In this document: positions 1 to 32,885 of the stretch, in pieces
How the letters are laid out: each line of letters opens with the position of its first letter
Position numbering within the stretch: position 1 is the stretch's first letter
DNA from: a virus
IMG/VR virus record: IMGVR_UViG_3300008448_000356
Span: 1-32,885 of that record
DNA: 32,885 nucleotides
Strand: one strand, 5' to 3'
Notes under the pieces: generated by a model
What the model saw: only the letters and a program-made list of their open reading frames with translations
Told to the model about the DNA's origin: nothing
Databases searched by the model: none
Position numbers and translations under genes: made by a program

Positions 1-738
1 TAAAGTTTTTCTAAAGTTATCAGCAATTGAACGTGTTACGTAAAACATTGCGCTCGGGTCGTTTAACAATCTACTATCCGCTTTGTCAAAACAAGAACCT
101 AAATAATCTACTGCGCTATCTGCTGGTAATGCTTGTAAAGCATAAGAAGCACCTGCATTTTGAGTAATACTTACAAAGTTAGAATCTCCCGAATTGATTT
201 CAGCAAATATTTGCTTCCATAAACCATCGATTACATTGTAAAGTTCGATGTCTGTTGTGTTTTTGAAAATACCACCATCTGCAATAGTTTCACCTGCTTT
301 GTCTGAAAACCATATTTTAGTAGGTAAAGCACCTAACAACATTTGGTCAATCAAAGCAACAATTAAACCTAACTCTTCACTTCCGATTCTGTCGTAAAAA
401 TCAGGGTTTATTTTACTTGCTTTTTGGAATAACTTAAACAATTTGTTTAAATCTCCAGCACAATGAATCCAACGTGCATCAAAAATTTCAGGTTCCCAAT
501 ATTTTTCAGTCATTGAAACACCCGTTGCGGTATTTGGTACACAACCCGACGCTTTTTTCAAAGAGTCCGAAATTTTGCCAGCAAAAGGAATTTGAGTTTT
601 GTACAAAATACCCGTTTCTACTGCGTGTGATTCTGAAAGTACGCCTTGTGCAAACGCTTTTTCAATTATCAATTTTGAGATTTCTCTCGCTTCTTCTGGA
701 TTTATCGTTAAATCCGAAACATCAATTAAACTTGCCAT
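1..738 (-). CDS. Major capsid protein (HK97-fold type), 3' end outside window
   Basis: The first 246 codons are present and open to the window edge. The ATG lies at 736-738, 6 bases after the protease stop. The protein starts MASLIDVSDLTINPEEAREI and continues with a stretch rich in the features of major capsid proteins of Bacteroidota siphophages: an N-terminal helix, then 'ETGILYKTQIPFAGKI', a Cys-containing segment, and 'NPDFYDRIGSEELGLIVALI' followed by a Trp/Asp-rich region. It follows directly on a prohead protease, the usual place for a capsid gene, and would form the icosahedral shell. No delta-domain is visible because scaffolding seems to be supplied by the protease gene. Family assignment is from remembered resemblance and context, not a search. 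The C-terminal part is not visible. Confidence 0.78.
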   Translation of the reverse strand, partial: MASLIDVSDLTINPEEAREISKLIIEKAFAQGVLSESHAVETGILYKTQIPFAGKISDSLKKASGCVPNTATGVSMTEKYWEPEIFDARWIHCAGDLNKLFKLFQKASKINPDFYDRIGSEELGLIVALIDQMLLGALPTKIWFSDKAGETIADGGIFKNTTDIELYNVIDGLWKQIFAEINSGDSNFVSITQNAGASYALQALPADSAVDYLGSCFDKADSRLLNDPSAMFYVTRSIADNFRKTL

Positions 739-744
739 ATCTTA

Positions 745-1839
745 TTAGTCTTTTAAAAGTTTTCTACTTGTTTGTTTTTGCTCTTCATTTTTAGGAGCGT
801 CTTTTTTCTCTGTTGATTCAAATTTAGAAACGAATTGTCTTTTTAAGTCCACAATTGCAGTTTCGTAGTTTGTTGTTTGTGTTGCTAATTGACTTTTTAA
901 ATCTTCAATTTCTCTTTGTAAAGCGTTTACATCAACCTCTTCTGATTCCATTGCTTCAACGATTTGAGTTAATTCGCCACCCGCAAAGATAAAAGTACTT
1001 CCATCAGGCATTAAATATTCGCCCTCTGCTGGTTTTCCGTCAATCATTGCTTTATCGCCAACTACCGGCATAGTTCCATCAGCTACTTCAGGAAACGTTA
1101 CAATAGTTCCGTTTGCGTCTGTAACATCTACATTAACAATTGCACCTTTTGTCAAGGCTACAACGTTAAATCCAATTTTAGGCTCTTTACCTTTAATAAG
1201 GTTTAAGATACCGCTGAATTTTTCTTCTATCCAGCTTTTGTCATTTTCTGTCATTTGATTATTGTTGTTTAAATTATCCTTTTTTAAGTAGGCAACCGCC
1301 TTTGTAAACTCCACATCGTATTCAGTTGCAAATTTTAAATCAAATGCATCTGACGGATTAAGTGAGGTTTCACGTTTTAATAATGGCGCTATTGCTTCTT
1401 CACTTAATCCCGTTGCTTTTTTGTAAAAATCGATTAACCTTTTTTCAATCGGTGCTAAATCTAATTTCGCTTGTTCAAGTTCTGAACTATTCAACATTCC
1501 ATCCACTATAATCATAGGTAAATGAATCAAGAAATTAGTTCCCGTTTTTAGTTTTCTGCTTTCACCTGCCATAAAAATAATAGTGGCTATACTTGCAACT
1601 TGACCCGTTCCAATTGTGTTAATTGGTTTACCAATAGATTTAAGATAATCGTATATTTCAAAACCCGTCTCAACAACCCCACCCTCTGAATTAATATAAA
1701 CGTTATATCCATCAGCAAACGGAGCGTTTTGAACTTGTTTTATAACATCGATTAACTCGACACCTTTCTCTTTTACGTTTCCTTGCGAATCGTAAATTGT
1801 GCCAATTAGTCCGTTAATAAATATATTTTCGTAAATCAT
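745..1839 (-). CDS. ClpP-type prohead protease fused to a scaffold-like C-terminal region
   Basis: 364 aa. Residues 1 to about 175 form a ClpP/crotonase-fold serine protease: 'VYINSEGG' (48-54), nucleophile Ser83 in 'GQVASIATIIFMAG', catalytic His106 in 'FLIHLPM'; the third residue is probably an Asp near 158. An Asn-rich linker (about 189-195) leads to a region (196-364) with a small beta-rich domain and a coiled coil at about 300-345, ending in a charged tail; this is what scaffold domains of such fusions look like. It would mature the procapsid by cleaving scaffold and capsid proteins. It is first in a unit with the capsid gene. Its ATG lies 5 nt from a TAACTTTG promoter box, so the mRNA may be leaderless. 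An in-frame ATG at 1254 could give the scaffold alone (169 aa). Confidence 0.88.
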   Translation of the reverse strand: MIYENIFINGLIGTIYDSQGNVKEKGVELIDVIKQVQNAPFADGYNVYINSEGGVVETGFEIYDYLKSIGKPINTIGTGQVASIATIIFMAGESRKLKTGTNFLIHLPMIIVDGMLNSSELEQAKLDLAPIEKRLIDFYKKATGLSEEAIAPLLKRETSLNPSDAFDLKFATEYDVEFTKAVAYLKKDNLNNNNQMTENDKSWIEEKFSGILNLIKGKEPKIGFNVVALTKGAIVNVDVTDANGTIVTFPEVADGTMPVVGDKAMIDGKPAEGEYLMPDGSTFIFAGGELTQIVEAMESEEVDVNALQREIEDLKSQLATQTTNYETAIVDLKRQFVSKFESTEKKDAPKNEEQKQTSRKLLKD

Positions 1840-1844
1840 AGATA

Positions 1845-1852
1845 CAAAGTTA
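1845..1852 (-). promoter_or_regulatory. Promoter -7 box TAACTTTG for protease-capsid unit
   Basis: On the minus strand TAACTTTG matches the Bacteroidota -7 element TAnnTTTG exactly and is followed by TATCT and then the protease ATG. No TTTG or TTG occurs at the expected -33 distance. Transcription would start at or next to the ATG. It lies between an upstream terminator (2013-2040) and the gene, which supports a separate head-gene transcription unit. Confidence 0.6.
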
Positions 1853-1855
1853 AGT

Positions 1856-1873
1856 AACTAACGTTTGTTAGTT
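1856..1873. repeat. Perfect 7-bp inverted repeat beside the protease promoter
   Basis: AACTAAC - GTTT - GTTAGTT. It occupies the place where a -33 element would be expected for the promoter at 1845-1852, so it may be an operator or activator site. It lacks a U-tract on the minus strand and is unlikely to be a terminator in that direction. Function is inference only. Confidence 0.45.
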
Positions 1874-2012
1874 TTACACGTATTTGTATAATTATGATTT
1901 ATAATGAATTGTATTTTAGTAGTATGATAATACTAATACCTTTTTTAATATTCTGTTTGTCTATTTACTTAAATTGCAAACGTATTTATAAAAACTATAA
2001 ATATAATAAACC

Positions 2013-2040
2013 AAAAAAAACCTCCGAATATTGGAGGTTT
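2013..2040 (-). terminator. Rho-independent terminator of the tail operon
   Basis: Read on the minus strand: stem AAACCTCC, 7-nt loop AATATTC, stem GGAGGTTT, then eight T in total. It sits 27 bases past the stop of the 77 aa gene and ends the terminase-tail transcription unit before the protease promoter. GC content of the stem is high for this genome. Confidence 0.88.
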
Positions 2041-2066
2041 AGGAATGAGTTAAGTGAGTTATTAAA

Positions 2067-2300
2067 TCAACGTTCCATAAAAGATATGACTTTGTAAATT
2101 TGTGAGTTTGAAAGGTTGTAGTAATCCGCAGTAAATTGTATTGATGTCGGTTTGTCGTTGCTTTTTAATTCAACTAAATAGGTTTCGTAAATTTGTAGCC
2201 AAGAAGCTATTGAAATTGAAACTATTCCACTTGCAACTAATTGAGTAAAATTTGTGCAGTTTCTTAACTGATTTATTATTTCGTATCTATTCATTACCAT
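2067..2300 (-). CDS. Small helix-turn-helix-like protein of unknown role
   Basis: 77 aa. Mostly helical; the last 25 residues ('YYNLSNSQIYKVISFMER') look like the second half of a helix-turn-helix, so DNA binding is possible. It is the last gene of the late tail operon, just before the terminator at 2013-2040. Its start overlaps the end of the Zn-ribbon gene: two in-frame ATGs (2300 and 2294) lie in ATGGTAATG, which also holds the upstream TAA, so coupling by re-initiation is likely. I do not recognise a family. Confidence 0.7.
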   Translation of the reverse strand: MVMNRYEIINQLRNCTNFTQLVASGIVSISIASWLQIYETYLVELKSNDKPTSIQFTADYYNLSNSQIYKVISFMER

Positions 2301-2539
2301 TTATTTAAAGGACAAGTTTCTTTAAGGCTTCGGAGTTTAGCGGATAAAGGACATTTGCAAATATTACAATAATGCCCTTGAATTTCTTTTAAGTCATCAT
2401 TGATAAAAGATAAAAGTCCTCCTTTCTTTAGTTCAACACAATCAACACAATTTAACGCCCTTTGAACTGCTAACTCTTCTGTTACTTCTGATTTCGCTAT
2501 GAAGTTTTGCCACCCGTTAAGAATATTTTTTACGTTCAT
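2294..2539 (-). CDS. Small zinc-ribbon-like protein
   Basis: 81 aa from the ATG at 2539 (an in-frame GTG lies 6 bases upstream). Six cysteines: a CxxC at 31-34, then C58, C61, C63 and C76, in an arrangement 'CNICKCPLSAK ... CPLNKW' that I have seen in small proteins of Bacteroidota phages; it should bind zinc. It follows the tape measure gene by 14 bases. A promoter box TATCTTTG ends 5 nt before the ATG, so it can be made from its own, probably leaderless, transcript in addition to read-through. Role unknown; a tail-assembly accessory or a regulator are both possible. Confidence 0.78.
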   Translation of the reverse strand: MNVKNILNGWQNFIAKSEVTEELAVQRALNCVDCVELKKGGLLSFINDDLKEIQGHYCNICKCPLSAKLRSLKETCPLNKW

Positions 2540-2544
2540 AATCA

Positions 2545-2573
2545 CAAAGATAATTAAAAATTTGCACCATCAA
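2545..2573 (-). promoter_or_regulatory. Promoter inside the 3' end of the tape measure gene
   Basis: TTG (2571-2573), 18 bases, TATCTTTG (2545-2552) on the minus strand, then TGATT and the ATG of the Zn-ribbon gene. The -33 element is within the last codons of the tape measure gene. The spacing fits the Bacteroidota consensus. Confidence 0.6.
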
Positions 2574-5349
2574 CAACATTTACAAAACTATTTACGCCCG
2601 TGTTAATATCTGTAACCGCTACTTGTGGCGCTGGTAAATTTCTAATAGCATCAATAGTAATGTTAGCTAATTGTGTTGTGTCTATTCCTTGCGGTTGTAC
2701 GCCTTGTGTTATTATTCCACCACTTGCATAAAATCCGCTATTAAAACCGCCTTTTACATCACTATCGCCAAAGGTATTATTAAACGCTTTGAAATGATTA
2801 AAAGCACCTTTATTCATAATTGCTAATCCCTCGCCACCTTGCATAGTTCCGAAATATTGTCCTCCAATTTCAATAGGAATACCGCCTTGCGCGTGTGACG
2901 CTCCTTTTGCCTCAATAAATCCACCTCCAGCGAACTGAACACCCGCTATTTTTGCAACTTGACCTAATCCAGACGCAATTGTAACACCCGCTTGGATTGC
3001 TCCGAATGGTGGCGGTAATGTTGCTAATGCTTTTGTTGCTCCTAAATAAGTGTTTATTGTAGCCTCTGCAACTCCTAACGCTTTTGCAACAACTGTATTC
3101 TCTTTTAATAAACCTCTAATTTGTGCTAATGTATTTGCGGTTAAAGATAATTCAGCTTCTTTAGTAGCTTGGACTATTCTTAATTTATCGGTTTCAAATT
3201 TCTTGTTAATTAACGCAATATCCGCACCCGTTTTTTTAGCATTTTCTAATTCTTGTAATCTTGCGCGTTCTAAATTCGCTAAATCAAATGCTAACTTTTC
3301 CTCAAAACTTGCGTTATCTGCTAATCGTTGATTTTCTAAATCGATTATTTTCTTTTCGGCTTCGGCTTGTTTTCTTTGTTCCGCTATTGCATCATTAGCT
3401 AATTGATTTTCGCTATTGATACGATTAATTTCTGCATTAAATTGTTCTTGTGTAATTGCTCCCTCTTGTAATCTAACCGCCTCGAACTCTCTACGCTCTT
3501 GTGCAATAGCATCATTACGCCTTTTTTCCTCCTCTACTAATTCATTAGTTAAAAATTTATTAGCATCTAATTTGCTTTTATTGTTTTCAATAAATAAATT
3601 AAGTTCGTTGTTTGCGTTCTCAATTACTAAATCGCTTTGAGTTTGTAAAAGTTGATTTATAGCATCTTGATTAGCTTTTGCAAAGTTTAATTTATCAACT
3701 TCGGTTTTAGCACTTGCGTTAAATTCCTTTTGGTTTATTTCTAATTGCTTTGCGTAGGTTTGTTGTGCTAATTTTAAATTATCATCTAAAGACTTTGCTT
3801 TTATACCTTGCGTTGATAAAAATAAATTTAGTTCCGCTTGACTTTTAGCGAGTGCATCGTCTAACGCTTTTTGTCTTAAATCCGCATTTCTTTTTTCTGC
3901 CTCCTCCGCTTGTTGTTGTTGCTCTTTTTTTAATCCCGATAATACCCTTGTTTGTTCTAAACGTGCATTCAGTCCTCTATCTTGTGCCTCGTCTAAACTT
4001 TTCTCTAAATCAATTAACGCTTGTTGTTCTGCAATAGTTATAGATTTCGCATCTTTTAAACTATATTCTAATTGTAACGCTTTGATTTTCTTTTGAATTA
4101 TTTCCTCTTCTTTTTTTGATAATTCCTCCGTTAATCGTATGATTTCCTCCGACGCTTTCCCACGTTCCGCAAATGATTTCGATGTGTCTTTAGATATTAA
4201 CAATTGTGCATCTATTAAATCATTGGTTTTAATTTGCGCACGTTGGTAATCCAATTCGCTACGTTCAATGTCTTTTTTTAATCTGTCAATTTCTTGACCT
4301 TTTTTAATTGCATCATCTAAAAATTTACCCGTTGCTTTTGCTCCACTTTGTATTTTATCGGTCATATTTTCAACACCCGTACCCGCTTGTAAAACTCCGT
4401 TTGTTACCTTTTTAAAGTCAAGTTCTATAATACCCTCTAAAATAACTCCGAACGCTTTAAACCTATTTATTAAATTAGTTTTAACAAACTCACCCAATTC
4501 CATTAAGGTTTTTTTAGGATTGCTAAAAGCTTCAAACAAAGCACCGCCCACCGCTTTTACTACACTCATTAACGATGTCATTATAGCTTGCAATGGTCGT
4601 GTTACAGAAGTTACCGCATCGATTCCAGATTGACTTGATTTTAAATAAGTTATTAAAGCACCCAACGCCAAACCAATAGCACCAATAACCGCACCTATAG
4701 GAGTGGCTAAAAATGCAAGTGATGCCCTTGTCATTCCTATAATTCCCGTAGAAATTCCTTTTAAAGATGTACTTAATAAATTCCCAACTCCACCCGCTTC
4801 TTGACTACGTTGCACAAAACCACTTAACCCACCATTTAACGGATTAAGATTTGAAAGTGCATCTTGTATCGATTCCGAATAGTTACCAATATTAATCTTT
4901 TGTTTTAAATAAGCATCGGCATTTTCTTTTATAAATTCGTTGTTTTGGTCTAACTTTGCGTTTAATTGTGCAATTTGTTGTTGCCCCTCCTCTGTAGTTG
5001 CATTGGTTTCATTTCGTAACTTATTAAGTAGTGAGTTTTGGTCTCTCGCCTCTTTAATACTTGTAACCTCGCTTTGCAATGCTAAAGTTAACAGTTGCTC
5101 TCTATTGGCTTGGTCGGCAGTCGCTTGTGTACTTTCTTGAATAGCTTTTAAATTGCTATTATATGCACTCGATAACGTTTTTAAATCGGCAGCGTTTTGT
5201 ACAAATTGATTTGATGCGGTTTCTCCATTCTTTGTAAGTTCCGCTTGTTGCTTTTTAATTACATCAATTGCGTTCTTTACCTCCGCAGTTGATTTTATTA
5301 AAGCGTTTACATCTATATCTAATTCGCTAATGATTATCTTTGTTGCCAT
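2554..5349 (-). CDS. Tail tape measure protein
   Basis: 931 aa, the longest protein of the window. Long heptad-like, Gln/Lys/Glu/Ala-rich helices (about 1-150 and 350-740) flank hydrophobic segments at about 195-240 ('FLATPIGAVIGAIGLALGAL') and 255-275. The C-terminal part (about 770-931) is Gly-rich with 'GGFIEAKGASHAQGGIPIEI', a hallmark of tape measure proteins in Bacteroidota phages. The protein sets tail length and threads through the tube; at about 0.15 nm per residue it predicts a tail near 140 nm. Its ATG directly follows the stop of the 90 aa gene (TAA then ATG). No lysozyme or peptidase domain is evident. Confidence 0.9.
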   Translation of the reverse strand: MATKIIISELDIDVNALIKSTAEVKNAIDVIKKQQAELTKNGETASNQFVQNAADLKTLSSAYNSNLKAIQESTQATADQANREQLLTLALQSEVTSIKEARDQNSLLNKLRNETNATTEEGQQQIAQLNAKLDQNNEFIKENADAYLKQKINIGNYSESIQDALSNLNPLNGGLSGFVQRSQEAGGVGNLLSTSLKGISTGIIGMTRASLAFLATPIGAVIGAIGLALGALITYLKSSQSGIDAVTSVTRPLQAIMTSLMSVVKAVGGALFEAFSNPKKTLMELGEFVKTNLINRFKAFGVILEGIIELDFKKVTNGVLQAGTGVENMTDKIQSGAKATGKFLDDAIKKGQEIDRLKKDIERSELDYQRAQIKTNDLIDAQLLISKDTSKSFAERGKASEEIIRLTEELSKKEEEIIQKKIKALQLEYSLKDAKSITIAEQQALIDLEKSLDEAQDRGLNARLEQTRVLSGLKKEQQQQAEEAEKRNADLRQKALDDALAKSQAELNLFLSTQGIKAKSLDDNLKLAQQTYAKQLEINQKEFNASAKTEVDKLNFAKANQDAINQLLQTQSDLVIENANNELNLFIENNKSKLDANKFLTNELVEEEKRRNDAIAQERREFEAVRLQEGAITQEQFNAEINRINSENQLANDAIAEQRKQAEAEKKIIDLENQRLADNASFEEKLAFDLANLERARLQELENAKKTGADIALINKKFETDKLRIVQATKEAELSLTANTLAQIRGLLKENTVVAKALGVAEATINTYLGATKALATLPPPFGAIQAGVTIASGLGQVAKIAGVQFAGGGFIEAKGASHAQGGIPIEIGGQYFGTMQGGEGLAIMNKGAFNHFKAFNNTFGDSDVKGGFNSGFYASGGIITQGVQPQGIDTTQLANITIDAIRNLPAPQVAVTDINTGVNSFVNVVDGANF

Positions 5350-5622
5350 TTATACTACGTTTATTATTACTTTATTACTTGATATTGTTTCGTTTAAAAC
5401 TGCTCTTATTTCGTGCGTACCTAAAATATCGCACTCTATTTCAAATTCGTTATTATTAATTTTAACCTTTGTTAAATCGGTTTCTAATTCTACAACCGCA
5501 CTACTATTGTAAACTTCATTTTGTTTTACTGGTACAATTTTCCCAAGTCCAACACTAATGTAAGTAACGCCTAATCCTAAAGAAATTACTGGCGGTCTAT
5601 TTCTTGCTCTTAATATACTCAT
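5350..5622 (-). CDS. Small beta-rich protein of the tail operon
   Basis: 90 aa. Starts with a basic Pro-containing segment followed by alternating beta-type residues; it could be a small Ig-like or OB-like virion protein. It overlaps the stop of the 847 aa gene in TAATG and its own stop abuts the tape measure ATG, so it is translationally coupled to both. I do not recognise it. Position just before the tape measure gene would also suit an assembly factor, but no frameshift site was found. Confidence 0.72.
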   Translation of the reverse strand: MSILRARNRPPVISLGLGVTYISVGLGKIVPVKQNEVYNSSAVVELETDLTKVKINNNEFEIECDILGTHEIRAVLNETISSNKVIINVV

Positions 5623-8165
5623 TATGATACTGCTATATTTGAATTAACACCTAATGCACTTAATTGTAATTGATAAAACGCTATCCCACCGCCTAATGAA
5701 TTATTAGCCACTTGCACGTCAACATATCCGTTTTGTGTTTGTAAGAAATAAGCAAACGATGTAATGAAATTATTAAAAGTTACATTTGTTACTACTAATC
5801 CCATTCCCATAAATGTAACACTTAAATCACTTTCGTAAGTTATTCTGACGTTTCTAATACTTCCAACGATTGATAAAGTTTCTACATCAGTAATAGTTAT
5901 GAATGATAAGTCGGGAGTTGGTGCAATTGGAAAATAACACGCTCCGTCAATGTTTACTATTTCACTAAAATTACTTTCTACTATTTCAAAAATCGATGTA
6001 CGATAAGTTATTTTAAATTTATATCCACCCACCATAAAAGGTAATTGACTAAAATTGTAAGTCAATGTTGCACCCGTATAAGTTGCGGTTATTGGTGTCG
6101 CTAATGGATAAGGCGCAAAATAAGTTCCGCCTAATCCGTCGGGAGTTAAACAATAAGGAACTATTTCAATTTCTGAACCCGTTGGAATATCTGAAATTAA
6201 TGTAAATGTAACCTCACAATCAGTATAATCAATAGGTGTACTATTATCGATTTGTAACACGTAATCAATTGGCTCAATCGATTCTAATTCTTTAAAGTAA
6301 TCAACTTCAATTAATTCTATTTTTGTCTTTTTACCTTTGATAAAATTCGATATTGTATTAACTAAAAAGTAACCCCCCAACTGCTTAAAATAAACCAATT
6401 CTTTAAACGTGAAACTTTCGTAATCTAATGCAGTTAACCACGCCTCAATAGTTATTAACTTTGATTTATCCAAAATAGATTGAATAGTACGATAATTGTC
6501 AAAAATAATCTGGTCGAATTTTAACCTAAAATAACTCTCAATAGGTGCTTCGTCAAAAGTCTGTTCAACATTTAAAACCTCGCTTTTAATTGTTTGTGTT
6601 GTTGCATAAGTAAAATCCTCTGAACGTAACAAATAATAACGACCGCTTAAATCTTTATAGTTTACATCGCCATTGTCTTTTATTTCTTTATTCCACATTT
6701 TATAAACGTTAGTACTATTACCTAATAACGTTGTTTGCCCTAATTCATTGGTGTAGAATTTAGATTGAATTATATTCGTTTCGTCTTTGAGATTTGTATT
6801 GTTTATATAAATTGCTCCGTTGTTGTGCGTTTCATTTTCTCCGTTATGTCTATAAACAAAATTGTTTTTTTTTGCATACGTTCCTAAAGTATATTTCTCA
6901 CTAACAAGATTTGAAAATTTACTACTCCAATCAATTATGTTTTCATTCTGTAATATTTCGTCAAGTGATAAATATTCGATATGATTTGTATATTTATCTT
7001 TAAACGCAGTCAATCCGAAATGTTGCATTATGTCGTTCACAAAGTCTTTAGCCATAAAGTCAACAAGTGCCTCGTCAAAGTTTGCTGAATAACCAACGAT
7101 TAACTCGAATGTACTTTCAATCGTTCCACTCCATAAAGCTAAATAATTATTGTTACTTAAATATAATCTATCGCCAGCGGTTAAATTAATAACTTTCGCT
7201 TGGTTAATAGAACCATCAACTACGCCCGTTTCAATTATTGAGTTATCGGGAGCAACTATAAAATAATTAAATTCTTTTATTGTAAATTCTGACGATAAAC
7301 TTAAAGTACCCTCAATGGTTAATCTATACGCTCCAGTTTGTAATATGTTTATAACATTAGTATTACCCGAATTATTAGCGTAGGCAGTTGAAAACGTAGT
7401 AGGAAAAAACTCAACACTATATCCAAATGAATTGTACCCGCCTAATCCACCATACCAAAAACCGCCCGTTTGAAATTCACTATTTTGATTTGCGATTAAC
7501 TCAACTACTGGCTCATCTGTCGGTATAGGTTTTGGAAAAGTCATATACAAATTAGTAAACCTTTCGTTTTGGAAAATACTCCCATTATAAGTTGTATTTG
7601 TGTATTGATGTACTCTATCCCAAATATAACTTATTCTTGCACTTGGGACTAAATAATCTGCATTTAGTTTATTATCTGTTGTTAGTAATTTACCATTGTA
7701 ATCTGCTATAATATACTTATAAGCAAAAGTATTCGCCCAACTATCTACTATTGTAGTTAAGTCTTTAACGTGGTTTAAATCAGCTATACCGATTTCGGTA
7801 AGTGATTTGTTTTCGATTTCTTTGTAAAAATCTACAATACCATCATAGGTATTAATTTCGTAACCTTTATCACTTGTTTGTGTTATGTTTGCCCACCCGT
7901 CAAAAATTAAATGTTTACCACTATCAGCATCAATTAAATCAAATCTATTCTTTTGGTATGGTATGTTACTTTGATTACCAACAATAAAACAATTATCCAT
8001 TACCAATTTATTAGTGTCGGTTAATGGTGCTATAAACTTATGTGTAAAATTAGATTGTCTATTGTCTAATCGTGAAAGGCTATTTACTTGCTTTGTAAAA
8101 GCTATTTCTTTACCATCGTTTAATAGTTCTATTTTTTGAAAATTTAAGTAAGCTATATAACTCAT
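5622..8165 (-). CDS. Large tail/baseplate structural protein with C-terminal Ig/fibronectin-like domains
   Basis: 847 aa. The N-terminal 600 residues are beta-rich with conserved-looking segments such as 'LSRLDNRQSNFTHKFIAPLT' near residue 30 and 'WANIT' near 110; this resembles tail hub/baseplate-type proteins that Bacteroidota phages encode in tail operons. From about residue 605 on there are two Thr/Ile-rich repeats ('DYVLQIDNSTPIDYTDCEVTF' and onwards) suggestive of Ig- or fibronectin-like domains that bind cell-surface glycans. It overlaps the 372 aa gene by 4 bases (ATGA). It is encoded upstream of the tape measure gene, whereas such proteins usually follow it. Exact tail position is inference. 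Confidence 0.68.
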   Translation of the reverse strand: MSYIAYLNFQKIELLNDGKEIAFTKQVNSLSRLDNRQSNFTHKFIAPLTDTNKLVMDNCFIVGNQSNIPYQKNRFDLIDADSGKHLIFDGWANITQTSDKGYEINTYDGIVDFYKEIENKSLTEIGIADLNHVKDLTTIVDSWANTFAYKYIIADYNGKLLTTDNKLNADYLVPSARISYIWDRVHQYTNTTYNGSIFQNERFTNLYMTFPKPIPTDEPVVELIANQNSEFQTGGFWYGGLGGYNSFGYSVEFFPTTFSTAYANNSGNTNVINILQTGAYRLTIEGTLSLSSEFTIKEFNYFIVAPDNSIIETGVVDGSINQAKVINLTAGDRLYLSNNNYLALWSGTIESTFELIVGYSANFDEALVDFMAKDFVNDIMQHFGLTAFKDKYTNHIEYLSLDEILQNENIIDWSSKFSNLVSEKYTLGTYAKKNNFVYRHNGENETHNNGAIYINNTNLKDETNIIQSKFYTNELGQTTLLGNSTNVYKMWNKEIKDNGDVNYKDLSGRYYLLRSEDFTYATTQTIKSEVLNVEQTFDEAPIESYFRLKFDQIIFDNYRTIQSILDKSKLITIEAWLTALDYESFTFKELVYFKQLGGYFLVNTISNFIKGKKTKIELIEVDYFKELESIEPIDYVLQIDNSTPIDYTDCEVTFTLISDIPTGSEIEIVPYCLTPDGLGGTYFAPYPLATPITATYTGATLTYNFSQLPFMVGGYKFKITYRTSIFEIVESNFSEIVNIDGACYFPIAPTPDLSFITITDVETLSIVGSIRNVRITYESDLSVTFMGMGLVVTNVTFNNFITSFAYFLQTQNGYVDVQVANNSLGGGIAFYQLQLSALGVNSNIAVS

Positions 8166-9280
8166 ATTGTTCTTGTGTCGTTTGCTGGTAATTCAAAGGT
8201 AAGATTAAATTTGTTTAAATTACGCTTTGTTGATGTTAAAGGAATATTTGAAGTTACTAAACTAATTTCAGTCCAATCATCAAAATTATTTATTTCATTC
8301 GGCGTTCCAATAAACCAGTATATTTTTGGACTATCAATTAAATCAGATAGTAACAATTGCTCATTTTCATTTATTACATCAGTAGTTACATTAACTCTAT
8401 TTTTTGATGTCTTACCGATTTGAATAGTCTTTGAAAGTGTATCTAATAAATTAGCATTATCGTTGTTTAATTCGCCTAAATCTTTTGTATTTTGGTTTAA
8501 TTCCCAATTTTCAAACAACCAATAAGAATAACCCCCGAAACAATTAATCCATTTAATATAAAATCCGTTGTCGCATTTCGGTATTGTTCTTTCAAAAAGT
8601 AATGTCCATAAATTATCAGTCGAGGTTAACCCTAATCTTATGTAAATTTCATTTACATTATTTTGAAATTCTGTTATTAATAAATCGTTAAAACCATCTG
8701 AAATAGCACACCTAATAACTTTATAGCTACTTGTGTCATAAATAAAACTATCAACTCCATTTGTTAATTTTATAAAATTTGGTGCTTGTTTATAAATTGT
8801 AAAATCTAAAGGATAACCAACCCATTGTTTTATAATGCTTGTTTTGTTTTTTTGAGGTGCTAAAAATACAAACTCATCATTATTAATTGGAGTTCTATTA
8901 TTTAATTGCAAGTAACCACTTAACCATTTTGGATTTATTGTTGTTGTTTCGCTCGAAGTGTCAATAAAATTTATCTTAATTTCTATTTCGTCATTGTTAT
9001 AAATCTTACTTGTCCAATTATAAATATTGTCGCTATTTATATCCCCAATAACTAAGTCATCTGCAAAATTATTAGTATTAATAAGCGTCTTAATTAACTC
9101 TTTAATATTATAATAAAACACTCCGTTTGGTTGTGGATAAATTACAACCGCATCATTTAAACCTACCTTAATTTCAGCGTTCAAAGGTACTAAACTTGAA
9201 TCCGAATTAAACTCGATTATATTATTATTGTAAGCCATTAACAACTTACTTTCGTCAAGTGATTTACTAAATACTATCAT
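8162..9280 (-). CDS. Tail/baseplate protein, possibly distal-tail-like
   Basis: 372 aa, beta-rich with many Asn, Asp, Thr and Trp, no signal peptide or membrane segment. It is translationally coupled on both sides (ATGA overlap of 4 bases with the 159 aa gene and again with the 847 aa gene), and the pair 372/847 aa looks like a Dit/hub pair. The final 'LTFELPANDTRTI' resembles the end of structural beta domains. Assigned from context and composition only; a tail tube role cannot be excluded. Confidence 0.6.
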   Translation of the reverse strand: MIVFSKSLDESKLLMAYNNNIIEFNSDSSLVPLNAEIKVGLNDAVVIYPQPNGVFYYNIKELIKTLINTNNFADDLVIGDINSDNIYNWTSKIYNNDEIEIKINFIDTSSETTTINPKWLSGYLQLNNRTPINNDEFVFLAPQKNKTSIIKQWVGYPLDFTIYKQAPNFIKLTNGVDSFIYDTSSYKVIRCAISDGFNDLLITEFQNNVNEIYIRLGLTSTDNLWTLLFERTIPKCDNGFYIKWINCFGGYSYWLFENWELNQNTKDLGELNNDNANLLDTLSKTIQIGKTSKNRVNVTTDVINENEQLLLSDLIDSPKIYWFIGTPNEINNFDDWTEISLVTSNIPLTSTKRNLNKFNLTFELPANDTRTI

Positions 9281-9756
9281 ACTAATTCTAATTCGTTTAA
9301 CATTCCTTTTATTTCTGTTGTTATTCTCATTGTTTCAACCGCTCCAACTTCGTCTAATATCATTTGGATTCTTTCGGGTGTTATGATGCTACTAATTAAT
9401 TCAACACCTCCGAAACGTTCCCTTTTCCACCCCTCATTTGCTATTTTCCTTGCTATTAAAAAAGCTAAAGAGCTTAAAGTTATTGTTTGTAAAGCGGTGT
9501 TAAAAACTCCTTTATCAATTATCCACTTTTTAATATCTGCAATGTTTGGAAACCTACCCGCTTTTCGCCCCGTTTCTAATTGTTGAGCGTAATCGTTACC
9601 TAATAATTTAGCATTGTACCCTATTGGTGTTTCGGTGTAGATTGTTTCTAAACTATCAACAAATGCACCCGATGCTCTCATACCTTTACTTTCGTATAAT
9701 AAAGCAATATCGGTTTTGATTAACTCCCACCCTTTTATTAATTGTTGGTTAAGCAT
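9277..9756 (-). CDS. HK97 gp10-like head-tail completion protein
   Basis: 159 aa. Central 'YAQQLETGRKAGRFPNIADIKKWIIDKG' (residues about 56-83) is the recognisable motif of HK97 gp10-like/tail-completion proteins (a Tyr-Ala-x-x-x-E-x-G segment followed by Phe-Pro and Ile-x-x-Trp-Ile). The C-terminal half is helical. Such proteins join the neck to the tail or cap the tail tube. Overlaps the upstream gene by 8 bases and the downstream gene by 4. Confidence 0.74.
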   Translation of the reverse strand: MLNQQLIKGWELIKTDIALLYESKGMRASGAFVDSLETIYTETPIGYNAKLLGNDYAQQLETGRKAGRFPNIADIKKWIIDKGVFNTALQTITLSSLAFLIARKIANEGWKRERFGGVELISSIITPERIQMILDEVGAVETMRITTEIKGMLNELELV

Positions 9757-10192
9757 TGTAACTCGTTAATGTTATTGTTCCAATTATTCCGTCAAAGTTA
9801 ACATCTTGAACGTTGATAGTGTCAACAAAACTTTCGTTACTTATATCAAATCCACCGCACCCGAAGTCTTTCACTATATCATTCCACAATTGTATTAATG
9901 GCTCGATGTTATTTGTAAATTTATTAGTTATTGTTTGGTTAGTTTCATTCATATAAGGCATATCGATTGTAGATGTAACGCACAAACAAAAGTTAATTGT
10001 TGCTGAATATCCCGTAGATTTACCAAATTGGTTACGTGTCGGTCTTCTTTGTATCGGGTCGCAAAAAAAATGTACTTTACCACTTTGTAAAAGCGAACTA
10101 TTACTAAATAGGTTTTGAATCTTTTTAGTTCCAACGATAAAAGGCATATCTTTATCAGTAAAATAGTTATCTAAATATCTTTGTATGTCCAT
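9749..10192 (-). CDS. Probable tail terminator or neck protein
   Basis: 147 aa with an alpha/beta pattern and a C-terminal beta hairpin ('NFDGIIGTITL'). Size and place beside a gp10-like protein fit a tail terminator/completion protein; the assignment rests on synteny, since I see no diagnostic motif. Its ATG overlaps the last base of the 181 aa gene stop, and its end overlaps the gp10-like gene by 8 bases. Confidence 0.6.
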   Translation of the reverse strand: MDIQRYLDNYFTDKDMPFIVGTKKIQNLFSNSSLLQSGKVHFFCDPIQRRPTRNQFGKSTGYSATINFCLCVTSTIDMPYMNETNQTITNKFTNNIEPLIQLWNDIVKDFGCGGFDISNESFVDTINVQDVNFDGIIGTITLTSYNA

Positions 10193-10737
10193 TACTTTTG
10201 TTTCATTTTTAATTCGTTAAACTTATTTTGCACTTTCGATTTTTTACTATGCAATACCAATAAAGTCAATATTTCATTATACGCTTTATTTTGCAAATCG
10301 TAAGGGTAAATACTATAAATTTCCCCCAATTGAACTAAAGGCATTAAATCACTAAAAACGTTTAACGAACTACCTCCAGCTTGTTCCCATAAACCCGCAT
10401 CAGCATCAATTGAATTTAATAACTTTGCCTCTTTCTCTTGCGTGTCTTTTAAATACTTAATTATAAAATTCTTTGCACTAAAATACTCCTCAATCGATGC
10501 ACTCCAAAAAACTAACTTTTCAACATTAAACGCAATGCAAAACATATCGCACATATCGTCTAACGTTTTACCATTATTCGCTAAATAAAACAATTTTCTT
10601 ACCTCTGCATACGTTATTTTATTATAATCGAGTTTAGAGTTACAAAATAAATTTAAAGGCTTTAAAGCGTTTAAAATCAAATCGTACTCTAACGTGTCGA
10701 ATAATTGTGAATATTGTTTTATTGTTAATTTATTCAT
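10192..10737 (-). CDS. Unknown late protein directly after terminase
   Basis: 181 aa from the ATG at 10737. Frame is open 24 codons further upstream, but that extension overlaps the terminase 3' end and would be read from promoter sequence, so it was not used. The protein is mostly helical, acidic in the middle, with 'SIDADAGLWEQAGG' near residue 120 and a basic C-terminus. In this position one expects a head-tail adaptor or a tail protein, but I do not recognise the family. A TATCTTTG box ends 6 nt before the ATG. Confidence 0.72.
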   Translation of the reverse strand: MNKLTIKQYSQLFDTLEYDLILNALKPLNLFCNSKLDYNKITYAEVRKLFYLANNGKTLDDMCDMFCIAFNVEKLVFWSASIEEYFSAKNFIIKYLKDTQEKEAKLLNSIDADAGLWEQAGGSSLNVFSDLMPLVQLGEIYSIYPYDLQNKAYNEILTLLVLHSKKSKVQNKFNELKMKQK

Positions 10738-10743
10738 TTGATA

Positions 10744-10751
10744 CAAAGATA
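10744..10751 (-). promoter_or_regulatory. Promoter -7 box TATCTTTG before the 181 aa gene
   Basis: Exact TAnnTTTG match on the minus strand, followed by TATCAA and the ATG. There is no clear TTG at 17-21 bases upstream. It lies in the 9 bases between the terminase stop and the gene. Would give a nearly leaderless mRNA. Confidence 0.5.
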
Positions 10752-10759
10752 TATAAAAA

Positions 10760-12058
10760 TTAAATACGAATTGAAGTTGAATAGGTTTTTTGCAAAGAAA
10801 AATAAACACGCATCATAATACTATCCCACTCATCAGGTGAACGCCCTATCATATTCTTAATATGGTCTTTAGGCATAACGCCCACTTTACCATCTTTGTC
10901 AATATCTTTAGTTTTTATTTGCTCCATTTCTTCGCTAGTTGTTTCTTTAACGTAATCACTATCACACAACTCGCCAACTTCTTTATTACAAATCATTCGA
11001 GCCATAATAACTGAACATTGACTTTTTAAATTATCATAATTCTCATCGTTTAACGCTTTTGAATTATTAATAAATCCTTTACAACCTAAAAAGTCAACAA
11101 CCCCACCTCCTACACCATCCTCGTCAGCAATAGTATTACTATTTGAAATAAAGTATTTTCTTTGTAGTTCTTTAGCTTTTTCTACAACTTCCTTTAATCC
11201 ACTTTTATCAATTGAAAATCTGTCAATACACAACCATCCATCCCAAACACGAAAAATAGTTTTGTCTTTTCCTTTACGTGCAACATCAATAGTTAGATAT
11301 TTTGTTCCGTTCCCTTTTACGTGTTGTGGATTCCAATAATCTGAAATACTATCTTGGTCTATTAATGTTGCTGGGTCGTCGTCATATTCCCAATTACCGA
11401 AATATAAACGCTCCTTTGAATTTTTATCTAATTGCAATAGTGATTCTAAATAACTTGGGTGCAAATGTGGGTTGTCTTTTGGTAATGCTTGAATAAATTT
11501 TCTATATTCAGCTATTGTGTTATCTCTACTTGGTTTATAAAATTCTTTATAAGTCCAATTCTTTGCTGGGTTGCAAGTTCCTAACATTTTAGGAATAATA
11601 TTATATTCTGTTAATTTATATCTTATACGGGATTTTACTATTTGCCACGCCTTATAGGTAAGTTGGTTGCACTCATCAATAAAAGCCCCCGTAATTTCTA
11701 AAGAACCTAAACTATCAAAATCTGGGTCGCTTGGATAAAGAAATAAATCTTTTAATATTATTTCACTTCCATTATTCCAATAAATAATATTTGATGTTGC
11801 GTTGAAAGTAAATTGATTACCTATTCCTAAAGTAGAAGTAAGTTCAAAAAAAGTGTTTAAAGTAGTTTCTTTAAGTGTTTTAAGTTTTGACCTACCCATT
11901 AACCAACGAGTTTTTGGATAGGTTTGTGCCATTTCTATCAACCATAAACAACCAAAAGCGGATTTACCACCTCCAGCCGCTCCACCATAAAGAACCTCTT
12001 TTGTAATGTTGTCTTTTAGGTAAAAAGTAGCGTGTTCTTGTTTAAGAAGTAGTTTCAT
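10760..12058 (-). CDS. terL: Terminase large subunit
   Basis: 432 aa. N-terminal ATPase: Walker A 'GGAAGGGKS' (25-33), Walker B 'GAFIDE' (124-129), coupling motif 'TCNP' (161-164). C-terminal RNase-H-like nuclease: Asp258 in 'LTIDVARKGKDKT', acidic residues in 'ADEDGVGGG' (311-319), and the last catalytic Asp near the C-terminus in 'PDEWDSIMMR'. It packages DNA into the prohead and cuts it. Overlaps the small subunit gene by 17 bases. Full length for the family. Confidence 0.96.
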   Translation of the reverse strand: MKLLLKQEHATFYLKDNITKEVLYGGAAGGGKSAFGCLWLIEMAQTYPKTRWLMGRSKLKTLKETTLNTFFELTSTLGIGNQFTFNATSNIIYWNNGSEIILKDLFLYPSDPDFDSLGSLEITGAFIDECNQLTYKAWQIVKSRIRYKLTEYNIIPKMLGTCNPAKNWTYKEFYKPSRDNTIAEYRKFIQALPKDNPHLHPSYLESLLQLDKNSKERLYFGNWEYDDDPATLIDQDSISDYWNPQHVKGNGTKYLTIDVARKGKDKTIFRVWDGWLCIDRFSIDKSGLKEVVEKAKELQRKYFISNSNTIADEDGVGGGVVDFLGCKGFINNSKALNDENYDNLKSQCSVIMARMICNKEVGELCDSDYVKETTSEEMEQIKTKDIDKDGKVGVMPKDHIKNMIGRSPDEWDSIMMRVYFSLQKTYSTSIRI

Positions 12059-12488
12059 TTGGATTAATTCCGTTACCTAAACTTAAAATGGTAGTTTGTA
12101 TTTTATCACCTCCGCTTGTAATATCAGTTTTATCTCCGTACTTTTTAGGGTTTAATTTTGATGCTATCCATTTTCTTGCATCAATTCTAATTCTTGAACG
12201 CGCAACAAATTCCGAGTTTATTATTTCTCCATTATCTGTTACAATTGCATCGTAAGAACTATCATCCGCTATTTCAATAATATCATCAAATATTGCATCG
12301 GCTCTAACTTCGCACGCGCGCGCGTATTGTTTTGATTTTAGTTCGTCTTCATCAATCCATTTATAAAATGTTTGAGTACTTGGCATATTTTCATCGTCTT
12401 TAAGTATTTTTCTTAAAGCACGTCCGTTTTCAATCTCTATTAAGATTTTATTGAATATATCGTTTATTTCTTCGTTTGAGTATGCCAT
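12042..12488 (-). CDS. terS: Terminase small subunit
   Basis: 148 aa. N-terminal helix-turn-helix region ('LRKILKDDENMPSTQTFYKWI') followed by helical 'YARACEVRADAIFDDIIEIADD' and the segment 'RIRIDARKWIASKLNPKKYGDK', which together are characteristic of phage terminase small subunits that recognise the packaging site. First gene of the late operon. Its ATG lies 5 nt from a well-spaced promoter -7 box. The codons for Tyr-Ala-Arg-Ala-Cys contain a 17-base alternating pyrimidine-purine run. Confidence 0.93.
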   Translation of the reverse strand: MAYSNEEINDIFNKILIEIENGRALRKILKDDENMPSTQTFYKWIDEDELKSKQYARACEVRADAIFDDIIEIADDSSYDAIVTDNGEIINSEFVARSRIRIDARKWIASKLNPKKYGDKTDITSGGDKIQTTILSLGNGINPNETTS

Positions 12489-12493
12489 AACAA

Positions 12494-12524
12494 CAAATTT
12501 ACAAAAATATTTTACAATAGCAAG
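12494..12524 (-). promoter_or_regulatory. Late promoter for the terminase/tail operon
   Basis: Minus strand CTTG (12521-12524), 19 bases, TAAATTTG (12494-12501), then TTGTT and the terS ATG. Both elements and spacing fit the Bacteroidota consensus. The predicted start point coincides with the ATG, implying a leaderless message. Confidence 0.72.
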
Positions 12525-12526
12525 TT

Positions 12527-12757
12527 TTATTGTTTAAATTTTTGGTTGTAGTAGTCTTGTGGGTTTTCGTAATTTACATAAAAGTCAGTTTGTAATGCGT
12601 CATTTTGTACATTATTAATAAATTTCTCTTCTTTTTCGAGTTTAGATTTAGCTAAGTCAATATTCAATCTTAAAGTAGTTGAAATAAATGGATTAAAAGA
12701 AACTCTTAATACTTCCTCTAACTCATCAATCAACTCTTGCATCGGTGTTTTTTCCAT
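12527..12757 (-). CDS. Small phage protein, helical, unknown role
   Basis: 76 aa. 'TPMQELIDELEEVLRVSFNP' at the N-terminus followed by an acidic/basic helix ('AKSKLEKEEKFI') matches the pattern of small phage proteins that begin MQELI and form a helical hairpin; a role is not known. Separated from terS by 38 bases that hold the late promoter. Follows the 49 aa gene by 2 bases. Confidence 0.72.
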   Translation of the reverse strand: MEKTPMQELIDELEEVLRVSFNPFISTTLRLNIDLAKSKLEKEEKFINNVQNDALQTDFYVNYENPQDYYNQKFKQ

Positions 12758-12759
12758 AG

Positions 12760-12909
12760 TTATAGTTTTTCGATTTCTTTGAGTACTTCCAGTAAAAAAA
12801 TATTTTCACTTTCTATTGATTCTTGATGCTCTTTTGATAAAGCAAAGTTTTCAATACATTCTTCATTAGTTTCAATTCTGATTTCAATTTTTCTGATTAA
12901 ATTTTTCAT
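12760..12909 (-). CDS. Small acidic helical protein, 49 aa
   Basis: ATG at 12907-12909, TAA at 12760-12762, 2 bases before the next gene. The peptide starts MKNLIRKIEIRIETNEECI and is predicted to be one long helix with heptad-like Leu/Ile. The tight spacing to both neighbours (7 bases upstream) supports it as a real gene. No family recognised. Confidence 0.6.
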   Translation of the reverse strand: MKNLIRKIEIRIETNEECIENFALSKEHQESIESENIFLLEVLKEIEKL

Positions 12910-12916
12910 TTTTTAT

Positions 12917-13147
12917 TTAGTTATTTATTGTTATTTTACAAGTTGATGCATAATTACAAATCGGATTTATATCAAACACATCTTTTGTCCTTTCTATTTT
13001 TAAACAAAAAGCACAATTATCATAAATAATAATTCCTTTATGATAAACTCCACTTCTATTAAATGCATCAGGTTTACAAACTTCAATAATTATATTATCT
13101 CCTTTTTTTAACTCAACTCCATTACTATCTTTTTTGCCTATTCTCAT
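12917..13147 (-). CDS. Small beta-barrel protein, YopX-like
   Basis: 76 aa. 'GVELKKGDNIIIEV' (10-23) and a later 'GIIIYDNCAFCLKI' are the pattern of small SH3/YopX-like phage proteins ('KGD' turn, then G-x-x-x-x-D-x-x-x-F). Role unknown. Overlaps the preceding gene by 4 bases (ATGA). Confidence 0.68.
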   Translation of the reverse strand: MRIGKKDSNGVELKKGDNIIIEVCKPDAFNRSGVYHKGIIIYDNCAFCLKIERTKDVFDINPICNYASTCKITINN

Positions 13148-13344
13148 AACTTCACATTTATTTTAATTTTACCATTATCATATTCAAACTCTTTTATTTC
13201 TAATTTTTGCATAAACTCAAATAAGCGCTCGTAATTGATTGTTTTTGATTTTCTATACTGAATTACTTGTGTTATAGAAACGTTTAAAATTTGCGCTAAT
13301 TTGTAGTTATTTAGTTGGGTTTGGTTGAAGAGGTGGGAGTACAT
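13144..13344 (-). CDS. Small Cro/XRE-like helix-turn-helix protein
   Basis: 66 aa. 'NNYKLAQILNVSITQVIQYRK' (about 12-32) reads as a helix-turn-helix: helix 2 'KLAQILNVS' and recognition helix 'ITQVIQYRK'. The C-terminus is a short beta-type tail. It is likely a DNA-binding regulator acting within the phage, although no divergent operator is visible. Its ATG abuts the stop of the 98 aa gene. Confidence 0.7.
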   Translation of the reverse strand: MYSHLFNQTQLNNYKLAQILNVSITQVIQYRKSKTINYERLFEFMQKLEIKEFEYDNGKIKINVKL

Positions 13345-13641
13345 TTATAATTTTATTAAATTTAAAAATTTATTTAAAAAATACTTATAATCTTTTTTAC
13401 AACAAACATCAGAAAGATTAAAACTTTTCATATCATTTGGAATTACACTTCTATTAACCCAACTATCAAAAGTAAGCGTTTTTTCTCTGTAATAACATTT
13501 ACCATAACCTAAAAGTAAATTTTCTTGATTAAATGCGGTATTTATTAAATCATTTAGTAATTCAGTATTATCAGAATCATTTATTAAAACTTCGTAGTTT
13601 CTCAATTTTTCAACTGCTATATTAAATTTAATTTTACACAT
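13345..13641 (-). CDS. Unknown small protein, 98 aa
   Basis: Mixed alpha/beta protein with 'LLLGYGKCYYREKTLTFDSW' in the middle and a CC pair near residue 80. It follows the 72 aa gene by 2 bases and abuts the HTH gene. I do not recognise a family. Confidence 0.62.
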   Translation of the reverse strand: MCKIKFNIAVEKLRNYEVLINDSDNTELLNDLINTAFNQENLLLGYGKCYYREKTLTFDSWVNRSVIPNDMKSFNLSDVCCKKDYKYFLNKFLNLIKL

Positions 13642-13643
13642 AA

Positions 13644-13862
13644 TTAATTATTATAAGCTAAATTATACAATTCACTAACTTCTTTATTTTCGTATTTATT
13701 AGAAATAACAGTCCATAAGGCAACTTCTTTTTTATCTCCTAATCTTACTAAAGTATTAAATTCTTTTTCTTCTTCTTTTGAAAATCTATTAAATAAATTA
13801 GTAAATTGTTGCTCTGTAATTTCGTTTGCTAAAGTGTAAATTTCTGTTGATGTAAGTTTCAT
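13644..13862 (-). CDS. Unknown small acidic protein, 72 aa
   Basis: Starts at the ATG at 13862 (MKLTSTEIYTLANEITEQQF). The frame is open further upstream, but that extension runs over the promoter at 13890-13920 and into the preceding gene, and its hydrophobic look is an artefact. The protein is helical and acidic. It is the first gene of the small-gene unit reaching down to the late promoter, with a 27-nt A-rich leader. Confidence 0.7.
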   Translation of the reverse strand: MKLTSTEIYTLANEITEQQFTNLFNRFSKEEEKEFNTLVRLGDKKEVALWTVISNKYENKEVSELYNLAYNN

Positions 13863-13889
13863 AATTCCTATTTGTTTATTATTATGATG

Positions 13890-13920
13890 TAAAGATAGTA
13901 ATAATTTTAATACTACCAAA
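13890..13920 (-). promoter_or_regulatory. Promoter for the 13.9-12.5 kb small-gene operon
   Basis: TTTG (13917-13920), 19 bases, TATCTTTA (13890-13897) on the minus strand; only the last base of the -7 element differs from TAnnTTTG. Leader of about 25 nt before the 72 aa gene. Confidence 0.68.
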
Positions 13921-13953
13921 CTTTTGATGTAATTTAGAATGGTTTTAAATAAG

Positions 13954-14799
13954 CTAAATACCGCAATAACCACTATCGCAATCTGAAAAGTCTTCATCAA
14001 AAAATGTGTTTTGATAGCCGAATTTTAATATTTTTTTCATTGGAAAACCATTTATAAAAGTGTTTCCAGTAATTAACTCTTGTTTTTCAAACCATTTTAC
14101 TTTGTCTAAATCTTTGTTTGCCATGTGTGAAATCATTAAAGGTTGTCTATTTACACAAGCGACACAATTATTTCTGTATGCAAATCTAACTTCTTTATCT
14201 TCCCAATAATTATAAATAATATTTTTTGATATATTATTTTCAATCAAAGGGAAAGTAACTTTTCTATAAGGCACTTTACCCCATTTATTTTGCGTTTTTC
14301 TTTTACCTATTATGGTTTCAAAATATTCTATTCCATTTTCATCAGCACGTTCTAAAACTTTATCTGCTCGGTTTAATTCTGTTGTTCTAAATCCTATTCT
14401 CATTTCAACTGGTAATTCAGTGTTTTCATAAAGGTATTTAAAAATAGGTTTTAATTTCATTTCAACAGTACAATAACGCGTCATTTTATTAGGTAAATAT
14501 CCGTTATGTTCTTTTATAATTTCTTCAAATGTTTTACCAGTTGTCCAAACTATCTCACTTCCGATGTGTTGTTCTAAATCTAAAATAGTGTAAATTATTT
14601 CATCCATTTCAGCAGTTCCTATAAAATCAACTCCTAATTTATCAGAAACTATTTGACGTGTTTTTTCGTCTTTGCCTTTCATCCATAAATTATTTTTATC
14701 CTCAATCCTAACTAAAGAAAATATATTTATATCTGCTGGATAATGTTTAGCAATGTATGATGATGTTTTTCCTCCGCTTATGCTATTTACTTTTTTCAT
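13954..14799 (-). CDS. PAPS-reductase-family (adenine nucleotide alpha hydrolase) protein
   Basis: 281 aa. The PP-loop 'SISGGKTSSYIA' (6-17) is the pyrophosphate-binding motif of the PAPS reductase/N-type ATP pyrophosphatase superfamily. 'TRYCTVEMKLKP' (about 108-119) has the Cys and basic residues common in phage members. Cysteine pairs at about 212-215 ('CVAC') and at the C-terminus ('CDSGYCG') may hold an Fe-S cluster or zinc. Family members activate substrates by adenylation or handle sulfur; phage versions are widespread with no proven role, and DNA or tRNA sulfur modification or nucleotide metabolism are possible. The ATG overlaps the previous stop (ATGA). Confidence 0.82.
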   Translation of the reverse strand: MKKVNSISGGKTSSYIAKHYPADINIFSLVRIEDKNNLWMKGKDEKTRQIVSDKLGVDFIGTAEMDEIIYTILDLEQHIGSEIVWTTGKTFEEIIKEHNGYLPNKMTRYCTVEMKLKPIFKYLYENTELPVEMRIGFRTTELNRADKVLERADENGIEYFETIIGKRKTQNKWGKVPYRKVTFPLIENNISKNIIYNYWEDKEVRFAYRNNCVACVNRQPLMISHMANKDLDKVKWFEKQELITGNTFINGFPMKKILKFGYQNTFFDEDFSDCDSGYCGI

Positions 14800-14954
14800 A
14801 TCTGTATTGTTCTATAATAATAATTTTTATCTTTTTTGAAATTAATCCACTCATCGTAAGTAATAATCTTACTACTTTCATCAAACGTTTCTTTGTGGAT
14901 TGCTATTAACTTTAGTTTAGTGTCGAGGGGTAATGCTATTGTAGATTTTGCCAT
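14796..14954 (-). CDS. Small unknown protein, 52 aa
   Basis: ATG at 14952-14954, TGA at 14796-14798 overlapping the PAPS-family ATG by 4 bases; its start overlaps the VRR-NUC gene by 19 bases. The product begins MAKSTIALPLDTKLKLIAIH and has 'YDEWINFKKDKNYYY' near the C-terminus. The coupling on both sides is the main support. No function recognised. Confidence 0.68.
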   Translation of the reverse strand: MAKSTIALPLDTKLKLIAIHKETFDESSKIITYDEWINFKKDKNYYYRTIQI

Positions 14955-15277
14955 ATTATTTGTTTGAATTGGTCTAAACTTCTTATTAAATAATATTCAA
15001 ATCCTAATAATTCAATTCTATTTTGAAAGTCTTTTTGATTTTCAGATTGAATACCTTTTTCTGTTTTAAGTTCTACAAATAAAATCTTATTTGGTAAAAC
15101 TACAATTAAATCAGATGCACCTTTTAATAATCCAGTATTAATTTTACGTTTTGTCTCGATTGCATTTATAGAATCGTTTGGAACTGAAAAAATCATACAT
15201 CTGTTTTTATGTGTTTTTAAACAATAATTATTGTTAAACCATAAATATATTTGTTGCTGAATTATGTTTTCATTCAT
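14936..15277 (-). CDS. VRR-NUC domain nuclease
   Basis: 113 aa, a stand-alone VRR-NUC (PD-(D/E)xK) domain. Catalytic residues: Asp56 in 'KGASDLIV', Glu69 and Lys71 in 'FVELKTEKG', then 'SENQKDFQNRIELLGFEYYL', typical of the family. Phage VRR-NUC proteins are thought to act as structure-specific nucleases in replication or recombination, for instance on branched DNA. It is preceded by the iteron-rich non-coding block, with GGTAAC immediately before its ATG, so it may be regulated by whatever binds the iterons. Confidence 0.9.
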   Translation of the reverse strand: MNENIIQQQIYLWFNNNYCLKTHKNRCMIFSVPNDSINAIETKRKINTGLLKGASDLIVVLPNKILFVELKTEKGIQSENQKDFQNRIELLGFEYYLIRSLDQFKQIIWQNLQ

Positions 15278-15529
15278 AATGTTACCTTTAAATTGTTGTT
15301 TTTTAATTAGTTATACTTAAGTAACAAGGTAACATTTATTTTTTAATAGAGTTTAAATATAATATCTATTTTTCATTTATGCTATAAATAATAAATAATG
15401 ATATACTATATATAGTTTTATACCTATTTTTAATGTTACCTTGTTACCAGAGTTATAATATTATAGTTTTTAGGTAGTTAAGTAGATTTACTTAAATGTG
15501 TCCTTTATGTTACCGCTATGTTACCTTTG
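15278..15529. other. Non-coding block, candidate replication origin or operator region
   Basis: About 250 bases without a gene. It contains six copies of GGTAAC on the minus strand and one inverted copy (listed separately), a 16-bp inverted repeat, the 10-bp palindrome TACTTAAGTA at 15314-15323, a perfect hairpin TTAAGTA-gatt-TACTTAA at 15478-15495, and a very AT-rich stretch (15337-15430) that could unwind easily. It lies among replication genes. Iterons plus an AT-rich unwinding zone fit an origin; a multi-site operator is the alternative. No DnaA box was noticed. Confidence 0.5.
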
Positions 15530-15534
15530 TTACC
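15281..15534. repeat. GGTAAC iteron-like repeats
   Basis: The 6-mer GGTAAC, usually as AAGGTAACAW, occurs on the minus strand at 15281-15286, 15435-15440, 15443-15448, 15509-15514, 15520-15525 and 15529-15534, and inverted at 15328-15333. Spacings of 8, 11 and 9 bases in the two dense groups put several copies on about the same helix face. The last copy overlaps the stop of the T5orf172 gene. One further copy (inverted) was seen at 22095-22100 near another promoter. Confidence 0.75.
15321..15447. repeat. Perfect 16-bp inverted repeat, arms 95 bases apart
   Basis: GTAACAAGGTAACATT at 15321-15336 and its exact reverse complement at 15432-15447. Each arm contains a full and a partial copy of the GGTAAC iteron, so the pair is probably two opposed binding sites for the same protein. 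A long cruciform is possible but not needed. Confidence 0.8.
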
Positions 15535-16108
15535 TTTTTATATAAAGTTTAAACCCTCTTTTATATTTACCTTTTATATTATAAGGTTTGTTATCTATTT
15601 TTAATTTAGATAATATGTCTTTTAATTCATTTTTATCAAATGAATTTTTACTTTCTTCATTTAATATATTTAAAATTTCGCTTTGACTTAAAACAACCTC
15701 TTCGTATAAATCTTTTTTATTAGCTGAAAAAATATAATCAAATAAATCATTTTTATAATTTTCACTTTTAAATATGTTTTTCTTTTTTGCCCACTCAATT
15801 TCAAAATCGTTTCTTTCTTTTAAATCCTCTAAACTCATATAAAAAGAAATCGTTTCTTTTGCTTTTTCTACTGAAATATTAAACCATTCTCCTTTTAATC
15901 TATATTCATTAAATTTTTTATGCAATTCAGTTTCTAATTTCTTGGGATTATCACATATAATAAAACCTATAATTTCAGCTCCAAAAGGAGAATAAGTTTT
16001 CATTTGCTCAAATCTACTAATTGGACTTTCTTTATCGCTAAATCCAATTTTAATAGCATCAATGCCTAAATGTTTAAAAAAATAAACGCAACCTTTTTCT
16101 GTTTTCAT
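15530..16108 (-). CDS. T5orf172 (GIY-YIG-like) domain protein with a primase-type C-terminal domain
   Basis: 192 aa from the ATG at 16108; the longer frame to 16174 encodes only promoter/terminator DNA read as hydrophobic codons. Residues 6-95: T5orf172/MUG113 domain, with 'GCVYFF' (6-11), 'KIGFS' (20-24), Arg32 in 'SRFEQM', 'ETELHKKF' (59-66) and 'GEWF' (73-76), a GIY-YIG-type nuclease fold. Residues about 121-192 resemble the last 75 residues of the neighbouring primase ('EVVLSQSEILNILN' versus 'EVVLSQGQILNFLN'), a DUF3874-like winged-helix-type domain. It has its own promoter. It may be a homing-type or replication-associated nuclease that targets the same site or partner as the primase. 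Confidence 0.8.
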   Translation of the reverse strand: MKTEKGCVYFFKHLGIDAIKIGFSDKESPISRFEQMKTYSPFGAEIIGFIICDNPKKLETELHKKFNEYRLKGEWFNISVEKAKETISFYMSLEDLKERNDFEIEWAKKKNIFKSENYKNDLFDYIFSANKKDLYEEVVLSQSEILNILNEESKNSFDKNELKDILSKLKIDNKPYNIKGKYKRGFKLYIKR

Positions 16109-16131
16109 ATTTGTAATATTTAATATCTTTA

Positions 16132-16162
16132 CAAATATAAATAAAAATAACAAAATAACAAA
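16132..16162 (-). promoter_or_regulatory. Promoter of the T5orf172 gene
   Basis: TTTG (16159-16162), 19 bases, TATATTTG (16132-16139) on the minus strand, an exact consensus match. Its -33 element overlaps the U-tract of the terminator at 16160-16194. A 23-nt A-rich leader precedes the ATG. Confidence 0.75.
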
Positions 16163-16194
16163 AAAAAGTAACAAATATTTTACTATTTGTTACT
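16160..16194 (-). terminator. Terminator after the primase gene
   Basis: Minus strand: AGTAACAAATA (11), loop GTAAAA, TATTTGTTACT (11, perfect), then a run of eight T. The stem begins within the primase stop codon (16190-16192). AT-rich but long; the U-tract is good. Confidence 0.75.
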
Positions 16195-18352
16195 CTATTT
16201 TTTGCGTGTACAGACAATATCCTCTCATTGTTTTTCCATATTTTTTATAAAGTTTGTTTTCTAACTTATTTTTAGTAACAATGTCTTTTACGTCGTATTT
16301 TGTAACCACAAAGTTAGCAACACCATTTAAAAAATTTAGTATTTGCCCTTGACTTAAAACAACTTCAACTTCAAAAAACTGATTTCTTTCAATAGAAAAA
16401 TGCTCAAAAAATAAATCTTCAACTGGCATATTTTCTATATTTTTTGTAGTTTCTTTTGCCAAAAAATCAACATCTTCATTACTGAATATTTTCCAATCAA
16501 AACCATTCTTATACATTTGATACGCCTCTAACCATAAGTTAGTAGTATTAAGTGAAATTAATCTGTCATAGTCAATTTTTTCTACATTGATAGGTAAAAT
16601 ACGTCTATTACCAGTAACGTCTTTTAATACATCTTTTTCGTTACTTGTTCCGCATAAACTTGCACGTCGTTTTAACTTTGAATAAAAAGAGGAATAAGGC
16701 AAACGAATATCGACCATATTTGTATCTGCTATTTTTTTAAAATCTTTTACATCACGTGTAGCTAAACCACCAAACTCGTCATCAAGAACTAATAAACCTT
16801 TAACTAAATTATAAATAGAATCTTTGTCTTTTGCATCTATTTTATGCTCAATTAAATACTTTTGCAAATCGGGTGGTAATAGATTACGAAAAAATGAAGT
16901 CTTACCAGTCCCTTGTTTTTGTCCACATAAAACCAAAGTTAACGGACTAACTTTTGGCTCGTTTATCGGTGCTAACCAATTATGAACACAACCTACTATC
17001 CATTTTTTAAACGCCCAAATATTATAATCACTTTTTGGCTCTATACAATTAATATAGTCATCAATAACGCTTTCTGAATTTTCGTGTAATTTTTGTTTAA
17101 AGAACTCGTTTAACGGATTAAAAAAAGTAGTATGTTCACTATTAATCATATCTCTAACATCTGACTTTGTAGGTATAAAATCCAAATAATTTTTACAAGC
17201 AAAATAAATAGTATTTAGTTTTACATCGTCTAAAAGTTGACCATTTATAAAAACTTCATTTGTGATAGTATCTTTAACTGGGTTGTAATTTTCAAATATA
17301 AAAGTTTGTAACTTTTTAGAATCTGTTAATGTTTCGTCAAGTTGTTTATAGTCTTTTTTGCTTTCAATTAAAAACTTTATAAGTTCGTCGTCTGCATCAG
17401 TAATGTTATTTATTTTTTCAAGTGATTTTTTAACGCTTTCAATTGTTGGGTTACCTTGACTTTTAGCAACCGAAACACGATTTATAATTGTTTCTGTTTT
17501 TTCTGAATAAAGTTTTAAACCTAATTCTTTAGCATAAAAATAAATAGTTGATATACTTACTGCGCCATTATTTTTGCAAAAGTTTTTATAGTGTTTTTCA
17601 ATTTTATTTTGGTCATACTTTGAGCCATATTTACAAATAGCATCAAAATATTCAAATCCACTTTCTCCAAACTTTGAAGCTATTGCAAAACCAATTCTAA
17701 CATATCTATCATAATCGTCTTGGCAAAGGTCAATCTGTTTTTCTTGAACTTGTGAAATTATATTTTGAAAGTCATCATTAACAAAAACAAAATTATGTAC
17801 TTTTTCTTTTTTAATTACTTGTTTAGCAATAAACTTTTTTGAGTTTTCATTTAAAAATAAATAAGGGTCGTATGAAATAAAACGCAAACGATTTTTATTT
17901 TTACAACTTGGGTCAATAGCTACGTTGAAATTATCCCAATAATATTGAGCAAGTTCGTCAAAGCTTTCTAAAAACTTATTCGGATTAATTTTTACAAATA
18001 CACATAAACCATCGCCACCAAAAGAACGATGCGACATCATTGTATATTTATCTTGATTAATTTGGTTTAATAATTGTAAATCAACATCATCATCAATATC
18101 AATAACAATTAATCCGTTTAACTCCTCAATATTATCTGCAGTCTTACTTCCGTTTTTCATTACCGCAGACCCAGTTATACAAGGTGCTTTTATCTTACAT
18201 TGATTGTACGCCTCTTTGTCATTTTTTAAGGAACGTGCTTTTAGTACCAAATCTTGATAAGTGCCTTTTTGCACCATATCAATATAATCTTGTATATCAA
18301 TATCGATTTTATCAATACTTTTTGCAGTTGGGTATTTACTGAATTTTATCAT
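16190..18352 (-). CDS. Primase-helicase (BT4734-like / PriCT / VirE-VapE type)
   Basis: 720 aa. Order: BT4734-like primase domain (about 1-180) with metal-binding 'IDIDDD' (84-89) and 'HRSFGGDGLCVFV' (108-120); PriCT-2-like helical domain (about 195-275); linker; VirE/VapE SF3-like ATPase (about 410-640) with Walker A 'GQKQGTGKTS' near 477 and acidic Walker B 'LLVLDDEFG' near 520; DUF3874-like winged-helix-type end (646-720). It should prime and unwind the phage DNA. Bacteroidota phages and mobile elements carry this arrangement. The start overlaps the DEAH helicase end by 17 bases. A terminator begins at its stop codon. Confidence 0.92.
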   Translation of the reverse strand: MIKFSKYPTAKSIDKIDIDIQDYIDMVQKGTYQDLVLKARSLKNDKEAYNQCKIKAPCITGSAVMKNGSKTADNIEELNGLIVIDIDDDVDLQLLNQINQDKYTMMSHRSFGGDGLCVFVKINPNKFLESFDELAQYYWDNFNVAIDPSCKNKNRLRFISYDPYLFLNENSKKFIAKQVIKKEKVHNFVFVNDDFQNIISQVQEKQIDLCQDDYDRYVRIGFAIASKFGESGFEYFDAICKYGSKYDQNKIEKHYKNFCKNNGAVSISTIYFYAKELGLKLYSEKTETIINRVSVAKSQGNPTIESVKKSLEKINNITDADDELIKFLIESKKDYKQLDETLTDSKKLQTFIFENYNPVKDTITNEVFINGQLLDDVKLNTIYFACKNYLDFIPTKSDVRDMINSEHTTFFNPLNEFFKQKLHENSESVIDDYINCIEPKSDYNIWAFKKWIVGCVHNWLAPINEPKVSPLTLVLCGQKQGTGKTSFFRNLLPPDLQKYLIEHKIDAKDKDSIYNLVKGLLVLDDEFGGLATRDVKDFKKIADTNMVDIRLPYSSFYSKLKRRASLCGTSNEKDVLKDVTGNRRILPINVEKIDYDRLISLNTTNLWLEAYQMYKNGFDWKIFSNEDVDFLAKETTKNIENMPVEDLFFEHFSIERNQFFEVEVVLSQGQILNFLNGVANFVVTKYDVKDIVTKNKLENKLYKKYGKTMRGYCLYTQKIE

Positions 18353-19994
18353 AATATTGTTTTAATTTATCTTTTAATTTTGTTTTTAAAAATGCTAATG
18401 TTCGGTTTGTTTTACTTGGTAAAACATTGATAATCTTTATAAATGGCTCTCCTAATATACGATTTATTTTTTTATCAAAAGTACCATTATGTATGGATTG
18501 TTTGTAACTTCCAAAAGTAACTTTATTTTTTACAAATAAATCAAATGTTTGATTAATAAGTATTTTAAATGCAAAATTTATGTTCTCATTAATTGATTGA
18601 ACGTACTTTATAATTTTTTCTCCACTTGGATATATCTGTTTAACTTTTACTGCAGTAATTTGATTTGTTACTATTTCAACTTCTTTTTCTTCTACTTCAA
18701 TTATTGGTTCTTCATAACCGCAGTTAGGACATTTTTTTTCGGATTTCATTTTTAAAAATCCACATTGTTTACATTCGTTAATATCGTCTAAACTTTCTTT
18801 TAATTGTTTAGGTGGTTTCAATCCGTTAAAAAATATCTTTTCCCAATCCCTTGTTTTATCTGACCACATTCCTAATCGGTCTGAATTACCGCCACCATCA
18901 ATAAAGATAAATTTATCTTTAAATATTTTTTTTGTTATCCTTGCACCGCGCCCAGCAATTTGAATAAATAATGATAACGATGCGGTGGGTCGTGCCATTA
19001 TAATCGCTTCAACATCGTCAACATCAAAACCTTTAGTAAAACAACTAACATTTAATAATATTGCATCACGTTCATTTTCAAACCAACGTATTAATGGTTT
19101 ACGTTCTTTTTTATCATTGTTCACGCTATCATAAATTTTAACGTTGTAACCTTTTTCTTTAAACATTTCATAAATCAAAAGATTAACTTTTGTTGATGCG
19201 GTAAAAATCATTGTTTTTTTACCAAAACAAAGTTGTTCGTAATTGTGTAAAATATCAATTTTTATTTCTTCTTTTTCGTAGGTTTCGGCAATAGATTTTG
19301 ATGTAAACTCTCCAGTTTCGTCAGTCTTTAAATTACTTGTATTTACTGAAATTGAGTAAAGTTCTTCATCAACTAAATAATCATTCTCTATTAAATAATC
19401 AATTCCAACACCTACTACAATATCGTCATAAACATCTGACATCGTTTCTTCTTTTGTCCAAACTTTCATTTCGTAACCGCAATGTGTCGGAGGGTCAATA
19501 TCTTTTATAAATGGATATTCTGTATTACATTCGTTACACTTGTAAAATTTTATTCTTTTTAATCTTACTGGTGTAGCGGTAAAACCTATAATTTTACAAT
19601 TACTTGTATAATCAAAAATTTTGTTAAAAATCCAAATATGCGCTTCATCAATTATTAGATAATTAAATCTTTCAATTAAGTTAGTTTTTTTCTGCAGTCT
19701 ATTATATAAAGTTTGAGCCATTGAAACGACTACTTTATTATTTGGGAATATCTTATTTTTACTTTCAAATGTTGCGACGTCTAATCCTTGTTTTTGAAAC
19801 GTTTTAAAAGTTTGATTTACTAATTCCTCACTATCAACTAAAACTAAAATATGGTCGTTTAAAGTTTTAGTTAGTTCTGTAAATATAATAGTTTTACCGC
19901 CACCAGTAGAAAGTTGAACTAACAACTTATTTACACTTGGTAATTTAAACAAAATTTGTTCTAGTTGATTTTGTTGGTATGGTCTTAATTGCAT
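18336..19994 (-). CDS. DEAH superfamily 2 helicase with two zinc fingers
   Basis: 552 aa from the ATG at 19994 (MQLRPYQ, the usual start of this family); a longer frame to an ATG at 20018 or TTG at 20021 would lie inside a structured leader. Walker A 'STGGGKT' (29-35), 'DEAH' (116-119), 'TATP' (139-142), motif VI 'QIAGRGAR' in the second RecA lobe. Zinc sites: C153, C156 and C172 between the lobes' motifs, and 'CKQC...CPNC' after the second lobe. It resembles SSL2/RadD-like helicases of phage replication modules. First gene of a two-gene unit with the primase; expressed from a promoter within the previous terminator via a pseudoknot leader. Confidence 0.92.
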   Translation of the reverse strand: MQLRPYQQNQLEQILFKLPSVNKLLVQLSTGGGKTIIFTELTKTLNDHILVLVDSEELVNQTFKTFQKQGLDVATFESKNKIFPNNKVVVSMAQTLYNRLQKKTNLIERFNYLIIDEAHIWIFNKIFDYTSNCKIIGFTATPVRLKRIKFYKCNECNTEYPFIKDIDPPTHCGYEMKVWTKEETMSDVYDDIVVGVGIDYLIENDYLVDEELYSISVNTSNLKTDETGEFTSKSIAETYEKEEIKIDILHNYEQLCFGKKTMIFTASTKVNLLIYEMFKEKGYNVKIYDSVNNDKKERKPLIRWFENERDAILLNVSCFTKGFDVDDVEAIIMARPTASLSLFIQIAGRGARITKKIFKDKFIFIDGGGNSDRLGMWSDKTRDWEKIFFNGLKPPKQLKESLDDINECKQCGFLKMKSEKKCPNCGYEEPIIEVEEKEVEIVTNQITAVKVKQIYPSGEKIIKYVQSINENINFAFKILINQTFDLFVKNKVTFGSYKQSIHNGTFDKKINRILGEPFIKIINVLPSKTNRTLAFLKTKLKDKLKQYYDKIQ

Positions 19995-20008
19995 ATTATA
20001 TAAAAAGT

Positions 20009-20094
20009 TAAATCCCATCAATTTGGCAGTATTGTGAGAAGTGCCTCTTTGATAGGATTTATATAATATTTTTACATTTTGTAACGCTTCTCAC
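20009..20094 (-). ncRNA. Structured mRNA leader with an H-type pseudoknot (helicase/primase operon)
   Basis: On the minus strand the RNA can form stem 1, GTGAGAAG (20087-20094) with CTTCTCAC (20034-20041), 8 bp, and stem 2, TAAATCCTATC (20051-20061) with GATGGGATTTA (20009-20019), 11 bp with one G-U. The halves alternate (1-2-1'-2'), which is an H-type pseudoknot. Loop 1 is 25 nt and A-rich, the junction 9 nt, the last loop 14 nt. Stem 1 begins about 8 nt after the predicted start of transcription and stem 2 ends 14 nt before the helicase ATG, where folding would hinder ribosome entry. The leader at 24540-24617 has the same design. No known riboswitch was recognised. Confidence 0.6.
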
Positions 20095-20107
20095 TTCATT
20101 ACAGATA

Positions 20108-20137
20108 CAAATATAACTAAAAAAACCGAACTACAAA
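20108..20137 (-). promoter_or_regulatory. Promoter of the helicase-primase operon, inside a terminator
   Basis: TTTG (20134-20137), 18 bases, TATATTTG (20108-20115) on the minus strand. The -33 element is in the loop of the terminator at 20119-20149. The predicted start is near 20102, giving a leader of about 108 nt. Confidence 0.75.
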
Positions 20138-20149
20138 ATAATTCGGTTT
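20119..20149 (-). terminator. Terminator after the DUF3127 gene
   Basis: Minus strand AAACCGAA, 11-nt loop, TTCGGTTT, in a run of seven T. It begins 7 bases after the DUF3127 stop and ends the recombination operon. Confidence 0.82.
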
Positions 20150-20155
20150 AATTTT

Positions 20156-20431
20156 TTAAGATTGTTTTTCAATTTTCCAACCTTTGATGCTATTAAAGTA
20201 TTTAGTTTCTCCTTGAGGATTCACCCACTCACGACCGCCTAAATTGATTGAAACTTTAACATCGTCTCCAACATTATAATAGTCTAATAATGATGTTTTG
20301 TCTTGTGCAAATTCAATCGCAATATTTTGTGGATATTGCTCATTTGTACTAACTACTAGTTCTCTTTTTTTGTATGATGCTGAAACTTCTTGAACATCTC
20401 CAATTACTTTAATTACTCCGTTTACTTCCAT
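20156..20431 (-). CDS. DUF3127 protein, OB-fold, probable ssDNA-binding protein
   Basis: 91 aa. The sequence 'ELVVSTNEQYPQNIAIEF' (about 24-41), 'GDDVKVSINLGGREW' and C-terminal 'FNSIKGWKIEK' are the pattern of DUF3127, a Bacteroidota family with an OB-like barrel found in phage replication modules. A single-strand DNA-binding role is likely from fold and context, next to an exonuclease, but not proven. It could be the ligand of the pseudoknot leaders. Overlaps the YqaJ gene by 10 bases; last gene before a terminator. Confidence 0.82.
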   Translation of the reverse strand: MEVNGVIKVIGDVQEVSASYKKRELVVSTNEQYPQNIAIEFAQDKTSLLDYYNVGDDVKVSINLGGREWVNPQGETKYFNSIKGWKIEKQS

Positions 20432-21039
20432 TGTTTATTTAATTTAATTTTATTAATATAATCCTCTTTTATTACTATTGCTTGTTTTAATCTTTCAACT
20501 ATTTTTTCAATCATTTCTTCATCACGTTCAACGATAATTTCGTGATAATATTCTGTTCCATCGTGAACTAAATAATTAAAGAAATACGCCTTTTCTCTAT
20601 TTGTGCATAACATTTGCATTTGCATTTGTGCGTAATATTTAGCATCTATTTCATTAGTTGCAACCAACTTAAAGAAAGTAGTTGACTTTGGACATTTAAT
20701 TTCTAAAACTGCATTGTCAGAAACTAATCCATCGGGACTTGCTCCAGCGTGTTGCTCAAAGTTAAAGAAACCGCATTTTTCAACTTCTAAAAATTCAAGT
20801 CCTTTAAGTTCTTGAAACTTTGCAAAAGCTAATGGCTCTGTATCAATTCCGTTTTGCATATCATACGAAATATATTGTTCCTCAAATTCTCCGTATAATT
20901 CCTCAATAGCTTTCTCAATAGCATATGTTTTACCAGTTTCTCCAAGTCCTTTAATTCCTAAAAGTTTGATTATTTCAGATGCAGTAAATTTTCCATACCT
21001 ATCTTTTAACCAACTTTCTGTGCGTTGTAATTGTTCCAT
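20422..21039 (-). CDS. YqaJ-type (lambda exonuclease family) recombination nuclease
   Basis: 205 aa. 'RTESWLKDRYGKFTASEI' (6-23) is the usual N-terminus, with Glu68 in 'GIDTEPLA', Asp103 in 'GASPDGLV' and Glu113/Lys115 in 'LEIKCPKS' forming the PD-(D/E)xK active site; 'YYAQMQMQML' follows as in the family. It degrades one strand of double-stranded DNA for single-strand annealing recombination. Overlaps the 175 aa gene by 34 bases. A separate annealase was not identified, though the 175 aa neighbour is a candidate partner. Confidence 0.93.
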   Translation of the reverse strand: MEQLQRTESWLKDRYGKFTASEIIKLLGIKGLGETGKTYAIEKAIEELYGEFEEQYISYDMQNGIDTEPLAFAKFQELKGLEFLEVEKCGFFNFEQHAGASPDGLVSDNAVLEIKCPKSTTFFKLVATNEIDAKYYAQMQMQMLCTNREKAYFFNYLVHDGTEYYHEIIVERDEEMIEKIVERLKQAIVIKEDYINKIKLNKQWK

Positions 21040-21533
21040 AATTTTTCAATTTCGGGTGTTAATGTATATTTAGATTTAATTTGTTCAATTGTTGCATTAG
21101 CTTTTTTTGCACTTTGAAAGTTTGCCTCTGTAAAATTAGGTAGTACTTTGTTTAGTTGTGGTTGTATTGGTTTAATACGAACACCATCAGTAATTGCTCC
21201 CATCATTTTTACGTTTCGGTCAACATATAACTCAATAGTCATACCTTTCCAATTTTCTATAACGTGGCATTCTTTACCAGCTAAACCATTCTTTTTAGCA
21301 AATCCTGCTAATATTTTATTGTTAGTAGAATTTAGTTTTAATGATTTTATAGGTTCTACAAAATAGCAAAATATACCATCTTGTTTAGTTCCAGAAACGT
21401 CAACACCTTGTTCATATTTTACTTCTTTAATAGTAAAAATTAAAGGTACATTGTCCGTTTCCATTGCATCTAAATCAGCACTCGCTAAATGTGTTGATTT
21501 TCTGTATTTTCTCCAATCTGTTTTTGTTTCCAT
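21006..21533 (-). CDS. Conserved phage protein next to YqaJ, possible ssDNA-binding or annealing partner
   Basis: 175 aa. 'WRKYRKSTHLASADLDAME' (6-24), 'IFTIKEVKYEQGVDVSG' and 'LAGFAKKNGLAGKECHVIENW' are features of a protein that often precedes YqaJ exonucleases in Bacteroidota and Gram-positive phages. The middle is beta-rich (OB-like), the C-terminus helical. An SSB-like or recombination accessory role is inferred from context only. Three bases separate it from the 56 aa gene. Confidence 0.75.
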   Translation of the reverse strand: METKTDWRKYRKSTHLASADLDAMETDNVPLIFTIKEVKYEQGVDVSGTKQDGIFCYFVEPIKSLKLNSTNNKILAGFAKKNGLAGKECHVIENWKGMTIELYVDRNVKMMGAITDGVRIKPIQPQLNKVLPNFTEANFQSAKKANATIEQIKSKYTLTPEIEKLWNNYNAQKVG

Positions 21534-21536
21534 AAT

Positions 21537-21707
21537 TTATATCTGTTTAAATCCGTTATTATTAAGCCAATTTGAAGCAATTGAGTGCGCTCTTGTGAGT
21601 AACATTATATCTCTTGCGTTATTGATTTGTATTTGTACTTCTTTACCTTTACGATGATGTATGTAAATCTGTACTATTGCAATCATTTCTTCAATTGAAC
21701 TAATCAT
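21537..21707 (-). CDS. Small unknown protein, 56 aa
   Basis: ATG at 21705-21707, TAA at 21537-21539. Begins MISSIEEMIAIVQIYIHHRK, two helices with 'ARDIMLLTRAHSIASNWL'. Starts in the TAATG overlap with the 53 aa gene and precedes the 175 aa gene by 3 bases, so it is part of the operon. No family recognised. Confidence 0.65.
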   Translation of the reverse strand: MISSIEEMIAIVQIYIHHRKGKEVQIQINNARDIMLLTRAHSIASNWLNNNGFKQI

Positions 21708-21868
21708 TAATTATAACTTATTTTATTAATAATAATTCTCGTTTCAAATCTTTGAAAGCATTGCGAGGGTGTTAAACCGCTCCAAAACATTTCAAATCTG
21801 TAAATTTGTCGGTTGCCTTTCCAAAAGGTGTAACCGCTTATCTCGTTGCAAAAATCGATGTAGGTCAT
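21707..21868 (-). CDS. Small unknown protein, 53 aa
   Basis: ATG at 21866-21868, TAA at 21707-21709 sharing a base with the next ATG. Begins MTYIDFCNEISGYTFWKGNR; aromatic-rich, with a basic C-terminus. Supported by coupling to both neighbours. Confidence 0.62.
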   Translation of the reverse strand: MTYIDFCNEISGYTFWKGNRQIYRFEMFWSGLTPSQCFQRFETRIIINKISYN

Positions 21869-21870
21869 AG

Positions 21871-22038
21871 TTAATTATTTGCTTTATGATTTAACTTTGC
21901 AATTTTTCTGTCAAGTTTTGAAAAATACGAATGTGCCAAAGTCATATAATTTGTTTTGTCGGTGTTGATAAAAAAGTTTCTTACAATTTTAGTACCGCCT
22001 CTTTTTTGTTCGATTTCGTGTGTGATTAATTTTTCCAT
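21871..22038 (-). CDS. Small basic protein, 55 aa
   Basis: ATG at 22036-22038, TAA at 21871-21873. Begins MEKLITHEIEQKRGGTKIVR; C-terminus basic ('KLDRKIAKLNHKANN'). First gene after the promoter at 22062-22093 with a 23-nt A-rich leader. No family recognised. Confidence 0.66.
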   Translation of the reverse strand: MEKLITHEIEQKRGGTKIVRNFFINTDKTNYMTLAHSYFSKLDRKIAKLNHKANN

Positions 22039-22061
22039 TTTTTCTATTTTTTAAAGTTTAT

Positions 22062-22093
22062 CAAATTTAAGCTATTACTTTTGTTGTTGCAAT
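22062..22093 (-). promoter_or_regulatory. Promoter of the recombination operon
   Basis: ATTG (22090-22093), 20 bases, TAAATTTG (22062-22069) on the minus strand. An inverted copy of the GGTAAC motif lies just upstream at 22095-22100, so a protein acting at the 15.3 kb iterons could also act here. Confidence 0.65.
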
Positions 22094-22102
22094 AGGTAAC
22101 GC

Positions 22103-22125
22103 TAATTTAGAATATATCTAAATTA
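22103..22125 (-). terminator. Hairpin at the end of the methyltransferase gene, weak terminator candidate
   Basis: Perfect 9-bp inverted repeat TAATTTAGA / TCTAAATTA with a 5-nt loop, starting in the methyltransferase stop codon. No U-tract follows on the minus strand and the stem is AT-rich, so it may only protect or punctuate the mRNA. Confidence 0.4.
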
Positions 22126-23154
22126 CATTTCTAAATCAAAACTAATTATACCTTGCTTTGCTTGTTGTTCTTTAAATCTTTTTTCCGCCTCTTTTAAATT
22201 TAATTTAGCTTGTTTAAAGTAACTATCTTTTAACTCTATACCAATTGCTTTTCTACCCATTGAAACTGGACTAAAAACCTCACTACCTACACCCATAAAA
22301 GGAGTTAAAACAACCTCGTTAGGATTAGAATATAGTTCAACAATTCTATCAATAACATCTAATTGCAAAGGGTGTACGTGCTTTTCGTCGTCCTCTTCTT
22401 TACTATCTCTAAAAGGTAATACATTATCTATTCTAATATCGTCCCAAACACTTGATGCGTAACGTTGCCAAATGTAATGGTTTAACTTTGTAATTTTATC
22501 AACCTCGTTAATATTGTTAAGGTGTTCCCAAAGTTCAACCTCGTTTAAGTTTGAGTTATTTGCATTGTTCCACGCTCTTAAAATGTTTGGTAAAATAGGC
22601 ACTTCACCAGCATAATGATTAATTCCAAAAGGGTGTGTTACTGGTACTTCGTTTTCGCCTTTTTTAGTAAATACAAGTACATAGTCAGGCATTGCAGTAA
22701 AACACTTTGTACTATCTTCAACAATAAATTTATGCATTAGACTTTGTACCATTGTACGCATACGAACTTTTAAAGGCTCTTTCCAAATTGTAATACGATT
22801 ACGATATTCAAATCCGTACTTTTGATGTATTCGTATAATTTCGTTTGGGAAATCCCACAATCTACAAGTATTATCAAATACATCGGTAGCGTGTACAGCA
22901 GTTATACGACCTTTTTTTGTTACTCTTGCTATTTCAGCTACTAAAAATTCGTATTGCTCCAAAAATTGTTCTTTACTTTCGCAGTTACTAAAATCATTTT
23001 CGCTACTTGAATAATTATACAATCCAGCAAAAGGCGGACTATAAACCGATAAATCAATGCTTTCGTTTTCAAGCGTTGGAAGTACTAACATACAATCACT
23101 ATTGTAAATTGCGTAGTTTTCTGTAATTACTTGGTCTTTTACTTTGTTTTCCAT
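22123..23154 (-). CDS. DNA methyltransferase (N4-cytosine/N6-adenine, beta-type order)
   Basis: 343 aa. Catalytic motif IV is 'SPPF' (39-42), typical of amino-methyltransferases and more often of N4-cytosine enzymes; the AdoMet-binding motif 'TPFMGVGSEVF' with 'IGIELKDSYF' comes near the C-terminus (about 290-320), i.e. IV before I, the beta class. It should methylate phage DNA, possibly for protection from host restriction. Stop of the SNF2 helicase gene is 2 bases away. No restriction nuclease is nearby. Target sequence unknown. Confidence 0.88.
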   Translation of the reverse strand: MENKVKDQVITENYAIYNSDCMLVLPTLENESIDLSVYSPPFAGLYNYSSSENDFSNCESKEQFLEQYEFLVAEIARVTKKGRITAVHATDVFDNTCRLWDFPNEIIRIHQKYGFEYRNRITIWKEPLKVRMRTMVQSLMHKFIVEDSTKCFTAMPDYVLVFTKKGENEVPVTHPFGINHYAGEVPILPNILRAWNNANNSNLNEVELWEHLNNINEVDKITKLNHYIWQRYASSVWDDIRIDNVLPFRDSKEEDDEKHVHPLQLDVIDRIVELYSNPNEVVLTPFMGVGSEVFSPVSMGRKAIGIELKDSYFKQAKLNLKEAEKRFKEQQAKQGIISFDLEM

Positions 23155-23156
23155 TT

Positions 23157-24527
23157 TTAAATAAATTTAGGTTTAATAATTTCTTTGTTAAATTCTTTTA
23201 CTTTGTTTTCAAAACTACGATTAACATTTTCTGTTAAATTTTTATGTAGTTGTATTGCTTTTTGTGTTTTCTGTTCTAATGCCTCTAATACTCTTGTTTG
23301 TCCGTCAGATATAACCATATCAATAGTAACGTCTTTTGTTTGTCCAAAACGCCAAAACCTACGAATAGCTTGATAATATTGCTCATAACTCCACGTTGGA
23401 AAAAATACCGAATGGTTGCAATGTTGCCAATTTAAACCCATAGAAGTCATTTTAGCTTTTGTAATAAGTCTTTCAATTTCGCCATTTGCAAAAGCTAAAA
23501 GTATTTCTTCTTTTTTATCTATGCTTTGACTTCCTATAATTTCAACTGCATTTTTATCACTTGCTTTTAAAATTGCACTTTCGTTGTTTGTGTTGCACCA
23601 GTAAACAGATGTTTTGCCTTGTGCTAATTCAATCGCTTTTTGACATCTTTTTTCTTCTGTTTGCTTTTGTTCAAATCGTATTTCATTAAAGTTTTTAGCT
23701 ACGATATTAAACATTTGCAATTGCCCGTCAACTGAAATTTGACTATCATTTGTAACGATATGTTTATTTACTATTAATTCAGGTAAATTATACCTATCGT
23801 TTGAAAATCCTAAATCGCTTGGCATTTTAGCCATAATTGACCATTGATTAACCCACGCAAAGAAATCCTTTTCAGCGTGAGGTTTTAAATAAAACTTTTC
23901 ACCTATATTTCTATTGGTACTATCAACTGCATTATTATTTTGCTTAAAGAATTTACCTAACATATCCATATAACCCATATATCCTAAAGCCTCTGAACTT
24001 GTTCCTAATTCTATAAAATCGTTTGGACTTGGTGTTGCGGTTGATAAAAAACGATAAGGTATTTTTTTTACAAAACTTGTAACTTCTTGTTTAATTTTTC
24101 CGTCAAAGTTTTTTAAAATACTACTCTCGTCTAAAATAACTCCTTCAAAATCCTTTTCGTTAAAGTAGTGTAAACGTTCGTAATTACATACAACTATTTT
24201 TTTAGTATGTTTTCCGTCTTTAGAATATTCGATATCATCAATACCTAGCTTTTCAGACTCTAAAATAAATTGAAACGCAACCGCTAAAGGTGTCAATATC
24301 AATACTTTTTTATTAGTATGATTTATGATGTTTTTTGCTAATGATAATTGAACTAAAGTTTTTCCTAATCCAGTATCTAAAAAAACCGCACTTCTACCTT
24401 TTTCAATAGCTTTTTCAATAACGTATTTTTGAAAGTCAAAAGCAATATCAGGAATATAATTTGCTTTAAATCCGAAGTTACCTATTGAGTGTTTTTTATT
24501 CTCAATAAATTTTAAATAATCATTCAT
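23157..24527 (-). CDS. SNF2-like superfamily 2 helicase
   Basis: 456 aa. Walker A 'DTGLGKT' (51-57), 'DESS' (133-136), 'STATPSPND' (162-170), and motif VI in 'QAIRRFWRFGQT' (about 385-397), the pattern of small SNF2-like phage helicases that are usually next to a DNA methyltransferase. It may remodel DNA for the methyltransferase or function in replication. First gene of its operon, read through a roughly 100-nt pseudoknot leader. Confidence 0.92.
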   Translation of the reverse strand: MNDYLKFIENKKHSIGNFGFKANYIPDIAFDFQKYVIEKAIEKGRSAVFLDTGLGKTLVQLSLAKNIINHTNKKVLILTPLAVAFQFILESEKLGIDDIEYSKDGKHTKKIVVCNYERLHYFNEKDFEGVILDESSILKNFDGKIKQEVTSFVKKIPYRFLSTATPSPNDFIELGTSSEALGYMGYMDMLGKFFKQNNNAVDSTNRNIGEKFYLKPHAEKDFFAWVNQWSIMAKMPSDLGFSNDRYNLPELIVNKHIVTNDSQISVDGQLQMFNIVAKNFNEIRFEQKQTEEKRCQKAIELAQGKTSVYWCNTNNESAILKASDKNAVEIIGSQSIDKKEEILLAFANGEIERLITKAKMTSMGLNWQHCNHSVFFPTWSYEQYYQAIRRFWRFGQTKDVTIDMVISDGQTRVLEALEQKTQKAIQLHKNLTENVNRSFENKVKEFNKEIIKPKFI

Positions 24528-24539
24528 ATTAAAAGAAAA

Positions 24540-24617
24540 GCCTTACTTCTAATCATACAACTGGAACTTGTATTTTCAAAATAAGGCGTTAATGTTTTTT
24601 TGTTAGGTAGTTCCAGT
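24540..24617 (-). ncRNA. Structured mRNA leader with an H-type pseudoknot (SNF2 helicase/methyltransferase operon)
   Basis: On the minus strand stem 1 is ACTGGAACT (24609-24617) with AGTTCCAGT (24560-24568), 9 bp perfect; stem 2 is GCCTTATTT (24579-24587) with AAGTAAGGC (24540-24548), 9 bp with one G-U. The order 1-2-1'-2' is a pseudoknot. Loop 1 is 21 nt and A-rich, the junction 10 nt, the last loop 11 nt. Stem 1 begins about 10 nt after the predicted start of transcription; stem 2 ends 12 nt before the helicase ATG. A competing small hairpin GGTA...TACC uses part of stem 1, so alternative folds are possible. There is no U-tract, so control would act on translation. Confidence 0.62.
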
Positions 24618-24632
24618 ACCTTTTTGATTTGT

Positions 24633-24640
24633 CAAAGATA
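24633..24640 (-). promoter_or_regulatory. Promoter -7 box of the SNF2 helicase operon
   Basis: TATCTTTG on the minus strand, an exact match to TAnnTTTG. No TTTG/TTG at the -33 distance, but TTATTAC repeats lie upstream at 24677-24713, which suggests activator-dependent use. Confidence 0.58.
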
Positions 24641-24676
24641 AATATAATTTTGTTAAGAATTATTCTAAATTAGCAT

Positions 24677-24713
24677 TTATTACACATTTACGTAATAATT
24701 CGATTTATTACGT
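24677..24713. repeat. Three TTATTAC repeats including a 9-bp inverted repeat
   Basis: TTATTAC at 24677-24683 and 24705-24711, and inverted at 24692-24698. The last two are part of the perfect inverted repeat ACGTAATAA / TTATTACGT (24690-24698 and 24705-24713, loop 6). On the plus strand this hairpin is followed by six T, so it could terminate antisense transcription; on the minus strand it overlaps the stop of the 49 aa gene and lies upstream of the helicase promoter as an operator would. Confidence 0.55.
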
Positions 24714-24857
24714 TTTTTGGTAATCTTTCGGTTTAAATTGATTTTCGTAGTACTTGGCGTCTTTAAGTGCTTTTCTATAAGCATCGTTAGTCTTTTCGCA
24801 ATTTTGCCCTTTAGATAATTGACGTTCCATTTTTTTTATAATTTCTTCAAGTGTCAT
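24708..24857 (-). CDS. Small basic helical protein, 49 aa
   Basis: ATG at 24855-24857, TAA at 24708-24710. Begins MTLEEIIKKMERQLSKGQNC; likely one long amphipathic helix and a basic tail. ATGA overlap with the 53 aa gene. Last gene of the early cassette. No family recognised. Confidence 0.64.
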   Translation of the reverse strand: MTLEEIIKKMERQLSKGQNCEKTNDAYRKALKDAKYYENQFKPKDYQKT

Positions 24858-25015
24858 AACTCTAATTCTTTAAATGCTTGAATAATTCCCCCTTTACCAA
24901 AACCAACACAAATTAATAAGTTAGTAATGATTTCTGCAACATCGTCAGTAGTTAAATCATCGTGTTTCGTTTCGGTTGTGTGTGTTTTATCGTGTGCGGT
25001 GATTGTTATTTTCAT
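24854..25015 (-). CDS. Small unknown protein, 53 aa
   Basis: ATG at 25013-25015, TGA at 24854-24856. Beta strand, Asp/Thr/His-rich middle ('HDKTHTTETKHDDLTTDD'), then a helix and a Gly-rich end. Coupled to the downstream gene by ATGA; it follows the broken phosphoesterase gene by 2 bases. Confidence 0.64.
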   Translation of the reverse strand: MKITITAHDKTHTTETKHDDLTTDDVAEIITNLLICVGFGKGGIIQAFKELEL

Positions 25016-25017
25016 AG

Positions 25018-25411
25018 TTACACTATTTTATAATCAATTATACGTAAATTTTTAACTTCATAATCTCCGTTTTTATCAAATCTAACGTGTGCAAATCCGT
25101 GGTTGTATTTATTAAATGGATTGTACTCGGGTTCTAATCCACTTAAACAACCAGTACTCCAACAAGTTGTAATTTTGCCACCTAAAGATTTTTCGGTGTG
25201 TTCACTTGTGGTATGATGATGCCCAATTATACAACTTTCTTTAGCTTTTAAAAATAAACCTCTTGCTGGATTAACTGGTGGAGCAAAACCAGTTTTTTAA
25301 TAGCAACCTCGCTAATGACATTGTTGATGCTTTTGGCATTGATTCTATTAATTCTAAAACTATTTCCTTTTTGTAGGTTGTTGCTAATTGGTTTCCTTTT
25401 TTAAATGTCAT
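25018..25411 (-). pseudogene. Metallophosphoesterase gene, internally deleted and frameshifted
   Basis: The N-terminal 39-40 residues (MTFKKGNQLATTYKKEIVLE, then 'MPKASTMSLARLLLKN') start at the ATG at 25411 and their frame stops at 25271. In another frame, from about 25293 to the stop at 25018-25020, lies the C-terminus of a calcineurin-like phosphoesterase: 'FAPPVNPARGLFLKAKE', 'GHHHTTSEH', 'TTCWSTGCL', 'NHGFAHV'. Intact phage members that I remember have both ends joined by over 200 residues with the DxH, GD and GNHE metal sites, all missing here. The junction is at a run of six A (minus strand, 25293-25298); one extra A would join the ends in frame. No ATG occurs in the C-terminal part. 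Either a real deletion or an assembly error. Confidence 0.8.
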
Positions 25412-25568
25412 AATTGATAATGCTTTCTCTTATTATATAAGGTTCTTTTTTGTACTCCTCAATCGTATCAACTACAAAGTCAATTCGAGTGTTAAAATAA
25501 TCCGCTATTTCGCTATATTTAGCTTTAGCGTTCATTTTCCAATAATGTATTATTTTAGATTTTAGCAT
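25401..25568 (-). CDS. Small helix-turn-helix-like protein, 55 aa
   Basis: From the ATG at 25566-25568 (MLKSKIIHYWKMNAKAKYSE) to TAA at 25401-25403; a shorter version begins at 25535. 'AKYSEIADYFNTRIDFVVDTI' resembles a helix-turn-helix. The longer start overlaps the 116 aa gene by 14 bases, the end overlaps the phosphoesterase start by 11. Possibly a regulator. Confidence 0.6.
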   Translation of the reverse strand: MLKSKIIHYWKMNAKAKYSEIADYFNTRIDFVVDTIEEYKKEPYIIRESIINYDI

Positions 25569-25905
25569 TTTTTAATATTTTATTAGTTATTCCGTTCATA
25601 CTTTTACTATCTTTATCGTAGGCATCAATCATATAACATATATTTTCCATATCGTAAATAGGCACTTGTGAAATTCGTTTTATAAAGTTTTCAAACACTT
25701 GGTAAACGTGGTCGGTGCTATCTGATTCCTTTTCAAAAAACTTGTCATAATGTTCTTGCTCTGCTTTTATCAACAAAGGTAAAACTAAATTTAACTTTTG
25801 CTTTAGTTCTTTTTGATAGTACCCAGTGTGTTTAATAGCTTCTAATTGATTGAGTGCTATTTGTGTACTCATTACGCTTGTGGTTATTTTATCTACTAAT
25901 TTCAT
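25555..25905 (-). CDS. Conserved phage protein of unknown role, 116 aa
   Basis: Helical throughout. 'MKLVDKITTSVMSTQIALNQ', 'KQKLNLVLPLLIKAEQEHYDKFFEKE' and 'VYQVFENFIKRI' match a pattern I have seen in small proteins of flavobacterial phages without known function. Two bases after the preceding gene. Confidence 0.72.
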   Translation of the reverse strand: MKLVDKITTSVMSTQIALNQLEAIKHTGYYQKELKQKLNLVLPLLIKAEQEHYDKFFEKESDSTDHVYQVFENFIKRISQVPIYDMENICYMIDAYDKDSKSMNGITNKILKNAKI

Positions 25906-25907
25906 AA

Positions 25908-26102
25908 TTAACTCGCAAAATCTTCATAAGTTGGTTGAACTACTTCGATTTCATTAGCATAGTTTTCCATAGCTTGTTGAACTTCTTTTAAAAAATCTTT
26001 ATGCTTTTGCAGTTCACGTTCTAACGCCTCAATTCGTAACGCTTGAAACTTTTCCAAATCTGTACTTGGTGTTTTGTCTATTGTGTATAATTCGTTGCTC
26101 AT
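25908..26102 (-). CDS. Small helical acidic protein, 64 aa
   Basis: Starts at the ATG at 26100-26102 (MSNELYTIDKTPSTDLEKFQ); an upstream TTG in frame overlaps the 129 aa gene and is less likely. A coiled-coil-like helix 'ALRIEALERELQKHKDFLKEV' fills the middle. Lies 4 bases after the preceding stop. Role unknown. Confidence 0.68.
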   Translation of the reverse strand: MSNELYTIDKTPSTDLEKFQALRIEALERELQKHKDFLKEVQQAMENYANEIEVVQPTYEDFAS

Positions 26103-26106
26103 AATA

Positions 26107-26496
26107 TTACATTTTTTCAATTAAACTAATTAATTTATCTTTTCCGTATTTCTCAACTATTGTTATAATGTCGGTGGGTAAAAACAACTTAGGACATTCT
26201 TTTTTTAGAATTTCTTCGCTATAACTATTGTTATCTGCTAATTGAAGTAAAACACTATTTCTTACTTTTGTGGTGGGTTCGATAGAAGAAATTATTTCAG
26301 CGTATTCATTAATAGTAGCTAATGTATAATTATAGTTTTTTTCTTTGCTATTTGCCCAAAACAAAGTATGTTTATATAAAGGGTCGTTATGAATAGAATT
26401 AAAATCTAATTCAAATATTGTGTCTGTTGCTAAACATCTTACTTCTTTAGCATTTTTGTATTTTTTCTGAATACTTTTTAATGTTGGTGTTTTCAT
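26107..26496 (-). CDS. Unknown protein of the early cassette, 129 aa
   Basis: Mixed alpha/beta, Asn/Lys-rich, with 'LFWANSKEKNYNYTLATI' in the middle and a helical C-terminal half; it shares the motif 'FW...K' seen in the neighbouring 94 aa protein ('SLFWFDKSENEF'), perhaps distant relatives. No family recognised. Separated by 12 bases from the preceding gene. Confidence 0.68.
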   Translation of the reverse strand: MKTPTLKSIQKKYKNAKEVRCLATDTIFELDFNSIHNDPLYKHTLFWANSKEKNYNYTLATINEYAEIISSIEPTTKVRNSVLLQLADNNSYSEEILKKECPKLFLPTDIITIVEKYGKDKLISLIEKM

Positions 26497-26508
26497 TTTC
26501 TTAATTTT

Positions 26509-26820
26509 TTAATAAAAGTTTTCTCTTTGTACTCCGTAATAATCGTATAAATCTGTAATCGTTTCTGAACTTTCTACCTCAACTTCTCTATAAGGCACTG
26601 CATCAAGTTTTAAGCACATCATTTTGATTTGTTTGTCTGTTGGAATAATATATATCCAAAGCCCTTTTTTATTCGTTAAAAACTGCTCTATGTGGTTTTT
26701 CCCGTTTTCATCTTTGTAGAAGTCAACACAAAAGTTGCTATCTTCATATCTGTACGCCCACTCAATATCTGAAATGTATTCTAATTTAGCTTGTGCTATT
26801 GCGGTGTCAAAGTCTTTCAT
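26509..26820 (-). CDS. Unknown protein of the early cassette, 103 aa
   Basis: Acidic alpha/beta protein with many aromatic residues ('DIEWAYRYEDSNFCVDFYKD', 'KKGLWIYIIPT', 'DLYDYYGVQRENFY'). The small size, acidity and early-type location would fit a DNA-mimic or inhibitor protein, but this is speculation. Overlaps the 94 aa gene by 14 bases. Confidence 0.66.
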   Translation of the reverse strand: MKDFDTAIAQAKLEYISDIEWAYRYEDSNFCVDFYKDENGKNHIEQFLTNKKGLWIYIIPTDKQIKMMCLKLDAVPYREVEVESSETITDLYDYYGVQRENFY

Positions 26821-27091
26821 CGTTATACTCTTTTAAAAGTTGTAAAAATTCGGTTTCGTTTACTTTATTGTAGTTTTCAAGTAATTCATCTTTTAGCAAG
26901 TCAACTACAAAAAATTCATTTTCACTTTTATCAAACCAAAACAATGAATGTTCTTTTTGAATTGTGGTTATATTAAAAGCTAAATCCTCTTCCCAAATAG
27001 GCAACCCATTCTCAATACAAATTTGTTTCATTCTGTCGCACATAGCTTGACTATCCATAACTACGTATACGTTAAATATTGTTTTTTTCAT
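26807..27091 (-). CDS. Unknown protein of the early cassette, 94 aa
   Basis: Alpha/beta protein starting 'MKKTIFNVYVVMDSQAMCDR', with 'SLFWFDKSENEFFVVDL' in the middle and an acidic helical end ('EFLQLLKEYNDERL'). Overlaps the RHH-like gene by 20 bases and the 103 aa gene by 14. Not recognised. Confidence 0.68.
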   Translation of the reverse strand: MKKTIFNVYVVMDSQAMCDRMKQICIENGLPIWEEDLAFNITTIQKEHSLFWFDKSENEFFVVDLLKDELLENYNKVNETEFLQLLKEYNDERL

Positions 27092-27233
27092 AATCTTGTT
27101 GTAATTGGTTAATAAATTGGTTTACTTTTTGTTTCCACTCGTTGTGGTGTTTTGTTGGGACTACTCTACTTAATCGCATTGTAGTTGATGCCTCTTTGAA
27201 CTTTGGCGGTGCGCCTACTTTTTTTGGTTTCAT
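27072..27233 (-). CDS. Small basic protein, ribbon-helix-helix-like, 53 aa
   Basis: ATG at 27231-27233, TAA at 27072-27074. 'ASTTMRLSRVVPTKHHNEWK' followed by 'VNQFINQLQQDYEKN' reads as beta strand, helix, helix, as in Arc/MetJ-type ribbon-helix-helix regulators; the N-terminus is basic and Pro-rich (MKPKKVGAPPKFK). Two bases after the 106 aa gene. Possibly the regulator of the early cassette. Confidence 0.66.
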   Translation of the reverse strand: MKPKKVGAPPKFKEASTTMRLSRVVPTKHHNEWKQKVNQFINQLQQDYEKNNI

Positions 27234-27235
27234 AA

Positions 27236-27556
27236 TTATCTTGATATTTCAATATTTGCATTTTTATTTTCTTTACAAGCTTGTAAATATTTCTCAACAA
27301 AAGGAACAAAATTTTCATACATTCCCCAACCATTTGGAGAATTAAATTGTTTAAAATATTCGGGTCTTGATTTTAAATCATTTAAACCTTTTTCAAGCAA
27401 TTTAATAATATCTTTCGCTTTTTCTTTACCAATTTCTTCTGGTCTCCATAAAGCATAATAAATCCCAGCTTTATTAGCCATCGTGTTTAAATTATGTGTA
27501 ATATTTGCACTATAAACACATTCATTATTTTTAAAAAGCATTACATCTAAACTCAT
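27236..27556 (-). CDS. Conserved hypothetical phage protein, 106 aa
   Basis: 'YSANITHNLNTMANKAGIYYALWRPEEI' (15-42) and 'PEYFKQFNSPNGWGMYENFVPFVEKYL' are highly characteristic of a family seen in many phages and bacteria without known function. Alpha-helical, about the usual length. First gene of the early cassette after the promoter at 27587-27616, with a 30-nt A-rich leader. Confidence 0.82.
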   Translation of the reverse strand: MSLDVMLFKNNECVYSANITHNLNTMANKAGIYYALWRPEEIGKEKAKDIIKLLEKGLNDLKSRPEYFKQFNSPNGWGMYENFVPFVEKYLQACKENKNANIEISR

Positions 27557-27586
27557 AATTTCTATTTTTTAGTGATTAATTATACG

Positions 27587-27616
27587 CAAATATACTACTT
27601 ATTTTTATATTACAAT
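27587..27616 (-). promoter_or_regulatory. Promoter of the early cassette
   Basis: ATTG (27613-27616), 18 bases, TATATTTG (27587-27594) on the minus strand. The -33 lies in a triple TATTG direct repeat (about 27613-27627), which offers alternative -33 elements. Drives the genes from 27556 down. Confidence 0.72.
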
Positions 27617-27668
27617 ACAATACAATAAAAATAATACTAATTTAAAATCATTCCAAATAACAACGCAC

Positions 27669-27695
27669 AAAAAAAGCATCAGTTACGATGCTTTT
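27669..27695 (-). terminator. Terminator of the lysis/spanin unit
   Basis: Minus strand AAAAGCATC, loop GTAACT, GATGCTTTT, run of seven T in total. Nine bases after the stop of the 91 aa gene. Good stem and U-tract. Confidence 0.9.
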
Positions 27696-27704
27696 GTTGG
27701 TAGG

Positions 27705-27980
27705 TTAAATGTTGTTTTTAATGTAATGTCCTAATAATTCGTATAACTCAAAAATAGAAGTATCTGATAAAGCTATTGATGTTATTTTTATTTTATTTTT
27801 AACATTATTTACAATAGCTGTATCTGTTTTTAAATCTTCTTTATTTTTAATTAACCTAATAAATTCAAATTGGTTAAAATCATCTTTGATTTTATAAATA
27901 CCTATTTCTTTATTTTTGTTTCTAATTTTAGCACAATTTTGAAATATTTTTATTCCGTATTTATTAGTATTCTCTTTCAT
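27705..27980 (-). CDS. Unknown protein downstream of the spanin, 91 aa
   Basis: Starts at the ATG at 27978-27980 (MKENTNKYGIKIFQNCAKIR) in an ATGA overlap with the spanin gene; a longer frame to 28049 runs into spanin codons. Alpha/beta, basic, no membrane segment. 'DTSIFELYELLGHYI' at the end resembles a helix of a dimerisation type. Last gene before a terminator. Not recognised. Confidence 0.68.
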   Translation of the reverse strand: MKENTNKYGIKIFQNCAKIRNKNKEIGIYKIKDDFNQFEFIRLIKNKEDLKTDTAIVNNVKNKIKITSIALSDTSIFELYELLGHYIKNNI

Positions 27981-28471
27981 AAAAACAAATCCTTTCTTTT
28001 TTTGTAACCTATGTAAATCATTAAAACAATTAGTAAATATAACCACCAAAGAGATAAAAAATTAAATTGTTCTTTTACTACTTCTTTATTTTTAGTTTTA
28101 ACAACTGCATCTACCTTGTTATGTTCTTTTTTAACTACTTTTTTATCGTTTTCAACTACTTGATTAACTTTGTTTTTTTCTTTGCTTAAAACGTTTGTTT
28201 TGAGTTTTGTGATTTTAGAGTTAGTAAAAGTTTTACCATTGTAGAAACTTGGTTTTGTGTTATCAATAGGCTCAATAGTTTCAATTTCTGTAACCTCGTT
28301 TATTTCTTTGTCAATAACAATATCTGTTTTTGTTTTAGTGTTATCGATTTCTTTTATTTTCGTTTCTGTTTCTGCCTTTAAATTAACTTTATCTGTTTGA
28401 GTTGTTGATTTTCTTAAACCACAACTAACTAATAAAATAGTTGATAGGAGGATTAAACTATAATTTTTCAT
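27977..28471 (-). CDS. Putative unimolecular spanin (lipoprotein with C-terminal membrane anchor)
   Basis: 164 aa. N-terminal lipoprotein signal with lipobox 'LVSC' (Cys17), a long hydrophilic Lys/Glu/Thr/Val periplasmic stretch (18-136) without obvious domain, then one membrane segment (137-156) and a basic C-terminus. An outer-membrane lipid anchor plus an inner-membrane span is the design of u-spanins (for example phage T1 gp11), which fuse the two membranes at lysis. It is near the M15 peptidase, though in a separate transcription unit. An alternative is a surface-exclusion lipoprotein. Confidence 0.68.
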   Translation of the reverse strand: MKNYSLILLSTILLVSCGLRKSTTQTDKVNLKAETETKIKEIDNTKTKTDIVIDKEINEVTEIETIEPIDNTKPSFYNGKTFTNSKITKLKTNVLSKEKNKVNQVVENDKKVVKKEHNKVDAVVKTKNKEVVKEQFNFLSLWWLYLLIVLMIYIGYKKRKDLFL

Positions 28472-28620
28472 AACTTACTTTTTAAAAATTTAACACTTTC
28501 TTTAATAGCCTCTTCTTTTGTAACACCCTCTTTCAAACGTATTGAAAAGTTTATTGAGGAGTTTTGTTTGTTTAAAATGCAAACCTTTATTTGTATTGAT
28601 TTGTCTTTCTTTGGTGGCAT
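28468..28620 (-). CDS. Small basic protein, 50 aa
   Basis: ATG at 28618-28620, TGA at 28468-28470 in an ATGA overlap with the spanin gene. Begins MPPKKDKSIQIKVCILNKQN; beta strands, then helix 'TKEEAIKESVKFLKSKL'. Not recognised; its position suggests it belongs with the spanin unit. Confidence 0.64.
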   Translation of the reverse strand: MPPKKDKSIQIKVCILNKQNSSINFSIRLKEGVTKEEAIKESVKFLKSKL

Positions 28621-28622
28621 AG

Positions 28623-28799
28623 TTAAATAAAAATTTCATAGTTATTAAAAGTTTCTATTTCGTTTCCAGAGTTTACACATTCATATTTATAAGTAACTCT
28701 AAATTGATTTTCTTTTAATTCCGCACCTTTGAAAATACAAGTATTATCACTTGTTGCTAATTTGAATGTTTGACCAATTTTTAAATCTGATAAATTCAT
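28623..28799 (-). CDS. Small beta-rich protein, 58 aa
   Basis: ATG at 28797-28799, TAA at 28623-28625, 2 bases before the next gene. Begins MNLSDLKIGQTFKLATSDNT, a beta-barrel-like pattern with two Cys. First gene after the promoter at 28829-28836 with a 29-nt A-rich leader. Not recognised. Confidence 0.66.
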   Translation of the reverse strand: MNLSDLKIGQTFKLATSDNTCIFKGAELKENQFRVTYKYECVNSGNEIETFNNYEIFI

Positions 28800-28828
28800 A
28801 ATTTTATATTTTTTAAATTAAACATAAG

Positions 28829-28836
28829 CAAAGATA
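28829..28836 (-). promoter_or_regulatory. Promoter -7 box of the spanin unit
   Basis: TATCTTTG on the minus strand, exact consensus. A TTG lies 22 bases upstream, slightly beyond the usual spacing. The region 28800-28967 has no gene and holds this promoter and the end of the preceding terminator. Confidence 0.58.
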
Positions 28837-28967
28837 AACAAAAGAAGTTAACGATTAACAACGCAAACTAATTTATATCAATTATAAATAGTGAAGTTTT
28901 TCATTTTTGTTAGTTATATCCAACATTAACTATGTTTTTTGTTGATAGTGATGGAAATTTAAGACAT

Positions 28968-29017
28968 AAAAAAACTACTAACAGACCGAGTGACACCTCA
29001 ATCCAAATTAGTAGTTT
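28968..29017 (-). terminator. Terminator of the fibre/endolysin operon, with an unusually long loop
   Basis: Minus strand AAACTACTAA, 26-nt intervening sequence, TTAGTAGTTT, run of seven T in total. The loop can form a small GAG...CTC hairpin (28988-28999). It starts 52 bases after the peptidase stop. Confidence 0.75.
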
Positions 29018-29069
29018 ATTTCCAGTTTTAAAGCAATTAGTTTGTAAGACCTCGTGCAAATATAATAAA

Positions 29070-29534
29070 TTAATCTTTTACTTCGAAGTGCATCCAATCG
29101 TAATTTTTCTCACGCCCTAAACTAATAAATCCGTATTTGTAAAATATATCAATCATTGATTTATATTCAGGTCTTGCAAATCTTGCATTTCTTGATGTTT
29201 CTTTTAATTGGTTTCTTTCAGGGTCTAAGTCAATTGCTATTCCCCAACTATGTCTACTCGGTGCAGTTCCTCCACGCATAGCACGAAAATTAAAACAACC
29301 GCCAAATAAATCAATTCCTAATTCTACTATTTTTTCATACTTGTAAACTTCTAATATTTCAGTAAATATTGCTTTTAGTTTATCGTGTACTAACTTGTGA
29401 CATTGAATACGATTTACTCTAACATTTTTATCCCACGCCAAACGCATTGGATAAGGTAAATTTAAAGTTACCAAATAATTAGGATTTTTACTCGGTATTC
29501 CGTACTTATTAGTGGCTTGTGTTGTTGTTATCAT
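29070..29534 (-). CDS. M15-family peptidase endolysin
   Basis: 154 aa. Zinc ligands His95 and Asp102 in '[13 protein letters not shown]' and His149 in 'DWMHFE' are the signature of M15 (VanY/L-Ala-D-Glu or D-Ala-D-Ala peptidases). It cleaves peptidoglycan cross-links at lysis. No signal peptide, so export depends on a holin or similar. Overlaps the 152 aa gene by 4 bases and ends an operon. Complete single-domain enzyme without a binding domain. Confidence 0.9.
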
Positions 29535-29989
29535 TTATTTGATTTTTTATAATTTTCAAATTCTTTTTGAAGTTTATTATGTGCAGTTTTAAGATTTTCA
29601 CAAAGATTTTCTAAATGCTCATTTTGTTTTATTACCTCTTCGTGTTTAACCATTAACTCATTATATTTCTTATCCAAATCGTCGTATTTTTGCATCCAAT
29701 ATTGTGATTTTTCAACCTCTTTAGTATATGCTATGTTTAAATCATTAAATTGACTTTGAAGCATATTTTGAGATTGTCTTAACTCTTTTATGTCATCAGA
29801 GTAACCTTTGTTTATTTCTTTTAGTTCGTCTTTAGATTGTTTTAAATCATCAAATAAACCATCATACAAACCACTAATTTTGGTTAATAAATCCGCTTTA
29901 TTATTCTGTCTGTTTACGAAATAAGCAACAATAGTTGTTAAACTTCCACCACCAATTAAACCTTGCCAATTTTCTGAAATCCAATTCAT
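29531..29989 (-). CDS. Membrane-anchored coiled-coil protein, holin candidate
   Basis: 152 aa. One N-terminal membrane segment ('[15 protein letters not shown]', about 11-26) followed by a long coiled coil to the end. It directly precedes the endolysin gene (4-base overlap), where a holin would be expected; a single-span holin or a holin partner is plausible. The long coiled coil is unusual for a holin, and a structural or anchoring role is an alternative. Confidence 0.6.
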
Positions 29990-30333
29990 TTTTGTAAATC
30001 TTTACCGATTAAACTATAAAACTCTTGCTTTAATCTTTCTCTTTCATCAAGTATTTCTTGTGGTATTGGTGTTCCGTCAATGATGTTTTTTTGAACGTGT
30101 TTCTCTACTAAGTTAGATATTTTATTTGTGTATTCTATATCTAATTCAGTGTACCTTTTTTCGTTATATTGATAAATTTCTTCATCGTTTGCAGATTCAA
30201 TCCATTCAGAACCATTCCAAAATTCCTTAATTAATCCACCTAAATATGGCGTTAATGTCCAATTGTTGTTATTTGGCTCTGTGCCTGTATTACCACCACA
30301 ACTTCCGTCTGTATTTATTAAAAAATATTCCAT
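29986..30333 (-). CDS. Fibre-associated or tail-fibre assembly-like protein, 115 aa
   Basis: N-terminal Asn/Gly/Trp-rich region ('NTDGSCGGNTGTEPNNNNW', 'EFWNGSEWIESA') followed by a charged helix ('YTELDIEYTNKISNLVEKH') and '[18 protein letters not shown]'. Position after fibre genes suggests a chaperone or small fibre subunit, by context only. Overlaps the next gene by 4 bases. Confidence 0.6.
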   Translation of the reverse strand: MEYFLINTDGSCGGNTGTEPNNNNWTLTPYLGGLIKEFWNGSEWIESANDEEIYQYNEKRYTELDIEYTNKISNLVEKHVQKNIIDGTPIPQEILDERERLKQEFYSLIGKDLQK

Positions 30334-30339
30334 AATTAA

Positions 30340-30951
30340 TTAGTATATAAAATCAAATTGACCAATAATAGCAGCGTTATTAACATTTGCAAAAGCACCT
30401 CCTAATGCATTAATTCTAAAATCTAATATATTAGAACCTACATTACCTATTATACGACCACCACTTGTCAAACCCCCAGAGTTATTTATGAAAGTTACAT
30501 CAGTTTTAAAAACTCTTGTTACCGCAATATTTCTGTCTATTGTAAAAGATTTTGTTACCGAATTTGAAACTCCAGCAATATCATAAAAGCAAGTTCCAAC
30601 ACCATTTTTTAATAAAATATGAATTGTTTTACTGGTATAACTTGCAAATCCTACAATAGTTGATATATTAGAATAATCAATCAATTCAGTATCTATAAAT
30701 GTACGCCACGCACCGCTATTATATATTCTTGTTATCTTACTACCAACTTGTGTATAAGCAACTCCTGCAATAGTAATTGTACCATTTACAATAGTTACTG
30801 AATAATTTGTTCCATTTATTGGTGAAGCTACATCTGTAATTGTACAAGTAGCATTTACAATTAAATTATCGTTGTTTAAAGCGGTATAGTTAGCTGAAAT
30901 AAGTTTAGAATTTTCTAACTGACCTATTTTTATTTTTTTACTACTTTGCAT
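30340..30951 (-). CDS. Probable receptor-binding or fibre-tip protein
   Basis: 203 aa, beta-rich, Thr/Ile/Asn/Gly-rich, with repeating strand-turn patterns like trimeric fibre tips or carbohydrate-binding folds. Two bases after the 484 aa fibre gene. No enzymatic motif. A virion role is inferred from composition and neighbours. Confidence 0.58.
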   Translation of the reverse strand: MQSSKKIKIGQLENSKLISANYTALNNDNLIVNATCTITDVASPINGTNYSVTIVNGTITIAGVAYTQVGSKITRIYNSGAWRTFIDTELIDYSNISTIVGFASYTSKTIHILLKNGVGTCFYDIAGVSNSVTKSFTIDRNIAVTRVFKTDVTFINNSGGLTSGGRIIGNVGSNILDFRINALGGAFANVNNAAIIGQFDFIY

Positions 30952-30953
30952 AA

Positions 30954-32408
30954 TTAATTTTTTATAATTCTGAAAAAATCTCCAAACATTGTTTGGTCAT
31001 TTACCGTATGTCCTATTGCGAAAATAATGTATTGGTCAATTGCCCAATTAATTGTAAGTGTTGTCATTGCGGCACTTATTCCAGTATCCGTTGCAGTTGT
31101 ACCAGCTGAATTTATAACTCTTGTTGTTGCTCCTTTTATTGCTAAAGCTCTTTCTAATTGAATAGTTCTTGTTGTTGCACCACCTGTTAAAATTCCAATT
31201 TGAATAGGCGTTCCGCTTAAATTATTTGTTGTATTTACATAAATATAATTATTTGATGCACTTGTTTTAGCACCAGGAGAAGTACTTCTAAACAATAATT
31301 CAACTACATCACCAGATGTAAATGTATTAGCAGGTATTAATTGTGTATAAGTAGGAGTAATAGTAGTTGTATTAGCAACCGTTACTCCATCAATTCCAGA
31401 TTTCCAAGTTCTTGGTGTTTGATTAGAATTAGATTTCAATGATAACAAAGCATCAACTTCAGCTTGTGAGTAGTAAGGTTGTATTCCTGCAATTGCATTT
31501 GAATAAATCACTACGATATAATCATCACTATCTAAAGTGTCGTTTATAGTAATTTGATTTGGTGATACTAAAGCATATTGACTATTTGATAAAGCTCCTT
31601 GTCCTTGCACTTCAACACTATAAACTTGGCCATAATTATTAGCCAAAGTAAAAGTTTGCGAACCACTAAACGTAAACTCTTCACGAAGTAAATTTCCTAC
31701 TTGTGTTAGATTAGCCTTTAAAGCCAAAGCATCAAAAACCGCATTTTGACTTGGCGCTATTGTAGTAACACCATTAACTATTGCATCTTCTACTTTTGAA
31801 TCGGTATAAAACCTACTTGCTATTTGTTGTAAAGTTAATCCATCATTTTTGTAATAAAGTTCGCCATCACTACCCGCAAATAATGCAGTTTGTTGACCTC
31901 CTGCCGTAGCGTTACTACTTTGATGTTTTAAATTTAAATGACCTGCTCCTGCCGTTCCTTCAATTTTAACAAACTTTGTGTTTAATCCATTTGTATCTAA
32001 ATCGACATCTTGTGTTGCTCCTATATATGGAACTAAACCATTCACACTTGGAATAGTTGGAAACGTTGTAGGAGTTCCAGAACCATCTAAATATTGAGTG
32101 TTATTTCCTATTGGATTATCAAATTTTCCATTTAATAAATTATCAATAGCAGTTTTAGTATAACCTACAACCCAACTTAAAGCACTTCTTACGTAAGAAT
32201 TAGCATTATTTGGAGCGTCTGGTATTCCACCACTTGCAGTAACTTGCTCCCACGTAGCATCTTTACGCCCATATAAATTGCCATCAATAGGTGCTTCAGG
32301 AATACCTCCACCGCTATTAGTATTGACTAATATTTGCGTTACGTTTGGTGTAGCATTTATAGTAACTTCTTTTTCTGTTTTTGTTACATTTACATTAATT
32401 ACACTCAT
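30954..32408 (-). CDS. Tail fibre protein
   Basis: 484 aa. N-terminal beta segment ('VTKTEKEVTINATPNVTQIL'), then 'GGIPEAPIDGNLYGRKDATWEQV' and a near copy 'GGIPDAPNNANSYVRSALSW', a repeat common in phage fibre proteins; a Gly/Thr-rich shaft (about 100-190) and 'PSQNAVFDALALKANL' (about 222-237), a typical trimeric-fibre helix, followed by a beta-rich C-terminal domain (250-484). It should bind the host surface. Coupled to the 113 aa gene by a 4-base overlap. Confidence 0.82.
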   Translation of the reverse strand: MSVINVNVTKTEKEVTINATPNVTQILVNTNSGGGIPEAPIDGNLYGRKDATWEQVTASGGIPDAPNNANSYVRSALSWVVGYTKTAIDNLLNGKFDNPIGNNTQYLDGSGTPTTFPTIPSVNGLVPYIGATQDVDLDTNGLNTKFVKIEGTAGAGHLNLKHQSSNATAGGQQTALFAGSDGELYYKNDGLTLQQIASRFYTDSKVEDAIVNGVTTIAPSQNAVFDALALKANLTQVGNLLREEFTFSGSQTFTLANNYGQVYSVEVQGQGALSNSQYALVSPNQITINDTLDSDDYIVVIYSNAIAGIQPYYSQAEVDALLSLKSNSNQTPRTWKSGIDGVTVANTTTITPTYTQLIPANTFTSGDVVELLFRSTSPGAKTSASNNYIYVNTTNNLSGTPIQIGILTGGATTRTIQLERALAIKGATTRVINSAGTTATDTGISAAMTTLTINWAIDQYIIFAIGHTVNDQTMFGDFFRIIKN

Positions 32409-32746
32409 CGTGTCACATCGTTTGCTATATTAAACTTTCCTTTTATATAAGTTTCTACTTCGCCACTTGCTAAAGTGATTTGTAAATCATAAATATAATT
32501 AAAACTTTCAATATCAATTATCTGTTCAACTATCTTAAAAGTTCCTAAACTTGAATTTATAATTTGTATTTTATTATTTGTTGTTGAAAATTCAAGCACT
32601 ACATCTTTTTCGTAGTTTTTACGCAATTGCATTTTAATCAATGCACCCGTTAAATTTAAAGGCACTGAATCAATTAATATTTCAAAAGGCACTTCTAAAA
32701 AAGTATCGCCTTTGTAATGTTCAAAATCTAATATTGCTGGAATCAT
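32405..32746 (-). CDS. Baseplate/fibre-attachment-like protein, 113 aa
   Basis: 'DFEHYKGDTFLEVPFEI' (7-23) and 'VPLNLTGALIKMQLRK' (28-43) are the pattern of small beta-sandwich domains found at the N-terminus of baseplate upper or fibre-attachment proteins (K-G-D-T, then P-x-x-L-T-G-A-x-I-x-M-Q). It probably links the fibre to the tail. Operon order supports this. Confidence 0.72.
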   Translation of the reverse strand: MIPAILDFEHYKGDTFLEVPFEILIDSVPLNLTGALIKMQLRKNYEKDVVLEFSTTNNKIQIINSSLGTFKIVEQIIDIESFNYIYDLQITLASGEVETYIKGKFNIANDVTR

Positions 32747-32885
32747 TATACTATTTTTTGAATGTTAAAATTATTTTTTTTCTTAATTTGGCATAAAGAT
32801 ACAGAATTAAATAAAACGTTGTTTGTTCTAATTAAATAATTTTCTACACTTTTCCAAATTGTAAAAGCACTTTGTCTGTTGTAAG
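32746..32885 (-). CDS. Possible 3' end of an upstream gene (46 codons), uncertain
   Basis: A frame open from the window edge stops at TAA 32746-32748, which overlaps the next ATG as TAATG, as in many real pairs here. But the same segment contains the promoter-like box at 32794-32801 and an A-rich leader, and the peptide (ending 'KKKNNFNIQKIV') has the look of translated leader. Both readings are possible. Confidence 0.3.
   Translation of the reverse strand, partial: YNRQSAFTIWKSVENYLIRTNNVLFNSVSLCQIKKKNNFNIQKIV
32794..32801 (-). promoter_or_regulatory. Possible promoter -7 box of the fibre/endolysin operon
   Basis: TATCTTTA on the minus strand, one mismatch at the final G, no evident -33 element; leader of 47 nt, A-rich. 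Competes with the reading of this segment as the end of a gene. Confidence 0.4.

Follow-up and report, generated by a model that had tools for sequence, protein, structure and literature searches.

Kissing-hairpin leaders head many operons of phages infecting Flavobacterium and its relatives and probably decide whether RNA polymerase continues into the gene

The window analysed here, i.e. the whole of IMG/VR virus record IMGVR_UViG_3300008448_000356 (32,885 bases; G+C 29%), belongs to a virus whose relatives include Flavobacterium phages. A preliminary description of this DNA reported two pseudoknot leaders of the same geometry, each located ahead of an SF2 helicase gene, which raises the question whether the element is real and, if so, what it does. 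The minus strand carries all genes concerned at both leaders, termed leader A and leader B below; for the phage RNA class we coined the name "kissing-hairpin leader". The genes and signals around the two leaders are as follows:

16190..18352, minus strand: VapE/PriCT-type primase-helicase, second gene of the DEAH-helicase operon
18336..19994, minus strand: DEAH/ResIII SF2 helicase of 552 aa, first gene after leader B, with its ATG at 19994
20123..20149, minus strand: ordinary intrinsic terminator closing the operon upstream of leader B
22123-23154, minus strand: N6/N4 DNA methylase, after the SNF2-like helicase
23157..24527, minus strand: SNF2-like SF2 helicase of 456 aa, the gene behind leader A

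The operon upstream of leader B encodes a 175 aa protein, a YqaJ exonuclease and a DUF3127 SSB. Two further observations concern the surroundings. The gene of a T5orf172/MUG113 (GIY-YIG-like) nuclease (15530-16111, minus strand) adjoins that of the VapE primase (16190-18352), and the two products have a C-terminal domain of 73 aa in common (44% identity, E 1e-11), the repeat being present in the DNA too; the small nuclease gene looks as though it had acquired the tail of the primase. Upstream of leader A lies the remnant of a metallo-phosphoesterase gene (25018-25330, minus strand), comprising ~80 C-terminal amino acids with a weak PHROG match and an interrupted frame.

Leader B, which spans positions 20103-20009 of the minus strand, is composed of the following elements:

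20108..20115, minus strand: -7 promoter box TATATTTG of the Bacteroidetes type (TAnnTTTG consensus), serving the DEAH-helicase operon
20080..20103, minus strand: hairpin 1 (H1), the expected RNA 5′ end; covaries in relatives (helix 1)
20087..20094, minus strand: 5′ kissing strand GTGAGAAG, the first half of the stem 1 described before; covaries (helix 2)
20062..20079, minus strand: A/U-rich linker between the hairpins, containing AATATTATA at 20070-20062
20034..20041, minus strand: 3′ kissing strand CTTCTCAC in the loop of hairpin 2, the second half of stem 1; covaries
20009..20061, minus strand: hairpin 2 (H2), from RNAfold; covaries (helices 3 and 4)
19999..20012, minus strand: U-rich tract ATTTAACTTTTTAT, terminator-like, starting right behind the last G-C pair of H2

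Both stems of the preliminary description are found at their place. Stem 1 pairs GTGAGAAG (20094-20087) with CTTCTCAC (20041-20034) over 8 bp, and stem 2 pairs AAATCCTATCA (20060-20050) with TGATGGGATTT (20020-20010) over 11 bp including one G-U, which RNAfold extends to 13 bp. The lengths given for the loop, the junction, the last loop and the distance to the ATG (25, 9, 14 and 14 nt) were each off by one, the correct values being 26, 8, 13 and 15 nt. These "pseudoknot" stems are embedded in two ordinary hairpins. The H1 stem TGTAATG/CGTTACA (20103-20097/20086-20080, 7 bp) carries the loop AAGTGAGAAG, and H2 consists of an outer stem of 13 bp (TAAATCCTATCAA/TTGATGGGATTTA, the former stem 2), an internal loop and an inner stem of 4 bp (GGCA/TGCC, 20045-20042/20028-20025) with the apical loop CTTCTCACAATAC. 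Stem 1 corresponds to an 8-bp loop-loop helix, the kiss, between GUGAGAAG in the 5′-terminal hairpin loop and its complement CUUCUCAC in the loop of H2; at the RNA level, the loop AAGUGAGAAG of the 7-bp hairpin faces the loop CUUCUCACAAUAC of the 13 + 4 bp hairpin. Since two further helices, TGTAATG/CGTTACA and GGCA/TGCC, covary as well, the element represents kissing hairpins with an intrinsic-terminator-like hairpin 2 rather than a plain H-type pseudoknot, i.e. two interleaved stems and no further hairpins. Thus, the topology had been recognised correctly and the full fold had not.

The transcript of leader B is expected to start ~4-7 nt beyond the -7 box, and its U tract ATTTAACTTTTTAT is interrupted, as in some other copies. 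In addition, an in-frame TTG (20021) and ATG (20018) are located within the 3′ strand of H2, 24-27 nt upstream of the used start codon at 19994; initiation there would require the hairpin to be opened.

Leader A, at 24.6 kb, has the anatomy of leader B in different letters:

24633..24640, minus strand: -7 box TATCTTTG, a TAnnTTTG-type match
24605..24621, minus strand: hairpin 1, AGGTA/TACCT with the loop CTGGAAC, kissing strand 24616-24610
24540..24587, minus strand: hairpin 2 (RNAfold), GCCTTATTTT/AGAAGTAAGGC with the inner stem ATACAA/TTGTAT

The loop GTTCCAG of its hairpin 2 is the second kissing strand (24567-24561), so that CUGGAAC lies opposite GUUCCAG in the RNA, and the tract TTTTCTTTT (24539-24531) follows right behind. 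Unaided, RNAfold predicts both hairpins in each leader, with z-scores of -3.1 (B) and -3.6 (A). The two leaders therefore agree in structure and not in sequence, as had been proposed, and the covariation in relatives described below points to selection on structure.

How far does this fold exceed chance? When the only requirement was that two stems, one of at least 8 bp and the other of at least 9 bp, interleave inside 120 nt, 10 and 3 places per strand were found in the window compared with 2-12 in shuffles, which equals chance. As bare stems occur at chance level in a window so AT-rich, the geometry argument of the preliminary description is insufficient and was not used as proof. Instead, the full fold was scored. 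The scanner employed accepts a site only if both hairpins are present and their loops pair with each other over at least 6 bp; its score is the sum of these parts, the energy of the kiss being calculated by simple stacking with no loop penalties. In the first form of the scanner the full kissing-hairpin fold of leader B reached -37.9 kcal/mol, compared with -25.0 kcal/mol for the best in six whole-window shuffles; leader A reached -31.1 kcal/mol with the corrected scanner. None of 200 shuffles of leader B matched its fold, and leaders A and B are the only promoter-bearing copies in the window. Promoter boxes were defined as consensus matches to TAnnTTTG, the -7 consensus of Bacteroidetes (PMC7366714).

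The scan was extended to 2.08 Mb of phage loci, the IMG/VR contigs among them being fragments, and at a threshold of -30 kcal/mol yielded 138 unique elements, whereas dinucleotide shuffles gave 15. With a TAnnTTTG box within 30 nt upstream, 95 elements were left and none in the shuffles; in most elements hairpin 1 begins 1-7 nt behind the -7 box. These loci had been fetched via helicase genes, and the kiss itself had served to choose the elements; for this reason a second sample of leaders was drawn by protein homology and promoter box only. In this sample the element was present in 44 of 56 leaders of the DEAH helicase (1.1 expected from shuffles), in 36 of 48 of the DUF3987 primase (1.4 expected), in 10 of 31 of the 175 aa protein (0.1 expected) and in 12 of 38 of the SF2 helicase (0.3 expected).

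Complete phages carry one or two elements each in the non-structural half of the genome: hattifnatt at 9372 and 14346, snusmum at 9722 and 14697, mumin at 12714, FCV-1 at 35875 and 40365, 11b at 33634, and Cellulophaga phi10:1 near 10253, where the box reads TATATTTA. Bacteroides phage B124-14 has no element. Among loci centred on the terminase, which cover 1.13 Mb and comprise three annotated phages, promoter-bearing elements are rare; 11 were listed, mostly located far upstream of the terminase. In a 1.2 Mb sample of host DNA, taken from Flavobacteriaceae chromosomes, the structure scanner found no element with a promoter box at -30 kcal/mol; at -26 kcal/mol there were three elements compared with one in shuffles. 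A covariance model (R1) gave no match in 397 Flavobacteriaceae genomes, where scoring covered only 9 of the thousands of first-look candidates in each genome, and a contig search for prophages returned two MAG contigs only.

The relatives also show which features of the element are kept. All DEAH-helicase homologues with an intact leader have the fold in differing letters: the kissing strand GTGAGAAG of the window and of locus L003 is replaced by GTGAGACG with the matching CGTCTCAC in L004, by GCACTAC/GTAGTGC in L005 and by TTGAGAGG/CCTCTCAA in L010. In an alignment of 12 sequences all four helices covary; 97.7% of the alignment cells are paired compared with ~33-43% in a slid alignment, and 23 of 30 pairs have changed on both sides; none of 500 shuffles came as high. 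For the kiss helix alone, by which the aligned elements had been chosen, 97.9% of the cells are paired and 6 of 8 pairs covary. Further instances with covariation, on whose existence the preliminary description had made its proposal depend, were thus found. Taken together, the shuffles, the promoter association, the covariation and the protein-selected leaders rule out chance pairing; it is the comparative evidence, drawn from sequence, that decides for the reality of the element.

Altogether, ~53 distinct kissing sequences were collected from IMG/VR relatives and from Flavobacterium and Cellulophaga phages. The order of the kissing strands is swapped in some copies, e.g. GTGAGAAG/CTTCTCAC and CTTCTCAC/GTGAGAAG. 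Not one base is conserved across the whole class, and unpaired positions vary too. Where one phage has several loop codes, these do not pair across copies (mean -2.2 kcal/mol); nevertheless, selection for distinct codes per phage is unsupported, as cross-pairing amounts to 5.4% within and 6.4% between phages.

Some features are shared by subsets of the copies. The linker stretch AATATTATA (20070-20062) is strongly conserved in the alignment of the closest relatives, where GAAAATATTATA is near-invariant in the unpaired linker between the hairpins (window 20062-20070, minus strand), and AYATTA occurs in 28 of 92 linkers against 6.5 expected from shuffles; this motif may represent a tertiary contact or a binding site. 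A conserved short stretch, AATAGTTATCGGTAATC, lies between hairpin 2 and a 77-aa ORF behind several copies (L012 8572-8619, L248 ~10340, L019 ~10970). Moreover, the leader of one helicase homologue (L174) has, almost immediately behind the promoter box, a single plain hairpin that resembles a terminator, AAAGCCCTAAATTAATAGGGCTTTTTTT, and no kissing partner; this is perhaps a stripped-down form of the element.

The preliminary description had placed the element before SF2 helicase genes and nowhere else, and had suggested that it coordinates the two operons concerned. Neither claim is supported: the genes behind the elements fall into 29 clusters and at least 25 gene families, the DUF3987 primase with its 36 of 48 leaders being one of them, and many leaders of the same SF2 helicase lack the element. 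Only a minority of the SF2-helicase homologues possess it, the rest having a leader that is short and plain, or else lacking their own promoter. Helicase-specific regulation was rejected on these grounds. The families downstream comprise helicases, VapE-type and DUF3987 primases, Lin1244-type replication proteins, the DUF3127 SSB, a methylase, HNH and GIY-YIG endonucleases and several unknowns; none of the 29 clusters was recognised as a virion gene. GIY-YIG homing-endonuclease genes stand directly behind a kissing leader in L006/L100 and L168. In L006 the gene sits between the element and the helicase, so that the element now heads the endonuclease.

The 3′ end of most elements has terminator features. 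Behind hairpin 2, a U-tract score of at least 3, i.e. of terminator grade, was obtained for 89% of the elements; strong hairpins reached it in 25% and random sites in 16% of cases. In protein-picked leaders (three of four families) the share was 98%, compared with 38% of hairpins just after stop codons. As read from the sequences, the anatomy of the class is a host-type promoter, directly behind it a 5′-terminal hairpin, and ~10-30 nt further on a longer hairpin with a U tract; 6-10 nt of both apical loops are perfectly complementary, this complementarity being kept while the letters change. Hairpin 2 ends 4-34 nt and the U tract 5-30 nt before the start codon.

The succession of promoter, hairpin, terminator-like hairpin and start codon is the arrangement of an attenuator, and with hairpin 2 read as an intrinsic terminator this attenuator would stand between the promoter and the first gene. 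We therefore favour, with a probability of roughly 0.55, a promoter-proximal attenuator in which a terminator-like hairpin, its loop held by hairpin 1, would gate early and replication operons. Hairpin 1 would fold first while RNA polymerase leaves the promoter, and its loop would catch the emerging loop of hairpin 2 before the terminator stem is complete. The loop-loop contact would then set the frequency of stops at the U tract. Its likely use would be to delay early and replication operons until read-through is permitted by a phage signal. The kiss may either favour or block termination. Since kiss and terminator stem are compatible, this would not be a classical either-or attenuator. Without competing with the stem, the kiss may influence how fast or in which geometry the terminator folds where the RNA leaves polymerase, or it may present a shape read by polymerase or a factor. 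Counted against an attenuator, H2 contains an internal loop, its loop of 6-14 nt is larger than in a textbook terminator, a simple terminator scan made no call on H2, and the U tract is interrupted in leader B and some other copies.

With no sequence conserved, recognition of the element must rest on its shape, either by polymerase or by a factor of phage or host that is able to recognise kissing RNA. More tentatively, the self-kissing terminator could be a purely shape-coded signal of flavobacterial phages, read at the head of early and replication operons by a single phage or host factor or by polymerase, in which the loop letters are free as long as they match. If true, this would constitute an undescribed mode of processive or conditional termination control.

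Other functions were weighed against the attenuator. A processive antiterminator, in which the kissing RNA binds polymerase and lets it ignore first the U tract of the element and then operon-internal terminators, seems unlikely. It would fit the position right behind promoters of non-structural phage operons and the two hairpins, as in HK022 putL (PMC9378689), as well as the start of H1 only 1-7 nt past the -7 box; however, putRNA is read through conserved bases whereas the kissing class has none, a loop-loop contact is unreported for put, and the element terminates in its own U tract. Slightly less likely still, a protein such as a phage SSB could bind the structure near the start codon and block ribosome entry, as the distance of 4-34 nt from the end of H2 to the ATG and the location of leader B directly behind the DUF3127 SSB gene would allow. 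Yet the ATG distance varies, many genes follow the element and an SSB gene only rarely, and the U tract would be left without explanation. Start-codon sequestration by the linker is likewise unsupported, as the linker pairs more weakly with the start region (mean -1.9 kcal/mol) than shuffled linkers do (-3.1 kcal/mol).

Hairpins at the extreme 5′ end stabilise bacterial mRNAs (ompA type), and with H1 starting at about +1 a 5′-terminal hairpin tied to hairpin 2 might keep decay enzymes off the 5′ end. We consider this improbable, as a stabiliser needs neither a U tract nor an ATG-proximal hairpin. Least probable among these alternatives is a source of phage small RNA, where most transcripts would stop at the U tract, the ~95-nt RNA would act in trans and the gene would be expressed via read-through. 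A promoter plus a terminator-like end are indeed the criteria for intergenic sRNAs (PMC7366714), but the loops differ and copies within one phage do not pair with each other (mean -2.2 kcal/mol), a lack of cross-pairing that is no stronger than between unrelated phages, and there is no conserved seed.

Taken together, kissing-hairpin leaders are a widespread RNA class at the head of many operons in phages of Flavobacterium and its relatives, and the arrangement of promoter, hairpins and U tract suggests that the element probably decides whether RNA polymerase continues into the gene. Almost every letter is free and only the base pairing is kept, and sequence-based family searches would therefore miss the class. 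The element marks promoters of early and replication operons in Flavobacteriia phages, whose transcription programme is, to our knowledge, nearly unknown. It also offers a case where a loop-loop contact within one nascent RNA may set termination, and the more than 50 loop codes found in nature amount to a set of compensatory mutants that already exists.

The kissing-hairpin leader is a member of none of the known families tested. The window and five related phage loci gave no match above the gathering threshold in Rfam 15, riboswitches included, in line with the earlier suggestion of an undescribed leader RNA class, and no kissing or attenuator leader of Bacteroidota phages was found in the open-access literature searched. 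By analogy, the nearest functional counterpart is the put RNA of HK022 (putL/putR), likewise a cis-acting phage RNA that forms two stem-loops immediately behind the promoters of early operons. However, conserved bases of put (A9-G35 and others) contact polymerase (PMC9378689), and neither a kiss nor a terminal U tract has been reported for it, whereas the kissing leader, in Bacteroidota phages, keeps its structure with free sequence in ~53 loop codes and has only the sub-family linker motif between its stems.

With leader attenuators (pT181-type antisense, T-box and riboswitch terminators) the element shares the terminator-like stem and U tract between promoter and first gene, and an upstream RNA segment that interacts with the terminator hairpin. 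In contrast to them, this segment pairs in cis with the terminator loop and spares the stem, instead of forming a mutually exclusive antiterminator pairing, and no ligand pocket, leader peptide or antisense RNA was found. Unlike the conserved ligand-binding nucleotides of small-molecule riboswitches, the unpaired positions vary. The gp32 protein of phage T4 binds a pseudoknot in its own mRNA leader and acts on translation; the gene 32 leader resembles the kissing leaders in that the leader of a phage mRNA adopts a pseudoknot-type fold close to a replication gene, but the latter carry a U tract and precede many unrelated genes of at least 25 families, rarely that of an SSB, rather than the gene of their own RNA-binding protein. 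Finally, the kissing loops of ColE1 RNA I and RNA II are recognised by Rop, a protein that reads the kissing shape and not the sequence. As in the phage leaders, ~7-nt loops of two hairpins are fully complementary; the ColE1 kiss is formed between two molecules, whereas that of the kissing-hairpin leader is formed within one.
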